From an uncultured Bacteroidales bacterium (GTDB lineage Bacteria > Bacteroidota > Bacteroidia > Bacteroidales > Bacteroidaceae), in NCBI GenBank assembly GCA_902781515.1, contig CACZJU010000003.1, positions 51,512 to 115,511 of the forward strand: a stretch of DNA of 64,000 nucleotides. Reading direction: 5' to 3'. The translations under genes and the position numbers were made by a program. Below are positions 1 through 64,000 of the stretch, in pieces (the stretch's first letter is position 1; each line of letters begins with the position of its first letter). The notes beneath the pieces are model-generated. The model was not told the DNA's origin and did not search any database. It saw only the letters and a program-made list of their open reading frames with translations.

Positions 1-1
1 C

Positions 2-1246
2 GCTCCCCCTATTGGAGGGAGAGCCGAGAAACTTACTGGTGAGTGGTCAAAGCCTATATGTGTTATTGAAGGGAAGGGCATGATTGACCCGTGTCCACTA
101 TGGGATGACGACGGACACTGCTATCTGGTAAACGGTTGGGCCAACTCACGGGCGGGCTTTAATTCCGTACTCTCTGTGCGAGAACTGAGTTCCGATGGTA
201 GTCGTGTCATCTCACAGCCTCGTATAGTATTCGATGGAGGACAAGAGAACCATACTACTGAAGGACCGAAATTCTACAAACGCGATGGATGGTACTGGAT
301 AATGTGTCCTGCCGGGGGAGTCGCTATGGGCTGGCAACTAGCAATGCGCTCCCGTTCACCATACGGTCCATACGAATGGAAACGGGTTATGTGGCAGGGA
401 AAGACAGACATCAACGGACCTCATCAAGGAGCATGGATTCATACGGCCTTCAATGAGGACTGGTTCCTACATTTCAACGACAAAGGAACCTATGGTCGCG
501 TGGTCTATCTGCAACCTATAGATTGGTCAACTGGTTGGCCAATGATGGGGAACGACGGCGAGCCTTATACAAAATATCGCAAGCCCAAGTCTTCCAACAA
601 AAGTATTGTAAATCCGCAGGAAAGTGATGAATTCAACGATGGATTGGGTCTGCAATGGCAATGGCACGCCAACTATAACCAATTCTATGGTCAGCCGACC
701 GCTAATGGTTTCTATCGTCTTTATACTATAGACCAGCCAGAGAACTTCCGAAGTCTATGGGATGTTCCTAACCTGCTGCTTCAGAAGCCTACGGCTCCGT
801 GTTTCACAGTTACAGCCAAGGTTCGCTTTGCAGCGAAAGAGGATGAACAATATGGTGGATTGATAATGATGGGATGTGATTATTCGGCTCTTGTCATTTG
901 TAGTCAAGGCGACAAATTCTTATTGCAGCGTCACACATGCATGGGAGCTGACGAGGGTCAGCCCGAAATACAGCAAACATTGGAGAAACTTCAACCTACT
1001 GACCATGATACGATTCCCTATGCTCCTGCCATCTATCTCGACCTTTATCTGCGTATGACAGTAAAAAAAGGCATCTGTTCCTTCAGCTATAGTCTCGACG
1101 GCAAGCGGTTCAAGCCAGCAGGTGAATCGTTTACGATGCGCGAAGGGAAATGGATTGGTGCCAAATTCGGTTTTGTTAGCGAATGCCACAACAGAAAATC
1201 CAGCCGAGGATGGTTGGACCTCGACTGGATTCATATCACTCGATAA
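2..1246 (+). CDS. Glycoside hydrolase family 43 (xylosidase/arabinosidase type), 5'-truncated by window edge
   Basis: The frame is open to the first bases, so the true start lies outside the window; the first internal ATG at 80 falls in the middle of the catalytic domain. About 414 residues are visible. The segment IDPCPLWDDDGHCYL matches the GH43 five-bladed propeller strand that carries a catalytic acidic residue, and EGPKFYKRDGWYWIM matches the next conserved block with the acid/base Glu. From about residue 210 of the visible part (DEFNDGLGLQWQWHAN) a concanavalin-like beta-sandwich begins, as in the C-terminal domain of GH43 beta-xylosidases. The family cleaves xylosidic or arabinosidic bonds of plant hemicellulose. 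No upstream partner can be seen. The stop is 6 bp from the stop of the convergent next gene. The family call is firm; the substrate is not. Confidence 0.85.
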   Translation, partial: APPIGGRAEKLTGEWSKPICVIEGKGMIDPCPLWDDDGHCYLVNGWANSRAGFNSVLSVRELSSDGSRVISQPRIVFDGGQENHTTEGPKFYKRDGWYWIMCPAGGVAMGWQLAMRSRSPYGPYEWKRVMWQGKTDINGPHQGAWIHTAFNEDWFLHFNDKGTYGRVVYLQPIDWSTGWPMMGNDGEPYTKYRKPKSSNKSIVNPQESDEFNDGLGLQWQWHANYNQFYGQPTANGFYRLYTIDQPENFRSLWDVPNLLLQKPTAPCFTVTAKVRFAAKEDEQYGGLIMMGCDYSALVICSQGDKFLLQRHTCMGADEGQPEIQQTLEKLQPTDHDTIPYAPAIYLDLYLRMTVKKGICSFSYSLDGKRFKPAGESFTMREGKWIGAKFGFVSECHNRKSSRGWLDLDWIHITR

Positions 1247-1252
1247 AATCGA

Positions 1253-3769
1253 TTACTTAATCACAACCGCCTTGCCATTGCGGATGTAAACTCCCTTATT
1301 CAATTTGACAATTTGACCATTTACAATCTTACGACCTGACAAGTCGTACACCTCATTCTCTGAATTTCTCATTTTCTCATTTTCAATTTCTCCGATTCCA
1401 TCGGTATAACCGGAGAAACCGAGAACAATTTTCTCAGGCGCGATATTCTCAGCAAGCTTGAAATATGCACGGCAGGAAGTGAGGGAGGTCCGCTTGGTGG
1501 GCTGAACAGGATTGCCTTTGGTATCGAGATAGATAATGCTGGCGTCGTTGGCATCGAACGATACGGGCGAGAAACTGCCAATCATGGAAACGCTACCGTC
1601 TGTTGCATCAATCTTACTAGTCTCGATGACGGGATATACATTCTTAAATACAGGACCAATAGTATTATCACCGCTCTCCCACTTTATGAGATAGGGACGA
1701 CCGGCAACAATCTTCGTGGCATCCTTAAAGAAGAGGTAGAGGGTATTGCCCTCGATACCAGTGTAATGAGTATCGTACTCGCCCAATACATCCAGTTCCT
1801 TCAGTATTGCCCCCTCGAACGGAGTGCCAGTAAGGTCGTCGACATTGAAGGGCAGGCACAGAGGACGCCATACATCGTTGTGGAGAAAAGCAAAGGAACG
1901 AAGTGTGATATCAGATATTGCTCCAAGAGCATTTGTAAGAGTCTTTTCGTTGCTGTCGTACTCGGAAAGCGATACTGCCAAAGGAGCAATTCCTGACGAG
2001 TATGAGCAACGAATCTTGGAAACCGTAGGCTTGTGGTCGCCCAGAGGAGTCTCGTTGTCCGTTCCCTCCATATTGCCATAGGTGTAGTCCTGCTCGATGA
2101 GGAACGACATAGGCTGGAGTTGTACTGAGTACGCGGTAGAGGGGTTGATGTATATGATTTTATCCACAATCTCATAGCGCGAATAGTCGGTTGGGTCTGA
2201 ACCATCAGTCATGTTTTCCATATCCGTAGTTGGATATACTCCGTTGCGACCGAACTCTACCCATGCATCGCCCATAGAGAAATCGGACGACAGGCGATTC
2301 ATGAAGTTGGAGATAATGTCCTCGCGAGTCCAACGGCTGTTGGTGTCACCAATGACGAGCTTGGGTTTGCTGTGGTCAGAATTGTTGATAGCATCGCAAA
2401 GCTGACGCCACTGTGCCTCGCGCGACCAAGTAGCATTAGTGTCGCCAGCATCCATGTGGAGGATATAGGCATCGATATCTACAGCATCGTCAACCCTGAG
2501 ATCGTAGTGGCGGAATCCTTTTTTGACATACTGGTTACCATCCGTATCCTCAGTGGTGTCCCACTTTGTCCAGCTCTCGTTGGTGGCTGCAATCTTGCCA
2601 TTCTTCCAAATGAGATTCAAACCATCGGTGTCAACACGAATCTTTCCCTGTATCAACTTCCAATAATCAAGATCTTGGGCAATTAACCTAGCACGGATGC
2701 TTCCGCTACTATAGTTGTCCCAGAGCGATGACATCAGGGCGTTGTTGTAGTTGAAGTCCTCGGAGCAGCCAATGATGTCGTAGTTCTTTCCGGCAAGATA
2801 CTGACTGATTTTCAGCGTCCCATCCTGACCAGGACCGTCTTCGTTTAGGTTTATAGAACCAAATATTCCAAAATCTAATTTATTGGGCAGTCCGTCAACA
2901 TTCAGGGCACAAGCCGTGAAGGTGTTGGTTGCCATTGTGTTAGCCGACGCGAGACGTACTGTAGTATTCTTGCTTGATGTGCGCAGATAAACATTATGTC
3001 CTGCCAGCTTAATCTGTCTTTCCGCATCCAATATATTCGCTTCGCTATCCAACAAATCAGCATCAAACGTGTATTGCAGTCCCGTCAGATTACCTACAAC
3101 CCAGTAGTCGCCAGGATAGGGCAAAGTGTACTTATACCACTTTTCTGTCGAGAGTATTGTCTTGTCGTCGTTGGGCAGTTTCACTGCCTGTTCGCCAATC
3201 GTCTGCTCGCGGCTTAACTTCACATTATCGAGCTTGAAGAAAGTCTGTGTCTCGCCCTCACGGCCTGCCTCCCACCAACGGCCAGTACTGCCACAGCGGA
3301 TTGTAAGCTGACGTTCGCTGCCGATACGTACCACCAACGATACGGGTATGCCCACTTGATCGCCCTGACCATCAACGTTGACCGCAACATCATTACCAGA
3401 GAAAGTAACAACACGTCCCTCCCATGTAGCAACAACTGCCGACAGCACATATATGCCACTTGGCAGGTTGGTAATGGTCTGGCTGACAGCCAGTTCCTCT
3501 GCCCACCACTGATAGGCATTCATGAGATAGCCGCCATCCTTGTTCGACATATCATAATCGCCACGCGTACGGAACTCGTCGTTGCCATTCTGGTCTTTGC
3601 CGATAAGTTCCCATCCTGTTTCATCACCCGTTTCGAACGAGGGATTAGTAATGTAATACGTCATATCGGTGCTCTTTGCCTTCTTGGGAGCATCGTAACC
3701 GGCAGCAAAGAGGTTCGTGACTGATACTAACATCAAAAACAATGAAAGAAAGTGGCGAAAAGTCTTCAT
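1253..3769 (-). CDS. Secreted multidomain protein with endonuclease/exonuclease/phosphatase fold
   Basis: An 838-residue protein. I start it at 3769 (MKTFRHFL) because a clear promoter -7 box lies at 3799-3806, inside the longer frame that would begin at 3811. A signal peptide (LSLFLMLVSVTNLFA) is followed by a jelly-roll, carbohydrate-binding-like module (residues about 35-190, starting NPSFETGDETGW). Residues about 284-588 form an endonuclease/exonuclease/phosphatase-like domain: NVDGLPN, the acidic GCSEDFNY, a GDTNSR block in the place of the usual GDFN, and the terminal LGDHKP His. The tail (VYDLSGRK, then KGVYIRNGKAVVIK) resembles the C-terminal sorting or anchoring tails of Bacteroidetes secreted proteins. 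Members of the fold cleave nucleic acids, phosphoinositides or sphingomyelin; the substrate here is unknown. A short repetitive stretch encodes ENEKMRNSENE just before the tail. Confidence 0.7.
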   Translation of the reverse strand: MKTFRHFLSLFLMLVSVTNLFAAGYDAPKKAKSTDMTYYITNPSFETGDETGWELIGKDQNGNDEFRTRGDYDMSNKDGGYLMNAYQWWAEELAVSQTITNLPSGIYVLSAVVATWEGRVVTFSGNDVAVNVDGQGDQVGIPVSLVVRIGSERQLTIRCGSTGRWWEAGREGETQTFFKLDNVKLSREQTIGEQAVKLPNDDKTILSTEKWYKYTLPYPGDYWVVGNLTGLQYTFDADLLDSEANILDAERQIKLAGHNVYLRTSSKNTTVRLASANTMATNTFTACALNVDGLPNKLDFGIFGSINLNEDGPGQDGTLKISQYLAGKNYDIIGCSEDFNYNNALMSSLWDNYSSGSIRARLIAQDLDYWKLIQGKIRVDTDGLNLIWKNGKIAATNESWTKWDTTEDTDGNQYVKKGFRHYDLRVDDAVDIDAYILHMDAGDTNATWSREAQWRQLCDAINNSDHSKPKLVIGDTNSRWTREDIISNFMNRLSSDFSMGDAWVEFGRNGVYPTTDMENMTDGSDPTDYSRYEIVDKIIYINPSTAYSVQLQPMSFLIEQDYTYGNMEGTDNETPLGDHKPTVSKIRCSYSSGIAPLAVSLSEYDSNEKTLTNALGAISDITLRSFAFLHNDVWRPLCLPFNVDDLTGTPFEGAILKELDVLGEYDTHYTGIEGNTLYLFFKDATKIVAGRPYLIKWESGDNTIGPVFKNVYPVIETSKIDATDGSVSMIGSFSPVSFDANDASIIYLDTKGNPVQPTKRTSLTSCRAYFKLAENIAPEKIVLGFSGYTDGIGEIENEKMRNSENEVYDLSGRKIVNGQIVKLNKGVYIRNGKAVVIK

Positions 3770-3798
3770 GTGCGATACATTAATTATATTATTTGCGG

Positions 3799-3806
3799 CA
3801 AAAATA
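3799..3806 (-). promoter_or_regulatory. Promoter -7 box for the secreted EEP-fold gene
   Basis: On the minus strand this reads TATTTTTG, a match to the Bacteroidetes -7 consensus TAnnTTTG. It lies about 30 nt upstream of the ATG at 3769 and inside the longer frame starting at 3811, which is why the shorter start is chosen. No clear -33 TTTG is visible. Confidence 0.55.
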
Positions 3807-3824
3807 CTCAAAAATATTTATATA

Positions 3825-3856
3825 TTTGGCACTTCACTCGTTTTTTTGTAAGTTTG
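3825..3856 (+). promoter_or_regulatory. Promoter for the sirtuin gene
   Basis: TTTG at 3825-3828, a 20-bp spacer, then TAAGTTTG at 3849-3856, a full match to the Bacteroidetes primary sigma consensus. The expected transcript start is about 15 nt before the ATG at 3879. Confidence 0.7.
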
Positions 3857-3878
3857 CACGCAATAATAGCCGAATGAT

Positions 3879-4577
3879 ATGAAAAAGCTGGTTGTACTGA
3901 CAGGTGCTGGCATGAGTGCCGAAAGCGGCATCAGCACTTTCCGCGACAGCGGAGGCTTGTGGGACACCTACAACGTTGAAGACGTGGCAACACCAGAGGG
4001 TTGGGCACGCAATCCACAACTCGTGACAGAGTTCTACAACACCAGACGACGCGAGTTGCAGAACGTGGAACCCTGCAAGGGACACAAACTGTTGGCAGAA
4101 CTGGAAAAGGACTTCGACGTGCAGATAATCACCCAAAACGTTGACAACCTGCACGAGCGCGCCGGTTCCACGAAGGTATGCCACTTGCATGGAGAACTGA
4201 TGAAAGTGTGCAGCAGTTACGACCCCAATAATCCCCGTTTCATCGAAACTCTTTCACCCGAAAACTGCGAGGTGAAGATTGGCGACAGGGCAAAGGACGG
4301 CAGTCAGTTGCGCCCATTCATCGTATGGTTTGGCGAAGCGGTGCCCAACATTGAGGCGGCAGCGGAAATGTCATCGAAGGCTGACATCTACCTTATCATT
4401 GGCACCAGTCTGAATGTTTACCCTGCCGCAGGACTCATTCACTATGTGCCAGAAGGCTGTCCGATATACCTCATCGACCCCAAACCTGTGCAGTGGAACT
4501 CTCTTCTGCCTGTTCACCATATCATGAAGGGTGCAAGCGAGGGAATGGAAGAGTTCATACAGAAAATTAAAAATTAA
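3879..4577 (+). CDS. cobB: NAD-dependent protein deacylase (sirtuin, Sir2 family)
   Basis: A 232-residue single-domain sirtuin. The NAD-binding signature GAGMSAESGISTFRD is at residues 9-23, TQNVDNLHERAGS is in the middle, and the catalytic His is in HLHGE. The GTSLNVYPAA block near residue 170 closes the Rossmann fold. Sirtuins remove acetyl or other acyl groups from lysines, consuming NAD and releasing nicotinamide. The four cysteines of the usual zinc ribbon are not present as CxxC pairs between HLHGE and the WFGE segment, so this belongs to a zinc-less subgroup. It has its own promoter, divergent from the preceding gene. The short AT-rich spacer after it suggests the next gene could be read through from the same promoter. 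Confidence 0.9.
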   Translation: MKKLVVLTGAGMSAESGISTFRDSGGLWDTYNVEDVATPEGWARNPQLVTEFYNTRRRELQNVEPCKGHKLLAELEKDFDVQIITQNVDNLHERAGSTKVCHLHGELMKVCSSYDPNNPRFIETLSPENCEVKIGDRAKDGSQLRPFIVWFGEAVPNIEAAAEMSSKADIYLIIGTSLNVYPAAGLIHYVPEGCPIYLIDPKPVQWNSLLPVHHIMKGASEGMEEFIQKIKN

Positions 4578-4607
4578 GAATTAAGAGTTAAGAATTAAGA
4601 AAAAAAT
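4565..4607. repeat. Short AATTAAGA-type tandem spacer
   Basis: An AT-rich run of near-identical 7-8-mers (AATTAAGA, AGTTAAGA) covering the end of the sirtuin gene and the gap to the next start. Similar runs occur at 20710-20742, 25443-25470, 30305-30345 and 58319-58352. Confidence 0.6.
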
Positions 4608-4610
4608 ATC

Positions 4611-7600
4611 ATGAGAAGAATCGCGCTGGCAGCATTTGCCATTTTTTCAATTTTCAATCTTCAATCTTCAATTTGCTTTGCGCAGACCAACGTGACGACG
4701 AAGTACATCGAAAACCCCAACTTCGAAGCACGCTTTGCAGGATGGGATAACGCCGGTAGCTTTACGTTCAATACCTCGAAGAACTTTGCCGGACAAGACG
4801 GTATGGTATTCATGGAGAAGTGGGTTTCGAAAGGCAACAGTCTTGGCACGAACACTGGCATGAAGCAGACTCTCGTGGGACTGCCAGCAGGAACATACAC
4901 CCTGACCGTCAACGCCCAGAACATACAGCAATCAAGCGAGGTTGCACAAACGGGAGCCTTCATCTTTGCAGGTGACGAACAGACCGAAGTATCGGCCTAC
5001 GGACAATACAGCGTTGTATTCACCGTGCTAACTGGTCAGACAGTGATTGGATTTAAGTTGAAGACATGTACTGGAAACTGGGCATGTATCGATAACTTCA
5101 AACTCTATTCTAATGGAATAGTAAAGGACAGCGTGAATCTCGAACTGCAGAAGCTCATCACAGAGGCTGAAGGCGTGATTGGCGACGGAGTTACAGCTCC
5201 AGCGTTGCAGACTGCCATCGACGACGCAAAAGCCCTGCTGACTGCCGAGGGCGACTATCAGGCAGTGGCAAAGGCATTGGAAAGCGCCACTCTGAACTAT
5301 CGCGTGCAGAACGCCACAGGCACTGCCCCCACAGTCACCACCAATGAATTCATTGCTGCAGGTTCCACAATAGCACTGGGTCGTCTGACCGTAAAAGGCA
5401 CTGCCAGCGAACGTGGTTTCTGCTGGAGCACTGAGCCCGAACCAACTGTCCTCGACAACCGTTCCACCCGCTACTTCTCGAACAATGGCAACATCTACGT
5501 GATGGAGCACATGCAGCCTGCCACCATCTATTACGTTCGTGCCTATGCCATGACCAAGGACTATAAGGTTGGTTATGGTGAAGTGGTGAAGATGGCTACG
5601 CTGCCCAAGGGAAGTGTATCTACATCCTACGAAGACTATAACGGTGGCACAGAGCAGGAGGACTTCCGCATTGAATCCGCTGTGAACGAGTGTAAGTGGA
5701 TGTATAACAACCTGACAAACATCCGCGACTTCAACTTACGGGTACACTACGTACCAGGCTCTGGAGCAGGCGGCGGTACGGCAGAATGTAGCTATGGCGG
5801 TTGGATGAACGTAAGTCAAACCACTTCATACCAACAAACTGGTACTATCCTGCATGAAACCAATCATGGTGTGGGTGTAGGAACCACTGGCGAGTGGTAC
5901 AACAACTCCAACCTGCGTGCAGAAACCAGTCGTGGAATCTGGCTCGGTCCGCGTGCCAACCAGATGATACGCTTCTTGGAGAACAACAACGCTATTTCCG
6001 TAACTGGCGACAATACTCACATGTGGGGAACTCCGACCGACCAAGTGAAGTTGGCATACGGCATCAATGGTGCGCACGAAGATGCCTACAATCCTGAAAA
6101 TACATTGTTGTATTACAGCAACATTCTTATCACGCACGCCCTGCATCAGGACGGACTGATTTGCACCTCCAATGTGGGCTTTGCCACTCCGGCATACGTG
6201 TTCAGACAGGATGACAACCAGAAGTATTACATCAAGAATGACGAAGCGGAGTCAACAGGCTATCTGACAATGTCCAGCACAGGTGCACTGTCAATCAGCA
6301 CATACGATGCCACCAACGACGATATGTTTGCATGGAACATAACCTACGACCCCAAGACTTCGTACTACATTTTCCGTAATGTCGGCACAGGACGCTACCT
6401 GACATACAGCAGCGGATTCAAGGGCGTAACTCGCACCACGCCCGCATCAACCGACAAGTTCCACCTGCTGCCTGCACGCGCAGCAACAAAAATGGGCGAC
6501 TATAATGGCACTGGATATTGGATTGTCTATAACAAGGGAACAAATACCCTGAAACAGAACGGTGCAAAGGCTGCCTCTGCATCCCTCGACTTCTCCAACG
6601 CTACCACAAACCAGCGCTGGCTGTTCCTGACCGAAGCCGAAAGAAGTGCATACGATACTGCTGCAACCCCCGTAGTGATGCCACAACTGGAGAAAACGCT
6701 TACTGAAGCCAGTGCCATGCTTGACACACCACATAAGGCACAGAAAGAGGGAGGCGACATTACAGCCATCGACAGTGAACTCGGAAACCTCATCACCACC
6801 ATCACAGAAGCCAAGAGTGCATACACCACACCAGGCGAGGTGATTACGGCTGCCGACCAACTGAAGGCTGGAATGCTGACTTTCATTGGCGAAGTGAATG
6901 CTACTGACATGAGTAAGCCCTTCGACATCACATTCGCTCTCAACAATCCAGGACTCGACGGAACAAACGGATGGAGCACCGCTGCCACCAACAACTACTC
7001 GTGCGGCGAGTTCTTCGAGCAGACCTTCGACTTCAATCAAAGTACAGCCGAAAAGATGCCCATCGGCACCTTTGAACTGCGTGTACAGGCCTTCCAGCGT
7101 CCAGGCACAGCAGCAAACACCTACAATGCTTTTGTTGTCGAGGAAAAGGACAGTGTGAATGCATTCATATATATAAAGAGCGCCACCAACAAGCAACTGA
7201 TAAAGAACATCTGGGCCGATGCTCAGTCTAAAGCACTGGGTGGAGCCACCTACAACAAAAGCGGCAAGTACATCCCCAACAATATGCTGGCAGCCAGCAA
7301 GTGGTTCGATGCCGGATGGTATGAAAACAGCGTCATGGTCACCCAAACCAGCAAGGCTACGCTGAAGGTGGGCATAAAGGCCACAAAAGCTCCGACATCC
7401 TATTGGACCTGCTTCGACAACTTCCGCCTCTACTACTACGGCAACGTCAGTCAGGACGATATCACAGGCATTGAGGAAATGAGAGTTTCAGAAAATGAGA
7501 AAATGAGAAATGAGGTGTATGACCTGTCAGGTCGTCGTGTCCTCTCACCTCTCACCTCTCACCCCTCACCTCTAAAAAAGGGCCTATATATCGTAAATGG

Positions 7601-7622
7601 TAAAAAAGTCCTCATCAAATAA
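4611..7622 (+). CDS. Large secreted zincin-like metallopeptidase with carbohydrate-binding-like modules
   Basis: A 1003-residue secreted protein. The signal peptide ends around CFAQ at residue 25; its core is encoded by a TTCAATTTTC-type repeat. Residues about 30-165 form a jelly-roll binding-like module (NPNFEARFAGWDN). A helical stretch and a fibronectin-III-like segment (ERGFCWS, YYVRAYA) run to about 335. The central domain (about 345-520) contains HETNHGVGVGTTGEW at about 415-429, an HExxH zinc site with its catalytic Glu, so a zincin-type protease is likely. A trefoil-like module (about 530-675) follows, then helices, a second jelly-roll module (about 770-965) and a Bacteroidetes C-terminal tail (VYDLSGRR, then KKGLYIVNGKKVLIK). 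The tail is interrupted by a CTCACCTCT microsatellite. Attack on glycoproteins or mucin would fit the modules but is inference. Confidence 0.65.
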   Translation: MRRIALAAFAIFSIFNLQSSICFAQTNVTTKYIENPNFEARFAGWDNAGSFTFNTSKNFAGQDGMVFMEKWVSKGNSLGTNTGMKQTLVGLPAGTYTLTVNAQNIQQSSEVAQTGAFIFAGDEQTEVSAYGQYSVVFTVLTGQTVIGFKLKTCTGNWACIDNFKLYSNGIVKDSVNLELQKLITEAEGVIGDGVTAPALQTAIDDAKALLTAEGDYQAVAKALESATLNYRVQNATGTAPTVTTNEFIAAGSTIALGRLTVKGTASERGFCWSTEPEPTVLDNRSTRYFSNNGNIYVMEHMQPATIYYVRAYAMTKDYKVGYGEVVKMATLPKGSVSTSYEDYNGGTEQEDFRIESAVNECKWMYNNLTNIRDFNLRVHYVPGSGAGGGTAECSYGGWMNVSQTTSYQQTGTILHETNHGVGVGTTGEWYNNSNLRAETSRGIWLGPRANQMIRFLENNNAISVTGDNTHMWGTPTDQVKLAYGINGAHEDAYNPENTLLYYSNILITHALHQDGLICTSNVGFATPAYVFRQDDNQKYYIKNDEAESTGYLTMSSTGALSISTYDATNDDMFAWNITYDPKTSYYIFRNVGTGRYLTYSSGFKGVTRTTPASTDKFHLLPARAATKMGDYNGTGYWIVYNKGTNTLKQNGAKAASASLDFSNATTNQRWLFLTEAERSAYDTAATPVVMPQLEKTLTEASAMLDTPHKAQKEGGDITAIDSELGNLITTITEAKSAYTTPGEVITAADQLKAGMLTFIGEVNATDMSKPFDITFALNNPGLDGTNGWSTAATNNYSCGEFFEQTFDFNQSTAEKMPIGTFELRVQAFQRPGTAANTYNAFVVEEKDSVNAFIYIKSATNKQLIKNIWADAQSKALGGATYNKSGKYIPNNMLAASKWFDAGWYENSVMVTQTSKATLKVGIKATKAPTSYWTCFDNFRLYYYGNVSQDDITGIEEMRVSENEKMRNEVYDLSGRRVLSPLTSHPSPLKKGLYIVNGKKVLIK

Positions 7623-7644
7623 TCCTTAACCCTTAACCAATTCA

Positions 7645-9303
7645 ATGGCCAACATCATAAAGATTCGCTGCAAGAACACGGGTAAGACATTCCCAATGCC
7701 ACTGGGATGCACCGTTAATGAAGTTTACGAACATTCAGGACTGGAAATGAAATTCGGACCTGTGTGCGCAAGCATAAACAACAAGGTGCAGGGCATGAAC
7801 TACCGCTTCTACAACAGCAAGGACGTAGAGCTGCTCGATTTGACCAGCATCAATGGAATGCGCACCTACACCCACACCCTGTTCTTCGTGCTGGTGAAAT
7901 CCGTTGAGGACATTTTCCCCCAAGGACGCCTCATCATAGGTGCACCCGTATGTCGCGGCTTCTACTGCGAGCTATACATCGGTCGTCCCATAGAGGCAGA
8001 CGATGTGGCACAGTTGCGCCAGCGCATGCAGCAGATCATTGATGACGATATGCCCATCCACCGCATCCAATGTCCCATCGAGGAAGCCATACAGATATTC
8101 CGTCAGCGCGGCATGGAGAGCAAGGCTCAGCTGTTGGAAAGTCAGGGCAATCTCTATGCCTACTACTACCAGCTTGGCGACACCATCGATTTCTTCTACA
8201 GTTGTCTGCTCACAAGTACTGGCAAACTCAACCTCTTCGACCTCGTACCGCTCGACGAGGGTATGCTACTGCGTGTTCCATCGCGCAAGAATCCTGCCGA
8301 GCTCGAAGCCATAGAGCCACAGGAAAAGAAACTGGGAGTGTTCCGCGAATACCACCGCTGGCGTCACATCATGGGTGTTCGCAATGCCGGTGAGGTAAAC
8401 GCCGCCATACGTTCCGGACATATGTCGGAACTCATCAACGTGGCAGAGGCTCTGCAGGAGCGCAAACTCAACAAAATCACCGATGAAATCGTTGAACGAA
8501 AGTCGAAACTGGTGCTGATAGCAGGTCCCAGCAGTAGTGGTAAGACCACCACCAGCAAGCGCATAGCCATACAGCTCATGGCGTGCGGACTTCATCCCCA
8601 TACCCTCAGCACCGACAACTACTTCGTGAATCGTGTTGACAGTCCCAAGGATGAGAACGGTGAATACGACTTCGAACACATCGATGCACTGGACACAGCC
8701 TTCTTCAACAAGCAGATGAACCAGCTTCTCGATGGCGAAGAGGTGGAACTGCCACGCTACGACTTCGTGAGCGGTGAGCGTAAGTTCGAAGGCAAGAAAC
8801 TCAAGATTGGTCCCGACGATGTCATCATTCTTGAAGGCAACCATGCCCTCAACCCCATCCTGTCGAAACAGATTCCAGAATCACAGAAATACCGCATCTA
8901 CGTGTCGGCACTCACCACCATAGCCCTCGACGACCATAACTTCGTGCCCACCGAGGACATCCGACTGCTGCGCCGACTGCTGCGCGACTGTCGCTATCGT
9001 GGTTACACGGCGCAGGACACCATCAAGCGCTATCCCTCCGTGACACGAGGCGAGGAACGTTGGATTATGCCCTTCCAGGAGTCTGCCGATGCCACCTTCA
9101 ACTCGGCTCTGCTCTACGAGCTCAACGTCATTCGCGAACAGGTGATGCCAATTCTGGAACAGGTTGACGAACGCGAGGAGGAATACAGCGAGGCAAGTCG
9201 CCTGCGCAAGTTCCTGCGCTACTTCATTCCCGTTCCTGCACGTCAGGTTCCGCCAACATCACTGCTGCGCGAATTCTCTGGTGGCAGTTCCTTTAAATAT
9301 TAA
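7645..9303 (+). CDS. Nucleoside (uridine-type) kinase with TGS/threonyl-tRNA-synthetase-like N-terminus
   Basis: A 552-residue protein. The first 75 residues look like a TGS (ubiquitin-like) domain, and residues about 90-230 resemble the second additional domain of threonyl-tRNA synthetase. The second half is a phosphoribulokinase/uridine-kinase P-loop domain with GPSSSGKTT at about 294-302, followed by LSTDNYF and LEGNHALNP. This fusion is well known in Bacteroidetes and Firmicutes and is usually annotated as nucleoside or uridine kinase. The expected reaction is ATP-dependent phosphorylation of uridine or cytidine; the role of the synthetase-like part is not known. The following Fur-family gene starts 4 bp after its stop, so the two are probably co-transcribed. 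Confidence 0.85.
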   Translation: MANIIKIRCKNTGKTFPMPLGCTVNEVYEHSGLEMKFGPVCASINNKVQGMNYRFYNSKDVELLDLTSINGMRTYTHTLFFVLVKSVEDIFPQGRLIIGAPVCRGFYCELYIGRPIEADDVAQLRQRMQQIIDDDMPIHRIQCPIEEAIQIFRQRGMESKAQLLESQGNLYAYYYQLGDTIDFFYSCLLTSTGKLNLFDLVPLDEGMLLRVPSRKNPAELEAIEPQEKKLGVFREYHRWRHIMGVRNAGEVNAAIRSGHMSELINVAEALQERKLNKITDEIVERKSKLVLIAGPSSSGKTTTSKRIAIQLMACGLHPHTLSTDNYFVNRVDSPKDENGEYDFEHIDALDTAFFNKQMNQLLDGEEVELPRYDFVSGERKFEGKKLKIGPDDVIILEGNHALNPILSKQIPESQKYRIYVSALTTIALDDHNFVPTEDIRLLRRLLRDCRYRGYTAQDTIKRYPSVTRGEERWIMPFQESADATFNSALLYELNVIREQVMPILEQVDEREEEYSEASRLRKFLRYFIPVPARQVPPTSLLREFSGGSSFKY

Positions 9304-9307
9304 ACTA

Positions 9308-9739
9308 ATGACGAATAGGGAGATTGAGGAGAGGCTGGAGCATCGTGGCGTGAAGCTCACTGCCATGAGGCTATTGGTGTACGTAGAACTGGAGAAGGCC
9401 CGTCGTCCGTTGTCGCTTCGCGAACTCGAGGACCGAATGCCTACTGCCGAACGCAGCACCATCTTCCGTGCCCTCACACTCCTGCTCCAGCACCATCTTG
9501 TCCACGACATCGAGGACGGCAGCGGTTCCCTGCGCTACGAAATCTGCACCAGCGACGACCATCACGAACACGACGACCGCCACATCCACTTCTACTGCGA
9601 ACACTGCCACCGCACATACTGCCTGCACAACACACGAATCCCCCAGGTCGATTTGCCCGAGGGATTCCAAATGACTTCAATAAATTACATGGTAAAGGGC
9701 CTCTGCCCCACCTGCGCCTCACACGCGGATGCCCTTTAG
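9308..9739 (+). CDS. Fur-family transcriptional regulator
   Basis: 143 residues from ATG at 9308, 4 bp after the kinase stop; the longer frame from 9164 lies inside the kinase gene and is rejected. The N-terminal half is a winged helix (LTAMRLLVYVELEKARRPLSL, RSTIFRALTLLLQ). The C-terminal half carries the metal sites of the family: a His-rich stretch DDHHEHDDRHIHFYC and two CxxC pairs (CEHC and CPTC) for structural zinc. It represses genes in response to a metal (iron, zinc or manganese) or peroxide; which one cannot be told by eye. Its last 21 bp overlap the 3' end of miaB on the other strand. Confidence 0.85.
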   Translation: MTNREIEERLEHRGVKLTAMRLLVYVELEKARRPLSLRELEDRMPTAERSTIFRALTLLLQHHLVHDIEDGSGSLRYEICTSDDHHEHDDRHIHFYCEHCHRTYCLHNTRIPQVDLPEGFQMTSINYMVKGLCPTCASHADAL

Positions 9740-11044
9740 GGTGGCGCTGGAGGCTTCGGTGATGCGCACTCGAACGGTCTGGCCGATGTGCAGACCTTCG
9801 CGGTCAACAATCACTACCTTGTTCTGCTCGGTGCGTCCAAACAGTTGTTCGCGCGAACGTTTGCTCACGCCCTCGAGCAGAACATCGTATTCCTTTCCGA
9901 TGCATCGCTGATTGCTTTCGGCAGAGAGCTGGTTTTGCAGGGCAATGAGTTCGTTGAGTCGGCGTACCTTTACATCCTCTGGCACATCGTCGGCAAGGTG
10001 TTTGCTGGCGTAAGTTCCTGGACGTTCGGAATATTTGAACATAAAAGCTGAATCGTACTGGCACTCTCGCATCAATGAGAGAGACAGTTGATGGTCGTCT
10101 TCCGTCTCACCGCAGTAACCAGCAAAAATATCGGTGGAAAGGCCACAATCGGGCACTATGCGACGAATGGCAGCAACGCGGTCGAGGTACCATTCGCGGG
10201 TGTATTTGCGATTCATGCGCTTCAGTACCTCGTTGCTTCCGCTCTGTACTGGCAGGTGTATGTGGCGGCATACATTCGGCTCTTCGGCAATAACCCGAAG
10301 TGTCTCGTCGCTCATATCCTTGGGATGACTTGTAGTGAACCTGACCCTCATTTCTGGAACTGCCTGTGCCACAAGTCGCAACAACTCAGGGAAGCCTACT
10401 GCCAGTCCCTCTCCTGAAGGAAGGGCATTGTAGCTGTTGACATTCTGCCCCAGCAAGGTAACTTCCTTATAACCACGGTCGCGAAGGTCGCGCACCTCAC
10501 GCAGGATGCTTTCTACATCACGGCTACGCTCACGTCCACGGGTGTATGGAACAATGCAGTAGTGACAGAAATTGTTGCAGCCACGCATAATGCTCACGAA
10601 TCCACCGATATGAGGTCCGCAGATGCGCTGCGGCACAACATCGCGATAGGTTTCCGTCAGCGATAGTTCCACATCGATAGCCTTCTGTCCCAGTTCCACC
10701 TGAGCAATGAGGTCGGGCAGCGACATATATGAATCGGGACCGGCAACGAGGTCAACTCCGTACTTGTTAAGCAGTTCGTCTTTTACGCGTTCTGCCATAC
10801 ATCCAAGCACGCCCAGTATAAGTCGCTTCTGACGGCGACGCTGTACTGAGTGGTAGTATTCCAGACGCGAGAGTATCTTCTGCTCGGCATTGTCGCGCAC
10901 AGAACAGGTGTTTAGGAACACGGCATCTGCCTCGTCCTCCTTTTCACACAACTCGTAACCCGCCATCTGCATAACTGAAGCCACCACCTCACTGTCGGCT
11001 ACATTCATCTGGCATCCGTATGTCTCTATCAGTAATCTTTTCAT
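9719..11044 (-). CDS. miaB: tRNA-2-methylthio-N6-dimethylallyladenosine synthase
   Basis: A 441-residue methylthiotransferase. The N-terminal UPF0004 domain holds three cluster cysteines (C11, C47, C82; motifs YGCQMN and NTCSVRD). The radical-SAM core has GCNNFCHYC with C156, C160 and C163. A C-terminal TRAM domain (GKEYDVLLEGVSKR to the end) binds tRNA. The enzyme carries two 4Fe-4S clusters and adds a methylthio group to i6A37 of tRNAs that read UNN codons. The start MKRLLIETYG is standard. Transcription appears to come from three tandem copies of one promoter (see 11066-11281). The 3' end overlaps the convergent Fur-family gene by 21 bp. Confidence 0.95.
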   Translation of the reverse strand: MKRLLIETYGCQMNVADSEVVASVMQMAGYELCEKEDEADAVFLNTCSVRDNAEQKILSRLEYYHSVQRRRQKRLILGVLGCMAERVKDELLNKYGVDLVAGPDSYMSLPDLIAQVELGQKAIDVELSLTETYRDVVPQRICGPHIGGFVSIMRGCNNFCHYCIVPYTRGRERSRDVESILREVRDLRDRGYKEVTLLGQNVNSYNALPSGEGLAVGFPELLRLVAQAVPEMRVRFTTSHPKDMSDETLRVIAEEPNVCRHIHLPVQSGSNEVLKRMNRKYTREWYLDRVAAIRRIVPDCGLSTDIFAGYCGETEDDHQLSLSLMRECQYDSAFMFKYSERPGTYASKHLADDVPEDVKVRRLNELIALQNQLSAESNQRCIGKEYDVLLEGVSKRSREQLFGRTEQNKVVIVDREGLHIGQTVRVRITEASSATLKGIRV

Positions 11045-11065
11045 TCTATTTCATTTTTGCGCCGA

Positions 11066-11097
11066 CAAAGATACGATTAAGTGAGGATAAAAGCAAA
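11066..11097 (-). promoter_or_regulatory. miaB promoter, copy 1 (proximal)
   Basis: On the minus strand: TTTG at 11097-11094, a 20-bp spacer, TATCTTTG at 11073-11066. It is a full consensus match and the copy nearest the miaB start at 11044. Confidence 0.7.
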
Positions 11098-11157
11098 ATA
11101 AAAAGCTCTTCTTTTTTAATTTTGCTTTATCGAGCGTCAGTATCTTAGATCGAAGGT

Positions 11158-11189
11158 CAAAGATACGATTAAGTGAGGATAAAAGCAAA
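11158..11189 (-). promoter_or_regulatory. miaB promoter, copy 2
   Basis: The same geometry as copy 1, 92 bp upstream: TTTG at 11189-11186, 20-bp spacer, TATCTTTG at 11165-11158. Confidence 0.65.
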
Positions 11190-11249
11190 ATAAAAAGCTC
11201 TTCTTTTTTAATTTTGCTTTATCGAGCGTCAGTATCTTAGACCGAAGGT

Positions 11250-11281
11250 CAAAGGTACGATTAAGTAAGCGAAATGCCAAA
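11250..11281 (-). promoter_or_regulatory. miaB promoter, copy 3 (distal, diverged)
   Basis: TTTG at 11281-11278, 20-bp spacer, TACCTTTG at 11257-11250. The flanking sequence differs from copies 1 and 2 but keeps a hairpin (AAATGC and GCATTT arms, 11272-11296) around the -33 box. Confidence 0.6.
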
Positions 11282-11319
11282 AGTTTTTTAGCATTTCAGA
11301 ACATATCATAAATAATTCG

Positions 11320-11327
11320 TAACTTTG
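11320..11327 (+). promoter_or_regulatory. Promoter -7 box for the HAD phosphatase gene
   Basis: TAACTTTG at 11320-11327. The ATG at 11337 lies only 9 nt after the box, so the transcript would be leaderless or nearly so. No good -33 TTTG is seen at the right spacing (TTTC at 11294). Confidence 0.55.
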
Positions 11328-11336
11328 CACACAAGT

Positions 11337-11984
11337 ATGAAAAGAGAAAGACCTGAACACATAGCAGCGGCGCTGTTCGACCTGGACGGAGTGGTTCTGG
11401 ACACAGAGAGCCAATACACCGAATTCTGGGGTGCTATGGGGCACGAATTCCGTCCCGATGTGCCCGATTTCTGTAAACGCATAAAGGGACAGACGCTGAG
11501 ACAGATTTTCGATGCCTGGATTCACTCGCCAGAGGAACAGGCGGAGGTGACGCGACGGCTCGATTTGTTCGAGGCTCAAATGCAGTATCCTTATATTAAA
11601 GGCGTGTGTGCATACGCGGAAAAGTTGCGCAGCGAAGGCATTCCGACAGCGATAGTCACCAGTTCGAACGTACCAAAGATGGAGAGTGTGTTCCGAAGCA
11701 GACCAGAACTGAGAACAATGTTCGACAGAATACTTACTGCCGAGGATTTCACTGAGAGCAAGCCATCGCCACAATGCTATCTGAGGGCTGCAGAGGCGTT
11801 GAGAGTGGACATAAAGAACTGCGTAGTGTTCGAGGATAGCTTGAACGGACTGCGCTCTGGTCGTGATAGTGGAGCCTACGTGGTTGGACTGGCGACATCG
11901 AACCCAAGGGAAATAATTGAATTGCTCTGCGACGAGGTGATAGATGATTTTGAGAATGCGTATGAAAGTTGTAATAGACGATAA
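11337..11984 (+). CDS. HAD-superfamily phosphatase (beta-phosphoglucomutase-like)
   Basis: 215 residues. The ATG at 11337 is used because the alternative TTG start at 11325 sits inside the promoter -7 box. HAD motifs: FDLDGVVLDTES (nucleophile and acid Asp, residues about 12-23), VTSSNVPK (motif II), KPSPQCYL (motif III Lys) and VFEDSLNGLRS (motif IV acids). A helical cap lies between motifs I and II, as in beta-phosphoglucomutase and phosphoglycolate phosphatase relatives. It hydrolyses or isomerises a small phosphorylated metabolite. Its 3' end overlaps the start of pdxB by 23 bp, so the two are translationally linked; a role near vitamin B6 synthesis is possible but only inferred. Confidence 0.8.
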   Translation: MKRERPEHIAAALFDLDGVVLDTESQYTEFWGAMGHEFRPDVPDFCKRIKGQTLRQIFDAWIHSPEEQAEVTRRLDLFEAQMQYPYIKGVCAYAEKLRSEGIPTAIVTSSNVPKMESVFRSRPELRTMFDRILTAEDFTESKPSPQCYLRAAEALRVDIKNCVVFEDSLNGLRSGRDSGAYVVGLATSNPREIIELLCDEVIDDFENAYESCNRR

Positions 11985-13005
11985 GATTCCTTTCATTCGC
12001 GGCGAAGTGGAAAAGCTGGTCGATGAGGTGGTGTATCTGCCAGGTGCTGCCATAGGTCCGACTCAGGTGAAGGATGCAGATGCGCTTATCGTACGCACTC
12101 GTACCCCGTGCAATCGTCAGCTATTGGAAGGCAGCAACGTGCGTTTCATTGCTACTGCCACCATTGGCTATGACCATCTTGATACAAAATACCTCGATGA
12201 AGTCGGCATACAGTGGACGAATTGTCCAGGCTGCAATGCCACCAGCGTGGGACAATATGTGCGCAATGCCCTGTTGGAGGCTGAACGGGCTGGAATGATA
12301 CGACTTGGCGAGACGACAGTGGGAATCATTGGTTATGGTCATGTGGGCAAAGCCGTTTACAACGCCCTGCGTCCCTATGTCAAGCGCATACTCCTCAATG
12401 ACCCTCCGCTTGAGAAAGTTGAGAGTTTAGAGTGTAGAGTTGAGAGTTTTTATTCTTCACTCGAAACATTGCAGGAGGAGTGCGACATCATCACGCTGCA
12501 CACACCTCTGACAAAAGACGGGGAATATCCGACATGGCATCTCATAGACGAAAGATTCCTGAACAGCCTAAAGCGACAACCCGTCATCATAAATGCTGCA
12601 CGCGGAGGGGTGGTGGACGAAAAGGCTCTATTAGAGGCTATGGACAAGGGAATGGTGCGACAAGCAATCATTGACACTTGGGAGGGAGAACCAGACATCA
12701 ACCCCACATTGCTTCGCCGTGCTTTCATCGCCACACCACACATCGCAGGATATTCGGCAGATGGTAAGGCGAATGCCACACGGATGTCGCTCGCTGCGCT
12801 TGCAGAATGGCTAAGGGCTAAGGGCAAAGGGCAAAGGGATAATGGCAAAGGGATAATGGCAAATGTAAATAACATCTGTCCACCGGAAGCTAAGGCGGAG
12901 AGGACTGGACTGAGATACAGCCCAATGGAGGACTCGGAACGGTTGAAAATGCACCCTGAAACGTTTGAAAAACTGCGTGGTAACTATCCTCTACGACGCG
13001 AATAG
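11962..13005 (+). CDS. pdxB: 4-phosphoerythronate dehydrogenase
   Basis: 347 residues from ATG at 11962 (MKVVIDDKIPFIRGEVE). A D-2-hydroxyacid dehydrogenase with the PdxB hallmarks TIGYDHLDTKYL, NCPGCNATSVGQYV, the NAD-binding GIIGYGHVGKAVYN, NAARGGVVDEKAL with the substrate Arg, and TPHIAGYSADGK with the catalytic His. It oxidises 4-phosphoerythronate in the DXP-dependent pyridoxal phosphate pathway. Two segments look inserted: residues encoded at 12411-12450 (EKVESLECRVES) and at 12811-12865 (RAKGKGQRDNGKGIM). Both are built from microsatellite-like DNA and fall in loops between conserved blocks. The C-terminal dimerisation part looks shorter than in enterobacterial PdxB. Confidence 0.9.
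   Translation: MKVVIDDKIPFIRGEVEKLVDEVVYLPGAAIGPTQVKDADALIVRTRTPCNRQLLEGSNVRFIATATIGYDHLDTKYLDEVGIQWTNCPGCNATSVGQYVRNALLEAERAGMIRLGETTVGIIGYGHVGKAVYNALRPYVKRILLNDPPLEKVESLECRVESFYSSLETLQEECDIITLHTPLTKDGEYPTWHLIDERFLNSLKRQPVIINAARGGVVDEKALLEAMDKGMVRQAIIDTWEGEPDINPTLLRRAFIATPHIAGYSADGKANATRMSLAALAEWLRAKGKGQRDNGKGIMANVNNICPPEAKAERTGLRYSPMEDSERLKMHPETFEKLRGNYPLRRE
12411..12450 (+). repeat. GAGAGTT-type microsatellite inside pdxB
   Basis: A run of GAGAAAGTT, GAGAGTTTA, GAGTGTAGA and GTTGAGAGTTT units, kept in frame within the NAD-binding domain of pdxB. The same kind of A/G-rich 7-9-mer run is usually found in spacers of this genome. Confidence 0.6.
12811..12865 (+). repeat. AAGGGCAAAGGG-type microsatellite inside pdxB
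   Basis: Units CTAAGGG, CAAAGGG and ATAATGGCAAAGGG repeated in frame near the 3' end of pdxB. The reverse complement of the same type occurs inside rfbD at 56668-56700. Confidence 0.65.
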
Positions 13006-13068
13006 GCTACAACTTATTGCACACCACCCCATTCAATGTGCAATAAATGGCTGTTTTTTAGGTAATTA

Positions 13069-13100
13069 TTTGGTAATTCGGCTGAGATGTAGTATCTTTG
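13069..13100 (+). promoter_or_regulatory. Promoter for acpP
   Basis: TTTG at 13069-13072, a 20-bp spacer, TATCTTTG at 13093-13100: a perfect Bacteroidetes promoter. The leader to the acpP ATG at 13165 is about 58 nt. Confidence 0.75.
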
Positions 13101-13164
13101 CACCCGAATTAGAGAGAGATAAATTAGAATTTTAATAACTTAATCAAATTTAATTTTTATCATT

Positions 13165-13401
13165 ATGGCTGATATTGAAGCAAAAGTTAAGGCTATCATC
13201 GTTGATAAATTGGGCGTAGACGAAAGCGAAGTTGTTGCTGAAGCAAACTTCACTCAGGATCTGGGTGCCGATTCTCTGGACACTGTTGAACTGATCATGG
13301 AGCTGGAGAAGGCTTTCAACATCACTATCCCCGACGATGCTGCTGAGAAGATTGCCACCGTTGGTGACGCTATCAAGTTCATCGAAGAGGCTCAAGCCTA
13401 A
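13165..13401 (+). CDS. acpP: Acyl carrier protein
   Basis: 78 residues, acidic, with the phosphopantetheine attachment motif [12 protein letters not shown] (Ser at about residue 38). It carries growing acyl chains as thioesters during type II fatty acid synthesis. The next gene is fabF, which uses it as substrate. Between the two is a strong hairpin with a T tract (13417-13460), so acpP probably has a separate, abundant short transcript with only partial read-through into fabF-rnc. The strong promoter fits the high demand for this protein. Confidence 0.97.
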
Positions 13402-13416
13402 ACAAAAAAAGAATTG

Positions 13417-13460
13417 AAAGGGAGTTAAAAGGGTATTATCCGCCTTTTAACTCCCTTTTT
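13417..13460 (+). terminator. Terminator/attenuator between acpP and fabF
   Basis: A 16-bp perfect stem: left arm 13417-13432 (AAAGGGAGTTAAAAGG) and right arm 13443-13458 (CCTTTTAACTCCCTTT), followed by a short T run. It is flanked by A and T tracts, so it could act in both directions. Confidence 0.8.
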
Positions 13461-13497
13461 ATCTACAATCTTCAATTTTCAATCCTAAACTTATAAT

Positions 13498-14763
13498 ATG
13501 CAACTTAAAAGAGTAGTAGTTACCGGTCTCGGAGCAGTAACACCATTGGGAAACAACGTAGAAGAGACATGGAAGAACATTGTTGCCGGCAAGAGCGGCG
13601 CTGCCCCCATCACTCACTTCGACGCAACCGGATTCAAGACAACATTTGCCTGCGAGGTTAAAGACTTCAACGCAGCAGACTATATAGACCGCAAGGAGGC
13701 CAGAAAGATGGACCCCTATTGCCAATTTGCTATGGCAGCAGCACAGATGGCTGTAGAAAATAGCAAACTCGATATCGAGCAGACCGATTTGACACGCGTC
13801 GGCGTAGTGCTGGGCGTGGGTATCGGCGGTATGCATACCTTCGAGGAAGAGGAATGGAACTATGAACGTACCCATGAAACACTGGGTCCCAAGTACAGTC
13901 CCTTCTTCATCCCCAAGATGATTGCCGACATTGCAGCCGGACAGATTAGTATGAAGTACGGCTTCCACGGTCCCAACTACATCACTTCGAGCGCATGTGC
14001 CAGCTCTACCAACGCCATTGCCGATGCTTTCAACCTGATTCGTTTGGGTAAGGCAGAAGTTATGGTTACAGGCGGTGCCGAGGCTGCCATCTACGAAGGC
14101 GGTGTTGGCGGTTTCAATGCTATGCACGCCCTCTCAACCCGTAACGATGAACCTGAAAAGGCAAGCCGTCCTTTCAGTGCCAGTCGCGATGGATTCATCA
14201 TGGCAGAGGGTAGCGCAGTACTGATTCTGGAAGAGCTGGAACACGCCAAGGCTCGTGGCGCACATATCTATGCCGAGGTTGCAGGTTGTGGCATGAGTGC
14301 CGACGCTCACCACATCACAGCCTCTCATCCTGAAGGTCTGGGTGCCAAACTCGTAATGCGCAATGCTCTGGAAGATGCAGAGATGAAGCCAGAGGATATT
14401 GACTACATCAATGTTCACGGTACATCAACTCCAGTTGGCGACATCAGCGAGGTTAAGGCCATCAAGGACGTATTCGGCGACCATGCCTATGAACTGAACA
14501 TCAGTTCTACTAAGTCTATGACTGGTCACCTGCTTGGTGCTGCCGGTGCCATCGAGGCTATGTTCAGCATTCTCAGCGTCGAGAACGATATCGTACCTCC
14601 AACCATCAACCACGAGGACGGAGACGAAGACCCTGAAATCGACTACAAGCTGAACTTCACCTTCAACAAGGCTCAGAAGCGCACCGTACGTGCAGCACTC
14701 AGCAACACCTTCGGCTTCGGCGGTCACAACGCCTGCGCTATCTTCAAGAAGTACGCTGATTGA
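13498..14763 (+). CDS. fabF: Beta-ketoacyl-ACP synthase II
   Basis: 421 residues, the standard length. The thiolase-fold active site is complete: nucleophile Cys at residue 167 in SSACASS, first His in HGTSTPVGD, second His in KSMTGHLLGAAG. It condenses malonyl-ACP with acyl-ACP in fatty acid elongation. It follows acpP after a hairpin and is followed by rnc 4 bp after its stop. The acpP-fabF-rnc order is common in Bacteroidetes and many other bacteria. Confidence 0.97.
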   Translation: MQLKRVVVTGLGAVTPLGNNVEETWKNIVAGKSGAAPITHFDATGFKTTFACEVKDFNAADYIDRKEARKMDPYCQFAMAAAQMAVENSKLDIEQTDLTRVGVVLGVGIGGMHTFEEEEWNYERTHETLGPKYSPFFIPKMIADIAAGQISMKYGFHGPNYITSSACASSTNAIADAFNLIRLGKAEVMVTGGAEAAIYEGGVGGFNAMHALSTRNDEPEKASRPFSASRDGFIMAEGSAVLILEELEHAKARGAHIYAEVAGCGMSADAHHITASHPEGLGAKLVMRNALEDAEMKPEDIDYINVHGTSTPVGDISEVKAIKDVFGDHAYELNISSTKSMTGHLLGAAGAIEAMFSILSVENDIVPPTINHEDGDEDPEIDYKLNFTFNKAQKRTVRAALSNTFGFGGHNACAIFKKYAD

Positions 14764-14767
14764 GGTC

Positions 14768-15691
14768 ATGAATATTATAGACCTTTGGATACACATAAAG
14801 CTCCCCTTCCTCAAGGATAGGGAGCTTTATCGTTCTCTTCGCGAAATACTGGGCTTCTATCCACACGACATCCGTCCCTACAAAATTGCAATGCGACACC
14901 GTTCTGTTGCCATACGCGAAGAGGGTAAACGTGTAGACAACGAGCGTCTGGAATTTCTTGGCGATGCAATACTGGGAGCTGTAGTAGGACACATAGTATT
15001 TCGACACTTCCCTCAAAAGCCAGAGGGATTCCTTACCAACGCACGCAGTAATATCGTACGTCGCCAGTCGCTAAACAAACTGGCAAAGGATACGGGATTT
15101 GACCGCCTGATAATAACAAATTTCAAGCAGAAAACCCATAACAACTACGTCACAGGTAATGCCTTTGAGGCACTCATCGGTGCTATATACCTCGACCGTG
15201 GCTATGGGCATTGTGTACGCTTCGTACGCGATAAGATAATGGCAGAGCTTGTCAACATTGACAAGGCCGCAAATGAAATCAACTACAAGAGCAAACTCAT
15301 CGAATGGGGACAACGCCATCATGTAGCTGTAGAGTTCATTTCAGAAGAGAGCAAGGAAAACGATGCCACTCCAGTCTTTTTTAGCAAGGTGACAGTAGCT
15401 GGTGTGGAATGCGGAATTGGCAAGGGCTACTCGAAAAAGGAAAGCCAACAGAAAGCTGCCTGTCAGGCCCTTGAACGATTGCATCAAGACCGCGATTTTG
15501 CATTCTCAATAACTGCCCCCAAGGAACAGCAAATGCAGCGATACGAGGATATTGCACCCGTTAGCGCAGAGGAAAAGCAAAATGCCAATAGCGAAGACTC
15601 TGACGATATTGATTTCTCCGATATAACGATGCGCGCCAAGAGCCGTGAAGAAATCATCGCCGAGGCAGAGGCTAAAGCCTTCGCTGAATAA
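14768..15691 (+). CDS. rnc: Ribonuclease III
   Basis: 307 residues starting at ATG 14768, 4 bp after the fabF stop; the longer frame from 14690 is inside fabF. The signature NERLEFLGDAILGAVV is at about 58-73, with metal ligands from it and from the later NAFEALIGAIYLD. A double-stranded RNA binding domain follows (about 180-250, ending KKESQQKAACQALERL). The C-terminal 55 residues (after about 252) are an acidic, poorly conserved tail. It cleaves double-stranded RNA in rRNA precursors and in mRNA or sRNA duplexes. Confidence 0.96.
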   Translation: MNIIDLWIHIKLPFLKDRELYRSLREILGFYPHDIRPYKIAMRHRSVAIREEGKRVDNERLEFLGDAILGAVVGHIVFRHFPQKPEGFLTNARSNIVRRQSLNKLAKDTGFDRLIITNFKQKTHNNYVTGNAFEALIGAIYLDRGYGHCVRFVRDKIMAELVNIDKAANEINYKSKLIEWGQRHHVAVEFISEESKENDATPVFFSKVTVAGVECGIGKGYSKKESQQKAACQALERLHQDRDFAFSITAPKEQQMQRYEDIAPVSAEEKQNANSEDSDDIDFSDITMRAKSREEIIAEAEAKAFAE

Positions 15692-15702
15692 TTCCTTATT
15701 AT

Positions 15703-16359
15703 TTAAGATTCGTAGATAGTTGGGTCAGGAATGCCTGCCTCAGCAAGAGCTTCACGACGTTCGACACAGGTGCCGCACTTGCCACAATGCTTTTCTCCAC
15801 CCTTATAGCAACTCCATGTCTCACTGTAATCAAGACCTAACTGCTTACCATGAGCGGCTATCTCGCCTTTGGTAAGGTTAGTATATGGGGCTTCAATGCA
15901 TATACGGTCGTAGGTTCCTTCCTGTGTTGCCTGACTCATAGCCTGCACGAAAGCAGGACGGCAGTCGGGATATATGGCATGGTCGCCAGCGTGGTTGGCT
16001 ATCATCAGTCGTTTCAGACCACGACTCTCTGCCAAGCCACAGGCAATACTGAGCATAATACCATTGCGGAATGGAACTACTGTAGAACGCATATTCTCAT
16101 CGTCGTAGCTTCCTTCTGGAATATTTTCGGCACCGCTCAATAGAGAGGATTGGAAATGTTGTTGCATAAAGTCCATCTTTATCACTATATGCTCGATTCC
16201 CAAACGCTTGCAATGCATCTGTGCCATAGGTATTTCCTTGGGACCATGATTTGCTCCGTAATCGAATGTTACGGCCAAAGCTATCTGATCTGCATATTCA
16301 TACAACATGGTTGTGGAATCCATTCCTCCAGAAACTACTATCAACGTATCTTTACTCAT
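15703..16359 (-). CDS. queC: 7-cyano-7-deazaguanine synthase
   Basis: 218 residues. The PP-loop ATP-pyrophosphatase signature SGGMDSTT is at 10-17. The zinc-binding Cys cluster near the end (CYKGGEKHCGKCGTCVERR) has the CxxCxxC spacing of QueC. It converts 7-carboxy-7-deazaguanine to preQ0 with ATP and ammonia in queuosine biosynthesis. It stands alone here: queD, queE and queF are not in the window. It is convergent with rnc (11 bp between stops). No preQ1-type aptamer was recognised upstream. Confidence 0.95.
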   Translation of the reverse strand: MSKDTLIVVSGGMDSTTMLYEYADQIALAVTFDYGANHGPKEIPMAQMHCKRLGIEHIVIKMDFMQQHFQSSLLSGAENIPEGSYDDENMRSTVVPFRNGIMLSIACGLAESRGLKRLMIANHAGDHAIYPDCRPAFVQAMSQATQEGTYDRICIEAPYTNLTKGEIAAHGKQLGLDYSETWSCYKGGEKHCGKCGTCVERREALAEAGIPDPTIYES

Positions 16360-16436
16360 AATTTGTTATTTTTACCACCCCAAAATTGATATATATCAAG
16401 AAAGAGGCACTTTTTTATATAAAATTCTTACTATCT

Positions 16437-16467
16437 CTTGTCATTGTTGAAAAAACCCGTACCTTTG
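16437..16467 (+). promoter_or_regulatory. Promoter of candidate small RNA
   Basis: CTTG at 16437-16440 (one mismatch to TTTG), a 19-bp spacer, TACCTTTG at 16460-16467. The only thing downstream before a terminator is the candidate RNA. Confidence 0.6.
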
Positions 16468-16473
16468 CATCAG

Positions 16474-16541
16474 TGTTTTTCATGGTATTAGATTTAAGGT
16501 TAATGAAAGATTGGTTGTCGTGAGACAACCTTCTTTTTTTT
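16474..16541 (+). ncRNA. Candidate small RNA between queC and rnhB
   Basis: A short transcription unit of about 70 nt. It has a TAnnTTTG promoter (-7 at 16460-16467), a body containing GGTATTAGATTTAAGGTTAA, and a terminator hairpin GGTTGTC-GTGA-GACAACC (16513-16530) followed by a run of T. There is no open frame worth the name. The gap it occupies separates two leftward genes, so nothing else needs a rightward promoter here. The body resembles short abundant RNAs I associate with Bacteroidales spacers, but I cannot name an Rfam family with certainty. The exact 5' end is estimated as 7 nt after the -7 box. Confidence 0.6.
16513..16541 (+). terminator. Terminator of the candidate small RNA
   Basis: A 7-bp GC-containing stem with a GTGA tetraloop, followed by TTCTTTTTTTT; its end is about 10 bp from the rnhB stop. 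Confidence 0.75.
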
Positions 16542-16551
16542 ATACCCTTTC

Positions 16552-17160
16552 TCATTCCCCAAAATCCAATTCTAATTGTTTTGTACCAAGAAGATTGAAT
16601 GTCATACGATGGTATGGCGTAGTTCCATACTGGCGAATGGCTTCTCGATGAATGGGAGCAGGGTACCCTTTATTACTATCCCAATGATATTGTGGAAACT
16701 CCTGATGTATCTTAAGCATAAAATCGTCGCGGTAGGTCTTTGCTAATATACTTGCAGCAGCAATGCTCATATACGTGGCATCACCCTTAACCACAGTAGT
16801 ATGGGGAATATCCTCATAGGGAGAGAAACGATTGCCATCGATGAGCAGATGCTGAGGACGCACCTTCAGTTGAGCCACAGCACGATGCATTGCCAATATG
16901 CTGGCTCGCAGGATATTAATTTTATCTATCTCCTCATTAGTAACTACACCCACTGCCCAAGCCACCGCCTCGCGTTCAATTACATCGCGTAGCTGATAAC
17001 GCTGTTTCTCGGAGAGTTGCTTACTATCGTTAAGCAAGTCGTTAGTGAAATCCGAAGGCAATATGACAGCAGCGGCATATACTGGACCTGCCAAGCAACC
17101 ACGGCCAGCCTCATCACAACCGGCTTCTATCAATTCCTTATGTAAATATGGTTTCAACAT
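16552..17160 (-). CDS. rnhB: Ribonuclease HII
   Basis: 202 residues from ATG at 17160; the longer frame from 17280 runs back into sufS and is rejected. The RNase HII signature is [18 protein letters not shown] (catalytic Asp-Glu), followed by [10 protein letters not shown], the third acidic site in LLIDGNRF, and [14 protein letters not shown]. It cleaves the RNA strand of RNA-DNA hybrids and starts removal of single misincorporated ribonucleotides. It is the last gene of the leftward suf run, separated from sufS by a 37-bp gap filled by a GC-rich palindrome. Confidence 0.95.
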
Positions 17161-17166
17161 CTTTAT

Positions 17167-17194
17167 CTCCCTCCCTTTGGGAGGGCAGGAGTAG
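17167..17194. repeat. GC-rich palindromic repeat, copy A (sufS 3' end)
   Basis: CCCTCCC (17169-17175), a TTT loop, GGGAGGG (17179-17185), then CAGGAGTAG. It belongs to the same family as copies B (18408-18443) and C (18503-18534). It fills the gap between sufS and rnhB. Confidence 0.75.
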
Positions 17195-17197
17195 GCT

Positions 17198-18475
17198 TTA
17201 GAACATTTGTTGTATTCGCTGAATACCTGCCACGAGGGCATCAACTTCCTCGCGCGTATTATATAAAGCAAACGAAGCACGGCAGGTGCCTTCTATACCC
17301 AAGCGGTGCATAAGCGGTTCGGCACAATGATGTCCAGTACGAACTGCAATGCCCAAACGGTCGAGCAAAGTACCCATATCGAGGTGATGAATATCCCCAA
17401 CCTGGAAACTAATTACAGCATCGTGCTGGTTGATATCCTTAGGACCATAAATCTTCATGCCTGGAATTTCCATCATGCGATGCATAGCGTAGGCTGTGAG
17501 GTCCTTCTCGTGTGCTTCGATAAATTCGAAACCTACAGAACTGACGTAGTCGAGGGCGCGAGCAAGACCTGTGCTGGCAACATAATCGGGCGTGCCGGCT
17601 TCAAATTTATAGGGAAGTTGGTTGAAGGTTGTATGCTCAAACGATACTGTCTTAATCATTTCGCCACCACCCATGTAAGGGGGAATGCGGTCGAGCCACT
17701 CTTCCTTGCCATAGAGAACACCTATACCTGTAGGACCGTAAATCTTATGACCACTGAAAGCAAAAAAATCACAATCGAGGTCCTGAACGTCAACCTTGAA
17801 ATGAGGAGTGCTCTGTGCTCCGTCAACAAGTACTGGAACCCCATGAGAATGTGCAATGCGAATGATTTCCTTTACTGGGTTTATAGTACCCAAGACGTTG
17901 CTGACGTGGGTGATGCTGACAATCTTTGTCCGCTCGTTGAAGTAACTATCGATGAAATCGAGACATACAGTGCCTTCGTCAGTTATAGGAAGAACGCGAA
18001 TCTTAATGCCCTGCCGCTGTTGGAGTAACTGCCACGAGACGATGTTGCTGTGGTGCTCCATCTCTGTGATAAGGACTTCGTCGCCCTCCTTCATAAATGC
18101 CTGACCGAAACAAGAAGCCACCAGATTGATACTCTCTGTGGTACCACGTGTAAAGACTATCTCACTCGTACTACGGGCATTCAGGAAACGACGTACAGTT
18201 TCGCGAGCGCCCTCATGGAGGTCGGTTGCCTGTTGAGAAAGGAAATGCACACCACGATGCACGTTGGCATTCACATTATAATACTCCTCTACCATAGACT
18301 CAACCACCTGGTACGGTTTCTGCGTCGTAGCAGCATTATCGAGATAAACGAGCGGATATTTGTCGTATATCTTACGAGACAGGATGGGGAAGTCGTTTCG
18401 AATGGAGACCCCTCTCCCTACCTCCCCCGAGGGGGAGGAGTAGTCATAACTGCTGATTATATTTTTCTTCATCAT
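17198..18475 (-). CDS. sufS: Cysteine desulfurase, SufS type
   Basis: 425 residues. A class V aminotransferase fold with the SufS N-terminal block [11 protein letters not shown], the PLP lysine in [11 protein letters not shown], and the catalytic Cys in [11 protein letters not shown]. It removes sulfur from L-cysteine as an enzyme persulfide for Fe-S cluster assembly on SufBCD. The start is either Met of the MMKK pair (18475 or 18472). About 12 residues near the N-terminus ([12 protein letters not shown]) are encoded by GC-rich palindrome copy B, inserted in frame just ahead of the usual SIRNDFPIL start region. No sufE or sufU is visible in the window. Confidence 0.95.
18408..18443. repeat. 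GC-rich palindromic repeat, copy B (inside sufS)
   Basis: A perfect palindrome CCTCCCCC (18421-18428), GA, GGGGGAGG (18431-18438), with the family flank GAGTAG. It is translated in frame as part of the SufS N-terminus. Confidence 0.75.
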
Positions 18476-18502
18476 GCTATTACCTTTATGCCCGTGTATA
18501 TT

Positions 18503-18534
18503 CCCTCCCCTCGGGGAGGGGAAGGGGTAGGGGT
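18503..18534. repeat. GC-rich palindromic repeat, copy C (sufD-sufS gap)
   Basis: CCCTCCCC (18503-18510), TC, GGGGAGGG (18513-18520), then GAAGGGGTAGGGGTA. It fills the gap between the sufD stop and the sufS start. Confidence 0.75.
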
Positions 18535-18537
18535 ATT

Positions 18538-19956
18538 TTATTTACAGAGTTTACAGCCTTCGCACTTAGAGAGTTGACCTTCGGTCTTCCTCTCTCGCGA
18601 CTCGGCAATGCTCGAATGAATTTGGCATTGCTCTCGCTGCTCCATCGTTTGACCACGGAAACGCTTTTCCACGAGGTAGTGGAGACGGTCGCGGAGGGGT
18701 TCGAGACGTATGCTGTCGAGAACCTCGCCAACGAAAGCGAACTTCAGTAACATTCGAGCCTCATCGAGAGGAATACCGCGCTGACGCATATAGAACAGAG
18801 CCTGTTCATTGAGTTGACCAACCGTACTACCATGCGAGCACTTAACATCATCGGCATAGATTTCGAGCATAGGCTGAGTGTACATGCGCGCCGTATCCGT
18901 TGCAACAAGATTGGCATTCGTTTCCTGAGAAGTTGTCTTCTGGGCTCCCTCACGGACGAGAACACGTCCTGCAAAAGCACCCAATGCCTCGCCGTCAAGA
19001 ACATATTTATATAGTTCGGTACTCTGACAATTGGGTACACGATGGTCGATAAGAGTATTATTATCTACATGCTGCTGTTTGTCAGCGACCACACAACCAT
19101 ACATCTTTGTTTCGGCATATTCGCCACTGAGGGTAACATCCGTACGATTGCGAGTCATTCCGTTATGCAACGTCAGATTATCGATAGTTGTAGTGCTGGA
19201 ACGCTGCTGATCTACATACATGTTTGCAAAACGATGGCTCTTTACATGTGTCTCCTCCAGTTCATACAGTTCCAGATGAGCATTTTCGCCAACATAGACC
19301 TCACTGACTTGAGTCGCCAAGAACTGGTGGTCGTCAATGGCATGATCGCAGAATAATAATTTAACGTCTGCACCATTCTCCACCACGATAAGGACACGAC
19401 GATTTACCATCAAATCGACATCTGCCCGCAGTATGTTTATTATCTGTAGAGGACGCTCAACAATAGTGTTCCTGGGAACATAAATAAAGAGGCCATCCTG
19501 ACAGAACATCGTATTTAAGGCATTCAGGCCATCCTTGCTACTACGTGCCAAACGACCGTATCTTCCCTCGATTAAATGGGGATATTTTATAGCCGCCTCA
19601 GCAAGGGACATCACCAATACACCATCAGGTAACGAAGCCTTAGGCAGCACCTTATCATAGAAGCGGTCGTTGACTACAAAGTATAGCGAAGTGCTCAGAT
19701 TGGGAACATCACAACGGAACACTTCATAAGGATTAACGGGAATATCTATGTGTTGAAGGTTCAAACCATAATCTGGAGCAAAAGCCTCAGCCACATTCGT
19801 ATATTTGTATCGCTCTAACTTCTGTGTTGGAAAACCCAGATGGCAGAAATCATTATAAGCCTGTTCGCGAGGTTCATTAAGCAGGGCTGCTGAATGCTCG
19901 TTTATCATTCCGCGACACTGCTCATATAGTTCAATATATTGCTTCTCGGCTATCAT
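18538..19956 (-). CDS. sufD: Fe-S cluster assembly protein SufD
   Basis: 472 residues. A SufB/SufD-family beta-helix protein: KLERYKYTNV near the N-terminus, and the C-terminal helical block DDVKCSHGSTVGQLNEQALFYMRQRGI with the conserved His. It forms the scaffold with SufB and SufC. Its start overlaps the sufC stop by 4 bp. The C-terminus is odd. After VEKRFRG about 26 residues (QTMEQREQCQIHSSIAESRE and on) are encoded by palindromic DNA (GCAATGC/GCATTGC arms at 18605-18631), and the protein then ends LSKCEGCKLCK with a CxxCxxC tail. The middle part is probably an in-frame repeat insertion. Confidence 0.92.
   Translation of the reverse strand: MIAEKQYIELYEQCRGMINEHSAALLNEPREQAYNDFCHLGFPTQKLERYKYTNVAEAFAPDYGLNLQHIDIPVNPYEVFRCDVPNLSTSLYFVVNDRFYDKVLPKASLPDGVLVMSLAEAAIKYPHLIEGRYGRLARSSKDGLNALNTMFCQDGLFIYVPRNTIVERPLQIINILRADVDLMVNRRVLIVVENGADVKLLFCDHAIDDHQFLATQVSEVYVGENAHLELYELEETHVKSHRFANMYVDQQRSSTTTIDNLTLHNGMTRNRTDVTLSGEYAETKMYGCVVADKQQHVDNNTLIDHRVPNCQSTELYKYVLDGEALGAFAGRVLVREGAQKTTSQETNANLVATDTARMYTQPMLEIYADDVKCSHGSTVGQLNEQALFYMRQRGIPLDEARMLLKFAFVGEVLDSIRLEPLRDRLHYLVEKRFRGQTMEQREQCQIHSSIAESRERKTEGQLSKCEGCKLCK
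18576..18631. repeat. Palindromic insertion in the sufD 3' end
   Basis: It contains GACC-TTC-GGTC (18576-18586) and the inverted pair GCAATGC (18605-18611) and GCATTGC (18625-18631). Its translation separates the conserved SufD body from the CxxCxxC tail. The outer limits of the inserted piece cannot be set by eye; about 78 bp is likely. Confidence 0.5.
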
Positions 19957-20699
19957 GATTCTTTTACAAATTGGTCGAAGCCCTCATTCTCAATCATCGT
20001 TGCCACCTCTGGACCACCAGTATGAACAATCTGACCATTTATGAGCACATGGATGATATCGGGCTTAAGATAGTCGAGCAAGCGTTGATAGTGAGTAATT
20101 ACAAGAGCCGAGGTTTCAGGCTTACGCAACTTGTTAAATCCTTCAGCTACAATGCGCAAGGCATCAACATCAAGACCTGAATCCGTTTCGTCGAGAATGG
20201 TGAATGTTGGCTCCAGCATAGCCATCTGGAAGATTTCATTACGTTTCTTCTCACCACCTGAGAACCCTTCGTTCACACTGCGGTTGGCAAGTTTACTGTC
20301 AAGTTCCACAATCCTACGACGCTCACGCATCAGTTTCAGAAACTCTGTAGCAGGTATAGGTTCCAGACCCTGAGCCTTTCGCTTGGCATTCAGAGCTGCA
20401 CGCATGAAGTTGTTCATAGACACACCTGGAATCTCTACTGGCTGTTGAAACGACAGGAATATGCCGGCATGGGCACGTTCCTCTGGAGCCATAGCCAGAA
20501 GGTCCTGTCCGTTGAACATGATGCTGCCTTGTGTCACTTCATAAGCAGGATGCCCCACAATTATATTCGACAGGGTAGACTTACCTGCTCCGTTCTGTCC
20601 CATCAAGGCATGTACCTCACCGTCGTTGACAGTAAGGTTTATTCCCTTTAATATTTCCTTGCCATTAATGCTGGCATGTAAATCTCTTATCTCAAGCAT
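19953..20699 (-). CDS. sufC: Fe-S cluster assembly ATPase SufC
   Basis: 248 residues. An ABC ATPase without membrane segments: Walker A GQNGAGKST, Q-loop LSFQQPVEIPG, signature SGGEKKRNE (the SufC form), Walker B FTILDETDSGLD, switch His in VITHYQR. It powers the SufBCD scaffold. It overlaps sufD by 4 bp and follows sufB after 43 bp. Confidence 0.97.
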   Translation of the reverse strand: MLEIRDLHASINGKEILKGINLTVNDGEVHALMGQNGAGKSTLSNIIVGHPAYEVTQGSIMFNGQDLLAMAPEERAHAGIFLSFQQPVEIPGVSMNNFMRAALNAKRKAQGLEPIPATEFLKLMRERRRIVELDSKLANRSVNEGFSGGEKKRNEIFQMAMLEPTFTILDETDSGLDVDALRIVAEGFNKLRKPETSALVITHYQRLLDYLKPDIIHVLINGQIVHTGGPEVATMIENEGFDQFVKES

Positions 20700-20709
20700 T
20701 GTTATACTG

Positions 20710-20742
20710 ACTAATTAAGAATTAAGAGTTAAGAATTAAAAA
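20710..20742. repeat. AATTAAGA-type spacer between sufB and sufC
   Basis: A short run of AATTAAGA/AGTTAAGA/AATTAAAA units, the same class as at 4565-4607. Confidence 0.55.
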
Positions 20743-22197
20743 TTAGCCTACGGCCCCTTCAAGGCTGACACCAAGTAGTTTTTGGGCTTCTGCTGCAAAT
20801 TCCATAGGTAACTTGTTCAGAACGTCTTTTGCATATCCATTGACGATAAGTCCCACAGCATCTTCAAGGGGAATTCCACGTTGATTGCAGTAAAAGAGCT
20901 GGTCTTCGGATATCTTGCTCGTTGTGGCTTCGTGCTCCACTACCGCTGTTGGATTCTGCACGTCCATATAAGGGAATGTATGAGCTCCGCACTTGTCGCC
21001 AAGCAACAACGAGTCGCATGAGGAATAGTTACGGGCTCCGTCGGCATGTTTGCCAACCTTCACCAGTCCTCGATAAGCATTCTGACTGCGTCCTGCACTG
21101 ATACCTTTACTTATTATAGTACTCTTGGTGTTCTTACCCAGATGTATCATTTTCGTACCAGTATCAGCCTGCTGAAAGTTGTTGGTAAGAGCTACGCTAT
21201 AGAATTCGGCTTGACTGCCATCACCTGAGAGTACACAACTGGGGTATTTCCAAGTTATAGCACTACCCGTTTCCACCTGTGTCCATGAGAGTCGGCTGTT
21301 CCGTCCACGCAGATGTCCGCGTTTCGTTACCAGATTCAGCACTCCGCCTTTACCTTCCTTGTCACCAGGGTACCAATTCTGTACAGTAGAATACTTCACT
21401 TCTGCATTCTCCATGACCACTATCTCCACTATGGCTGCATGAAGTTGATTCTCGTCGCGCATAGGTGCTGTACACCCTTCGAGATAAGATACATAGGCAT
21501 CATCGTCACATACTATGAGTGTACGTTCGAACTGACCTGTTCCACGGGCATTGATGCGGAAGTATGTACTCAGTTCCATCGGACAACGCACACCCTTAGG
21601 AATATATACGAAAGAGCCATCCGAGAATACTGCCGAATTGAGTGCAGCAAAGAAATTGTCGCGATAAGGAACAACGGAACCCAAATACTGACGTACAAGG
21701 TCTGGATGTTCGCGTACTGCCTCACTGATACTGCAGAAGATGATTCCCATCTCTTTCAGGCGCTCGCGGAAAGTGGTTTTAACAGATACTGAGTCCATAA
21801 CAGCATCTACTGCCATACCACTCAATGCCATACGTTCCTCCAAAGGAATGCCCAATTTATCGAAGGTTTTCATCAGTTCAGGATCTATATCTCCTTGTTT
21901 CCCTCCGACGGGAGACTTTGCAGTAGGGTCGGCGTAATAAGAGATGTCCTGATAGTCTATTTCTGGCATGTTGAGGTGTCCCCAAGTGGGTTCTTTTAGA
22001 GTCTGCCAATAACGGAACGCCTTCAAACGGAAGTCGAGAAGCCACTCTGGCTCTCCTTTCTTATAGGAAATAAGCCTTACAACATCTTCATTAAGACCCT
22101 TTTCTATAATGTCGGTCTTAACGTCCGTCGTGAAGCCGTACTCGTACTTCTTGTCAGCAATCTCCTGTATAAGCGTTTGCTCGTTATTCTTCTCCAT
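20743..22197 (-). CDS. sufB: Fe-S cluster assembly protein SufB
   Basis: 484 residues from ATG at 22197 ([13 protein letters not shown]); the longer frame from 22245 lies within cvpA. Typical SufB blocks: [53 protein letters not shown], and the cluster-associated [20 protein letters not shown]. It is the main scaffold subunit on which Fe-S clusters are built from SufS-derived sulfur. Its first 14 bp overlap the end of the CvpA-family gene, placing the suf genes in the rimP-nusA-infB operon. Confidence 0.97.
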
Positions 22198-22627
22198 GCT
22201 CCTCGTTATTAATATCTGGGAACAACAAGTTTGGTACAGACTCAAGTACTTTTACCACAGGACTCTGGTCTATTTTATGCTTTACCTCGCGTACATAATC
22301 GATGGCAAGAATTACACATCCTAATAGAAAGGCAAACTTTATGAATCCGGCTGCAGCGCCCAACATTTTATTCATCGTTCCTATAATCAGTATCTCGTCG
22401 AGTAACTTTGTTATCAACCATGCCACCAAGCCTAAAGCTAAAGGTATGCATATCCATATCAAAAGAAAGCCCAGCACTCCCACTTGGGACTGCTGGTACA
22501 TACGATATGCAATGTAGAAACCGATAAATATGCCTGTGAAGGAAATGACCTCCTTAACAAGGCCATTCCTCCATCCACGCCATGCTCCGTAGAGCAATAT
22601 CGCCAGACATAAAAGTTCTACTATCAC
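22184..22627 (-). CDS. CvpA-family membrane protein
   Basis: 147 residues with four hydrophobic segments (about 2-17, 25-42, 50-72, 90-107), typical of the CvpA/colicin V production family. In Bacteroidetes the family is often found between infB and the suf genes. Its role is unclear; in enterobacteria CvpA affects envelope robustness and purF expression. The start overlaps the infB stop by 4 bp (22624-22627) and the end overlaps the sufB start by 14 bp, so it is translationally coupled on both sides. Confidence 0.8.
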
Positions 22628-25437
22628 AACTTTGCTTTAATCTCGATTTCCTGGAAGGTCTCAAGAATGTCACCCTCACGCAGATCGTTGTAGTTGACAA
22701 GTGAGATACCGCATTCGAAATTGGTGGTAACCTCCTTCACATCATCCTTGAAACGCTTCAAAGCATTGATTTCACCAGTATGGACAACGATACCATCGCG
22801 TATGACACGGGCCTTGTTCGTACGACTAACCTTACCCTCGATAACATAGGCACCGGCAACGGTTCCGACCTTCGAGATATGGTAAACCTGACGAACTTCG
22901 ACCTGGGCTGTAACCTCCTCCTTGATCTCAGGCGAAAGCATACCCTCCATTGCGTCGCGAACCTCCTCAATAGCATCGTAGATGACACTGTAGGTGCGAA
23001 TATCCACACCTTCCTGCTCTGCCAACTTGCGGGCAGCAGCTGAAGGACGAACCTGGAAGGCAACGATGATGGCATCGGATGCAGCTGCCAGGTTTACATC
23101 ATTTTCACTAATCTGACCTACACTCTTCTGAATGACATTGACCTGAATCTTCTCCGTAGAGAGCTTCAGCAACGAGTCGCTTAAAGCCTCGATAGAACCA
23201 TCCACGTCACCCTTGACGATGATGTTAAGTTCCTTGAAGTTTCCGAGAGCGATACGACGACCGATTTCATTCAAGTCAACACGCTTCATTGTACGCAAGC
23301 CCTGTTCGCGAGCCAGTTGCTCACGTTTTGTAGCAATCTCGCGAGCTTCCTGATCGCTGTCCATTACATGGAAAGCATCACCAGCCGTAGGTGCTCCGTT
23401 AAGACCCAGTATGGTAGCAGCTTGAGAAGGACCGATTTCCTTTACACGCTGTCCACGTTCGTTGAACATTGCCTTAACACGACCATAGGTGGTACCAGCC
23501 AGCATTATATCGCCCACATGAAGTGTACCATTGCTGCAGAGTACTGTAGCCACATATCCACGACCCTTATCAAGAGAAGATTCAATGACGGTACCAGTAC
23601 CTTTGCGGTTGGGATTAGCCTTCAAATCGAGCATCTCGGCTTCCAAAAGAACCTTCTCAAGCAGTTCCTTAACACCAATACCCTTCTTTGCACTGATGTC
23701 CTGGCTCTGGTACTTACCACCCCAGTCCTCAACGAGGAAGTTCATATTCGCCAGACCTTCCTTAATCTTATCAGGATTAGCAGAGGGCTTATCAATCTTA
23801 TTGATGGCAAACACTATGGGAACATTTGCAGCCATAGCATGATTGATGGCTTCCTTGGTCTGCGGCATGATGTCGTCGTCGGCAGCTACTATGATGATGG
23901 CAATATCGGTAACCTGAGCACCACGTGCACGCATAGCGGTAAATGCCTCGTGACCAGGGGTGTCGAGGAATGTTACGTGACGACCGTCTTCCAACTTCAC
24001 GTTGTAGGCACCGATGTGCTGAGTAATACCACCGGCCTCACCGGCAATTACGTTGGTCTGACGAATGTAGTCGAGCAGAGAGGTCTTACCGTGATCGACA
24101 TGACCCATCACAGTAACGATGGGAGCACGTGGTTGCAGGTCTTCTTCGCTGTCCTCCTCTTCCACTACAGCCTCGCTTACTTCTGCACTTACATATTCTG
24201 TTGTATATCCGTATTCCTCGGCAATGAGGTTGATGGTTTCAGCGTCCATACGCTGGTTGATGCTTACCATAATACCTATGCTCATGCATGTACCGATAAT
24301 CTGGGTAACAGGCACGTTCATCATCGTTGCCAATTCGTTGGCAGTAACGAACTCTGTCAACTTCAGCACCTTGCTTTCTGCTGCCTGCTGTTCCAGTTCC
24401 TCCTCCATTCCCTGACGGATGGCATCGCGCTTCTCACGACGATACTTGGCACCCTTGCCCAGCTTGTTGTCCTTGCTGGTCAGGCGAGCCAGAGTCTCGC
24501 GAACCTGCTTTGCAACTTCCTCGTCGCTGACTTCCTGTGGCAGCACGCTCTGCTTCGGCTGGTTCTTCTTTTTCTTCTTACCACCCTGCTGCTGTTGCTG
24601 CTGGTTGTTCTGTTGCTTATTACGGTTCTGGTTATTGTTGGACTGCTGCGACTGCTGGCTGGCAACGGCATTAACATCTACGCGCTGCTGACCAATGCGT
24701 GCACGCTTCTTGCGGTCGCCCTGTTTCTCTTCACGCTCCTTACGCTTCTCCTCCTTCGACTTTTTCTTGGGACGAGTGCTCTGGTTCATAGCTGAAAGGT
24801 CAACATGTCCCAGCACGGTAAGGGTTGGAGCTGCTGTGGTATCCTTCTTCAAACGGAATACGCCGTCTTCAGAAACATCACCGATAGGAGCCTTTTCCTT
24901 CTTCTTGGAAGTAGCGGGCTTAACAGGAGCTTCTGCCGGCTTCGCTTCTTCCACAGCAGGCTGCTGAACTGGCTGTTCGACAACTGGTTCAGATTTCTTC
25001 TCAACAGGTTTCTCTTCTACGGGCTTCTCCACAACTGGTTCAGCCTTTGGCTCGGGCTTGGGCTCGGGCTTGGGTTCTGGTTTTGGCTCAGGTTTCGGCT
25101 CAGGTTTCGGTTCGGCCTTGGGCTTGTTCAAGTCAATCTTGCCCAGCACCTTCGGACCTGTTACATTAACCTTTGTGGTTTCAGCCATTACCTCTTCACG
25201 ACGTGCAGCCTTTTCCTTCTCCTTAGTGGTTTGTCGCTGCTGCTGCATCTCGGTTACTTCCTTGCGCAGACCCTTATCAGGACTGAACTCCTCGAGCAAC
25301 ATATTGTACTGTTCGTCGGTAATGCGACTATTGGGATTAGCCTCCACATCGGCAAAGCCCTTCTTTTGCAGGAACTCGACAGCTGTCTGCAGTCCTACAT
25401 TACATTCTTTGGTTGCTTTATTTAGTCTTACACTCAT
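22624..25437 (-). CDS. infB: Translation initiation factor IF-2
   Basis: 937 residues. The N-terminal IF2_N domain is followed by a long low-complexity linker (about 100-300) with seven PEPK-type repeats and then Q/N- and K/R-rich tracts. The GTPase domain has [12 protein letters not shown] (G1), DTPGHEAF (G3) and AINKIDKP (G4), followed by domains II, III and the C-terminal fMet-tRNA-binding domain. It recruits initiator tRNA to the 30S subunit. Genes rimP and nusA precede it and a CvpA-family gene follows, overlapping by 4 bp. Long frames on the opposite strand here are shadows of the repetitive linker. Confidence 0.97.
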
Positions 25438-25487
25438 CGTCTTAAATTATAAATTAAAAATTAAAAATGATTCTCTCACTTTTATCT

Positions 25488-26774
25488 TTAATCTTTATCT
25501 GACGCTTCTTCTTCGTCTTCGAACTCGGCAGCGAGGATGCGCAGTGTCTCGTCCACTGTCTCCTCTTCCAGGTCGGCCTCCTTGATAATCATCTCGCGAG
25601 GTGCACGCAGCACTTGCTGAGCGGTGGTCAGGCCTATCTTCTTGAGTTCCTCGATTACCCAAGGTTCGATTTCATCGCTGAATTCGTCCAAAGCAACGTC
25701 TTCTTCCTCTTCCTCGTTAAGTTCGCGGAATACATCGATGGTGTAACCTGTAAGCATAGAAGCGAGCTTGATGTTGGCACCGCCCTTACCGATAGCCAGA
25801 CTTACCTGATCGGGATTGAGGAACACTTCGGCCTTCTTGGCTTCCTCGTCCAGTTCTACACTGTTGACATTAGCAGGACTAAGAGCACGAGTGATGAAGA
25901 GTTGTGGATTCTGAGTGAAGTTGAGCACATCGATGTTCTCACCACGCAGTTCACGAACGATACCGTGAACACGACTACCCTTAACACCTACGCAGGCTCC
26001 AACTGGATCGATACGCTCGTCGTAGCTCTCTACAGCCACCTTGGCACGCTCGCCAGGAATGCGGGCTACGCGATGAATGGTTATGAGTCCGTCGTTGATT
26101 TCAGGCACCTCGGCTTCCATCAGTCGGCGCAGGAAGTCGGGACATGTACGGCTGAGGATAATCTTGGGATTACCATTAGCGTTGTCAACGCGCAGGATGC
26201 AGGCTCTTACGGTCTCGCCCTTGCGGAAGAAGTCGCCAGGAATCTGTTCCTGCTTGGGAAGCAACAGTTCGTTGCCCTCATCGTCGAGAAGCAGTAGTTC
26301 GCGCTTCCAAACCTGATAGACCTCGCCGCTAACAATTTCACCCACACGGTCCTTATATTGGTTGTACAAGGTATCGTGCTCCAGTTCCAGAATACGGCTT
26401 GCAAGTGTCTGGCGCAGAGTCAGGATGCTACGGCGACCAAACGAACTGAAGTCAACCTGCTGGCTCACTTCCTCGCCTACCTCATAGTCATCCTCAATCT
26501 TACGAGCATCGCTCAGACTGATTTCGCGCTGTGGGTCTGTCACCTGTCCGTCTTCCACAACGGTACGGTTGTGATAGATTTCAAAGTCACCCTTGTCGGG
26601 ATTTACAATCACGTCGTAGTTGTCATCCGAACCATAAGTCTTGGCAATAACACTACGGAAGCACTCCTCGAGCACGCTCACCAATGTGGCGCGGTCGATG
26701 TTCTTCATTTCCTTAAATTCTGCGAAGGATTCAATCAGATTTACTCCTTCTGATGCTTTTGCTTTTGTAGCCAT
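25488..26774 (-). CDS. nusA: Transcription termination/antitermination factor NusA
   Basis: 428 residues: the N-terminal RNA-polymerase-binding domain (to about 130), an S1 domain (RVGEIVSGEVYQVWKRELL), then two KH domains (DPVGACVGVKGSRVHGIVRE and LAIGKGGANIKLASML). The C-terminus has one short helix-hairpin-helix-like segment (LKKIGLTTAQQVL), as in other Bacteroidetes, and an acidic end. It modulates pausing, termination and antitermination. It is the second gene of the rimP operon, 30 bp after rimP. Confidence 0.96.
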   Translation of the reverse strand: MATKAKASEGVNLIESFAEFKEMKNIDRATLVSVLEECFRSVIAKTYGSDDNYDVIVNPDKGDFEIYHNRTVVEDGQVTDPQREISLSDARKIEDDYEVGEEVSQQVDFSSFGRRSILTLRQTLASRILELEHDTLYNQYKDRVGEIVSGEVYQVWKRELLLLDDEGNELLLPKQEQIPGDFFRKGETVRACILRVDNANGNPKIILSRTCPDFLRRLMEAEVPEINDGLITIHRVARIPGERAKVAVESYDERIDPVGACVGVKGSRVHGIVRELRGENIDVLNFTQNPQLFITRALSPANVNSVELDEEAKKAEVFLNPDQVSLAIGKGGANIKLASMLTGYTIDVFRELNEEEEEDVALDEFSDEIEPWVIEELKKIGLTTAQQVLRAPREMIIKEADLEEETVDETLRILAAEFEDEEEASDKD

Positions 26775-26804
26775 CTTTATATTTTACTTTTTAATTTTTA
26801 CTTC

Positions 26805-27272
26805 TTACTTTACCTTTATCAGGTATTTCGTGAAGGCAACTTCCTCGAAGGTGAAGTGCATAGCCACCATCTCCTTGCGAGGACGCTTTGCACCTTCCGG
26901 CTTAACCTTCTGTTCCACTTCCATAGTGAAACCGTTTTCACCAACTTCCAAGAGTGTTCCCTGATACTTGTGTCCGTCGCGAGTTTGTGTTTCCACCATC
27001 TCACCGATGTGGATTTCATACTGCTGACGTACGCGGAAAGGCTGTCCAAGTCCGGCACTGCCCACTTCCAGTTCGTAGTCCTCGTCTTCGCGATTGAGCT
27101 TCGACTCGATGAAACGGCTCAATTCGGCACAGTCCTCAATCCATACGCCCTCGGCATGGTCGATAGTAACCACAATGCAGTCGTCGGCACTGACAGTAAC
27201 ATCAACCAGGAAGTAGTCCTTGCCTTCGAGCCACTCGTTAACAACACTCTCTACAAGATTTTTGTCAATCAT
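26805..27272 (-). CDS. rimP: Ribosome maturation factor RimP
   Basis: 155 residues of the RimP/YhbC family: a KH-like N-terminal domain (VTVSADDCIVVTIDHAEGVW) and the block YELEVGSAGLGQPFRVRQQY, equivalent to the family's LEVSSPGLDRPL, followed by an SH3-like C-terminal domain. It is needed for 30S subunit maturation. First gene of the rimP-nusA-infB-cvpA-suf run. Its promoter (27334-27365) is strong, and the 55-nt leader holds a hairpin. Confidence 0.93.
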   Translation of the reverse strand: MIDKNLVESVVNEWLEGKDYFLVDVTVSADDCIVVTIDHAEGVWIEDCAELSRFIESKLNREDEDYELEVGSAGLGQPFRVRQQYEIHIGEMVETQTRDGHKYQGTLLEVGENGFTMEVEQKVKPEGAKRPRKEMVAMHFTFEEVAFTKYLIKVK

Positions 27273-27294
27273 TTGTATTACTTTTTTTAACGTG

Positions 27295-27324
27295 AAGTGA
27301 GGAACTCTTTCGGGCTCCTCACTT
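27295..27324 (-). promoter_or_regulatory. Leader hairpin of the rimP-nusA-infB transcript
   Basis: Inverted repeat AAGTGAGGA (27295-27303) and TCCTCACTT (27316-27324), placed at the very 5' end of the predicted transcript and 23 nt before the rimP ATG. It could stabilise the 5' end or serve feedback control; no T tract follows on the minus strand, so it is not a plain terminator. Confidence 0.55.
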
Positions 27325-27333
27325 TCAACGCTG

Positions 27334-27365
27334 CAAAATTAGTAAAATTCGAGCAATACACCAAA
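27334..27365 (-). promoter_or_regulatory. Promoter of the rimP-nusA-infB-cvpA-suf run
   Basis: Minus strand: TTTG at 27365-27362, a 20-bp spacer, TAATTTTG at 27341-27334. The predicted start near 27327 gives a leader of about 55 nt. Confidence 0.7.
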
Positions 27366-27400
27366 TATATCTTGGCTTTTGTTATATATACCCTCTAAAA

Positions 27401-27491
27401 TAGGTTAATATTATCTATGCGCATAAGTTAATATTATCTATGGCCATAGGTTAATATTATCTCCGTCGATAGGTTATATAACCCTACGGCA
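27401..27491. repeat. Four-unit tandem array, 23-bp period
   Basis: Units begin at 27401, 27424, 27447 and 27470; the first three read TA(G/A)GTTAATATTATCT. The ends of the units form different perfect palindromes: TATGCGCATA (27416-27425), CTATGGCCATAG (27438-27449) and GGTTATATAACC (27472-27483). The array lies between the rimP promoter and the small ORF that ends the protease operon, and touches the stop of that ORF. Confidence 0.85.
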
Positions 27492-27600
27492 TAGCCCAAT
27501 AGAGGAAGAAGCCCACCATAAGCATAACCATAATGGCAAGTGAGGCAATCCCCATCAGGAAACCGCGATTGGCTGTACGGATGTTTCTACGTCTTCTCAT
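27484..27600 (-). CDS. 38-residue single-pass membrane peptide coupled to the S41 protease gene
   Basis: Minus-strand frame from ATG at 27600 to TAG at 27484. The peptide starts MRRRRNIRTANRGFLMG and continues as one hydrophobic helix (IASLAIMVMLMVGFFLYWA), so it should sit in the inner membrane with its Arg-rich end in the cytoplasm. The ATG overlaps the TGA of the upstream protease gene as ATGA, a standard sign of translational coupling. I do not recognise a family. It is too short for ordinary gene callers. Evidence for reality: the coupling, the positive-inside topology and the clean hydrophobic segment. Function unknown; a modulator of the adjacent processing protease is only a guess. 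Confidence 0.6.
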   Translation of the reverse strand: MRRRRNIRTANRGFLMGIASLAIMVMLMVGFFLYWAMP

Positions 27601-29249
27601 TTTCCTAATACCTTATTATATGCTTCCTTATCATTCAGCAAGTCCACAGCCTTATCGAAGACCTTGTCGCTGCGCAACATATGCTGGGCACGTCCGCGCT
27701 GATAGTGATACATACACACAATATCATCCTCCACATAGGGGCGTACTGCATCACGCAGACGGCGCAGTTCCTCTCCAAGGTCGGTCTTGAGTTTGTCAGC
27801 CAACTGGTCAAAGGCTTCGTTGGCTCTGTCATAGATGCCTTCCAGACGAGCTGCCTCACGCAACAGCTTCAGCACATCGTCAGTGCGGCGATGGCTTTCG
27901 AAACCGCTCTTCACCATCCAACTTACAAACTCCTCATATTCATCGTCGGACAACTGGAAATCTCCTGCCGCAGCTATCGTTGGATGCTTCTGATAATATT
28001 GCACCACATAGCCCAGCATTTCATCGCTCTGCACCACATCATAGACAAGCGAGGAAAGACTGTCGGGACGGGCCTCAACATCGGGCTTTATGCCTCCTCC
28101 GTCTCTAACCTCACGTCCTCCGCGAGTATAGAACACATTGGTGAGCGAATCGGGCACGGTTCCCACTCGTCCGTCTGCGGTCAGATGACGATAGTCGTAA
28201 GCCTGTATGCATCTGCCAGAAGGAATGTAATAGCGAGATATGGTTATCTTCAAATGACCTCGTCCGCTAACCTCGTGTATTGCCTGCACAAGTCCTTTAC
28301 CATAGGTGCGAGTGCCCATAACTACCGCACGGTCCATATCCTGCAACGAGCCGCTCAGTATCTCGGCAGCCGAAGCCGAGTTCTCGTTCACCAGCACCAC
28401 AATAGGGGTTATGGTGTCAAGAGGTTCGCTGGTAGTAAAATAGTCGCGATTCGACGATGGAATCTTGCCTTTTGTATAAACCACCTTCTCTCCCTTACCG
28501 ACAAACAGGTTGACGATATTAACAGCCTCATCGATTGCTCCACCGGGATTGTCGCGAAGGTCGAGAACAAGTTTCTGCATTCCCTGAGTCTTCAAGTCAG
28601 TAATAGCATGTCGCATCTCGCGAGCCGAACCTTCCGCGAAGTTTCCCAGATAGATATATCCCGTGTTCTCGCCCACAATACCATAATAAGATATAGTAGG
28701 CAACTGTATTGTCTCACGTTTCAGGCGGAATGTCAGCGGCTGAGCTTCACCTTGTCGCTTCACCACCACTTCCAAAGCAGTACCGCCCTCTCCACGCAGC
28801 ATATTGCTGACTTCATCGGTCATTTTCTTTTTGACATCAACTCCGTTAATCGACATTATCACGTCGCCAGCCCTCAGTCCAGCTCTCTGACTTGGAGTTC
28901 CCTCATAGGGCTCAATAAACATTGCACGCTCCTCCTTACGGTTGTAACGGATAAGACTACCCACTCCGGCATATTTGCCAGTAGCCATCTGGCGCAGTTC
29001 GTCATTATCCTCTGGATAGTACTGAGTGAACGGGTCAACGTGTGAGAGCATAGACTTTATAGCCCAACCTATCGTAGTATCGGCTGAAAGCGTATCAACA
29101 TAGTGAAGGTCGAGTTGGCGATAGATATCATCGAACAGCTCCAGATGATGTGCTATTGTAGCATTGTGACTCTCCTTTGGCTGAGCAAAGATATTGAGAG
29201 AATGAGAAAATGAAAGAATGAGAAAAGCAAAAACAAAGCGTTTCATCAT
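27597..29249 (-). CDS. C-terminal processing peptidase (S41 family, PDZ-containing)
   Basis: 550 residues. The signal peptide (FVFAFLILSFSHSLNIFA) is partly encoded by a GAGAATGAGAAAATG microsatellite. A PDZ domain lies at about 90-170 (YAGVGSLIRYNR, GLRAGDVIMSINGVDV). The S41 core has LDLRDNPGGAIDEAVNIV, the nucleophile Ser in NENSASAAEILSGSLQD and the Lys in GTRTYGKGLVQ. The C-terminal 150 residues are helical. The family trims C-termini of periplasmic or outer-membrane-bound proteins. Start at 29249 or the next Met at 29246. The 38-residue membrane peptide follows with an ATGA overlap. Confidence 0.92.
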   Translation of the reverse strand: MMKRFVFAFLILSFSHSLNIFAQPKESHNATIAHHLELFDDIYRQLDLHYVDTLSADTTIGWAIKSMLSHVDPFTQYYPEDNDELRQMATGKYAGVGSLIRYNRKEERAMFIEPYEGTPSQRAGLRAGDVIMSINGVDVKKKMTDEVSNMLRGEGGTALEVVVKRQGEAQPLTFRLKRETIQLPTISYYGIVGENTGYIYLGNFAEGSAREMRHAITDLKTQGMQKLVLDLRDNPGGAIDEAVNIVNLFVGKGEKVVYTKGKIPSSNRDYFTTSEPLDTITPIVVLVNENSASAAEILSGSLQDMDRAVVMGTRTYGKGLVQAIHEVSGRGHLKITISRYYIPSGRCIQAYDYRHLTADGRVGTVPDSLTNVFYTRGGREVRDGGGIKPDVEARPDSLSSLVYDVVQSDEMLGYVVQYYQKHPTIAAAGDFQLSDDEYEEFVSWMVKSGFESHRRTDDVLKLLREAARLEGIYDRANEAFDQLADKLKTDLGEELRRLRDAVRPYVEDDIVCMYHYQRGRAQHMLRSDKVFDKAVDLLNDKEAYNKVLGK

Positions 29250-29305
29250 TTATTATCTATTATCAATTATTTATTATTTAATATCTATTATTTAGTATTT
29301 ATCAT
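29250..29305. repeat. AT-rich TATTATTTA-type spacer
   Basis: Repeated ATTTATTATCTATTATCAAT-like units fill the gap between the kinase end and the protease start, extending a little into the kinase 3' end. Confidence 0.5.
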
Positions 29306-30287
29306 TTAATATCTCCCCAGCCTTTCGACGAATATCCTGCCACTGAGTTTCGGGCAGTCGAGTTCCTACAACCTGGATTATGTTACCTGCCAACAGCGAA
29401 CCCATCTCCAGGCAACTCTTCAACGATGCATCGTGAGTATAGGCATAGAGGAAGCCTCCTGCAAAGAAGTCGCCAGCAGCAGTAGTATCTACAACCTGCT
29501 GACTGCGTCCTGCCACCTGTGCCACCTGTCCGTTACACATTGCCAAAGCTCCTCGCTTTCCAAGTTTCACCACAGCCACCTCAGTCATCGAGGCGATCTC
29601 GCGTAGTGATTCCTCTGGCTGTTTACCTGTGAACGCTGCACTCTCCTCCTCGTTGGCAAAGACTATATCAATGTATTTTGCAACTAAGTCACGAAGAACA
29701 GAAAGGTTGTCCTTCACTACATTGTAACTGGCTAAGTCAATACTTGTGCGCAGCCCCATCTCTTTAGCCGTACGGCATACCTTTTCTATCAGTGCATTAT
29801 CCTGCACCAAATATCCTTCGATATGCAACAACTGGTAACCGCTGAACAGTTCAGGGGTAATATCACATGCCGACAGTCCTCCAGCAACACCTAAGTAAGT
29901 GGCAAAAGTGCGTTCGGCATCCGGAGTAATAAAGGTATTGGCAACACCACTGTGTCCTTCTGCAGTAAGCAGTCGGGCCTCAATACCACAGTCAGCACAG
30001 TTCTGACGGAAGAAACGTCCCATATCGTCATCAGCCACACGACCTATGAAACCTGGCTTCGCTCCCATATTAGCCAAAGCCAACATAGCATTGCCGGCAC
30101 TACCTCCAGTAGCCATAGCTGGCTTCAGGGCTTGAATACGTTCAGACAAAGCGTTTTGCTGCTCATCATCGATAAGCACCATACCACCTTTTGGCAGCAT
30201 AAGGTCTGCCAAAGTACGTTCATCCTCCAGTCGAACCAACACATCTACCAATGCGTTTCCTATACCGATTATCCTATCCATTTGCAT
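29292..30287 (-). CDS. PfkB-family carbohydrate/adenosine kinase
   Basis: 331 residues from 30287, or 329 from the Met at 30281 (MDRIIGIGNALVDVL). A ribokinase fold with the N-terminal GIGNALVDVLVRLEDE, the hinge ATGGSAGNAMLALANMG, and the C-terminal signature VDTTAAGDFFAGGFLYAY with the catalytic Asp. The close family in Bacteroidetes is usually annotated adenosine kinase; a sugar substrate cannot be excluded. The -7 box at 30296-30303 leaves a leader of fewer than 10 nt, which favours the second Met. It is followed by the protease operon after an AT-rich spacer. Confidence 0.85.
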   Translation of the reverse strand: MQMDRIIGIGNALVDVLVRLEDERTLADLMLPKGGMVLIDDEQQNALSERIQALKPAMATGGSAGNAMLALANMGAKPGFIGRVADDDMGRFFRQNCADCGIEARLLTAEGHSGVANTFITPDAERTFATYLGVAGGLSACDITPELFSGYQLLHIEGYLVQDNALIEKVCRTAKEMGLRTSIDLASYNVVKDNLSVLRDLVAKYIDIVFANEEESAAFTGKQPEESLREIASMTEVAVVKLGKRGALAMCNGQVAQVAGRSQQVVDTTAAGDFFAGGFLYAYTHDASLKSCLEMGSLLAGNIIQVVGTRLPETQWQDIRRKAGEILNDKY

Positions 30288-30295
30288 ATTTTTTG

Positions 30296-30303
30296 CAAAG
30301 ATA
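30296..30303 (-). promoter_or_regulatory. Promoter -7 box for the PfkB kinase
   Basis: TATCTTTG on the minus strand; no clear -33 partner. The transcript would start within about 10 nt of the start codon. Confidence 0.5.
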
Positions 30304-30348
30304 CATAAATTTTTTTACTTTTAATTTTTCACTTTTAATTTTTTGTTG

Positions 30349-30356
30349 TACCTTTG
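30349..30356 (+). promoter_or_regulatory. Promoter -7 box for tRNA-Asn
   Basis: TACCTTTG, 22 nt before the mature 5' end of the tRNA. Confidence 0.55.
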
Positions 30357-30378
30357 CACTCGCAAAAGCAAAGAACCT

Positions 30379-30452
30379 GCTTCAGTAGCTCAGTTGGTTA
30401 GAGCACCTGACTGTTAATCAGGGGGTCGTTGGTTCAAGCCCATCCTGAAGCG
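30379..30452 (+). tRNA. tRNA-Asn (GTT)
   Basis: A 74-nt cloverleaf: acceptor GCTTCAG pairs with CTGAAGC. The D arm is GCTC/GAGC. The anticodon stem CCTGA/TCAGG holds the loop CTGTTAA with anticodon GTT. The T loop is TTCAAGC. One T-T mismatch is seen in the T stem. CCA is not encoded. A 17-bp copy of its 3' end follows 60 bp downstream. Confidence 0.93.
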
Positions 30453-30455
30453 CAA

Positions 30456-30481
30456 AACCCAGCAATTCGCTGGGTTTTTTG
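30456..30481 (+). terminator. Terminator after tRNA-Asn
   Basis: Stem ACCCAGC (30457-30463) and GCTGGGT (30469-30475) around AATTC, followed by a T run. Confidence 0.85.
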
Positions 30482-30494
30482 TTTATGATAATTA

Positions 30495-30517
30495 CAAGCC
30501 CATCCTGAAGCACAAAA
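30495..30517 (+). repeat. Direct copy of the tRNA-Asn 3' end (att-like)
   Basis: CAAGCCCATCCTGAAGC at 30495-30511 is identical to 30435-30451 in the tRNA. The match extends six more bases with one change. The rest of the tRNA is absent here. Confidence 0.75.
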
Positions 30518-30518
30518 G

Positions 30519-30553
30519 ACAAGGGGTCGTAGCGATTGCCACGACCCCTTGGT
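30519..30553 (-). terminator. Hairpin downstream of the giant secreted gene
   Basis: A perfect 10-bp stem, AAGGGGTCGT (30521-30530) and ACGACCCCTT (30541-30550). On the minus strand it is followed by TGTCTTTTGTG, a weak T tract. The probable terminator of the 30647-38359 gene. Confidence 0.5.
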
Positions 30554-30571
30554 TATTAGAGAGTTTTTCGT

Positions 30572-30664
30572 TTACTTACGAACGACCTTGAGCTGCGCTC
30601 GAGCTCGTTCCCGTTCGGAATAACTCGAGCAAGCTCGGTTCTTCACTCACTTACGCACGACCTT
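30572..30664. repeat. 75-bp in-frame duplication/insertion at the giant gene's stop
   Basis: The 18-bp sequence covering the last codons and stop (TCACTTACGCACGACCTT, 30647-30664) is repeated with two changes at 30572-30589, exactly 75 bp away and in frame. Between them is a palindromic piece with arms GAGCTGCGCTCGAG (30590-30603) and CTCGAGCAAGCTC (30624-30636). Confidence 0.7.
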
Positions 30665-33600
30665 TTTGCCATTGACGATGAGAACGCCCTTAGCTGTACG
30701 GCTTACGCGACGTCCGTTCATGTCGAAGATGACTTCCTTCTGGTCAGCAGCAATACCGTTAATACCAGTACCGCTCTCCACCTTGAAGGTCATAACAATC
30801 GTGACATCACCAGCAGGCATTACGAAGGTAGCTGTGAGAGTCTCCTCATTGATTTCAGGCACTATCTCCTTATTGTCCTCACCATAGGTGATAGTGATGT
30901 CATTAGGTATGTAGCCCTCGTCTGGAGTAGCTGTCAGAGTAACAGTTTCACCTTCTGCTGCAGTTGCCTTGTCAGACTCAACCTTACCGTTCTCAGCCTC
31001 TTCAATGTTGATTGCATAGGTTGTAGGAGCAACGTATTCGGCAATTGTCCAAACACCATTGTAAGCTATGCTCTTGTTTGCGTAAACGGTCTTGTCTTCA
31101 TTATCTGGAGCCTTAACACCATAGTCGAGACCCATGATGCCATTACTACCATTGAGTGTATAGCCGCCCTCAACTGGGAGAACTGTCAAGACGTATGCAG
31201 TAGCAATGTCCGTGGTGGTAGTCATTGACCAGGTAGAACCACTCGTCATTGCGACATATTCTCCTTCTACATTAGAGAGGACGAAGCCACCCTCTACAGC
31301 TGTGAAGTAAACAGCAGCATCATCGGCGATTGTAATCTTCGAATTTGCAATGCAGAGTTTACCAGGAGCTGTTACGTTAGTAATAGCATAAGCCTTGTCA
31401 GCAGCGGGAGCTGTAATAGCAGGAGCGAAGGTCTCAACGGCAGCATTGAGGGTGGCAGTTGCTGTTTCTATGCTTTCCTTTGTAGCATCCTCAGCATTGT
31501 AAGCACCCTGAGCTGTAGCAATAGCACGCGTCAGAGGAGCAACCTCGCTTTCGGGATACATGAACAGACCGTCACCGACAGTGTACTTAGCAAGCTCGGC
31601 CTGAGCTGCCTCGATTGCCTTCTGGAGTTCTATCTTAGCAACATCGATACCGGGAACCAATGTGAGCTGTACGTTGTCGATGAAGAAGTCTGAACGACGA
31701 GCACCATAAGAATTCAACGAGATTACAATCTTAGCACCAGTAACGGCCTTCTCAATGGTAAAGGGAGCTTCCAATGTGCTCCACTCTGCATCGTTGAAGT
31801 AGGTATTAACGTCACCGCCCTTAGTTCCAGAAGCAGCTGGTGATTTTTCAGATACGAGAGCTACTTCACCATCCATAAGAGCGATACCAACCTTAGTATT
31901 CTGGTTAGCCTGATTGTCTTTGTCATAGCTATAGTGCTGCTTGTAGTCAACTGACAAGATATAGTCGCCAGCGGGCATTTTAGCAAGAGCATCTGATGTA
32001 ATAGTGAATACATTTCCTTTATCATTCCATCCCTGACGGAAGAAGAGTGAGTATTCACCGTCGCTCGGATCAGATGTACCGAACTGAGAAGTTGTGCTTG
32101 CAGAACCTGCAGGACGGAGTTCGGTATTGTTGAACTGAGTACCTACGCCTGCGAATGTCCAGCCTGTCAGCTCGAGAGCACCGTTAGAAGCGGCCTTCTC
32201 ACCATCTGCCTCGAAGCTTGCATTTGCAATCTCGGGAGCACCGGGAGCGTACTCGATAACGAGCTTAGGAGCATTCTCAGAAGCCTTACCAGCTACATCA
32301 CCACCACCGGAATTACCTGTCATCTTGAAGATTACGTACTTCTGTCCTGCTGCAGCAAGAGCCTTAACCTGATCAAGAACATCAATGTTGAAGGTTTCAC
32401 TTGCGCTCTGTGGGAACGAAACAGTAGTGATATTTGTTGCAGCAAGGTTAACCTTTGCATTGCCTTCAGCCATTGCTGCATAGTCAAGAACTTCATCGGC
32501 ATTAACAACAAATACACCGCAATCGCGTGCCTTACGAGATTCACCAATACCTGTGAAGGTGAAGGTTGCCTTCGTTACTGTCGCATTCTTTGGAAGACTT
32601 GCGAAGTCGAACTCAGCGTATGCAGCACCCTGCCATGTAGCATTGAAAGCAGAATTGTTAACATGCTCGGTTTCTGCGTCTACAGTGCTTGTATAAACAT
32701 CTGCATCACCACCGCAAGATGAAGAAGCTGTGTGAACAAGAGTAGCAGCAATTACTGGCTCTTCCTCTTCGACAGCCTTGAAGGTAGCGTTCACCATTAC
32801 GGCAAAGGCGGGCATTTCGAATGTATTGCCTTCTGAAACCTCTATTACATTACCGTTACCACCAAGAACTGTTAGAGCGTCGAGTTCGTAGCCTTCGGCG
32901 GGAGTTGCAACCAAAGTTACTGTAGCACCAGCCTCAGCCTCTGTAACAACAGCACCATCAATCTTAGCCTCAATAGAACCATTAGCAATATCAGCAGCGA
33001 AGTTGATAGCATAGGTTGTAGCCTTAGGAGCAAGCTTTTCGAGCTTGAAGCTCTGCCATACTGTCCAGTAGTCAGCTGTTGAACCATCAGCCTGCAGACC
33101 GATCTTGATGTTGCCTGTTTCTTCCATTGTGAAGTTAACCTCGTTCTTACCATTACCGGCAGCGAACCATGCAGCAGCAGTATCACGTCCGTTAGCAGTA
33201 TCGCTGTTAACACCAACGATTGCGGTTTGATTATCACCAGCATATACGAAGCCCTTTCTGTTCTCACGCTGGAGAGCAACTACGGTGAGTTTGTAATCAC
33301 CGGCAGGCAGGGTAATTGTCTGATAGAAACCTGCGGCTGCCTGGTTCCAGTACTCTGCAACACCATTAGAAGCGTTACCAGCACCATCACCTTCCCAACC
33401 AGCGTTAGCACCCTTTGCAATAGGAGTAGGATTGACAATGAACAAGTTGGTTACATCTACATCCTCTGTGAGTTCAAGCTTACCAACATATTCTACAACC
33501 ATACCCTTTACAGTAGCAAGGCCAGTCTCAGCCTGTTCCAGAGTTGTGATAGCAGCGAGATTAGTCTCTATATCCTCAGGAGCGAAGATGTTCTCTTCGT

Positions 33601-36600
33601 TCTGTGCCTGAGAGAATTTGTTACCAGCTGTAGTAACCTCAAGAATCTGTGCCTTCAGAGCAGCAATGTCAGCAGCATTCTTGCGAGCCTGATAAGCTGC
33701 CTCAAGATCTGCATCAAGATTATTGATAGCATCAACATCATCAGCTGACAACGCAGTCCAGTCAGCAATATTCCAATAGTTGCTCAATGCCTCATTCAGA
33801 ACATAGAACTCACTGAATGTAAAGAATACGTGATTATTAGCCTTAGCACCATTGTTTGTAGCAGTTACAGTGAAGCGAACAAAGTTGTAAGCATCACCCA
33901 GCTCGATCTTATCAGATGTGTAGTCGAGAACTGCAGCATCTGTGGGCAGACCTTCACTGATAGTTGTAACGGGAACAAACTCTGAACCATCCTTACTTGC
34001 AGAAATTTCAATAGTAGTCGGACGGTTGTTGTTGTTCTGACTACGCTTCTTATAGTAGAAGAAGATGTTGTCAGTAGCAGCAGGCAGCTCTGCCTGCAGA
34101 TAGTGATCTGCATCGGGAGCATTGTTGTATGCAGAGTGGAAATATGTTGTATAGGTGCGGTCGCTCAGAGCCTCATAAGAGCCCTCACTACCCTCCTTAG
34201 CATTACTTGTCCACTCGAATACGGTCTTAGAAGGCCAAGCCTGAGTCTTTCCATATGCAACATAACGAGAATCGCTTGCCAGTGATGTAATGTCCCATAC
34301 ATAAGGTATTTCGTTCATTACATAAGTAGCATTGGGCAGACCGTCTTCGTCATTGTCGTCAACGACTGTCCAGAATGCACCTGCACCCCACTGAGAGCTG
34401 TTAGCGTTAGTACTACGGATAGCATACTTGCCTTCTGTATTCAGGAAGAGAACCTGAGTTTCGAAGTCAGCACGATTCTGATTACCAACAATCAGATGCT
34501 TCTGAGCTTCAGCGCCGAAGTTGTTGCTACCATCACCACCATTGGTAAATTGTGGGATAAACCAACCCTGTTCCTTAAAGTTACCACCCTTACGTGCAGT
34601 AATTTCGAACAGACCAGCTTCGTTCAGATTTGCTGTCAGATAACCATCCTTCTTCAGGTAGTATGTCGTTTCGTCCTTAACAGTAGAAACCAAATATGTC
34701 TCACCTGATACCATAGTTTCATTAGCGCGCTCGTATGCGAGATCGGTAGAGTTAGCAGTCTGCTTGTAATTAACGTTCTTGAACGACAGCCAGCTGATGT
34801 TGTTGTCAGCAGCAATGTTCAAGTTGAATTTCAGAATACCGTCATTACCTACAAGACCAGTAGCAGTGAACTTAGCAAGACTGAACTGTGTGCCTTCTAC
34901 AACAGGACCTTCAGTTACGTCAACAGCCTCACCATCGTTTACATTAGCTGTGATACCTGTAGCTTCCTTAGCTGCAGCACCGCTCTTAGCATGAACACGA
35001 ATCCAAGCCTCAACCTCATAACGGCCTTCCTCCAGACCTGTCAAAGTTGCTGTGATCTTATTCTCACCAAGGCTGTTGGCATCGCCTGTCCAGTACTCGA
35101 AGAACGGAACCTTGAACTCTGTGCCGTCAGTTTCGCCTTCCTTACTCCATGTGTTAATATAGAGAGCTGTGTCGAAGTCCTTAGCCTGAACGTCGTTGAT
35201 TGTCCAAGCAGAGAGCAGAAGGTCGTCAGCAACCATAGCATTGTCATGCTGCCATCCTGTGAGAAGAACAGGATTCTGCATAGCCGAAGCTTCGGCTGTG
35301 GTCAGCGTTCCTTCATTATACTTGTTCTGATCGTAAATGGCATTGAATGCAGCCAATGCGTCTGCTGTGTAAACGTTGGTAGTAGCCAACAGTGCAGCAG
35401 CTCCTTCGAGAGCATTCTTGGCATTCTCGTAAGCCTTTACAGAAGCTGTAGCAGCCTCAACAGCAGTCTTCAGAGCTGCGAGGTTTTCATCGCTCTTGTC
35501 AGCATCGTATGTATTCTTAGCACCAGTCAGAGCTTCAGCAAGAGTAGCCTCCATGGGCTTGCCATTAGCGGCTTCGTAGTCTGCCAGTACAGAACCTGCC
35601 TTAGCAGCCTCGATAACATCACCTTCACCATAGTAAGTCAGAACTACGTTGTCGATACCCATCCAGTTTGCAGTAGCAGTTGTCTGCTCCAGACCAACCT
35701 CGATGGTGTTGTCTGTAACAACAGTCCAAACCTCATAAGCGGTAGGCTCACCAGCGGTCAGATACTTCTTATCATTGTTTGCGAATACATACTGGCTCTC
35801 GTTGGGATCTGCCAATGTGTTCACGAATGCAGCGATGTTCAGCTTGTATGTACCGTTGGGAACATTCTCGATGGTCTGGTACATCTTGTTTGCCTTAGCA
35901 GAACCATTCCAGTTCTCGAAGAAGGGAACTGTGAAAGCACCATTCTGGTTGCTTGCAAGAGCCTGATTCTGGAAGCCACCGGTGCAAGTCCAGCCGCTTG
36001 TATTCGAATCGAATGTACCGTTTACAACAAATTTGGTAACAACGCCATTCTCTGCGCTAGCTCCTTCAACTGTCTTGGTATTGATAGCCAAGTATGTTTC
36101 GTGGTTCAATTTTGCAGCAGCGGCCTTTATGTCATCTACTGTAGACTCAGCATTTGTATATACAAGACTTGCCTCGTCTGTATCTATTCCATTTTCCTTA
36201 GCAAATACGAGAGCATCGTACAGAGCCTTCTTAGCAGCATAAGCCTTAATGATGTTAGAGTCTGTCTCAGGTGCCATGAATATCCATTCACAGTTCCAAC
36301 CCTCTACAGCATTGGCATGAGCCACAATACCTGTTGCATGGAAACTGCTGTTGTAACCCCAGCAAGGAGAGTCGGCATTGCCACCGGCATCATGGATGTG
36401 GTAATAGCCATTATCCAACTTTGTAAGGCCATATTGGGTGGCATTTGCACCATCAGCATGCATGGCATCGCCCTTAATATCGTTACCGGATGTGAACACG
36501 AACTTACTGTTGCTGGTATTTGTCAGCGTGAAGCTGGCAGCATCTCCAATAAATGTAGCATTGAATCCCTCATCGGCAACGATAGCCGTTGTAGACCAGC

Positions 36601-38359
36601 TAAACCAGGCTTTGCCCATAGCAAGGAATTTGCCTGAGCCAACATTCAGCACCTTGTAATTGTTACCAGAGACAGGTGTCTCACCAGCAATTGTGGGAGC
36701 TGTCCAAGATTGTGCGGGTTCAGGAGCGGCTTTCTTGACTGCCTTGAGGCAGCTCTCGTGCCAGTTTTCGTCACCGTCGAGGTTAGGACGGCAGTAGATG
36801 GTGTAATCGCCAGCCTCAGCAACTACGTAGCTGTTTCCTATGCCTTCGGGAAACCAGCTCTTGATGGTTGAACCGTCTGTGCTGGAGGCAACCTTAAACT
36901 CTGCATCAGCAGCAAGAGTCATATCGAGAGAGAACTCCTTAATGCCATTTTTCTCGAGTTCTTCATTCAGGGTCATCTTGTTGGCCTCGTCAATCTGCCA
37001 TTCGGTCATAGAACCGACAACATAGAAGCTAAGTTCGGGCTCGGGAGTGGGCTCAACTTGCTCCTTGATTTCGATGGGCCAGAACTGAACCTTTTCGTTG
37101 AACTGACCAATGGCACCAACAATCTGGTAGGTCTTGCCTTCCTCAAAGGTGGGAATCTCTATGCCAAACTTGTTGTAGCCATAAACGCCCTGGGCCTCGG
37201 AAATGTCCTTGTCCTCATTATTGACGGTAATAGAAATGTTCTTACCATCAACAGCATAAGATGTAACGTCCTTCAGGGTAATTACCTGGTTCATTACGGC
37301 ATTGCCGAGAGATATAGCAGGATAGTTTACAGGCTGAGCGGGATCGTCGTTCACAACGATATCGTTGTCGGGAACGAGCTGACGCAGTTGGTTGTAGATG
37401 CTTACCTTACCAGTCCAACCTGGGGTGATGTACTTACCCTTCTCGGCAGCAACGCTCTTTTCGCCAGTCTGGTCATAAATCAGGGCAAAGTCTCGCTCAT
37501 CAGGATTATAGAGGTAAACGTACTGGTTAGTAGGCTTAGCAATAACCCAAGCCTTACCAGTGTAAGCGAAAATGTCATTGTTTGCCAATGAGTTCATCGC
37601 TGTAAAGGAAGAGTAGCTGGGGATCTGCGTGAATGTAGCAGAAGCTACTGCGCTCTGGTCGTCACCCTTCACTGCGATAGCCTTCACAGTCGTGGTCTCT
37701 GTGATGGGGAGAGCACGGCCATACTGTGGAGAACTTCCAGCAACTGGATCTGCTCCATTCATAGAGTAGTAAATCGTAGCACCCTCAGTCTCACAAGCGA
37801 TTTCTACACTCGTAGTGCCTACGAATGTACCACCGTTAGGTGTGAATGTAGGTGTAGCTACAGGACTGTCTTCAACCTGCTTCCAGAATGTAAGCTTTGT
37901 CTGGCCTGAGTTTCCATAGCAGGCAAAGCGTGGGCTACTTGCATTGTACTGCAGGATGCGGGCTGTTGTGCCTACATTCGTGACAGTAAAACCGTTGCTA
38001 TATGCAACAGTCCAAGAACTGGCATCAGCAACACTCTCTGCTGTCGTCAGGGAGTTGCCTGATGACCAGCTAAGATAAGTACCAGCTGTCGTCTTGAAGG
38101 CGATAGAGCCTTCTGCACTTCCTGCTACAATAGTCAGGGGATAGGTGCCTGCCGGCGTCCCTGTGTAGTCAGTAGCAGTACCAATGGTAGTTCCACTGGT
38201 CGTCACAGCAGTCAGCTCCTTAGTGGCAGATTGTGTTTCTCCAGCCATAATAACGACGTCGCCCACCGTAAGTGTCTCAGTCTTTTGCCAGCCAGCGAAC
38301 ACCGTTCCGCACACCATCATCAGCAAGCTGACAAGTGTAAAACGTAATGTTTTAAACAT
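30647..38359 (-). CDS. Giant modular secreted protein (2570 aa), probable adhesin/glycan-binding
   Basis: The signal peptide ends near CGTVFAG (residue 23). Modules that can be seen, with rough residues: chitobiase-C-like sandwich (168-245), an OB-like domain (255-430), a SusE/SusF-like or CBM-like domain (440-545), a trefoil-like segment (555-700), and jelly-roll binding-like modules (from 780, and 2046-2200). Further on are a discoidin-like segment (about 1400-1530), InlB-type beta repeats (about 1783-1862 and 2446-2525) and a DNRLRE-like domain (about 1865-2040). The C-terminal tail VIFDMNGRRVSR, then VLIVNGKKVVRK, is of the Bacteroidetes sorting type. No catalytic motif was recognised, so binding or adhesion is the likely role. 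It is monocistronic. The long opposite-strand frames are shadows. Confidence 0.75.
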   Translation of the reverse strand: MFKTLRFTLVSLLMMVCGTVFAGWQKTETLTVGDVVIMAGETQSATKELTAVTTSGTTIGTATDYTGTPAGTYPLTIVAGSAEGSIAFKTTAGTYLSWSSGNSLTTAESVADASSWTVAYSNGFTVTNVGTTARILQYNASSPRFACYGNSGQTKLTFWKQVEDSPVATPTFTPNGGTFVGTTSVEIACETEGATIYYSMNGADPVAGSSPQYGRALPITETTTVKAIAVKGDDQSAVASATFTQIPSYSSFTAMNSLANNDIFAYTGKAWVIAKPTNQYVYLYNPDERDFALIYDQTGEKSVAAEKGKYITPGWTGKVSIYNQLRQLVPDNDIVVNDDPAQPVNYPAISLGNAVMNQVITLKDVTSYAVDGKNISITVNNEDKDISEAQGVYGYNKFGIEIPTFEEGKTYQIVGAIGQFNEKVQFWPIEIKEQVEPTPEPELSFYVVGSMTEWQIDEANKMTLNEELEKNGIKEFSLDMTLAADAEFKVASSTDGSTIKSWFPEGIGNSYVVAEAGDYTIYCRPNLDGDENWHESCLKAVKKAAPEPAQSWTAPTIAGETPVSGNNYKVLNVGSGKFLAMGKAWFSWSTTAIVADEGFNATFIGDAASFTLTNTSNSKFVFTSGNDIKGDAMHADGANATQYGLTKLDNGYYHIHDAGGNADSPCWGYNSSFHATGIVAHANAVEGWNCEWIFMAPETDSNIIKAYAAKKALYDALVFAKENGIDTDEASLVYTNAESTVDDIKAAAAKLNHETYLAINTKTVEGASAENGVVTKFVVNGTFDSNTSGWTCTGGFQNQALASNQNGAFTVPFFENWNGSAKANKMYQTIENVPNGTYKLNIAAFVNTLADPNESQYVFANNDKKYLTAGEPTAYEVWTVVTDNTIEVGLEQTTATANWMGIDNVVLTYYGEGDVIEAAKAGSVLADYEAANGKPMEATLAEALTGAKNTYDADKSDENLAALKTAVEAATASVKAYENAKNALEGAAALLATTNVYTADALAAFNAIYDQNKYNEGTLTTAEASAMQNPVLLTGWQHDNAMVADDLLLSAWTINDVQAKDFDTALYINTWSKEGETDGTEFKVPFFEYWTGDANSLGENKITATLTGLEEGRYEVEAWIRVHAKSGAAAKEATGITANVNDGEAVDVTEGPVVEGTQFSLAKFTATGLVGNDGILKFNLNIAADNNISWLSFKNVNYKQTANSTDLAYERANETMVSGETYLVSTVKDETTYYLKKDGYLTANLNEAGLFEITARKGGNFKEQGWFIPQFTNGGDGSNNFGAEAQKHLIVGNQNRADFETQVLFLNTEGKYAIRSTNANSSQWGAGAFWTVVDDNDEDGLPNATYVMNEIPYVWDITSLASDSRYVAYGKTQAWPSKTVFEWTSNAKEGSEGSYEALSDRTYTTYFHSAYNNAPDADHYLQAELPAATDNIFFYYKKRSQNNNNRPTTIEISASKDGSEFVPVTTISEGLPTDAAVLDYTSDKIELGDAYNFVRFTVTATNNGAKANNHVFFTFSEFYVLNEALSNYWNIADWTALSADDVDAINNLDADLEAAYQARKNAADIAALKAQILEVTTAGNKFSQAQNEENIFAPEDIETNLAAITTLEQAETGLATVKGMVVEYVGKLELTEDVDVTNLFIVNPTPIAKGANAGWEGDGAGNASNGVAEYWNQAAAGFYQTITLPAGDYKLTVVALQRENRKGFVYAGDNQTAIVGVNSDTANGRDTAAAWFAAGNGKNEVNFTMEETGNIKIGLQADGSTADYWTVWQSFKLEKLAPKATTYAINFAADIANGSIEAKIDGAVVTEAEAGATVTLVATPAEGYELDALTVLGGNGNVIEVSEGNTFEMPAFAVMVNATFKAVEEEEPVIAATLVHTASSSCGGDADVYTSTVDAETEHVNNSAFNATWQGAAYAEFDFASLPKNATVTKATFTFTGIGESRKARDCGVFVVNADEVLDYAAMAEGNAKVNLAATNITTVSFPQSASETFNIDVLDQVKALAAAGQKYVIFKMTGNSGGGDVAGKASENAPKLVIEYAPGAPEIANASFEADGEKAASNGALELTGWTFAGVGTQFNNTELRPAGSASTTSQFGTSDPSDGEYSLFFRQGWNDKGNVFTITSDALAKMPAGDYILSVDYKQHYSYDKDNQANQNTKVGIALMDGEVALVSEKSPAASGTKGGDVNTYFNDAEWSTLEAPFTIEKAVTGAKIVISLNSYGARRSDFFIDNVQLTLVPGIDVAKIELQKAIEAAQAELAKYTVGDGLFMYPESEVAPLTRAIATAQGAYNAEDATKESIETATATLNAAVETFAPAITAPAADKAYAITNVTAPGKLCIANSKITIADDAAVYFTAVEGGFVLSNVEGEYVAMTSGSTWSMTTTTDIATAYVLTVLPVEGGYTLNGSNGIMGLDYGVKAPDNEDKTVYANKSIAYNGVWTIAEYVAPTTYAINIEEAENGKVESDKATAAEGETVTLTATPDEGYIPNDITITYGEDNKEIVPEINEETLTATFVMPAGDVTIVMTFKVESGTGINGIAADQKEVIFDMNGRRVSRTAKGVLIVNGKKVVRK

Positions 38360-38446
38360 AGCTTTAAGTGTTTTGGTTAATAAATAAAGTTAATTAAAAA
38401 TTGGTTTTTAAGTTTGTTTCCTGTTTGTTTTTCACGCTATTCGGTC

Positions 38447-38454
38447 CAAAGGTA
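38447..38454 (-). promoter_or_regulatory. Promoter -7 box for the giant secreted gene
   Basis: TACCTTTG on the minus strand, with CTTG 20 bp upstream (38478-38475; one mismatch to TTTG). The leader to the ATG at 38359 is about 80 nt. Confidence 0.55.
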
Positions 38455-38802
38455 GTGAAAGTTTCCTTAACTCACAAGAAATGAGTGAGAAATTTACGAG
38501 AGCCCCTCAAAAAACTTAATAAATAGGAATAGCGCTCGCGCATAAGCGCACGCACATGAAGCACATAGCAAACAGAGTACTCTACACTATATTTCATAAT
38601 AAGTTCCCCGACGGGGAACGATGGTTCCAAGACGGGGAACGAATATTCCAAGACTTGGAACGATGGTTCCCCGTCATGAAATAATGAATGCTCCTAGACC
38701 CTAAAGCCTTTGCTTCGAGGCCTTCACCCTTTTGCTCCTAAGTGATTTTAAACATAGACTACGAGGTTGTGGGGAGGTTGAGGAAATATTATTTCGAAGA
38801 AA
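38455..38802. other. Intergenic region between divergent secreted-protein and TonB-receptor genes
   Basis: About 350 bp without a supported gene. Apart from the 21-bp palindromic array at 38604-38687 it holds a small inverted sequence around 38703-38726 (AAGCC-TTTGCTTCGA-GGCCTT) and otherwise unremarkable AT-rich DNA. No ORF with coding character was seen on either strand. Confidence 0.6.
38604..38687. repeat. Four-unit palindromic tandem array, 21-bp period
   Basis: Units start at 38604, 38625, 38646 and 38667. Cores are TTCCCCGACGGGGAA, TTCCAAGACGGGGAA, TTCCAAGACTTGGAA and TTCCCCGTCATGAAA. Units 1 and 3 are perfect 15-bp palindromes that differ by paired changes in both arms. Spacers are CGATGG or CGAATA. 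Confidence 0.85.
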
Positions 38803-38834
38803 TTTGGGAAATCGCTCGAATATTCGTATCTTAG
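38803..38834 (+). promoter_or_regulatory. Promoter for the TonB-dependent receptor
   Basis: TTTG at 38803-38806, a 20-bp spacer, TATCTTAG at 38827-38834 (one mismatch to TAnnTTTG). Leader about 25 nt. Confidence 0.55.
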
Positions 38835-38865
38835 CGCCCAAATTTAACATAAATTATAAAACGTG

Positions 38866-41583
38866 ATGAAAGGAATGTTACGAACTGCGGTTCTGGCACT
38901 GGCGTTTGGTGCTGCCATAGAAGGGCAGGCACAGACGGTGGTGAAAGGCCGACTGGTGGACGCTGAAAGCGGCGAACCGCTGGTGGGCGCTCAAGTGCGC
39001 ATTATGGGAGAAAAGACAGGTGTAGTGACTAATGCCGAAGGTGAGTTCACTCTGCAGAACCCTCGTCAGCGTCGCGAGATAGCCACAGCCTATCTGGGTT
39101 TCAAACCAAAGAACTTCAATGTGCCCAAGAACGGTGAAATGGGACAATTGGAGCTTGAGCCAGAGGATGTGATGATGGAAGGCGTGACCGTTCACGGCAC
39201 TATGGCTTTCGACCGTCAGACTCCTGTGGCACTGTCCAATATAACCATCGATGAAATCGAGGAAAAGCTGGGTGGACAGGAATTCCCTGAAATAATGAAG
39301 ACCACGCCTGGTGTGCACGCCAACAAGCAAGGCGGCGGCTGGGGCGACTCGGAAATCTACATGCGCGGCTTCGATAATACCAACGTTGCCACTATGGTGA
39401 ACGGTGTTCCCATGAACGATATGGAGAACGGAACCGTATATTGGAGCAACTGGGCTGGCATCAGCGATGTGGCAAAGATAGTGCAGACACAGCGCGGACT
39501 TGGTGCATCAAAGGTGAGCGTACCCAGCGCAGGCGGTACCATCAACATCATCACCAAGACCCTCGACCAGAAGCGCGGCGGAAGCCTCCAGTACCAGATG
39601 GGCAACAACGGTGCCAACAAGATAACCTTCAACGTTTCCACCGGCCTGACGAAGAAAGGCTGGGGACTGACCTTGCTGGGCACTCGCCAGTGGGGCGACG
39701 GATATGTTCAGGGCACAGACTATGAGGGCTACACTTGGTTCGGTAGCGTTGCCAAGAAGTTCAACGATAAGCACACCCTTTCGTTCACAGGCTTCGGCAC
39801 CATTCAGGAGCATGGACAGCGCACCTCAAGTCAGAACTACGGTCCGCTGACCCTTTCGGAATGGGCTCGCGTGCGTCAGCAGTACGGCGACGACCACTAC
39901 CGCTATAATCCTACATTCGGACGTCTGCACGGCGAGGACTACAACGCTATGCGTAACCGCTACCACAAGCCTCAGCTCTCGCTCAACCACGATTGGACAA
40001 TCGACAACCGCAGCTCGCTCTCCACAGCCCTGTATATGAGTATCGGACGCGGTAGCGGAACTACTGGCGAAGGATTCGGCAGCGGTTCATATACCGACAT
40101 CAGAGGCGTCAGCTACGGACAGGTGCTCAACACCTTCCGCAATGCCGACGGCACCTTCGACTACGATGCTATCTACGACCGTAACGTACTGAGCACCACA
40201 GGTTCACAATTTGCTCTTGCCAACAGCCAGAACAACCACCTGTGGACAGGTCTTCTCAGCACCTACTCCAACCACATCAACGAACACTGGGACGTGTCGG
40301 GAGGTATAGACTTCCGCTACTACAACGGAACCCATAAGACAGTCCTGAGCGACCTCTTCGGCGGTCAGTACTTTATGGACTACGACCAGCGTAGCAAGAT
40401 TGACCCGAAGAACAATCCCATCGCCAACAACACCTCTTGGCTCTATCAGAAGTTGGGTGTAGGCGACATCGTATATCGCAACTACGACGGCTATGTGGTG
40501 CAGGAAGGCGTGTTCGGACAAGCCGAATACAAGTGGAAAGGACTGAGCGCCTATGCCAATGGCGGACTGAGCAACACCACATACTGGCAACGCAACCACT
40601 ACTACTACGAGAAGTCGCAGGAGAAGAGCGACAACGTGAGCTTCCTGGGAGGTAACATCAAGGGTGGTGCCAACTACAACATCAACGAGAATCACAACGT
40701 ATTCTTTAATATAGGATACATCAGTCGCGCACCTAAGTACAACGCAGCTTTCATGAAGGCCGAAACCAGCAACATGCTGAACAAGGACGCCAAGAACGAG
40801 AAGATATTCAGTTGCGAACTGGGCTACGGTTTCCACTGGCAGTGGATAACAATGAAGCTGAACGGATACTTCACAAAGTGGCTCGACAAGACAATGAGCA
40901 AATACATCGACAGTTTCCAGGAAACAGCATACATCAACATGACCGGCGTAGATGCCCGTCACATGGGTATCGAACTGGAGGCAAAGCTGGAGCCTGCCAA
41001 GTGGGTTGACATCAAGGGTATGTTCTCATTGGGCGACTGGAAATGGTGCAGCAATGCCGAAGGTTACGTGTATAACGAACGCGGACAGGCTCTAGCAGCC
41101 GACGGAACCCTCACAACCGTTGGTTCTGCCACTCACGCTAAGGCAAACATAGACCTCGACGGAGTTCGCGTGGGCGGTTCGGCACAGACAACAGCTTCGC
41201 TGGGTGCCGACTTCAAACTGGGTCAGGTGCTCGGAATGTCCGACCGTCACGAGCTGAAGATTGGTGCCGACTGGGTTTACTACGGTCGCAACTACAGCTA
41301 CTATTCGTTCTCTGGCTCGAACCTGACAATCGGTAAGACATACAAACCAAGCGAACCTTGGAAGGTGCCCGGAGCAAGTCAGGTTGACCTGCGTGCTACG
41401 TATCGCTTCAAGATGAGCGACAAGATTTCAGCCACACTGAGCGGCGTAGTCAACAACCTGTTCGACTATCAGTACATCGGCAAGGCCTACAACTCGAACA
41501 ACGCCGTTGTGGCTGCCGACAACGTTTACGTCTTCTATAATTTCGGACGTACATACACGATAAGATTGAAGCTCAATTTTTAA
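38866..41583 (+). CDS. TonB-dependent outer-membrane receptor
   Basis: 905 residues from ATG at 38866; a GTG lies just before. The signal peptide ends at EGQAQ. A carboxypeptidase-regulatory-like beta domain (VVKGRLVDAESGEPLVGAQV to about residue 100) precedes the plug (FPEIMKTTPGVHANKQGG, YMRGFDNTNVATMVNGVPMND, PSAGGTINIITK) and a beta-barrel that ends TIRLKLNF with a terminal Phe. Such receptors import large or scarce nutrients with TonB energy. No SusD homologue follows; a lipoprotein gene does, 46 bp later, probably the surface partner. The ligand is unknown. Confidence 0.92.
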   Translation: MKGMLRTAVLALAFGAAIEGQAQTVVKGRLVDAESGEPLVGAQVRIMGEKTGVVTNAEGEFTLQNPRQRREIATAYLGFKPKNFNVPKNGEMGQLELEPEDVMMEGVTVHGTMAFDRQTPVALSNITIDEIEEKLGGQEFPEIMKTTPGVHANKQGGGWGDSEIYMRGFDNTNVATMVNGVPMNDMENGTVYWSNWAGISDVAKIVQTQRGLGASKVSVPSAGGTINIITKTLDQKRGGSLQYQMGNNGANKITFNVSTGLTKKGWGLTLLGTRQWGDGYVQGTDYEGYTWFGSVAKKFNDKHTLSFTGFGTIQEHGQRTSSQNYGPLTLSEWARVRQQYGDDHYRYNPTFGRLHGEDYNAMRNRYHKPQLSLNHDWTIDNRSSLSTALYMSIGRGSGTTGEGFGSGSYTDIRGVSYGQVLNTFRNADGTFDYDAIYDRNVLSTTGSQFALANSQNNHLWTGLLSTYSNHINEHWDVSGGIDFRYYNGTHKTVLSDLFGGQYFMDYDQRSKIDPKNNPIANNTSWLYQKLGVGDIVYRNYDGYVVQEGVFGQAEYKWKGLSAYANGGLSNTTYWQRNHYYYEKSQEKSDNVSFLGGNIKGGANYNINENHNVFFNIGYISRAPKYNAAFMKAETSNMLNKDAKNEKIFSCELGYGFHWQWITMKLNGYFTKWLDKTMSKYIDSFQETAYINMTGVDARHMGIELEAKLEPAKWVDIKGMFSLGDWKWCSNAEGYVYNERGQALAADGTLTTVGSATHAKANIDLDGVRVGGSAQTTASLGADFKLGQVLGMSDRHELKIGADWVYYGRNYSYYSFSGSNLTIGKTYKPSEPWKVPGASQVDLRATYRFKMSDKISATLSGVVNNLFDYQYIGKAYNSNNAVVAADNVYVFYNFGRTYTIRLKLNF

Positions 41584-41629
41584 TCTTTAATGGATAATTG
41601 ACAATGGACAATTGATAATTGATAATGTT
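41584..41629. repeat. GATAATTGACAATG-type spacer
   Basis: Short imperfect repeats (GGATAATTGACAAT, GGACAATTGATAAT, TGATAATG) fill the gap between the receptor and the lipoprotein gene. Confidence 0.55.
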
Positions 41630-43216
41630 ATGAAAACTATCAAACAATATATGCAAAACGTTCTCTGTGGTCTCTGTCTTCTCTGTCTTCTCTGCGTGCT
41701 CTGTGTTTCATGCGAGGACTACACCGAACACAACTTCGGCAAGCCCGAAGAACTGTACGAAGCCGTGCAGGTGAACACCTACACATTTGAGCTTACTGCC
41801 GACAATTATAAGGAGATTGCCACCAACGAAGACAACATCGCTCTTGCACAGGCTGCCGACGAGGATGGCACTACGCTGAAACACCTGCAAATGGTTGGCG
41901 ACAGCGCATGCTTTGTAGGCAACATAACACCACAGGAATACCTGCCTGCAATACTTAAGAGTCTGGTGGGAGCTGGTGAATACTACAGCATGACTGCCGG
42001 TTCATCCATCACTGTTCGCTTCCGTCAAGGCGAGCTTGTACCAACCGATGCATACGTGCCTCAACAAGGCGACCTCACCACATCTGGAAAATATCTGTTG
42101 GTACCAAAGGGCATGAGCCAGGTTCTTGCAGGAAGTAACAATGAAGCCACAGGTCAGACCTTCGACTACGGCTATATCTATCCATCTGGCAGCACTCGCT
42201 ATCCCAATGCTGTTAATGCCCTGTTCGATGGATCCATAAAGGCCGATGAAATGGCAGCTAAATATCTCTATAACATAGACAAGGACGGCGACTCGTGGTT
42301 GCTGAGCAATCCCGATAACTTGTATATGTATCTGGATGGAGAGCACAACACATTCCAATACCTTGACGACCTTGGTGACATAGACGAAGGTATGTATCCC
42401 AACTGGAGCATTACCTACGACGCTGAGAACCAGATCTACGACATTACCAACACTGAAACACAGCAGACTATTCTCTACGGTACTCAGTTCAATTCAGCAG
42501 GAGCCTACGCCGATAAGAAGGGCGAAGACGGCTATGCCGATATTCAACTATATGTATTTAAGGCTAATGGCTCGGAATACGTGTCTGTAGGAGAAGATGT
42601 GGAGGAAGTAGTGTTCACGCTTGATGAAGACGGTTGGCAGACTAAAGGCGACTATTTGAACTGTCCGCTCACAGGCGGTACAACGCTCTCAGATATGGAT
42701 GCTGTGTACGAGGCAATAGGTTGGAGCATAGAAAACAAGGGTAGCATTGGCGACCTCACATACGTTTGGCGCTACGATGCAATGTACGGTTTGCGTGCTT
42801 CTGCCTTCAAGTCGAGCACCTACTACCCCACCGATGTATGGGCTATCAGTCCCAGCATTAACCTGAAGAAGGCAGAAAAGCCCATCTTCACATTCGAACA
42901 GGCTCAGAAATATGCCGACGACAAGAATATTGAAGACGATAAGGTAACCGACTACCTGCAAGTGTGGTTAAGTACCAACTTTGCCGGTCGTGGAGGACTG
43001 GACGCAGCCACATGGGTGAATGTCACCGACAAGGTTGAAGGCACATGGCCTGACGGCAGCGACTGGACTTACTATCCCATGACTCTCGACCTGACCGAGT
43101 ATGCAGGACAAACCAATGTTTGTGTAGCCTTCCGCTACATTTCAACTGATGGTGCTGCTGCAACTTGGGAGGTTAAGAACGTAGTCTGCAAGGAACCGGA
43201 AGCAGAAGAAGAATGA
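41630..43216 (+). CDS. Surface lipoprotein with choice-of-anchor-J-like C-terminal domain
   Basis: 528 residues from ATG at 41630. The lipoprotein signal ends at the Cys of VLCVSC; the signal core is encoded by a CTCTGTCTT microsatellite, giving the repetitive LCGLCLLCLLCVLC. The mature N-terminal part (to about 300) contains repetitive beta segments. From about 335 to the end a jelly-roll resembles choice-of-anchor-J or DUF5017 domains (WAISPSINLKKAEKPIFTFE, CVAFRYISTDGAAATWEVKN). It lies directly after the TonB receptor and overlaps holB by 4 bp. Likely a cell-surface ligand-binding partner of the receptor. Confidence 0.7.
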   Translation: MKTIKQYMQNVLCGLCLLCLLCVLCVSCEDYTEHNFGKPEELYEAVQVNTYTFELTADNYKEIATNEDNIALAQAADEDGTTLKHLQMVGDSACFVGNITPQEYLPAILKSLVGAGEYYSMTAGSSITVRFRQGELVPTDAYVPQQGDLTTSGKYLLVPKGMSQVLAGSNNEATGQTFDYGYIYPSGSTRYPNAVNALFDGSIKADEMAAKYLYNIDKDGDSWLLSNPDNLYMYLDGEHNTFQYLDDLGDIDEGMYPNWSITYDAENQIYDITNTETQQTILYGTQFNSAGAYADKKGEDGYADIQLYVFKANGSEYVSVGEDVEEVVFTLDEDGWQTKGDYLNCPLTGGTTLSDMDAVYEAIGWSIENKGSIGDLTYVWRYDAMYGLRASAFKSSTYYPTDVWAISPSINLKKAEKPIFTFEQAQKYADDKNIEDDKVTDYLQVWLSTNFAGRGGLDAATWVNVTDKVEGTWPDGSDWTYYPMTLDLTEYAGQTNVCVAFRYISTDGAAATWEVKNVVCKEPEAEEE

Positions 43217-44322
43217 TTGGACAAGAGGAAATTGTAGGAAGGCTGACAGAGATGGTGGACCAGGGGCGTCTGCCCCATGCCCTTATGCTCTATGGACCAG
43301 AGGGCAGCGGCAAACTGGCTATAGCCCTGCATCTGGCACGATACCTTCTGTGCGAATATCCAGCCAACGGACAGCCTTGCGGCATCTGTCACTCCTGCCG
43401 GATGACGGAGCAATGGCAACACCCCGACCTGCATTTCTCTTTTCCACTGATAAAGGCAAAGAGTACCGATGCCCCCATATCAGACGACTATATGACGGAA
43501 TGGCGCGAACAAATAAGCGCCACTCCATACTTCACAGCAAACGACTGGCTGGCTGACCTCGGCGCAGAAAACCAACAACTGCAGTTCTATGTTGGCGAAA
43601 GCGATGCTCTGCAGAAGAAACTGTCGCTGAAAGCAAGTCAGGGAAGTTATCGCGTAGTGGTTATATGGCTGCCTGAGAAAATGCCTGCAGCCACAGCTAA
43701 CAAGCTACTGAAGCTCATCGAAGAACCTCCATCAAAGACCCATTTCATCATGGTTAGTCAAGAGCCTGACCAGGTGCTCGGAACTATTGTCAGCCGAACA
43801 CAACTGATAGCCGTTCCAGCCCTGTCGGAAGAGGTGATTGCACAAGCCCTGATAGAACATCACGGTGTGGAACCACAGAAAGCACAAGACCTGGCACATG
43901 TGGCTCAAGGCAGCTATACGCAAGCCGTGAAACTGACAGAAGAAGACAATGAACGACGCGAATACTTCGATCTCTTCGTGGAAATGATGCGTTTGTGCTA
44001 TATGCGCAAGGCAAAGGAGATGAGACAATGGGCTGAACAGGTTGCTGCGATGGGACGTGAACGACAGAAACACATGCTGGAATACTGTCAACGACTGGTG
44101 CGCGAGAACTTCATCTACAACTTCCAGAACAAACAGCTCAACTATATGACGGAAGGCGAAGCCGAGTTTGCAAAGAAATTCGCACGCTTCATCAACGAGC
44201 GAAACGTAATCCCGTTTATGGAAGAGCTGGCGGCCTGTCAAACCGATATAGAACAAAACGTAAGTGCCAAGATGGTATTCTACGACCTAACACTAAAAGT
44301 AACAATACTATTAAAATCATAA
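43213..44322 (+). CDS. holB: DNA polymerase III subunit delta'
   Basis: 369 residues. A clamp-loader AAA+ protein: MLYGPEGSGKLAIALHLARYL (P-loop), a zinc module CGICHSC, LKLIEEPPSKTHFIM, and the SRT sensor in TIVSRTQLI. The Walker A Thr/Ser that follows Lys is Leu (GSGKLA), so ATP hydrolysis by this subunit is doubtful, as known for delta'. It is part of the complex that loads the sliding clamp. The start overlaps the lipoprotein stop by 4 bp; ricT follows after 11 bp. Confidence 0.92.
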   Translation: MIGQEEIVGRLTEMVDQGRLPHALMLYGPEGSGKLAIALHLARYLLCEYPANGQPCGICHSCRMTEQWQHPDLHFSFPLIKAKSTDAPISDDYMTEWREQISATPYFTANDWLADLGAENQQLQFYVGESDALQKKLSLKASQGSYRVVVIWLPEKMPAATANKLLKLIEEPPSKTHFIMVSQEPDQVLGTIVSRTQLIAVPALSEEVIAQALIEHHGVEPQKAQDLAHVAQGSYTQAVKLTEEDNERREYFDLFVEMMRLCYMRKAKEMRQWAEQVAAMGRERQKHMLEYCQRLVRENFIYNFQNKQLNYMTEGEAEFAKKFARFINERNVIPFMEELAACQTDIEQNVSAKMVFYDLTLKVTILLKS

Positions 44323-44333
44323 CAACACGATAT

Positions 44334-45458
44334 ATGGAACAGGAATATACATGCGGTAAGAACCTGCGAGGACTGTGTGCCAAAGGCTGCGGACGCGACC
44401 AATGCCAGTTGAACGTACACGACTACATGGCTGACCTGCCCGATAACCAGACGGTAACAGACCTTGTGGAAGTGCAGTTCAAGAACACACGCAAGGGATA
44501 TTACCGAAACGATAATCATCTGGCAATAGAAAAAGGCGATATCGTTGCCGTTGAAGCTTCACCCGGACACGATATCGGCATCGTTACTATGACGGGCCGA
44601 CTGGTAGCTTTGCAGATGAAGAAAGCATACTTGAAGCCAGGCGAGGAGATAAAGAGAATCTATCGCATTGCCCGTCCCACCGATATGGAGAAATACGAAG
44701 AGGCAAAGGCACGCGAACACAGCACCATGATTCGTAGTCGTCAGGCCGCCAAGGACCTGGGTCTGGAGATGAAGATTGGTGATGTAGAATATCAGGGCGA
44801 CGGTAACAAAGCTATCTTCTATTATATTGCCGAAGGACGTGTTGACTTCCGCGAACTCATTAAAGTACTGGCAGAACTCTTCCATGTTCGCATTGAGATG
44901 AAACAGATTGGTGTGCGCCAGGAGGCCGGACGCATCGGCGGATTTGGTCCTTGCGGCAGAGAACTGTGCTGCGCCACATGGATACGTTCGTTCCAAAGCG
45001 TAGGTACTGCTGCTGCACGATTCCAGGATGTAAGCCTCAACCCACAGAAATTGGCTGGTCAGTGCGCTAAACTCAAGTGCTGCATGAACTACGAGGTTGA
45101 CCAATACATCGAAGCCGGACGCCGTCTGCCCAGTCGTGAAATAACGTTGGAGACAATGGATGGTGAATTCTATTTCTTCAAGGCCGACATATTGTCGAAT
45201 ATGGTTACATACAGCAGCGACAAACGTATGGCTGCAAACCTCACAACAATCCCAGCCAAACGTGCGCTGGAAATCATCGAGATGAACCGCAAGGGTGAGA
45301 AGCCTGAAAGTCTTGAAGAAGGCGGAAAGAAACTTCCTGTTCGCCCTGTGGACCTTGCTGCACAAGATGATTTGCACCGTTTCGACAAAAAGAAAAAGAA
45401 GAAGAAAAAACACGGTCACGACAACCGAGAAGCGAAAGAACCGAAAAGTGAGAATTAA
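44334..45458 (+). CDS. ricT: PSP1-domain regulatory iron-sulfur protein, RicT family
   Basis: 374 residues. The PSP1 core includes KKAYLKPGEEIKRIYRIARP and the cysteine-rich block GFGPCGRELCCATWIRSF with a second Cys group in CAKLKCCMNYE; these bind Fe-S clusters in the Bacillus RicAFT complex. An N-terminal Cys group (CGKNLRGLCAKGCGRDQC) is also present. The C-terminus is very Lys-rich (KKKKKKKHGHD). In Bacillus the complex controls mRNA maturation with RNase Y; in Bacteroidetes its role is not established. It lies between holB and gldH, the usual order in this phylum. It overlaps gldH by 11 bp. Confidence 0.85.
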   Translation: MEQEYTCGKNLRGLCAKGCGRDQCQLNVHDYMADLPDNQTVTDLVEVQFKNTRKGYYRNDNHLAIEKGDIVAVEASPGHDIGIVTMTGRLVALQMKKAYLKPGEEIKRIYRIARPTDMEKYEEAKAREHSTMIRSRQAAKDLGLEMKIGDVEYQGDGNKAIFYYIAEGRVDFRELIKVLAELFHVRIEMKQIGVRQEAGRIGGFGPCGRELCCATWIRSFQSVGTAAARFQDVSLNPQKLAGQCAKLKCCMNYEVDQYIEAGRRLPSREITLETMDGEFYFFKADILSNMVTYSSDKRMAANLTTIPAKRALEIIEMNRKGEKPESLEEGGKKLPVRPVDLAAQDDLHRFDKKKKKKKKHGHDNREAKEPKSEN

Positions 45459-45903
45459 GCACCTGTTGCCTGTATTGGCAACACTATTCACAATATCATG
45501 TACCCAAAGTACCATCACCCATCACTATGAAGCGGTGAGTGATGAAGGTTGGAGCCGTAACGATACACTACATTTCCCACTTCCTGAAATTAAAGAGGAT
45601 GGCAATTATCGTGTGGAGTTGGGACTACGCTACAACAATCTGTTCCCATACGAAGGACTATGGCTTGTGGCTGAAACAAGACTCAATACTCCCCATTTCA
45701 TCCGTATAGATACTTTATGCATCGTTACGGCAAACAAAGAAGGACGTCCAACAGGACGAGGCGTAGTATTGATGCAAAGCGATACCTTACTTACTACATT
45801 GCATCTATCAAAGGGACAGAATGGAGAAATCTATCTAAGACACATTATGCACAATGAGGTCTTACCCGGAATACTTGATGTAGGGGTTAAGGTTAAAAGG
45901 TGA
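45448..45903 (+). CDS. gldH: Gliding motility-type lipoprotein GldH
   Basis: 151 residues using the GTG at 45448, read as MRIKHLLPVLATLFTISC. Longer starts lie inside ricT. The lipobox Cys is residue 18. The body has the GldH pattern: WSRNDTLHFPLP, YRVELGLRYNNLFPYEGLWL, and the terminal RHIMHNEVLPGILDVGVKV. In gliding Bacteroidetes GldH belongs to the gliding/type IX secretion set; it is also kept in non-gliding gut species. The ricT-gldH overlap of 11 bp supports the GTG start. Confidence 0.8.
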   Translation: MRIKHLLPVLATLFTISCTQSTITHHYEAVSDEGWSRNDTLHFPLPEIKEDGNYRVELGLRYNNLFPYEGLWLVAETRLNTPHFIRIDTLCIVTANKEGRPTGRGVVLMQSDTLLTTLHLSKGQNGEIYLRHIMHNEVLPGILDVGVKVKR

Positions 45904-45975
45904 ATGGTTAATGGTTATTGGTTATGGGTTATTGGTTATAGGTTATAGGTTATTGGTTATAGGTTATAGATTTAA
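45904..45975. repeat. GGTTATTGGTTATA microsatellite
   Basis: Seven or more GGTTAT(T/A)-type units between the convergent gldH and rodA genes. No terminator hairpin is seen here. Confidence 0.7.
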
Positions 45976-45981
45976 AACCGT

Positions 45982-47460
45982 CTAATGAACAAAGCGGTTG
46001 CGGCCTGCATCCATACGCAGGAAGATAAACAGCAACAATGTGAATCCCCACAACGACGAACCACCATAACTGAAGAATGGCAAGGGAATACCGATAACTG
46101 GAGTCAATCCCAAAACCATACCCACATTTATGAATAGGTGGAACAGGAACACACTCATCACACAATACCCATAAATACGCGCCGAAGCATACGATTGTCG
46201 TTCTGCTAAGTGAATGAGCCTAAGTATCAGGGCAAGGAAAAGGAGCAGAACGATAGCAGAACCGAGAAATCCTTCTTCCTCACCAACCGTACAGAAGATA
46301 AAGTCCGTTTCCTGTTCGGGCACATACTTTAATTTCGTCTGTGTTCCATTGAGGAATCCCTTGCCACGCAAACCGCCAGAACCTATGGCTATCTTTGCCT
46401 GAATAACATTATATCCCACACCTTTTGGATCTTCCTCAATACCGAGCAATACACGAATACGAGTCTGCTGGTGGGGCTGCAGAATATTATTGAGAGCGAA
46501 GTCTGCCGAATAGTGTAGAGTTAGCGAACCGATAGCAAATAGACTTATCAAAGCGTAACGCATAGAACGTTGCTGAACAGCCAGTACTATAAGATATACT
46601 ATCAGTCCTATGCAAACAATTAATAATACCCAAGTGACATCGAAAGGAATAACAAACTTGCTGAATAACAATGCTGTCAAAGTTAGAGCAAAACCATATA
46701 TAAATACTCGCCATACGTGTTCACGCTGCTTAGTATATACATACATCAATCCTACCGTGAACAAGAATATCATGAGGAGTACCAAGAACTGACCAAGACT
46801 AATGTAATGGATATGCCATAAATGAGCATCAGCAAGACGTACCCCAACCACGAAGTAGATAATGGCAGAGACTCCAGCGAATAGTACAGAACCAGGCATT
46901 CCTTCACGATAAAGCATCAGGAAGAATGCAGTATAGACAAGTGCACTACCCGTTTCCTTCTGAAGGATTATAAGTCCCATAGGCAACACCACAAGGAAGC
47001 AGGCTAATGCAAAGTGCCACCATTTGGATATGTTGAAATCATTACTGCCCATATATTTTGCTACACATAGAGCAGTAGCAAACTTCGCAAATTCAGCAGG
47101 TTGGATACTGAACTTACCAATCTTTATCCACGACATAGAACCCTTGATGTCATGGGCAAGAAATGGCGTAGCCAAGAGCAAAAGCATGAATGCAGCATAT
47201 AGCACATAGGCAAAACTGTCATAGAAACGCTCGTCTATACTCAAGACTAAAGCCGCAAGTATGAAGGATGTGCCAATCCACATTATCTGCATACCGCTAC
47301 GGGTTCCAAGGTCGAAGAAGTTACCAGCCTGACCGAAGTCGTATGTAGCACCACATACACTCATCCATCCCATACCCAGCAGGGCTATATATATGATAAT
47401 GGTAAACCAGTCGAGCGAGGCCAGTATTCCACGTTTATTATTATCGTTCGGTGCTACCAT
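45982..47460 (-). CDS. rodA: Rod shape-determining protein RodA (SEDS glycosyltransferase)
   Basis: 492 residues with about ten hydrophobic segments. SEDS motifs: SWIKIGKFSIQPAEFAKFA, the late loop GGLRGKGFLNGTQTKLKYVPEQETDFIF with catalytic Asp, and GLTPVIGIPLPFFSYGGSS. It polymerises glycan strands of peptidoglycan during elongation together with PBP2. Longer than many RodA proteins, with an extended middle region as in Bacteroides. Its start overlaps the pbp2 stop by 20 bp. Last gene of the mre operon. Confidence 0.94.
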   Translation of the reverse strand: MVAPNDNNKRGILASLDWFTIIIYIALLGMGWMSVCGATYDFGQAGNFFDLGTRSGMQIMWIGTSFILAALVLSIDERFYDSFAYVLYAAFMLLLLATPFLAHDIKGSMSWIKIGKFSIQPAEFAKFATALCVAKYMGSNDFNISKWWHFALACFLVVLPMGLIILQKETGSALVYTAFFLMLYREGMPGSVLFAGVSAIIYFVVGVRLADAHLWHIHYISLGQFLVLLMIFLFTVGLMYVYTKQREHVWRVFIYGFALTLTALLFSKFVIPFDVTWVLLIVCIGLIVYLIVLAVQQRSMRYALISLFAIGSLTLHYSADFALNNILQPHQQTRIRVLLGIEEDPKGVGYNVIQAKIAIGSGGLRGKGFLNGTQTKLKYVPEQETDFIFCTVGEEEGFLGSAIVLLLFLALILRLIHLAERQSYASARIYGYCVMSVFLFHLFINVGMVLGLTPVIGIPLPFFSYGGSSLWGFTLLLFIFLRMDAGRNRFVH

Positions 47461-49291
47461 AGTTTATAGTTCTGTTAGCAAAAGCCTCTGCCTTGGCTTC
47501 ACTCGATGGCGAAAGCTTTCCGTTGATGAATTTCTCCATAATCAATGCACCGAATGGAACTCCATAAGTTGCTCCCCAACCACCATTCTCGACATATACA
47601 GCCACAGCAATCTTTGGGTCGTCCTTTGGAGCAAAGCCCATAAATACGGAATGGTCGTGACCGCGGTTTTGTGCCGTTCCCGTCTTGCCGCACACCTCAT
47701 ACCACCCATTGTTTGCAGAACGGCAAGTTCCTCCTACTACGGCCTGACGCATACCTGCTACAACTGTTTCATAATTATGACGCGAAACTTTAGTATAATG
47801 CTTCTCGCGATATATTGTATCTATTGACTCTCCCTGAACCTCCTTAACCACATGAGGGATGATGTAATAACCGCGATTAGCAATCGTAGCTCCAAGATTT
47901 GCTATTTGAAGCGGTGTAAGGTTTACCTCACCCTGTCCGATGGCAATGGAGATGATACTCAAAGCGCTCCACGATTTACCCAGATGCTTGTCGTAAAAGT
48001 CGGCATTGGGGATTAAGCCACGTTTCTCGCCTGGCAAGTCTATACCCAAAGGATAACCGAAACCCATGCTAACCATATAGTCCTTCCAAGTCGTCATAGC
48101 CTCCTGCACAGAAGCATACTTCTTACGATTACCAAACATATAGTAAAGTCCCCAGCAGAAATATCCGTTACATGAAGTTGCTATGGTAGGAATAAGTGGA
48201 ATAGGTGAAGCATGACCGTGACATCCTACCTTCAATCGTCCGAAACGGAAGCCTCCACTACAAGGATAAGTAGTCTGAGGCGTGATTATCCCCTCTTCAA
48301 GGAACGTGAGTGCCTGACTGGTCTTGAATGTAGAACCAGGAGGGTACTGTCCCATAATGGCACGATTAAGCAACGGCTTCATCGGGTCTGCAGTAAGCAT
48401 ACGGTTATTGCGTCCACGTTGTCGGCCTACCATGATACGCGGGTCATAAGTCGGCGATGAAACCATACAAAGCACTTCGCCAGTAGATGGTTCTATAGCC
48501 ACTATACTACCTAGTTTTCCACGCATCAAGCGCTCGCCCAGCTGTTGCAGTTCAAGGTCGATACTTAATGTAAGGTTCTTTCCAGGTATAGGAGCACGGT
48601 CGAACTTTCCGTTTTGATAATTACCCTTTATTCGTCCCTTTGCATCACGAAGAAGTATCTCCACACCCTTTTCACCACGCAACTGTCGTTCGTAACTGCG
48701 TTCTACGCCAAGTTTGCCTATATAGTCACCACTCTGATAATAATCATCTGACTCAATATCGGCAGGACCAACCTCTCCCACATCACCAAGGATATGTGCT
48801 GCATTTGGGTATGTATATTGACGAATGCTACGTTTCTGGATATAGAATCCAGGGAAACGGAACAGCTTCTCCTGAAATGTCGAGAATTCCTCTGCCGAGA
48901 GCTGGTTCATGAAAATCTGTTGGGTATAACTGCTGTAACCAGGATTGCGGTTTCGATCTTTAATCTCCTCCATTCGGCGGTCGAATATCTCCTGAGTTAT
49001 GCCAAGACTCTCACAAAGGTCCAATGTATCCAAGTCATTCAGCTCAGACATCACAACCATTACGTCGTAAGCCGGCTGGTTATATACCAGCAATTTACCA
49101 GTACGGTCACGCATAGCACCACGGGCAGGGTACTGAATACGTTTGAGAAATGCATTGGAGTCGGCATTGCGCTTGAAGTCCTCGCTCATCAGTTGCAATG
49201 TAAAAAGTCGCAACAGATAAACGACAACAATGCCAATAGCAATAGCACCCAGAATATACTTTCTGTTGCCGTATTGTACGTCATTTCCCAT
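47441..49291 (-). CDS. mrdA: Penicillin-binding protein 2 (elongasome transpeptidase)
   Basis: 616 residues. One N-terminal membrane helix (ILGAIAIGIVVVYLLRLFTL), a dimerisation domain (RIQYPARGAMRDRTGKLL) and a transpeptidase domain with SxxK in PGSTFKTSQ, SxN in TSCNGYF, and KTGT in VCGKTGTAQNRG. It cross-links peptidoglycan with RodA during elongation and is a beta-lactam target. It overlaps mreD by 11 bp upstream and rodA by 20 bp downstream. Confidence 0.95.
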   Translation of the reverse strand: MGNDVQYGNRKYILGAIAIGIVVVYLLRLFTLQLMSEDFKRNADSNAFLKRIQYPARGAMRDRTGKLLVYNQPAYDVMVVMSELNDLDTLDLCESLGITQEIFDRRMEEIKDRNRNPGYSSYTQQIFMNQLSAEEFSTFQEKLFRFPGFYIQKRSIRQYTYPNAAHILGDVGEVGPADIESDDYYQSGDYIGKLGVERSYERQLRGEKGVEILLRDAKGRIKGNYQNGKFDRAPIPGKNLTLSIDLELQQLGERLMRGKLGSIVAIEPSTGEVLCMVSSPTYDPRIMVGRQRGRNNRMLTADPMKPLLNRAIMGQYPPGSTFKTSQALTFLEEGIITPQTTYPCSGGFRFGRLKVGCHGHASPIPLIPTIATSCNGYFCWGLYYMFGNRKKYASVQEAMTTWKDYMVSMGFGYPLGIDLPGEKRGLIPNADFYDKHLGKSWSALSIISIAIGQGEVNLTPLQIANLGATIANRGYYIIPHVVKEVQGESIDTIYREKHYTKVSRHNYETVVAGMRQAVVGGTCRSANNGWYEVCGKTGTAQNRGHDHSVFMGFAPKDDPKIAVAVYVENGGWGATYGVPFGALIMEKFINGKLSPSSEAKAEAFANRTINYGSTER

Positions 49292-49784
49292 TTCGCAGAG
49301 TGTCGATTATGAGCATTAATACAAATGTCAATAAGAGGCTTGAAGCATAGGTTATCAGCATTTCCCGAATATGGAAGAACGAGAAACTCTCCAATATGAA
49401 ATATGCCGTGTGGTGTACTAATAAGAGAATGGAAAGATAACGAATATGATTCCATCGTCCCATACTCTTGAATGTTGGCACCATATCCTCTGCGACCTCC
49501 TTTGGAACCATTGAACAGAGCAAAGGCCATTGAACAAATGAAGCCAACACTAAAGATGCGGCAGCCTCACCGGGGGTATTTGAGAATGCATCGATGATAA
49601 CTCCCAAGACAAAAGCCCACAACATGTTTCCAATGCGACTGGCATTCAATGGGAAGAAAGCGAGGAAGAGGACATAGGGCATTGGTGTAGCATATCCGAA
49701 CAGATGTATATGGTTGCACACCAACACCTGCAAGGCAATCAAGGCAAGCATCTGCAACAAATGTCGAAGGAATATCAGTATCAT
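49281..49784 (-). CDS. mreD: Rod shape-determining protein MreD
   Basis: 167 residues using ATG at 49784, whose A is the last base of the mreC TAA (TAATG); the longer frame from 49835 would overlap mreC by 52 bp. Hydrophobic throughout with five or six membrane segments. Motifs such as HLFGYATPMPYVLFLAFFPL and LGVIIDAFSNTPG resemble the MreD family in Bacteroidetes. Inner-membrane part of the elongasome. Confidence 0.88.
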   Translation of the reverse strand: MILIFLRHLLQMLALIALQVLVCNHIHLFGYATPMPYVLFLAFFPLNASRIGNMLWAFVLGVIIDAFSNTPGEAAASLVLASFVQWPLLCSMVPKEVAEDMVPTFKSMGRWNHIRYLSILLLVHHTAYFILESFSFFHIREMLITYASSLLLTFVLMLIIDTLRNGK

Positions 49785-50626
49785 TACTCTTCTTCGTTTT
49801 CTTTTTTTGTTTGAATCATCGGAGCCGATTTCCAATCTAAGACACTAACATCACGCAATCGGGCAAAATCGGTACTCAGTCCAATCTCAAGTTTATACGA
49901 CAGTCCATCATCAGAGTTCAGTATCCGCTTCACTCTGCCTATGAATATACCTGGAGGGAAGACGCTGCTGTAACCGCTGGTTTCCACCATTTCATCTTCC
50001 TTCAAGTCTGCATGACGAGGAATATCGTCGATGAAAGCCCGTAACGGACTACCACCTTCCCACTTGAGATATCCGAAATAATCTGTTCGCTTCAATCGGC
50101 AACTGATGCTGCTATGAGAATTCAGTACCGGCAGAACTATTGAATAATGGCGACCTACCTGACACACGATACCCACAATACCAGTACCGCAGACAACACC
50201 CATCTCCGTCCGGATGCCATCGGCCTTTCCCTTATTAATAGTTATGAAATTGTCCCTATCGCGAATGCTGTTATTAATTACCCGTGCCGGAATACGCTTG
50301 ATTCCATTCAGATGTGCTGCCAGTTCCAACTCTGTTTGTGTGGAATCATGCTCCAACAAAGCCAGACGGTGACGGAGTATGTCAACTTCACACTGTAACT
50401 CGAGGTTTGTTTCCGTCAACTGACGGTTCAACTCGCCAAGATTATGATACGATAAAACCCTGTTCTCTATTTCCAGCACCTTACCCGTGACAGCATTAGC
50501 CTGAGTAAACCATACGCTGCTTTGATAAGAACCATAACGAAGAAGGAGCACCAGGCTCGTTATCTCCAAAAGAAGAAAAACAATCCAGTGCCCCCACTCT
50601 CTTATTCTATCCTGCAGGGTACTCAC
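49784..50626 (-). CDS. mreC: Rod shape-determining protein MreC
   Basis: 280 residues: a short cytoplasmic N-terminus, one membrane helix (WIVFLLLEITSLVLLL), a coiled coil (LNRQLTETNLELQCEVDILR) and the periplasmic double beta domain (PARVINNSIRDRDNFITINKGK, GVVCGTGIVGIVCQVG). It links MreB to PBP2. It starts 4 bp after mreB. Confidence 0.94.
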   Translation of the reverse strand: MSTLQDRIREWGHWIVFLLLEITSLVLLLRYGSYQSSVWFTQANAVTGKVLEIENRVLSYHNLGELNRQLTETNLELQCEVDILRHRLALLEHDSTQTELELAAHLNGIKRIPARVINNSIRDRDNFITINKGKADGIRTEMGVVCGTGIVGIVCQVGRHYSIVLPVLNSHSSISCRLKRTDYFGYLKWEGGSPLRAFIDDIPRHADLKEDEMVETSGYSSVFPPGIFIGRVKRILNSDDGLSYKLEIGLSTDFARLRDVSVLDWKSAPMIQTKKENEEE

Positions 50627-50630
50627 TTTA

Positions 50631-51650
50631 TTACATCAGGAACGAGAACTCGCGAATATTCTTCAATGCCACACCTGTACCCTTTGCTACGCTGTGCAAT
50701 GGGTCTTCAGCCACATGGAAGGGGATATTTATCTTATCTGTCAGACGTTTGTCAAGTCCACGCAGTTGGGCTCCACCTCCAGTCAGCCAGATACCATTGT
50801 GCACGATATCGGCATATAATTCAGGTGGTGTTGCCTCCAAAGCATTCAATACAGCAGTCTCTATCTTTGAGATTGTCTTTTCCAGACAGTGTGCTATCTC
50901 TTGGTAGCAAACAGGCACTTCCATAGGCAATGCTGTAATCTTGTTAGGACCATAGACAACATAGTCGTCTGGAGCATCATCGCCAAGGTCTGCTAAAGCA
51001 GCTCCGACATGAATCTTAATACGCTCAGCCATACGTTCCGAAACACGAAGGTTGTGCTGACGGCTCATATAGTCCTGAATGTCTGCCGTGAGGTCATCGC
51101 CAGCCAAACGCTGACTCATATTCACCACAATACCTCCCATGGAAATAACGGCAATCTCAGTGCTACCGCCACCGATATCAACTACCATGTTGCCCTGTGG
51201 TGCCAACACATCCAGACCGATACCTATAGCAGCAGCCATAGGTTCATAAATGAGATATACCTCACGTCCGCCGGCATGTTCTGCACTATCACGCACAGCA
51301 CGTAGCTCCACTTCAGTAGAACCACTTGGTACGCCTATCACCATCTTTATTGACGGGCTGAACAGACTGCGTCCAGTATGTACCATTTTTATCAAGCCGC
51401 GAATCATTTTCTCGCATGCATCGAAGTCGGCTATCACACCACTGCGCAATGGACGCACAGTGCGGATGTCCGAATTTGTCTTTTCATGCATTTCCTTGGC
51501 ACGCTCACCAACAGCAATCATGCGATCAGTACGACGGTCAAGAGCCACCACACTTGGTTGGTCAACCACAATCTTACCATCAGAGATGATGATGGTGTTG
51601 GCCGTACCCAAGTCCATGGCAATTTCCTTACTCAATGAAAACCACTTCAT
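50631..51650 (-). CDS. mreB: Rod shape-determining protein MreB (actin homologue)
   Basis: 339 residues. Actin-fold nucleotide motifs: MDLGTANTII (phosphate 1), MVVDIGGGSTEIAVISMGG (phosphate 2) and WLTGGGAQLRGLD (adenosine). EPMAAAIGIGLDV is also present. It polymerises on the inner membrane and directs the elongation machinery. First of the shape genes; purH lies upstream across a 97-bp spacer of microsatellite and repeat DNA. Confidence 0.97.
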   Translation of the reverse strand: MKWFSLSKEIAMDLGTANTIIISDGKIVVDQPSVVALDRRTDRMIAVGERAKEMHEKTNSDIRTVRPLRSGVIADFDACEKMIRGLIKMVHTGRSLFSPSIKMVIGVPSGSTEVELRAVRDSAEHAGGREVYLIYEPMAAAIGIGLDVLAPQGNMVVDIGGGSTEIAVISMGGIVVNMSQRLAGDDLTADIQDYMSRQHNLRVSERMAERIKIHVGAALADLGDDAPDDYVVYGPNKITALPMEVPVCYQEIAHCLEKTISKIETAVLNALEATPPELYADIVHNGIWLTGGGAQLRGLDKRLTDKINIPFHVAEDPLHSVAKGTGVALKNIREFSFLM

Positions 51651-51652
51651 TA

Positions 51653-51746
51653 TAATTTGACAATTTACAATTTTACAATTTTTTCCTCACTTCTCACCCT
51701 TCACTACTCACTTCTTGCTCCTCTTCGCTACGCAAGCGCTTTGCGA
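51653..51746. repeat. Microsatellite spacer plus CTACGCAAGCG element (copy Z1)
   Basis: ACAATTTTACAATTTT and CTCACTTCTCACCCTTCACTA runs are followed by TTCTTGCTCC...TTCGCTACGCAAGCG (about 51713-51738). The same element occurs after tRNA-Ser at 58533-58560. It abuts the purH stop. Confidence 0.6.
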
Positions 51747-52343
51747 TTACTCCCCTTGTGAGAACCAAGAGTGAATGGCGGTGTCATAGTGACTGCTTAC
51801 AGCAAAAGCCTGTGTGGCAAACCAACGACGCTGTTCCAATGTCGTCTGTGCACCCTGTTCGTCCAGAATCTCTGCCAAACGGCTATACTGAGCCTTCGAA
51901 GGAACGATTACTACATCGTTGAAGTTCTTTGCAGCAGCACGAATCAGCGAAATACCGCCGATATCTATCTTCTCAATAATGTCAGCCTCAGATGCTCCGC
52001 TCTTAACAGTCTCTTCAAAAGGATATAGGTCAACGATAACGAGGTCTATTTCAGGAATCTCATATTTTCCCATCTCTTGCTGGTCGCCCTCCAAAGCACG
52101 ACGCCCCAAAATACCGCCGAACACCTTCGGATGCAGAGTCTTAACGCGACCGCCCAAGATGCTGGGATAGCCGGTAACGTCCTCTACTCGTTGGCAAGGA
52201 ATGCCCAGACTCTCAATGAAAGCCTGCGTTCCACCTGTACTAAGCAGTTCTACACCTTCGGCATGTAACTTGCGAAGTATGTTATCCAATCCGTCCTTGT
52301 GATACACGCTCACCAAGGCTTTGCCAATCTTCTTATTCTCCAT
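51747..52343 (-). CDS. purH: IMP cyclohydrolase domain of PurH, stand-alone
   Basis: 198 residues from ATG at 52343 (MENKKIGKALVSVYHKDGL); the longer frame from 52385 begins inside the promoter. The MGS-like fold is clear: LLSTGGTQAFIESLGIP, VEDVTGYPSILGGRVKTLHPKVFGGIL, LYPFEETVKSGAS, EKIDIGGISLIRAAAKN. The protein stops at SHYDTAIHSWF, just where the AICAR transformylase domain of the usual bifunctional enzyme of about 510 residues would begin. No remnant of that domain follows; instead there is a repeat element and then mreB. It can catalyse FAICAR to IMP; the formyl transfer step must be done by a protein encoded elsewhere. Confidence 0.88.
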   Translation of the reverse strand: MENKKIGKALVSVYHKDGLDNILRKLHAEGVELLSTGGTQAFIESLGIPCQRVEDVTGYPSILGGRVKTLHPKVFGGILGRRALEGDQQEMGKYEIPEIDLVIVDLYPFEETVKSGASEADIIEKIDIGGISLIRAAAKNFNDVVIVPSKAQYSRLAEILDEQGAQTTLEQRRWFATQAFAVSSHYDTAIHSWFSQGE

Positions 52344-52382
52344 AAAACTATCTTTATTAATATACGCGTGTGAAAATCGCGG

Positions 52383-52390
52383 CAAAGATA
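52383..52390 (-). promoter_or_regulatory. Promoter -7 box for the purH-mre operon
   Basis: TATCTTTG on the minus strand, about 40 nt upstream of the ATG at 52343. No -33 TTTG at proper spacing. Confidence 0.55.
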
Positions 52391-52431
52391 CGAATTTTTT
52401 CTCTATTAATATGAAAAATGTTCGCTAATTA

Positions 52432-52464
52432 TTTGGTAGTATCACATACTTTGTATTAACTTCG
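52432..52464 (+). promoter_or_regulatory. Promoter for the RecQ-C-like gene
   Basis: TTTG at 52432-52435, a 21-bp spacer, TAACTTCG at 52457-52464 (one mismatch). Leader about 20 nt. Confidence 0.5.
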
Positions 52465-52491
52465 CCCCCGGATTTACACAACACACATTAT

Positions 52492-53220
52492 ATGGATGTA
52501 AAAGACTCTTTAAAAATTATACTTGACACCCTGCATGGTTTTAAGAAGCAACGTATTAGTCGTCAGGAACTTGTAGACTTCATCAGAGGTGTCGAGAGCA
52601 AGCAGATCACAGACAAAGGACTGGACACGCTTGAGAACTTCGGAAGCGGCGACAAACGCGAAGAGGCACACTATAATGCTGTCATAGACCAAGCCGTTGA
52701 AGATAAGATGCTGAAGATGGTGGACAACTCCATTGCAGTAACTGCCAAAGGTGAGCGTTTCCGCAAACAGCCCACAGAGTACATTTTGCGTGAAGACAAC
52801 GATGAGGACGGTCCTGGCGAGAGCGATAACATCATGCTCGACAACCTTGTAGCCAGTGCACTCAACGACGATGATGACGATGAGACGGAACATATAACCC
52901 ATGCCCCGTCAAACGCACGTTCACAGCAGATGATTCACCTCATTCAAGCCATCGACCGTAAGATTCCACTCGATGACTATGCAGAACAGATGCAACTTGG
53001 TTTCGATGAAGTACTCGATAGCCTTGACCATTTGGTTGAACGTGGTACAAACTTCGATATCACATATTTCGTAGATGAAGTGCTCGACAAAGACTGTCAG
53101 GACGAGCTACTTGACTTCTTTGACGAGAATAAAGGAAACGTGGCAAAGGCCATCGAGGAATTCTACGGTGTATATCGCCCGGAGGAAATCCGCCTTGCCC
53201 GCCTTATATGGAAACCTTAG
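52492..53220 (+). CDS. Free-standing RecQ C-terminal-like protein (RQC winged helix plus helical tail), no helicase domain
   Basis: 242 residues. Residues about 5-100 look like an RQC winged helix (ISRQELVDFIRG, DTLENFGSGDKREEAHYNAVID, IAVTAKGERFRKQP). After an acidic linker rich in Asp, residues about 145-242 match the C-terminal helical block at the end of Bacteroidetes RecQ helicases: DDYAEQMQLGFDEVLDSLDHL, GTNFDITYFVDEVLDKD, YRPEEIRLARLIW. The DEAH-box helicase domains are absent, and the gene has its own promoter, so it does not look like a fresh truncation. A DNA-binding accessory protein is plausible. The family assignment is from memory of motif patterns. Confidence 0.5.
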   Translation: MDVKDSLKIILDTLHGFKKQRISRQELVDFIRGVESKQITDKGLDTLENFGSGDKREEAHYNAVIDQAVEDKMLKMVDNSIAVTAKGERFRKQPTEYILREDNDEDGPGESDNIMLDNLVASALNDDDDDETEHITHAPSNARSQQMIHLIQAIDRKIPLDDYAEQMQLGFDEVLDSLDHLVERGTNFDITYFVDEVLDKDCQDELLDFFDENKGNVAKAIEEFYGVYRPEEIRLARLIWKP

Positions 53221-53899
53221 TGAGGAAATGCTGGGTAACACCGAACGAACGATCGGCCATTTCACCCCAGAAATCCTCATATTGCTGCTGATGCCCTTCG
53301 GCTCCTGGTGTGTCGCTAATGACTCGGAAGGAAACGAAGGGTACATTTTGTAAATAGCACACCTGAGCAATGGCTGTAGATTCCATATCCACTGCCATTC
53401 CATCGGGGATTTGAGACTTTATTGTATCAAGAGTTTCTCGACGAGTGATAAACTGGTCGCCAGTCAGCATCAGTCCTGCCACAATGTGCACATCGCCATC
53501 GAGCGACAAAGCAGTGTCCACCATATGTTTGTTGCCTTCAAAGCGAACAGGCAATCCCTGAACCTGACCTGGTACGCAGTCCAATGCCACTCCGCAATCC
53601 ACATCGTGATACATAAGTTGACGGCTCACAACCACATCCATCACCCTCAATTTCTCATCAATACCTCCTGCACAGCCTGTTGACACCACACAATCTGGTC
53701 GGTAGTGCTCAATCATCAGAGTCACACCCATTGCTGCATTCACCTTTCCAATGCCGCACTGAAGTAGCACGACCTCGTTATCTCCAATACATCCTACTGT
53801 GAACGCAAGTCCTCCGTTTGTTTCCTGCTGAGGCTCATTCATCAATTTCACAAGCTGTCGATATTCCACCGACATGGCAACAATAACTCCTATCTTCAT
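53204..53899 (-). CDS. mtnN: 5'-methylthioadenosine/S-adenosylhomocysteine nucleosidase
   Basis: 231 residues from ATG at 53899 (MKIGVIVAMSVEY); upstream parts of the longer frame lie beyond the promoter. A phosphorylase-like fold with STGCAGGI, the loop VVSRQLMYHDVD, AVDMESTAIAQVCY (catalytic Glu region) and VISDTPGAE with the catalytic Asp. It cleaves SAH to S-ribosylhomocysteine and adenine, and MTA likewise. With luxS, 5 kb away, it completes the route to homocysteine and AI-2 precursor. The 3' end overlaps the convergent RecQ-C-like gene by 17 bp. Confidence 0.93.
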   Translation of the reverse strand: MKIGVIVAMSVEYRQLVKLMNEPQQETNGGLAFTVGCIGDNEVVLLQCGIGKVNAAMGVTLMIEHYRPDCVVSTGCAGGIDEKLRVMDVVVSRQLMYHDVDCGVALDCVPGQVQGLPVRFEGNKHMVDTALSLDGDVHIVAGLMLTGDQFITRRETLDTIKSQIPDGMAVDMESTAIAQVCYLQNVPFVSFRVISDTPGAEGHQQQYEDFWGEMADRSFGVTQHFLTKVSI

Positions 53900-53922
53900 A
53901 CTTACTTTTCGATTTTCGAATA

Positions 53923-53930
53923 CAAAAGTA
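53923..53930 (-). promoter_or_regulatory. Promoter -7 box for mtnN
   Basis: TACTTTTG on the minus strand, about 24 nt upstream of the ATG. It is back to back with the deoxynucleoside kinase promoter. Confidence 0.55.
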
Positions 53931-53938
53931 CATATAAT

Positions 53939-53969
53939 TTTGGAAAAAGATAAATATTTAGTACTTTTG
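53939..53969 (+). promoter_or_regulatory. Promoter for the deoxynucleoside kinase pair
   Basis: TTTG at 53939-53942, a 19-bp spacer, TACTTTTG at 53962-53969. The transcript would begin about 12 nt before the ATG. Confidence 0.65.
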
Positions 53970-53987
53970 TCAAACAAATAGCAACCC

Positions 53988-54617
53988 ATGCATATAGTTA
54001 TAGCCGGAAACATAGGTAGCGGAAAAACTACACTGACCAACTTGCTGGCCCGTCACTACGACTGGGTACCACAGTTCGAGGCAGTAGTCAACAATCCCTA
54101 TCTTGAAGATTACTACGGCGACATACAGCGATGGGCTTTCAACTTGGAAGTATATTTCCTGAAGGAACGTTTCAAGGACTGCCTAAATATCGACAAAAGT
54201 TCCAAAACCATCATCCAGGACCGTAGTATCTACGAGGGTGTACACGTCTTTGCAGCCAACAATCGTAAGATGGGACAACTCAGCGACCGTGACTATGAGA
54301 CATACATGGAACTGTTTGAGCAGATGCTCACCCAACTACGCATCCCCGACCTTATGATATACCTTCGAGCCGACATCGCCCATCTTGTGGAAAACATACA
54401 GAAACGAGGTCGCGACTACGAACAGACAATACAAATAGAATACCTGCAAGGACTGAATGAGCTGTACGAGGAATTCATCTACAAGAAATACCCTGGTCGT
54501 GTACTTACAATCGATGTCAACCAACTCGACTATGTACATCGGCCCGAGGATCTCAAGCGAATCATCGATCAAATCGACAGTCTCCTCTTCGGTCTCTTCC
54601 CCCTCAATAACCAATAA
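53988..54617 (+). CDS. Deoxynucleoside kinase, paralogue 1
   Basis: 209 residues. P-loop GNIGSGKTT at 7-15, the catalytic-base Glu in QFEAVVNNPYLEDYY, the DRS motif in IIQDRSIYEG, and the LID arginines in QKRGRDYEQ. It phosphorylates a deoxynucleoside for dNTP salvage. In the FEPVDNNPYL block the usual Pro and Asp are replaced (FEAVV), unlike the next gene, which suggests a different substrate preference. The paralogue follows after 23 bp; the spacer is a CCATTAACCTTTAACC-type repeat. Confidence 0.9.
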   Translation: MHIVIAGNIGSGKTTLTNLLARHYDWVPQFEAVVNNPYLEDYYGDIQRWAFNLEVYFLKERFKDCLNIDKSSKTIIQDRSIYEGVHVFAANNRKMGQLSDRDYETYMELFEQMLTQLRIPDLMIYLRADIAHLVENIQKRGRDYEQTIQIEYLQGLNELYEEFIYKKYPGRVLTIDVNQLDYVHRPEDLKRIIDQIDSLLFGLFPLNNQ

Positions 54618-54640
54618 CCATTAACCTTTAACCATAAATA

Positions 54641-55264
54641 ATGCATATCGCGATTGCCGGAAACATTGGCTGTGGTAAGACCACACTGACCAAGATGCTT
54701 GCCAAACGTTATGGCTGGACGCCACAGTTCGAGCCAGTGGACAACAACCCATACCTCGAAGACTACTATGCTGATATGGCGAGGTGGTCGTTCAATCTGC
54801 AAGTCTATTTCCTCAACAAACGCTTCCGCGATGTAGTGGAGATATCGAAGTCTAAGGACTACATCATTCAGGATAGAACCATCTTCGAGGATGCCTGCAT
54901 CTTTGCTCCTAATCTTCATAATAAGGGATTGATGAGCGACCGCGACTTTGCCAACTACTCAGAACTCTTCAACCTGATGATGTCGCTGGTGAAACTGCCC
55001 GACCTGATGATTTATATCCGTTCCAGCATATCAAATCTTGTGTTTCAGATACAGAAACGAGGTCGTGCCTATGAACAGTCTATACAAATCGACTACCTGC
55101 AGGGCCTCAACGAGCTTTATGAGGAATGGATAAGTACCTACAAAGGTCCGCTACTCATCGTCGATGGTGACACATGTAAGTTTGGTGACGACCCAAAGGC
55201 CTTCCAAACCATCACCGACGGCATCGATGCCAACCTCTATGGCCTCTTTCCGTTAGGAAAATGA
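54641..55264 (+). CDS. Deoxynucleoside kinase, paralogue 2
   Basis: 207 residues, aligned along its whole length with the preceding gene: GNIGCGKTT, QFEPVDNNPYLEDYY, IIQDRTIFEDA, QKRGRAYEQ, and the common ending GLFPL. Tandem duplicates like these in other bacteria form deoxyadenosine/deoxyguanosine kinase pairs, sometimes heterodimers. Motif differences (DRT for DRS, Cys in the P-loop) suggest divided substrates. rfbB follows after 20 bp. Confidence 0.9.
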   Translation: MHIAIAGNIGCGKTTLTKMLAKRYGWTPQFEPVDNNPYLEDYYADMARWSFNLQVYFLNKRFRDVVEISKSKDYIIQDRTIFEDACIFAPNLHNKGLMSDRDFANYSELFNLMMSLVKLPDLMIYIRSSISNLVFQIQKRGRAYEQSIQIDYLQGLNELYEEWISTYKGPLLIVDGDTCKFGDDPKAFQTITDGIDANLYGLFPLGK

Positions 55265-55284
55265 ATAATTAAAAATAAAGAAAT

Positions 55285-56421
55285 ATGAAAAACATTGTTA
55301 TTACTGGTGGAGCAGGCTTTATTGGAAGTCATGTAGTTCGCCTTTTTGTGAACAAGTATCCCGAGTACAAGATTATCTGCTTGGACAAGTTGACCTATGC
55401 AGGCAATTTGGAGAACCTGAAGGACGTAGAAAAAGCACCAAACTACAAGTTCGTGCGCATGGACATCTGCGACTTTGAAGCCTTCTACAAGTTGATGCAG
55501 GACGAACAGATTGACGGCATCATCCATCTGGCTGCCGAGAGCCACGTTGACCGTTCAATCAAAGACCCCTTCACCTTCGCCCGTACAAACGTGATGGGAA
55601 CATTGAGCCTTTTGCAGGCTGCAAAACTTTATTGGGAAAGTCTGCCAGAGAAGTACGAGGGCAAGCGTTTCTATCACATTTCCACCGACGAAGTGTATGG
55701 AGCACTTGAGATGACACACCCCGAGGGCATTCCTGCTCCCTTCTCGACTGTGGCATCAGCCAGCGGCGAAGCTCACGCTGCTTATGGTGAAGAGTTCTTC
55801 GTGGAAACTACGAAGTATATGCCCCACTCGCCCTATTCTGCTTCAAAGGCTTCAAGCGACCATTTCGTACGTGCTTATCACGACACTTACGGTATGCCAA
55901 CCATCGTTACCAACTGCTCGAACAACTATGGTCCCTACCAGTTCCCAGAGAAACTGATACCGTTGTTCATCAATAACATCCGTCATCGCAAGCCTCTGCC
56001 CGTATATGGTAAGGGCGAGAACGTGAGAGACTGGCTCTTTGTTGAGGATCATGCACGTGCCATCGATGTTATCTTCCATCGCGGCACGATTGCCGAAACT
56101 TACAATATCGGCGGTTTCAACGAGTGGAAAAACATAGATATCATTAAGGTTGTCATCAAGACCGTTGACCGTCTGCTGGGACGTAAGGAAGGTGAGGACA
56201 TGAATCTCATTACCTACGTTACCGACCGTCTCGGACACGATGCACGCTATGCCATTGACTCCCGCAAGCTACAGCGCGAACTGGGTTGGGAACCCTCTCT
56301 GCAGTTCGAGGAAGGCATAGAAAAGACCGTACGCTGGTATCTCGACAATCAGGAATGGATGGACCGCATTACCAGCGGAGAGTACGAGAAATACTACGAA
56401 GACATGTACAAAGGTCGCTAA
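55285..56421 (+). CDS. rfbB: dTDP-glucose 4,6-dehydratase
   Basis: 378 residues. NAD-binding GGAGFIGSHVVRLF at 8-21, HLAAESHVDRSI, the catalytic STDEVYG, YSASKASSDHFVRAY (YxxxK), and NNYGPYQFPEKLIPL. It makes dTDP-4-keto-6-deoxyglucose, the second step towards dTDP-rhamnose and other deoxysugars. It converges on rfbD with a 4-bp overlap of the stops. No terminator is visible at the junction. Confidence 0.96.
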   Translation: MKNIVITGGAGFIGSHVVRLFVNKYPEYKIICLDKLTYAGNLENLKDVEKAPNYKFVRMDICDFEAFYKLMQDEQIDGIIHLAAESHVDRSIKDPFTFARTNVMGTLSLLQAAKLYWESLPEKYEGKRFYHISTDEVYGALEMTHPEGIPAPFSTVASASGEAHAAYGEEFFVETTKYMPHSPYSASKASSDHFVRAYHDTYGMPTIVTNCSNNYGPYQFPEKLIPLFINNIRHRKPLPVYGKGENVRDWLFVEDHARAIDVIFHRGTIAETYNIGGFNEWKNIDIIKVVIKTVDRLLGRKEGEDMNLITYVTDRLGHDARYAIDSRKLQRELGWEPSLQFEEGIEKTVRWYLDNQEWMDRITSGEYEKYYEDMYKGR

Positions 56422-57317
56422 CCTTTAGTCATTGCCATCAACCGTATCAAGCAAGCTCTGAGGCTATCCGTCCAATATGGAACGGCAACGCCGAAGGTTT
56501 GCTTGATTTTTGTTTTGTCAAGCACAGAATAAGCTGGACGCTTAACAGGACTGGGAAATTCATCGCTGTGGCAAGGTTGGATATCACATTGACTGTGACC
56601 AGCCATTTCAGCAATCATCTTAGTGAAATCGTACCACGAGCACACACCCTCATTCGAGAAATGGTAAATACCCTTAGCCTTTAGTCCTTTGCCATTAGAC
56701 ATTATGGTTGCAATGGCATTCGCAAGGTCAAGGGCATAAGTAGGCGTACCTACCTGGTCGAACACAACCTTCAACTGGGGCTTCGTAGCTGTCAGTTGCA
56801 GCATGGTCTTCACAAAGTTCTTGCCATATTCGCTATAGAGCCAAGCCGTGCGTATGATGATGTAGTTGCATCCAGAAGCCATAATTGCTTGCTCGCCTTC
56901 CAGTTTTGTCTGTCCGTAAACCCCTGTCGGAGTTCCCTTTTGGTCCTCGCGACAAGGTGTGTTGTATGGATCACCGCCAAAGACGTAGTCGGTGCTGATG
57001 TGAATGAGCCATCCGTTTCTACGTTTCATCGCATCGGCAAGGATGCGTGGAGCCTCGGCATTCAACTTGCGGCACAGAGCCTCATCAGTTTCTGCCTTAT
57101 CTACATTGGTATAAGCAGCACAATTTACGATGAAATCGATATTTTCCTTATCCACCAAGGCATTCACGGCCTCGCGGTCTGTCATATCGAGCAATGTGGT
57201 TTCCACATCATCAGCCTCCACCACATCAGTGAAGATATAGCGGTCTTGGGAACTTTGGCTCACAAGCCTCATCTCCCGTCCCAGTTGTCCGTTTGCTCCT
57301 GTTATTAAAATATTCAT
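56418..57317 (-). CDS. rfbD: dTDP-4-dehydrorhamnose reductase
   Basis: 299 residues from ATG at 57317 (MNILITGANGQLG), 1 bp after the rfbA stop. NAD(P)-binding ITGANGQLGRE, NCAAYTNVDKAE, STDYVFGGD, YGQTKLEGEQ (YxxxK). It reduces the 4-keto group to give dTDP-L-rhamnose. Between the substrate domain and the conserved GIYHFSNEG block is SNGKGLKAK, encoded by a TAAGGGTA/CAAAGGACTAAAGG-type microsatellite. The end (MAMTKG) also comes from such DNA. Confidence 0.94.
   Translation of the reverse strand: MNILITGANGQLGREMRLVSQSSQDRYIFTDVVEADDVETTLLDMTDREAVNALVDKENIDFIVNCAAYTNVDKAETDEALCRKLNAEAPRILADAMKRRNGWLIHISTDYVFGGDPYNTPCREDQKGTPTGVYGQTKLEGEQAIMASGCNYIIIRTAWLYSEYGKNFVKTMLQLTATKPQLKVVFDQVGTPTYALDLANAIATIMSNGKGLKAKGIYHFSNEGVCSWYDFTKMIAEMAGHSQCDIQPCHSDEFPSPVKRPAYSVLDKTKIKQTFGVAVPYWTDSLRACLIRLMAMTKG
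56668..56700 (-). repeat. CAAAGGACTAAAGGC-type microsatellite inside rfbD
   Basis: On the minus strand: AATGGCAAAGGACTAAAGGC and TAAGGGTAT, in frame, the same class as in pdxB at 12811-12865 and in several spacers. Confidence 0.55.
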
Positions 57318-57318
57318 A

Positions 57319-58221
57319 TTATTCGTCGATAGTGCCGAAGCGCTTGACATCGTCAATCACCTTCAGCAGGTATTGTCCATATTGATTCTTAAGCATTGGC
57401 TTTGCCAACTCACGCATTTTCTCTTCCGAAATCCAGCCCTTGCGATAGGCAATGCCCTCCAGACAAGCCACCTTCAGTCCTTGACGTTTCTCCAATACCT
57501 CTATATATGTCGAAGCTTCAGAGAGCGAATCGTGAGTACCTGTATCAAGCCATGCAAAGCCACGACCGAGGGTCTGCACCTTCAGTTCTCCGTCCTTCAG
57601 GAATTCCTGATTCACAGTTGTAATCTCCAGCTCACCACGAGCCGATGGCTTGATGTTGGCAGCCACGTCCACCACCGTGTTGGGATAGAAGTAGAGTCCC
57701 ACAACGGCATAGTTCGACTTTGGATGTTCAGGCTTTTCCTCAATACTCAGGCAGTTGCCCTGACGGTCGAACTCTGCCACACCATAGCGCTCTGGGTCAC
57801 TCACCCAGTAACCAAACACCGTAGCCTTATTCTCCTGCTCGGCAGTCTGCACAGCCTGATGCAGTAATTGCGAGAATCCTACCCCATGGAATATATTGTC
57901 GCCCAATACCAGACAAGCACTATCATCGCCTATAAACTCGCGACCGATAATGAAGGCTTGTGCCAATCCATCGGGACTGGGTTGTTCAGCAAATTCAAAG
58001 TGCACACCATAGTCAGAACCATCACCCAACAGACGACGGAATCCAGGCAAGTCGTATGGAGTGCTAATAATGAGGATATCGCGAATGCCAGCTGTCATCA
58101 GCACGGATATCGGATAATAAATCATAGGTTTGTCGTAGATAGGCAGCATCTGCTTCGATACGCCCTTTGTAATGGGATAGAGACGTGTGCCGCTACCACC
58201 TGCTAACACGATTCCTTTCAT
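57319..58221 (-). CDS. rfbA: Glucose-1-phosphate thymidylyltransferase
   Basis: 300 residues from ATG at 58221 ([18 protein letters not shown]); the longer start at 58257 lies in the promoter. The nucleotidyltransferase signature GGSGTRL, then [40 protein letters not shown] and [15 protein letters not shown]. It makes dTDP-glucose from glucose-1-phosphate, the entry step of the dTDP-rhamnose pathway. Operon with rfbD; the 3,5-epimerase gene rfbC, usually placed between them, is absent. Confidence 0.96.
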
Positions 58222-58254
58222 GGTTTGTCGTTGTTTTCCGTTATTATTAATGTG

Positions 58255-58262
58255 CAAATATA
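58255..58262 (-). promoter_or_regulatory. Promoter -7 box for rfbA-rfbD
   Basis: TATATTTG on the minus strand, about 34 nt upstream of the rfbA ATG; no clear -33. Confidence 0.5.
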
Positions 58263-58318
58263 CACTTTATTATATAAAGATAACGAAGAAATGCAGTGAA
58301 AAATATAGTCGCAATGAA

Positions 58319-58352
58319 AATTTTTAATTTTTAATTTTTAATTTTTAATTTA
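58319..58352. repeat. TTTTTAATTT spacer array
   Basis: Four TTTTTAA units directly upstream of the tRNA-Ser promoter. Confidence 0.6.
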
Positions 58353-58358
58353 TTGTCG

Positions 58359-58366
58359 TACTTTTG
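58359..58366 (+). promoter_or_regulatory. Promoter -7 box for tRNA-Ser
   Basis: TACTTTTG, 10 nt before the mature 5' end of the tRNA. Confidence 0.55.
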
Positions 58367-58376
58367 CAGCCGATTT

Positions 58377-58463
58377 GGAGAGATGCCAGAGTGGTCGAAT
58401 GGACCGCACTCGAAATGCGGCGTACGGGCGACTGTACCCTGGGTTCGAATCCCAGTCTCTCCG
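58377..58463 (+). tRNA. tRNA-Ser (CGA)
   Basis: An 87-nt class II tRNA. Acceptor GGAGAGA pairs with TCTCTCC. The anticodon stem CCGCA/TGCGG holds the loop CTCGAAA with anticodon CGA. A long variable arm and a T arm CTGGG-TTCGAAT-CCCAG complete it. CCA is not encoded. Confidence 0.95.
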
Positions 58464-58473
58464 CAACAAATTT

Positions 58474-58497
58474 GCAGGACTTCGGTCCTGCTTTTTG
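58474..58497 (+). terminator. Terminator after tRNA-Ser
   Basis: GCAGGAC-TTCG-GTCCTGC (7-bp stem with a TTCG tetraloop) followed by TTTTT. Confidence 0.88.
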
Positions 58498-58532
58498 TTT
58501 GCTCGAGACGGGTTCTTCACCCAGGGTCTGGG

Positions 58533-58560
58533 TTCTTGCTCCGTTTCACTACGCAAGCGT
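58533..58560. repeat. CTACGCAAGCG element (copy Z2)
   Basis: TTCTTGCTCC followed by GTTTCACTACGCAAGCG; it matches the copy next to purH (51713-51738) at 24 or so of 27 positions. Confidence 0.6.
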
Positions 58561-58576
58561 CCCTTCGGTCCGATTA

Positions 58577-58595
58577 CGAATCCCAGTCTCTCCGC
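58577..58595 (+). repeat. Direct copy of the tRNA-Ser 3' end (att-like)
   Basis: CGAATCCCAGTCTCTCCGC is identical to 58446-58464 at the 3' end of the tRNA, 131 bp downstream. No other tRNA parts accompany it. Confidence 0.8.
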
Positions 58596-58671
58596 GGCGA
58601 GCAGGATGGGATGGGCGAATCTGAAAGATGAGCCAATTCCTCTCTCGAGACATAAAAAGGAATAGATATAT

Positions 58672-58702
58672 TTTGTATTACACTCGCTTTTGCTTATCTT
58701 CG
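58672..58702 (+). promoter_or_regulatory. Promoter for luxS
   Basis: TTTG at 58672-58675, a 19-bp spacer, TATCTTCG at 58695-58702 (one mismatch). Leader about 20 nt. Confidence 0.55.
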
Positions 58703-58728
58703 CAGCAGAAAACAAGAAATACACAACT

Positions 58729-59223
58729 ATGGAAGTCATACAAAGTTTCACAATCGACCACACACATCTGAAACCAGGCATCTACGTGTCGCGTGAAGAC
58801 GATGGATTCACAACATTCGACTTGCGAATCACCGAACCCAACAAAGAGCCAGCCATTGCTCCTGCCGCCATTCACAGCATCGAACACCTCATGGCAACAT
58901 GGTTCCGCAACTCGCGAGTCAAGGACGATGTAGTCTATGTAGGTCCGATGGGATGCCTCACAGGTATGTACATCATAATGAAAGGCGACTATTCTGTTCA
59001 TGACATGCGCCAACTCACCATCGAGTGCCTAGAATGGATACTAACACAGACAGAAGTTCCAGCCACCACACCTGAAACCTGTGGCAACTACTTGCTTCAC
59101 GACCTTCCTATGTGCCACTGGGAGTGCCGTCGCTACTTAGACCGTCTTAAGAACCATTTCCATTCCGAATACACCAAGCTCCAAATCACGCTCACCGACG
59201 GACGCACCTTCGCCGACGCATAA
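58729..59223 (+). CDS. luxS: S-ribosylhomocysteine lyase (AI-2 synthesis)
   Basis: 164 residues from ATG at 58729 (MEVIQSFTIDHTHL). The metal site HSIEHLMATWFRN (HxxEH), the catalytic Cys in GPMGCLTGMY, and the third ligand region in the C-terminal part (HDLPMCHWECRRYLDRL). It splits S-ribosylhomocysteine into homocysteine and DPD, the AI-2 precursor. It forms the second step after MtnN. Monocistronic, with its own promoter. Confidence 0.96.
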   Translation: MEVIQSFTIDHTHLKPGIYVSREDDGFTTFDLRITEPNKEPAIAPAAIHSIEHLMATWFRNSRVKDDVVYVGPMGCLTGMYIIMKGDYSVHDMRQLTIECLEWILTQTEVPATTPETCGNYLLHDLPMCHWECRRYLDRLKNHFHSEYTKLQITLTDGRTFADA

Positions 59224-59277
59224 CCACACCTCTTTTGTTTTTTCTACAAACAGTTCGTGCCCTATTCTTATTTTTTA

Positions 59278-59285
59278 TAACTTTG
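59278..59285 (+). promoter_or_regulatory. Promoter -7 box for the YhcG-type gene
   Basis: TAACTTTG, 24 nt before the ATG at 59310; no -33 at proper spacing. Confidence 0.5.
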
Positions 59286-59309
59286 CAGTAGCATAATCAT
59301 CCAGCGACA

Positions 59310-60503
59310 ATGAGCGATATAAAGCAATATCAAAGTGCGGTTGACGTCATCAAGACCGCGATACTACAGAGTCAGGCACGAGCAGCAAAAGCTGTCAACC
59401 AAGAACAGTTGGCTCTATATTATGGTATTGGTAGATACGTATCTGCAAACACTCGTAAAAAGAACTGGGGGCAAGGAGCTATCGAAGCTATCAGCAACCA
59501 ATTGAAGCAGGAACTGCCTGGGCTACGCGGATTCTCGGCAAGGAATATCAAGAATATGCGTATATTCTATGAAGGTTGGTGTATGCTCGAACGTCATAAT
59601 TCGGCAGTCGTAACTGCCGAATTTACAGAATTTAACACAAAAACGGCAGATGAGACTAGACATGCAATTGTTAATTCGGCAGTTGCGACTGCCGAATTTG
59701 AAGACGATAGAGAAATTCGCCAATTGCAACTAGCAAACTTGCCCGACTTCCCATTGCGCGAGTTCTTGAGCATCAGCTTCACGCACCACATCGCCATACT
59801 TGCAAAGGCGAAAGCCTACGATGAGCGCGTCTTCTACATGAAATATGCAGATTCCTACAAGCCTACTGTTGAGGATTTGGAGAAAGTCATCAAGCAAGAC
59901 CTCTATCACCATCAGGACAAGATACCCAATAACTTCCTGGCCACCATCCCAGACTACAAGCAGGCATATCGTGCCATCCGCATGTTCAAAGACGAATATC
60001 TCCTCAATTTTATCAATGTAGAGGAACTGGGTATGCACGACGAAGATGTGGACGAGAGCGTGATTGAGAGCAATATCGTTCATAATGTGAAGAACTTCAT
60101 CATGACCTTCGGGCGCGGTTTTGCTTTCTGTGGCAGTCAGGTACACTACGACAAACTGGGGCACGATCACTGGATAGACCTTCTGTTCTTTAATCGCGAC
60201 TTGAACCGTACCGTCGTCTTCGAACTTAAGAACGGCAACTTCAAGGTGGGATATCTAGCACAACTGAGTGCCTATCTGCGAATACTGAACGACGATGACC
60301 GTCGTAGTCATGAAGAAGCCCCCATTGGAATCATACTATGCAGACATGCCGACAAAGAATATGCCGGATATATTATGCAGGACTTCAAGCAACCAATGGG
60401 TATAGCTACCTACAAGACTGCCGATGAAATGGACCCAGAACTCCTGAAGGCCCTGCCTCCAAAGGAAGAACTCCAACGTGTTTTTGAAGAGAGCAGCAAG
60501 TAA
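59310..60503 (+). CDS. YhcG/DUF1016-family PDDEXK nuclease
   Basis: 397 residues. The N-terminal DUF1016 domain (NQEQLALYYGIGRYVSANTR, NQLKQELPGLRGFSARNIKNM) is followed by a C-terminal PDDEXK domain with HYDKLGHDHWIDLLFFN (Asp) and VVFELKNGNFKVGY (ExK). The family is found near restriction-modification and mobile genes and is predicted to cut or bind DNA; its task is not settled. Residues about 97-130 contain a 25-residue repeat beginning NSAV(V/A)TAEF, encoded by two perfect hairpins of 11-bp arms. This segment interrupts the family pattern between the N- and C-terminal domains. First gene of the accessory region. Confidence 0.88.
   Translation: MSDIKQYQSAVDVIKTAILQSQARAAKAVNQEQLALYYGIGRYVSANTRKKNWGQGAIEAISNQLKQELPGLRGFSARNIKNMRIFYEGWCMLERHNSAVVTAEFTEFNTKTADETRHAIVNSAVATAEFEDDREIRQLQLANLPDFPLREFLSISFTHHIAILAKAKAYDERVFYMKYADSYKPTVEDLEKVIKQDLYHHQDKIPNNFLATIPDYKQAYRAIRMFKDEYLLNFINVEELGMHDEDVDESVIESNIVHNVKNFIMTFGRGFAFCGSQVHYDKLGHDHWIDLLFFNRDLNRTVVFELKNGNFKVGYLAQLSAYLRILNDDDRRSHEEAPIGIILCRHADKEYAGYIMQDFKQPMGIATYKTADEMDPELLKALPPKEELQRVFEESSK
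59598..59698. repeat. Two identical-arm hairpins inside the YhcG-type gene, 75 bp apart
   Basis: AATTCGGCAGT and ACTGCCGAATT at 59598-59623 (loop CGTA) and again at 59673-59698 (loop TGCG). Starts are 75 bp apart, in frame, giving the NSAV(V/A)TAEF repeat in the protein. Confidence 0.85.
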
Positions 60504-60700
60504 TTGCAACGCGTTCCATAACGACAAGTATCATTATTTATTTAATAATAATGTAAAGCAGGGGTTGCAGGTAAAAAACTGCGACCCCTTTTATTTTTTC
60601 CGATTCCCCTTTCCTATTTAAAAATAAATTCGTAAAATCGTAGCCGTAATAAACAAAAAAACGACAGCCAATGGAATAGTACATTGATTTAAGGACATAT
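60504..60700. other. Spacer after the YhcG-type gene
   Basis: It holds the terminator at 60560-60599 and about 100 bp of AT-rich sequence leading into element copy 1. The minus-strand 73-residue frame across it has no coding character. Nothing else is seen. Confidence 0.5.
60560..60599 (+). terminator. Terminator of the YhcG-type gene
   Basis: An 11-bp stem, AGGGGTTGCAG (60560-60570) and CTGCGACCCCT (60579-60589) with one G-U pair, followed by a T-rich tract. Confidence 0.8.
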
Positions 60701-60703
60701 AGG

Positions 60704-60735
60704 CAGAAGCGTCCGCTTGGGCGCTTCTTTTGTTT
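60704..60735 (+). terminator. Terminator hairpin of element copy 1
   Basis: A 9-bp stem with a GCTT loop, then TTTTGTTTT. Confidence 0.75.
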
Positions 60736-60738
60736 TAA

Positions 60739-60826
60739 TATAGAGACTTTGCGAAACATCTATAGTGAGTTTGGCTATTCAATATAGAGACTTCTGCTAT
60801 TCACTATAGTAACATTTTGGGGCTTT
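60739..60826. repeat. Four-unit tandem array, 22-bp period (copy 1)
   Basis: Each unit begins TATAG(A/T)(G/A)A; starts at 60739, 60761, 60783 and 60805. Confidence 0.85.
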
Positions 60827-60829
60827 TGT

Positions 60830-60860
60830 TTTGCTCGTATTAAATTAATATGTAAATTTG
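60830..60860 (+). promoter_or_regulatory. Promoter of the toxin-antitoxin pair
   Basis: TTTG, 19-bp spacer, TAAATTTG; 27 nt from the -7 box to the antitoxin ATG. It abuts the 22-bp array. Confidence 0.7.
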
Positions 60861-60887
60861 CCATGATAAATTACTAATAACGAAATA

Positions 60888-61124
60888 ATGAGTACTGTTG
60901 CACTAAACAGTTTGTTGGATTATTTAACTGCAGTCCTGACCAAGGACAATAAACAATGGCTTGCCGACCATCTGTATCAACAGGTGCGCAGCGAGAATGC
61001 AGTCACTCCATACACTATGGAAGAAATAGACACTATGCTTCACGAAGCTGAGGAGGACTATGCTGCTGGTCGCTACAAGACTAATGATGAAATGTTTGGT
61101 CATAAACGAGACATCGTGGTATGA
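60888..61124 (+). CDS. Antitoxin of a type II toxin-antitoxin pair
   Basis: 78 residues. The acidic C-terminal half YTMEEIDTMLHEAEEDYAAGRYKTNDEMF has the pattern of antitoxins that precede ParE/RelE toxins in Bacteroidetes (a helix, then an extended segment that wraps the toxin). The N-terminal part (LLDYLTAVLTKDNKQWLADHLYQQ) is helical. The stop overlaps the toxin ATG as ATGA. It is expected to neutralise the toxin and repress its own promoter; the 22-bp array directly upstream might be its operator, which is inference. Confidence 0.75.
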   Translation: MSTVALNSLLDYLTAVLTKDNKQWLADHLYQQVRSENAVTPYTMEEIDTMLHEAEEDYAAGRYKTNDEMFGHKRDIVV

Positions 61125-61432
61125 AAGTAATCTGGCTACATCGAGCAGAAATCGCCTTATACCAGACTGAAGAATACATACAGAATGAATTCGGGACGAA
61201 GGCAAGCGTTAGATTCATGAAAGAAGTTGAGGAAGTTGCATATCTTCTAGAAAGGATGCCAGAACTTGGTCACTACGAACCATTACTCTCAAACTATGTA
61301 CAAGGGTATCGCAGTATAGTCATAAATAAATTAACCAAACTGATATATTATATCAAGGGAAATGATCTCCTAATTGCAACACTATGGGACACGCGTCGCG
61401 AACCCAAGTCGCTCGCAAATAATATCAAATAA
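61121..61432 (+). CDS. ParE/RelE-family toxin
   Basis: 103 residues. The fold is recognisable from VIWLHRAEIALYQTEEYIQNEFG at the N-terminus, FMKEVEEVAYLLERMPELGHYEP, GYRSIVINKLTKLIYYI, and the basic C-terminal LWDTRREPKSL. ParE types poison gyrase and RelE types cut mRNA in the ribosome; residues seen do not settle which, but the lack of a clear RelE catalytic set leans to ParE. Translation is coupled to the antitoxin by a 4-bp overlap. Element copy 2 follows 14 bp after its stop. Confidence 0.85.
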   Translation: MKVIWLHRAEIALYQTEEYIQNEFGTKASVRFMKEVEEVAYLLERMPELGHYEPLLSNYVQGYRSIVINKLTKLIYYIKGNDLLIATLWDTRREPKSLANNIK

Positions 61433-61492
61433 CTAAAAACCCTTTAAAAACCAATTGAACTGAAGAAACAGACAGTAAATTAGACATATAGA

Positions 61493-61526
61493 CAGAAGCG
61501 TCCGCTTGGACGCTTCTGTTTTTTTT
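61493..61526 (+). terminator. Terminator hairpin of element copy 2
   Basis: Stem CAGAAGCGTCC and GGACGCTTCTG around GCTT, 11 bp perfect, then eight T. Confidence 0.85.
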
Positions 61527-61613
61527 ATAGAGACTTTGCGAAACATCTATAGTGAGTTTGGCTCTTCACTATAGTAACTTCTGCTATTCACTATAGTAAC
61601 ATTTTGGGGCTTT
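61526..61613. repeat. Four-unit tandem array, 22-bp period (copy 2)
   Basis: Starts at 61526, 61548, 61570 and 61592; all units begin TATAG, and the last merges into the -33 region of the next promoter. Confidence 0.85.
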
Positions 61614-61616
61614 TGT

Positions 61617-61648
61617 TTTGACTGTATTATATTAAATTAGTATATTTG
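61617..61648 (+). promoter_or_regulatory. Promoter of the DUF4160/DUF2442 pair
   Basis: TTTG, 20-bp spacer, TATATTTG; 19 nt from the -7 box to the ATG at 61668. Confidence 0.7.
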
Positions 61649-61667
61649 CAACAGAATACATATAATT

Positions 61668-61958
61668 ATGCCTAAAATACTATTGTACATAACAGCTAAG
61701 GTTATATGGAATTTTCTGTTCTACAATACGGACTTCCATGAAAGCCGAGCTCATGTACATGTTGGCAAGAAAAGTACAGAGGACTTATGTAAAATATGGC
61801 TTGAGCCAGAAGTGGAAGTTGCAAAGCAGGGTGATTTAACCGATGCCCAGGTTCGTGAGGTCGTCAGAATCACAACTGAATATAAAGATAAGTTGATAAA
61901 GCAATGGAATCTCTTCAAACAGGGTTCTCCAATTCGAATAATTAAAATAAGGAAGTAA
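61668..61958 (+). CDS. DUF4160-domain protein (predicted toxin-antitoxin partner)
   Basis: 96 residues. The DUF4160 pattern is seen in MPKILLYITAKVIWNFLFYN, the HxHV motif in SRAHVHVGKK (the usual HVHV region), and the C-terminal VVRITTEYKDKLIKQWN. Genes of this family are generally paired with a DUF2442 gene and have been predicted to form toxin-antitoxin-like modules; no biochemical role is established that I can state. The second gene starts 1 bp after its stop. Confidence 0.8.
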   Translation: MPKILLYITAKVIWNFLFYNTDFHESRAHVHVGKKSTEDLCKIWLEPEVEVAKQGDLTDAQVREVVRITTEYKDKLIKQWNLFKQGSPIRIIKIRK

Positions 61959-61959
61959 T

Positions 61960-62154
61960 ATGTACAAGACAGAAGGATATTGGAACGTTACACCACGCAT
62001 CAAGTCGCTGTCGTTCCCTAAGAGAGGTAAATTTCAGGTAGACCTGCAAGATGGCCGATCCATAGTCATGCCCATATCTGCTTTCGCAAATTTTGGGCAA
62101 TTATCAAAACTATGCCCACGAAGCACTATAACACTTTTAAACCAATTAAACTGA
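61960..62154 (+). CDS. DUF2442-domain protein, short, 3' end lies in a repeat element
   Basis: 64 residues. The DUF2442 core is visible: GYWNVTPRIKSLSFPKRGKFQVDLQDGRSIVMPISAFANFGQL. Family members usually run to about 75-90 residues. Here the last codons (LLNQLN and stop) are formed by the start of element copy 3, whose equivalent in copy 2 is non-coding. The C-terminus is therefore probably replaced or truncated by the repeat. It pairs with the DUF4160 gene. Confidence 0.7.
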   Translation: MYKTEGYWNVTPRIKSLSFPKRGKFQVDLQDGRSIVMPISAFANFGQLSKLCPRSTITLLNQLN

Positions 62155-62260
62155 AGAAACAGGCAGTAGATTAGACATACAAACAGAAGCGTCCGCTTGG
62201 ACGCTTTTGTTTTTTATATAGAGACTTTGCGAAACATCTATAGTAACATTTTTGGTATGT
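62131..62260 (+). repeat. Cassette-boundary element, copy 3 (shortened)
   Basis: The same leading segment as copy 2 (CAATTAAACTGAAGAAACAGGC), the terminator hairpin at 62184-62210, then only two array units (62217 and 62239), corresponding to units 1 and 4 of the other copies. The promoter part is missing. Confidence 0.85.
62184..62215 (+). terminator. Terminator hairpin of element copy 3
   Basis: CAGAAGCGTCC-GCTT-GGACGCTTTTG, then a T tract. Confidence 0.8.
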
Positions 62261-62452
62261 TGCTTTGTGCGAAGCATTTCATACAGCGAGGGGGCATTTC
62301 GTACAAAGGAAAAATATTTTTTACTTATCATTATTTCATTTCTCAACTTTTCTTTCTAAATTTGTAGCGTCAAGCCCAATGCCGAGAGCCCAGTGGGGAA
62401 GAGAGATTAAAAGGCCTTAAATTGTATAATAATTTTTAATTATTGAAATATT
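62261..62452. other. Spacer upstream of the last complete gene
   Basis: AT-rich, with a short inverted pair around 62264-62281 (TTTGTGCGAAGCATTTC...). It carries the promoter box at 62357-62364. No gene is seen. Confidence 0.5.
62357..62364 (+). promoter_or_regulatory. Promoter -7 box for the 432-residue secreted protein
   Basis: TAAATTTG, 88 nt before the ATG at 62453; no -33 TTTG seen. Confidence 0.45.
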
Positions 62453-63751
62453 ATGAGAAAGAACTTAATATTACAGTTGTTAATTGCTGCATTTATATTA
62501 TTAGCACCGTATAAAGTAATGGCTAGTTTGAAACACGTAGTAGAAGTTAAGCGAATCGGTTTTTGGGCTCCAGACTATCTGACCGTTACAAACAACTACG
62601 ACAATGCATTATGGATTTCTGCTCCAACATCTTTACAGTTTATGTCTGTTATAACTGAAATAAATGGACAGGATACAAAAAACATGGACGAGCGAGAATT
62701 CTATAAGATACTCGATGCTTCAACTTCTGTAGATCTGTCATACATGACGAAGATACGTGGAGAGAATAAGACATTTCACGAAAAACTGAAAAAGGGTGCA
62801 GGGTTAGGAATAGTATGTGGATATTCCATCGATTATAATAGCAGAGATCATTATGAGGCTTATCCAAATTCATATCGTGGCTTTATAGCATCAGATTATG
62901 ATATGGATTTCTTCCAATATTGTACTTACGACTATGCTTTTGGAGATGAAAACGACATAATAGAAAAGAAACAATTATTGCGTCCTCTAACAAAAGAATT
63001 AGATAAAAGAGGCATGAAACGGGTTGATAATAATCCCGATATCTATATATATGTCACACATGACGCCAATAAAAACATTGAAACAGTGTACATGCCGCAA
63101 CAAGTATCATCGACTAATGCTGGAATTAATGGACGAATTATTTACTATGGTAATGTGACGACAGGTTATGCAAATAGTTCTTCTACAACGGTTAACACTG
63201 AAACTGGACAAATAAAGTCATTTACCACAACTGATGTATATTTACAGGTAACATTGCTTGATGCGAAACGTACAAAAGAGGAGATAATCCCTAAAGTCTG
63301 GCAATTTACATACAACAAAAGGTTCGACAAAAATGTAGAATCTGATTTTATGGAAACCTTATTAACAAAAAACGCTCAAAACTATCCATTTGATGGAAGT
63401 ATTTCTAACTATTACGGTTATATACAGAACAGCCCTAGAATATGGTTCACTGGAGCCTATGCGTGGAAGGGAACAACAAGTGCAGATGTAAACACCCCAA
63501 TTAGTGATGTCAACCCAGGAGGATGGGCAGATCAATTAGGTGTAAAGAAGGGCGATGAAGTTTGGGTATACTACACTTATACTTATTCTCGAGGTAAGGG
63601 TCGCTTTTATCCTATAACTTATGATTATTTGGAAACTATATTTGAGGATAGAGGTGTAAAAATAGGAAAAAAGAAAATTAAGGATGTAAGTCGACTTCCT
63701 CGAACTAATGATTACAAATTTATATATGAAGATGATGCCCATAAACTATAA
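62453..63751 (+). CDS. Secreted protein with DUF4136-like core and PDZ-like segments
   Basis: 432 residues with a signal peptide (LILQLLIAAFILLAPYKVMA). A PDZ-like segment (residues about 60-105: SVITEINGQDTKNMDEREFYKI) is followed by a block like DUF4136 (residues about 175-310: RGMKRVDNNPDIYIYVTHD, VTLLDAKRTKEEIIPKVWQF). A second PDZ-like segment (NPGGWADQLGVKKGDEVWVYY) lies near the end. No catalytic residues were recognised. Base composition is more AT-rich than that of the housekeeping genes. Function unknown; probably periplasmic, or a lipoprotein-like relative without the lipobox. Confidence 0.55.
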   Translation: MRKNLILQLLIAAFILLAPYKVMASLKHVVEVKRIGFWAPDYLTVTNNYDNALWISAPTSLQFMSVITEINGQDTKNMDEREFYKILDASTSVDLSYMTKIRGENKTFHEKLKKGAGLGIVCGYSIDYNSRDHYEAYPNSYRGFIASDYDMDFFQYCTYDYAFGDENDIIEKKQLLRPLTKELDKRGMKRVDNNPDIYIYVTHDANKNIETVYMPQQVSSTNAGINGRIIYYGNVTTGYANSSSTTVNTETGQIKSFTTTDVYLQVTLLDAKRTKEEIIPKVWQFTYNKRFDKNVESDFMETLLTKNAQNYPFDGSISNYYGYIQNSPRIWFTGAYAWKGTTSADVNTPISDVNPGGWADQLGVKKGDEVWVYYTYTYSRGKGRFYPITYDYLETIFEDRGVKIGKKKIKDVSRLPRTNDYKFIYEDDAHKL

Positions 63752-63868
63752 TGAATCGGCGGACGTTCCCTCCAATCCATATTTGGAATAACAAGTGATT
63801 AAGACATATAACTTAAAAAAGGTAACTGGTTGATACTATTATTTTTTAATATATCTAATATTTGTAAA

Positions 63869-64000
63869 ATGAAGATACTGAAAGTTATTAAATTCATGAT
63901 CCTGGGAGTCGCGCTACTGATGTCTGCATCCACTGCTGAGGCACAGAACTTCACGGCACAAAATGGACAGGTGGCTGACGTTGAAGGCGAGACGATGGCT
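63869..64000 (+). CDS. N-terminus of a secreted protein, cut by window edge
   Basis: 44 codons are visible from ATG at 63869. A signal peptide (VIKFMILGVALLMSASTAEA) is followed by QNFTAQNGQVADVEGETMA. The family cannot be told from this piece. The 117-bp gap before it shows no terminator and no clear promoter, so co-transcription with the previous gene is possible. Confidence 0.6.
   Translation, partial: MKILKVIKFMILGVALLMSASTAEAQNFTAQNGQVADVEGETMA

Follow-up and report, generated by a model that had tools for sequence, protein, structure and literature searches.

Toxin-antitoxin-type gene pairs between repeated, tag-bearing borders in an uncultured Bacteroidales bacterium: candidates for exchange by recombination

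Mobility of toxin-antitoxin (TA) and defence genes is well known, but how small operons that lack a transposase or integrase come to be interchangeable is, to our knowledge, largely unexplained. In the window considered here, a stretch of 64,000 nucleotides from an uncultured Bacteroidales bacterium, two small TA-type gene pairs lie head to tail and are bounded by three copies of one composite border. This arrangement raises the question, put forward in an earlier note on this DNA, of whether the border could let gene pairs be swapped by recombination.

Each border runs from a tag through a terminator hairpin and a set of CTATAG palindromes with a 22-bp period to a promoter module, and border copies set the ParE-type pair apart from the DUF4160 pair (Table 1). 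All three copies claimed earlier are present. The hairpins of copies 1, 2 and 3 have fold energies of -16.6, -22.9 and -20.7 kcal/mol (z -3.6 to -7.3), as strong terminators do. The promoter modules, assigned from the Bacteroidetes promoter consensus, are predicted to act as promoters; that of copy 3 is degenerate, with 5 mismatches. Pairwise comparison upheld the sharing described before: copies 2 and 3 are 93% identical over 106 bp, the homology beginning before the hairpin, and copies 1 and 2 are 91% identical over 116 bp spanning array and promoter. The further 45 bp that had been noticed ahead of the hairpin are real and were undervalued, since this tag is the conserved, cassette-linked part of the border. 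From its hairpin through position 62364, copy 3 also matches part of contig C14 of the same genome, with 92% identity over 182 bp.

Table 1. Features at the locus (positions in the window)
Feature	Position	Strand	Basis or remark
YhcG/DUF1016 PD-(D/E)XK protein	59310..60503	+	Pfam; PADLOC candidate phage-defence models PDC-S02
Intrinsic terminator of YhcG gene, separate from borders	60560..60600	+	folding
Border copy 1, partial tag and hairpin terminator	60692..60727	+	sequence comparison, folding; hairpin proper 60706-60727
Copy 1 CTATAG palindrome array	60738..60809		22-bp period, 4 cores
Copy 1 putative promoter module	60811..60861	+	AACATTTTGGGGCTTTTGTTTTG plus TANNTTTG-type -7
Small protein, putative antitoxin	60888..61124	+	ORF
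ParE-type toxin (putative)	61121..61432	+	PF05016, 24.6 bits, cut-off 23
Copy 2 full tag, homologous to leader RNA 5' end	61449..61507	+	includes hairpin left arm
Copy 2 hairpin terminator	61495..61516	+	repeat search, folding
Copy 2 CTATAG array	61525..61596		4 cores
Copy 2 putative promoter module	61598..61650	+	motif
DUF4160 protein	61668..61958	+	Pfam, 47.4 bits, cut-off 23
Shortened DUF2442-type partner (putative)	61960..62154	+	start and 3' end common to contig C7 copy
Copy 3 full tag	62140..62198	+	sequence comparison
Copy 3 hairpin terminator	62186..62207	+	repeat search, folding
Copy 3 short array and following stretch	62216..62364		2 cores only, at 62216-62243
Putative exported-protein gene	62453..63751	+	signal-peptide-like N terminus, by eye; downstream of cassettes

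The two modules are unrelated, as had been stated. ParE and DUF4160, both above their Pfam cut-offs, are recognised toxin families, each beside a small partner gene, and judging from these family matches both pairs would work as TA systems. The putative antitoxin matched DUF3783 alone in Pfam, under the cut-off, and is 33% identical over 45 aa to a small gene preceding a ParE in a relative (G020); the window ParE is 42% identical to the G020 ParE located upstream of a leader RNA of the kind described below. The DUF4160 protein is DhiT-like only far under the cut-off of NCBIfam NF048015 (22.1 vs 100). Its neighbour had no match in Pfam and is taken for a shortened DUF2442-type partner because it resembles the copy on contig C7; its final codons extend into the copy 3 tag. 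The YhcG/DUF1016 gene, the upstream neighbour of copy 1, has its own terminator and lies outside both pairs, and the putative exported-protein gene had no match in NCBIfam.

The border is not confined to this locus. The hairpin occurs at 12 places in the genome and the array at about 18, and border copies are spread over seven contigs beside different genes, among them various TA and defence-type genes, with gene contents unrelated to one another. The full tag was found at 9 sites, in 9/9 after a TA or candidate defence gene (Pfam, PADLOC, comparison). The hairpins of C3 copy 1, C5:18k, C7:94.3k and C14, four of the 12, come without a full tag, and none of them directly closes a TA gene. The genome-wide numbers given for tags and leaders are minimum values, several searches having scored no more than the first 3 to 13 candidates in each genome. 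Homology between pairs of copies breaks off at different module joints, which gives the borders mosaic ends, and the joint of the tag falls at GCTT. As to what lies between successive copies, the DUF4160 cassette is found at a second locus, on contig C7, with both junctions within border or leader sequence. The C3 and C7 cassettes are near-identical from the array to the gene start and again on the 3' side as far as the hairpin loop, beyond which C7 runs on into the leader. The presence of this cassette at two loci is probably the product of homologous recombination between borders.

Each module had been described as packaged into promoter, gene pair, terminator and array, and the first three of these components held up. 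Across the genome, the array pattern, with up to 2 mismatches, was counted 56 times in the forward direction, compared to 7 for a reversed-pattern control. We rejected the array as a cassette part because it also adjoins ordinary genes in the source genome and did not turn up behind the tag at any of 11 sites checked in other genomes; it is a separate intergenic repeat. Reading it as a chain of RNA hairpins was also discarded, its folding being no better than that of shuffles (z -0.98 and -0.79).

A MITE-like mobile element of the BrickBuilt kind, inserting between genes so that it alone is mobile while the TA genes keep their places, would account for a border that is species-specific, intergenic and present in about a dozen or more copies, with a 22-bp tandem array and a promoter-like module. 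However, the borders have no terminal inverted repeats (the longest perfect ones between chosen ends measured 8, 5 and 6 bp in three borders), and their ends vary by copy pair, with no single unit of constant ends. The DUF4160 genes are shared along with their borders, and at all nine of its sites the tag comes after a TA or defence-type gene. We give this explanation a small but real chance.

The approximately 50 nt of the tag form the 5' part of a structured, covarying leader RNA of about 190 nt that precedes exported-protein genes in many species of the genus. In this leader 16 of 29 base pairs changed on both sides, and a single-sequence fold gave z -4.6. All 47 leaders end in a hairpin with a T run, and each of the 7 pairs of this hairpin is of a standard type in 43 or more of them. 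The leader had no Rfam match at gathering score, the best E in an open search being 0.16. Attenuator leaders and riboswitches are 5' structured RNAs with a terminal intrinsic terminator shortly before the start codon, and by its predicted structure the leader probably acts as an attenuator. Thousands of candidate microbiome RNAs (PMC8040213) could include it; the portions of the literature returned by our search do not describe the tag, the leader RNA or the TA arrangement.

In related species, a TA-type gene lies immediately upstream of 18 of the 47 leaders (12 genomes), compared to 1 of 48 controls; 15 of these 18 calls came from an automatic rule and 3 were added by hand against it, and leaders sharing one genome are not independent. 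TA labels were hand-assigned from sequence and Pfam, some rows having no Pfam match. The other 29 leaders have no TA-type gene upstream. A second leader set gave 13/30. The -7 motif was seen upstream of the leader in 0/18 TA cases vs 22/31 others, and in the second set in 1/17 vs 10/13, counts that are lowered in TA cases because the scanned promoter region is partly coding. Most TA pairs are not tag-linked, because the leader follows in 2 only of 30 DUF4160 loci fetched from the genus; by coordinates, at least 8 further DUF4160 loci with the leader were among the matches listed.

The tag with a plain terminator also closes TA operons in other species. Among 13 short tag sites of other genomes, the plain terminator lies within about 25 nt in 9 and an upstream TA gene with a Pfam match is present in 9, the tag joint falling after GCTTAGATTC at most of them. 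Families found in both forms, with the identity between them, were aspartyl protease (82%), MNT (72%), HepT (54%), PIN (51%) and ParE (42%). G134, G140, G065, G118 and the source genome keep the tag without the remainder of the leader, and a new promoter-like motif precedes the gene after the tag. Behind the plain terminator there is still an exported-type gene at 3 of 4 G140 sites and in the window, and TA pairs in series were found in the source genome and G134.

None of 29 relatives' loci around luxS shares synteny with the window (luxS is present in 119/139 genomes), and strong matches to a 91-base tag-hairpin query, for which no more than 3 candidates were scored in each genome, were confined to the source genome. 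The exact hairpin was found in 2 contigs of GTDB 220, from one Bacteroidetes and one Hydrogenedentota MAG, and in 1 viral contig; the exact-hairpin contigs outside the source genome have no tag and no CTATAG core near the hairpin, in one case (L187) as judged from the sequence by reading. Plasmid and phage searches gave no match. No strain pair shows a swap, and no close relative, and with it no empty site, was found among the genomes searched.

A dedicated site-specific cassette system, in which some recombinase would act on the tag as integron integrases do on attC, would explain why unrelated cassettes carry one common 3' sequence (9/9 here; 9/13 short sites elsewhere), why joints fall after GCTTAGATTC at most short sites or at GCTT, and why TA pairs are serial in the source genome and G134. 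However, the best score to the integron integrase model TIGR02249 was 70.7 bits vs a cut-off of 265 in this genome, which is 86% complete. attC sites have RYYYAAC and GTTRRRY boxes, and neither box occurs on either strand of the three window borders. An integron is thus not supported, in agreement with the earlier note, and the tag sequence also begins leaders without an upstream TA gene; we consider such a system improbable. TA genes and the exported-protein gene might instead form one regulated operon, with leader and tag kept by regulatory selection and not by exchange. This would suit the near-absence of a -7 motif from TA-preceded leaders, the terminator that ends every leader and the exported-type genes behind plain terminators in G140 and the window. 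The persistence of the tag without the rest of the leader in the five genomes named above, each with a new promoter-like motif before the next gene, argues against it, and we judge it just as doubtful. Simple local tandem duplication with later replacement of genes, suggested by the likeness of copies 2 and 3, is already contradicted as sole explanation by copies on seven contigs beside unrelated genes and is very improbable.

Together, these results incline us, by somewhat more than even chances, to the reading that TA cassettes are shuffled by recombination at the repeated borders, an exchange that we infer. Each cassette would start with a promoter module and end with the tag fused to an intrinsic terminator. 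TA or defence-type operons repeatedly lie directly before a leader, where no separate -7 motif for it is seen, which suggests co-transcription. In several species a plain, species-specific terminator would have replaced the rest of the leader, the change presumably running in that direction, and a fresh promoter would then serve the next TA pair or other gene. Since tag, terminator and promoter modules are repeated genome-wide, homologous recombination between borders, presumably of the RecA type, could copy or swap the enclosed operon, and the tag-bearing border may render unrelated TA pairs interchangeable. A wider and decidedly more tentative proposal is a genus-wide, integrase-free TA/defence cassette system, with a common 3' tag derived from the attenuator, operons captured between promoter and attenuator, and arrays formed with plain terminators. 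If such capture is true, the exported protein would be controlled by the promoter of the TA pair, which in turn would guard the locus. That many unrelated TA families share one 3' tag, in many species of the genus, offers a concrete starting point for tests. In addition, the tag sets TA operons immediately ahead of exported-protein genes, with a structured RNA absent from Rfam joining the two; should transcription bear out this link, the expression of surface or secreted proteins would be set by TA autoregulation.

Compared to known systems, the leader resembles attenuators and riboswitches as a structured 5' RNA with an intrinsic terminator at its end, close to the start codon, and differs in having no Rfam family and often a TA gene immediately upstream on the same strand. 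Superintegrons contain TA cassettes. TA cassettes occur in chromosomal integrons (PMC11014356, PMC3948777) and, like those described here, are small operons in series, each ended by a shared 3' sequence; here, in contrast, the loci are scattered and the shared sequence is a leader-RNA start with a terminator. DUF4160/DUF2442 (DhiT-type) and ParE are type II TA families (PMC8198452), and the window likewise has Pfam DUF4160 and ParE adjoining small partner genes, although the DUF2442 partner is shortened and the DhiT score falls below the cut-off. The BrickBuilt MITE of Porphyromonas gingivalis is described as a species-specific repeat of intergenic regions that has promoter activity and a spacer-free 23-nt tandem array flanked by leader and tail parts (PMC4596501). 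The window border is similarly tandem-arrayed (22-23-bp class), intergenic and multicopy. Unlike BrickBuilt, its period is 22, neither terminal inverted repeats nor fixed ends were found, and one of its flanks is linked to TA genes and corresponds to the beginning of a structured leader RNA.

Reading and a repeat search both bore out the three copies of a composite border that the earlier note had described, which lie between 60.69 and 62.37 kb of the window. Each runs from a hairpin (GAAGCGTCC-GCTT-GGACGCTTC), with one arm variable among copies, through a T run and CTATAG cores every 22 bp to a promoter-like module; copy 3 has two cores only and a degenerate promoter module. All three hairpins have terminator scores and are far more stable than shuffled sequences; the CTATAG arrays of the window, in the same test, folded no better than their shuffles. 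Between the borders lie a small gene with a ParE toxin and, as a second pair, DUF4160 (NCBIfam match DhiT, score far below the cut-off) with a shortened DUF2442-type gene; upstream is a YhcG/DUF1016 gene matching candidate phage-defence models. A promoter-like stretch (window 60604-60660), flanked by two terminators and without a gene after it, is perhaps the remnant of a lost cassette. The window (62369-62393) also has in common with contig C5 (102.4 kb) a transcript start 3' of a promoter, GTCAAGCCCAATGCCGAGAGCCCAG, which in the window precedes an exported-protein gene. A 92-bp tandem repeat (2.2 copies, 98%) occupies window 11066-11266.

Confinement to this locus, which the earlier note had named as refuting its proposal, was not what the searches showed: the border is repeated across the source genome (G000; 2.46 Mb, 86% complete; window at C3:51512-115511), with at least 14 matches to a 201-base query (13 of 37 candidates scored) and 41 to a second (E up to 10). 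Full hairpins occur at 12 places (three on C3, two each on C2, C5 and C15, one each on C7, C14 and C27), 11 with at most two mismatches and one (C5:17965) with three, and a CTATAG array follows 10 of them. The two C15 sites have 128 bp in common at 94%, from the tag (the ~50 nt before the hairpin) through the hairpin into a different following stretch. The array pattern gave 56 matches in G000 compared to 7 for a reversed-pattern control.

Eight more CTATAG arrays in G000 lack the border hairpin, and six of these (C1 twice, C5, C9, C13, C28) follow directly on a second palindromic array, CATTAGTAATGC, of 23-bp period. Short intergenic CTATAG palindrome arrays of 22-bp period occur in about a dozen genus members (e.g. 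L188-L205), with a constant core and flanking half-sites that vary by genome but keep most of their symmetry, as ATTCCCCTATAGGGGAAT does in G005. At window 27400-27476 lies one more array of 23-bp period, whose cores resemble palindromes (GGTTAATATTATC; GGTTATATAACC), and an intergenic region at about 9650-10000 of L203 (G141:C11; the same as L108) holds successive ~22-bp palindrome arrays with a different core in each. At G000:C5:19103-20420, downstream of a KilA-N gene, about 17 repeat units, mostly 77 bp apart, adjoin ORFs that by eye are Cas2- and Cas1-like; this is probably a CRISPR array.

Second palindromic arrays and leader copies in G000
Feature	Contig	Coordinates	Remark
CATTAGTAATGC array	C1	175365-175434	ends in hairpin TCTTCCGNCGGAAGA
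CATTAGTAATGC array	C5	143388-143480	ends in hairpin TCTTCCGNCGGAAGA
CATTAGTAATGC array	C9	49433-49478	ends in hairpin TCTTCCGNCGGAAGA
CATTAGTAATGC array	C28	7484-7552	ends in hairpin TCTTCCGNCGGAAGA
CATTAGTAATGC array	C1	90541-90596	without hairpin TCTTCCGNCGGAAGA
CATTAGTAATGC array	C13	57813-57868	without hairpin TCTTCCGNCGGAAGA
Leader	C21	39799-40009	L078:4800-5010
Leader	C7	93717-93905	
Leader	C9	19555-19753	

The DUF4160 cassette of the window is also present on C7, among other genes. Between array unit 1 and the gene start the two copies are near-identical, with different hairpins upstream; on the 3' side the match spans the tag and stops at the hairpin loop (GCTT), beyond which C7 carries a different sequence, the leader. 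The DUF4160/DUF2442 pair is incomplete in both copies, at different parts. Judged from sequence, this cassette is the best evidence that exchange or copying may have occurred at the borders. The leader also occurs on C9 and C21, in 27 of 61 genomes searched (G000 counted) and, among another 80 members of the genus, in 50. The tag corresponds to the 5' part of this leader RNA, which has a length of about 190 nt and folds well (z -4.6). Its covarying structure comprises 29 base pairs, 16 of them changed on both sides, among 47 sequences, and all 47 close 3' with a hairpin and T run; no match was found in Rfam. It lies mostly a few dozen bases 5' of a gene with a signal-peptide-like start, as judged by eye, and is likely a transcription attenuator. 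C2:114075-114442 and C22:12366-12744 of G000 have promoter, leader and following stretch in common, at 86% over 384 bp.

The tag was found at nine G000 sites (E ≤ 5e-16), eight with the hairpin and one, C7:93.88 kb, with its left half only. The genes adjoining it upstream encode ParE, the DUF2442-type protein (window and C7), HEPN, HepT, PIN_3, a DUF2442-like protein (without a Pfam match; 51% over 55 aa to a gene on C21), RhuM and an aspartyl protease, the last two matching candidate phage-defence models, the protease weakly. These identities and matches place a toxin-antitoxin (TA) or candidate defence gene at all nine sites; none of the other four hairpins, which lack a full tag, directly ends such a gene.

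We surveyed 47 leaders, each with at least 300 nt upstream. A same-strand TA-type gene adjoined the leader in 18, from 12 genomes (17 of TA families, one aspartyl protease); the automatic rule alone gave 15, and L022, L114 and L221 were added by hand. Pfam-supported families were DUF2442, DUF4160, NTP_transf_2, HepT, YafQ, YoeB, ParE and PIN_3; the labels of L206 and L022 are based on similarity or partner gene, and PD-(D/E)XK genes before L217 and L229 (the latter by eye) were left out. In contrast, 48 control anchors before other genes, labelled by eye and only roughly matched because they were drawn from the window and seven genomes chosen for arrays, gave one TA-type gene by the automatic rule, the window's own remnant (Fisher p = 5e-6 with 18 counted, 7e-5 with 15). 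Of the remaining 22 control genes on the same strand, the 10 compared with Pfam showed no TA family. A further set (80 genomes, the 30 loci listed), read under a slightly different rule (longest same-strand ORF ending ≤250 nt from the leader), had a TA-type gene in 13 of 30, 11 by Pfam match (one below cut-off) and two by similarity; four further upstream genes were ORF6N (two), PD-(D/E)XK and aspartyl protease. Against the cassette idea, the leader came next in only 2 of 30 DUF4160 loci fetched across the genus, although coordinates show eight more such cases among the matches listed. The TANNTTTG motif stood 20-120 nt 5' of the leader in 0/18 TA cases compared to 22/31 others, and in the second set in 1/17 TA or defence-type cases compared to 10/13 others, a contrast somewhat inflated because the scanned region is partly coding in TA cases. 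The simplest reading is that the TA genes are situated between promoter and leader.

In other species, we inspected 13 short matches (21-41 nt) to the leader 5' end among the matches listed. A plain terminator, its arms mostly GCCTCTCC or GCCTTTCC, followed within about 25 nt in nine of them (three in G134, four in G140, one each in G065 and G118). The upstream gene had a TA Pfam match at 9/13 sites: RelE (below cut-off), PemK, HEPN, HepT, MNT three times, HipA and DUF2442. By eye, a second TA pair follows the tag twice in G134 (RelE then MNT, L297; PemK then MNT-HepT, L298) and a DUF4160-DUF2442 pair follows it in G065 (L305); of the four G140 sites, three have an exported-type gene next. No CTATAG array lay between tag and next gene at 11 other-genome sites checked, and L305 has one upstream of the tag. 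Since tag and plain terminator occur elsewhere without the array, the window arrangement is the version that one species has of a more widespread pattern, with the array incidental. G000 proteins encoded before the hairpin have relatives encoded before leaders: aspartyl protease (82%, G014), MNT (72%, G003), HepT (54%, G008), PIN (51%, G017), and ParE (42%) with its partner (33%) in G020. At the DNA level, the two protease loci align over their coding parts but not 5' of the genes, and the 3' match resumes only at the tag.

Together, these results leave the cassette idea of the earlier note, TA-type modules recombining at shared elements, better supported than from the sequence alone, although the support concerns a different part of the element from the one claimed. 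We infer exchange, attenuation, co-transcription and TA activity; no close strain of G000 was found among the genomes searched. The nearest known kinds are integron TA cassettes, outside which the tested features place the G000 cassettes, and BrickBuilt-type intergenic repeats (PMC4596501), from which the border is likewise set apart by the features tested.
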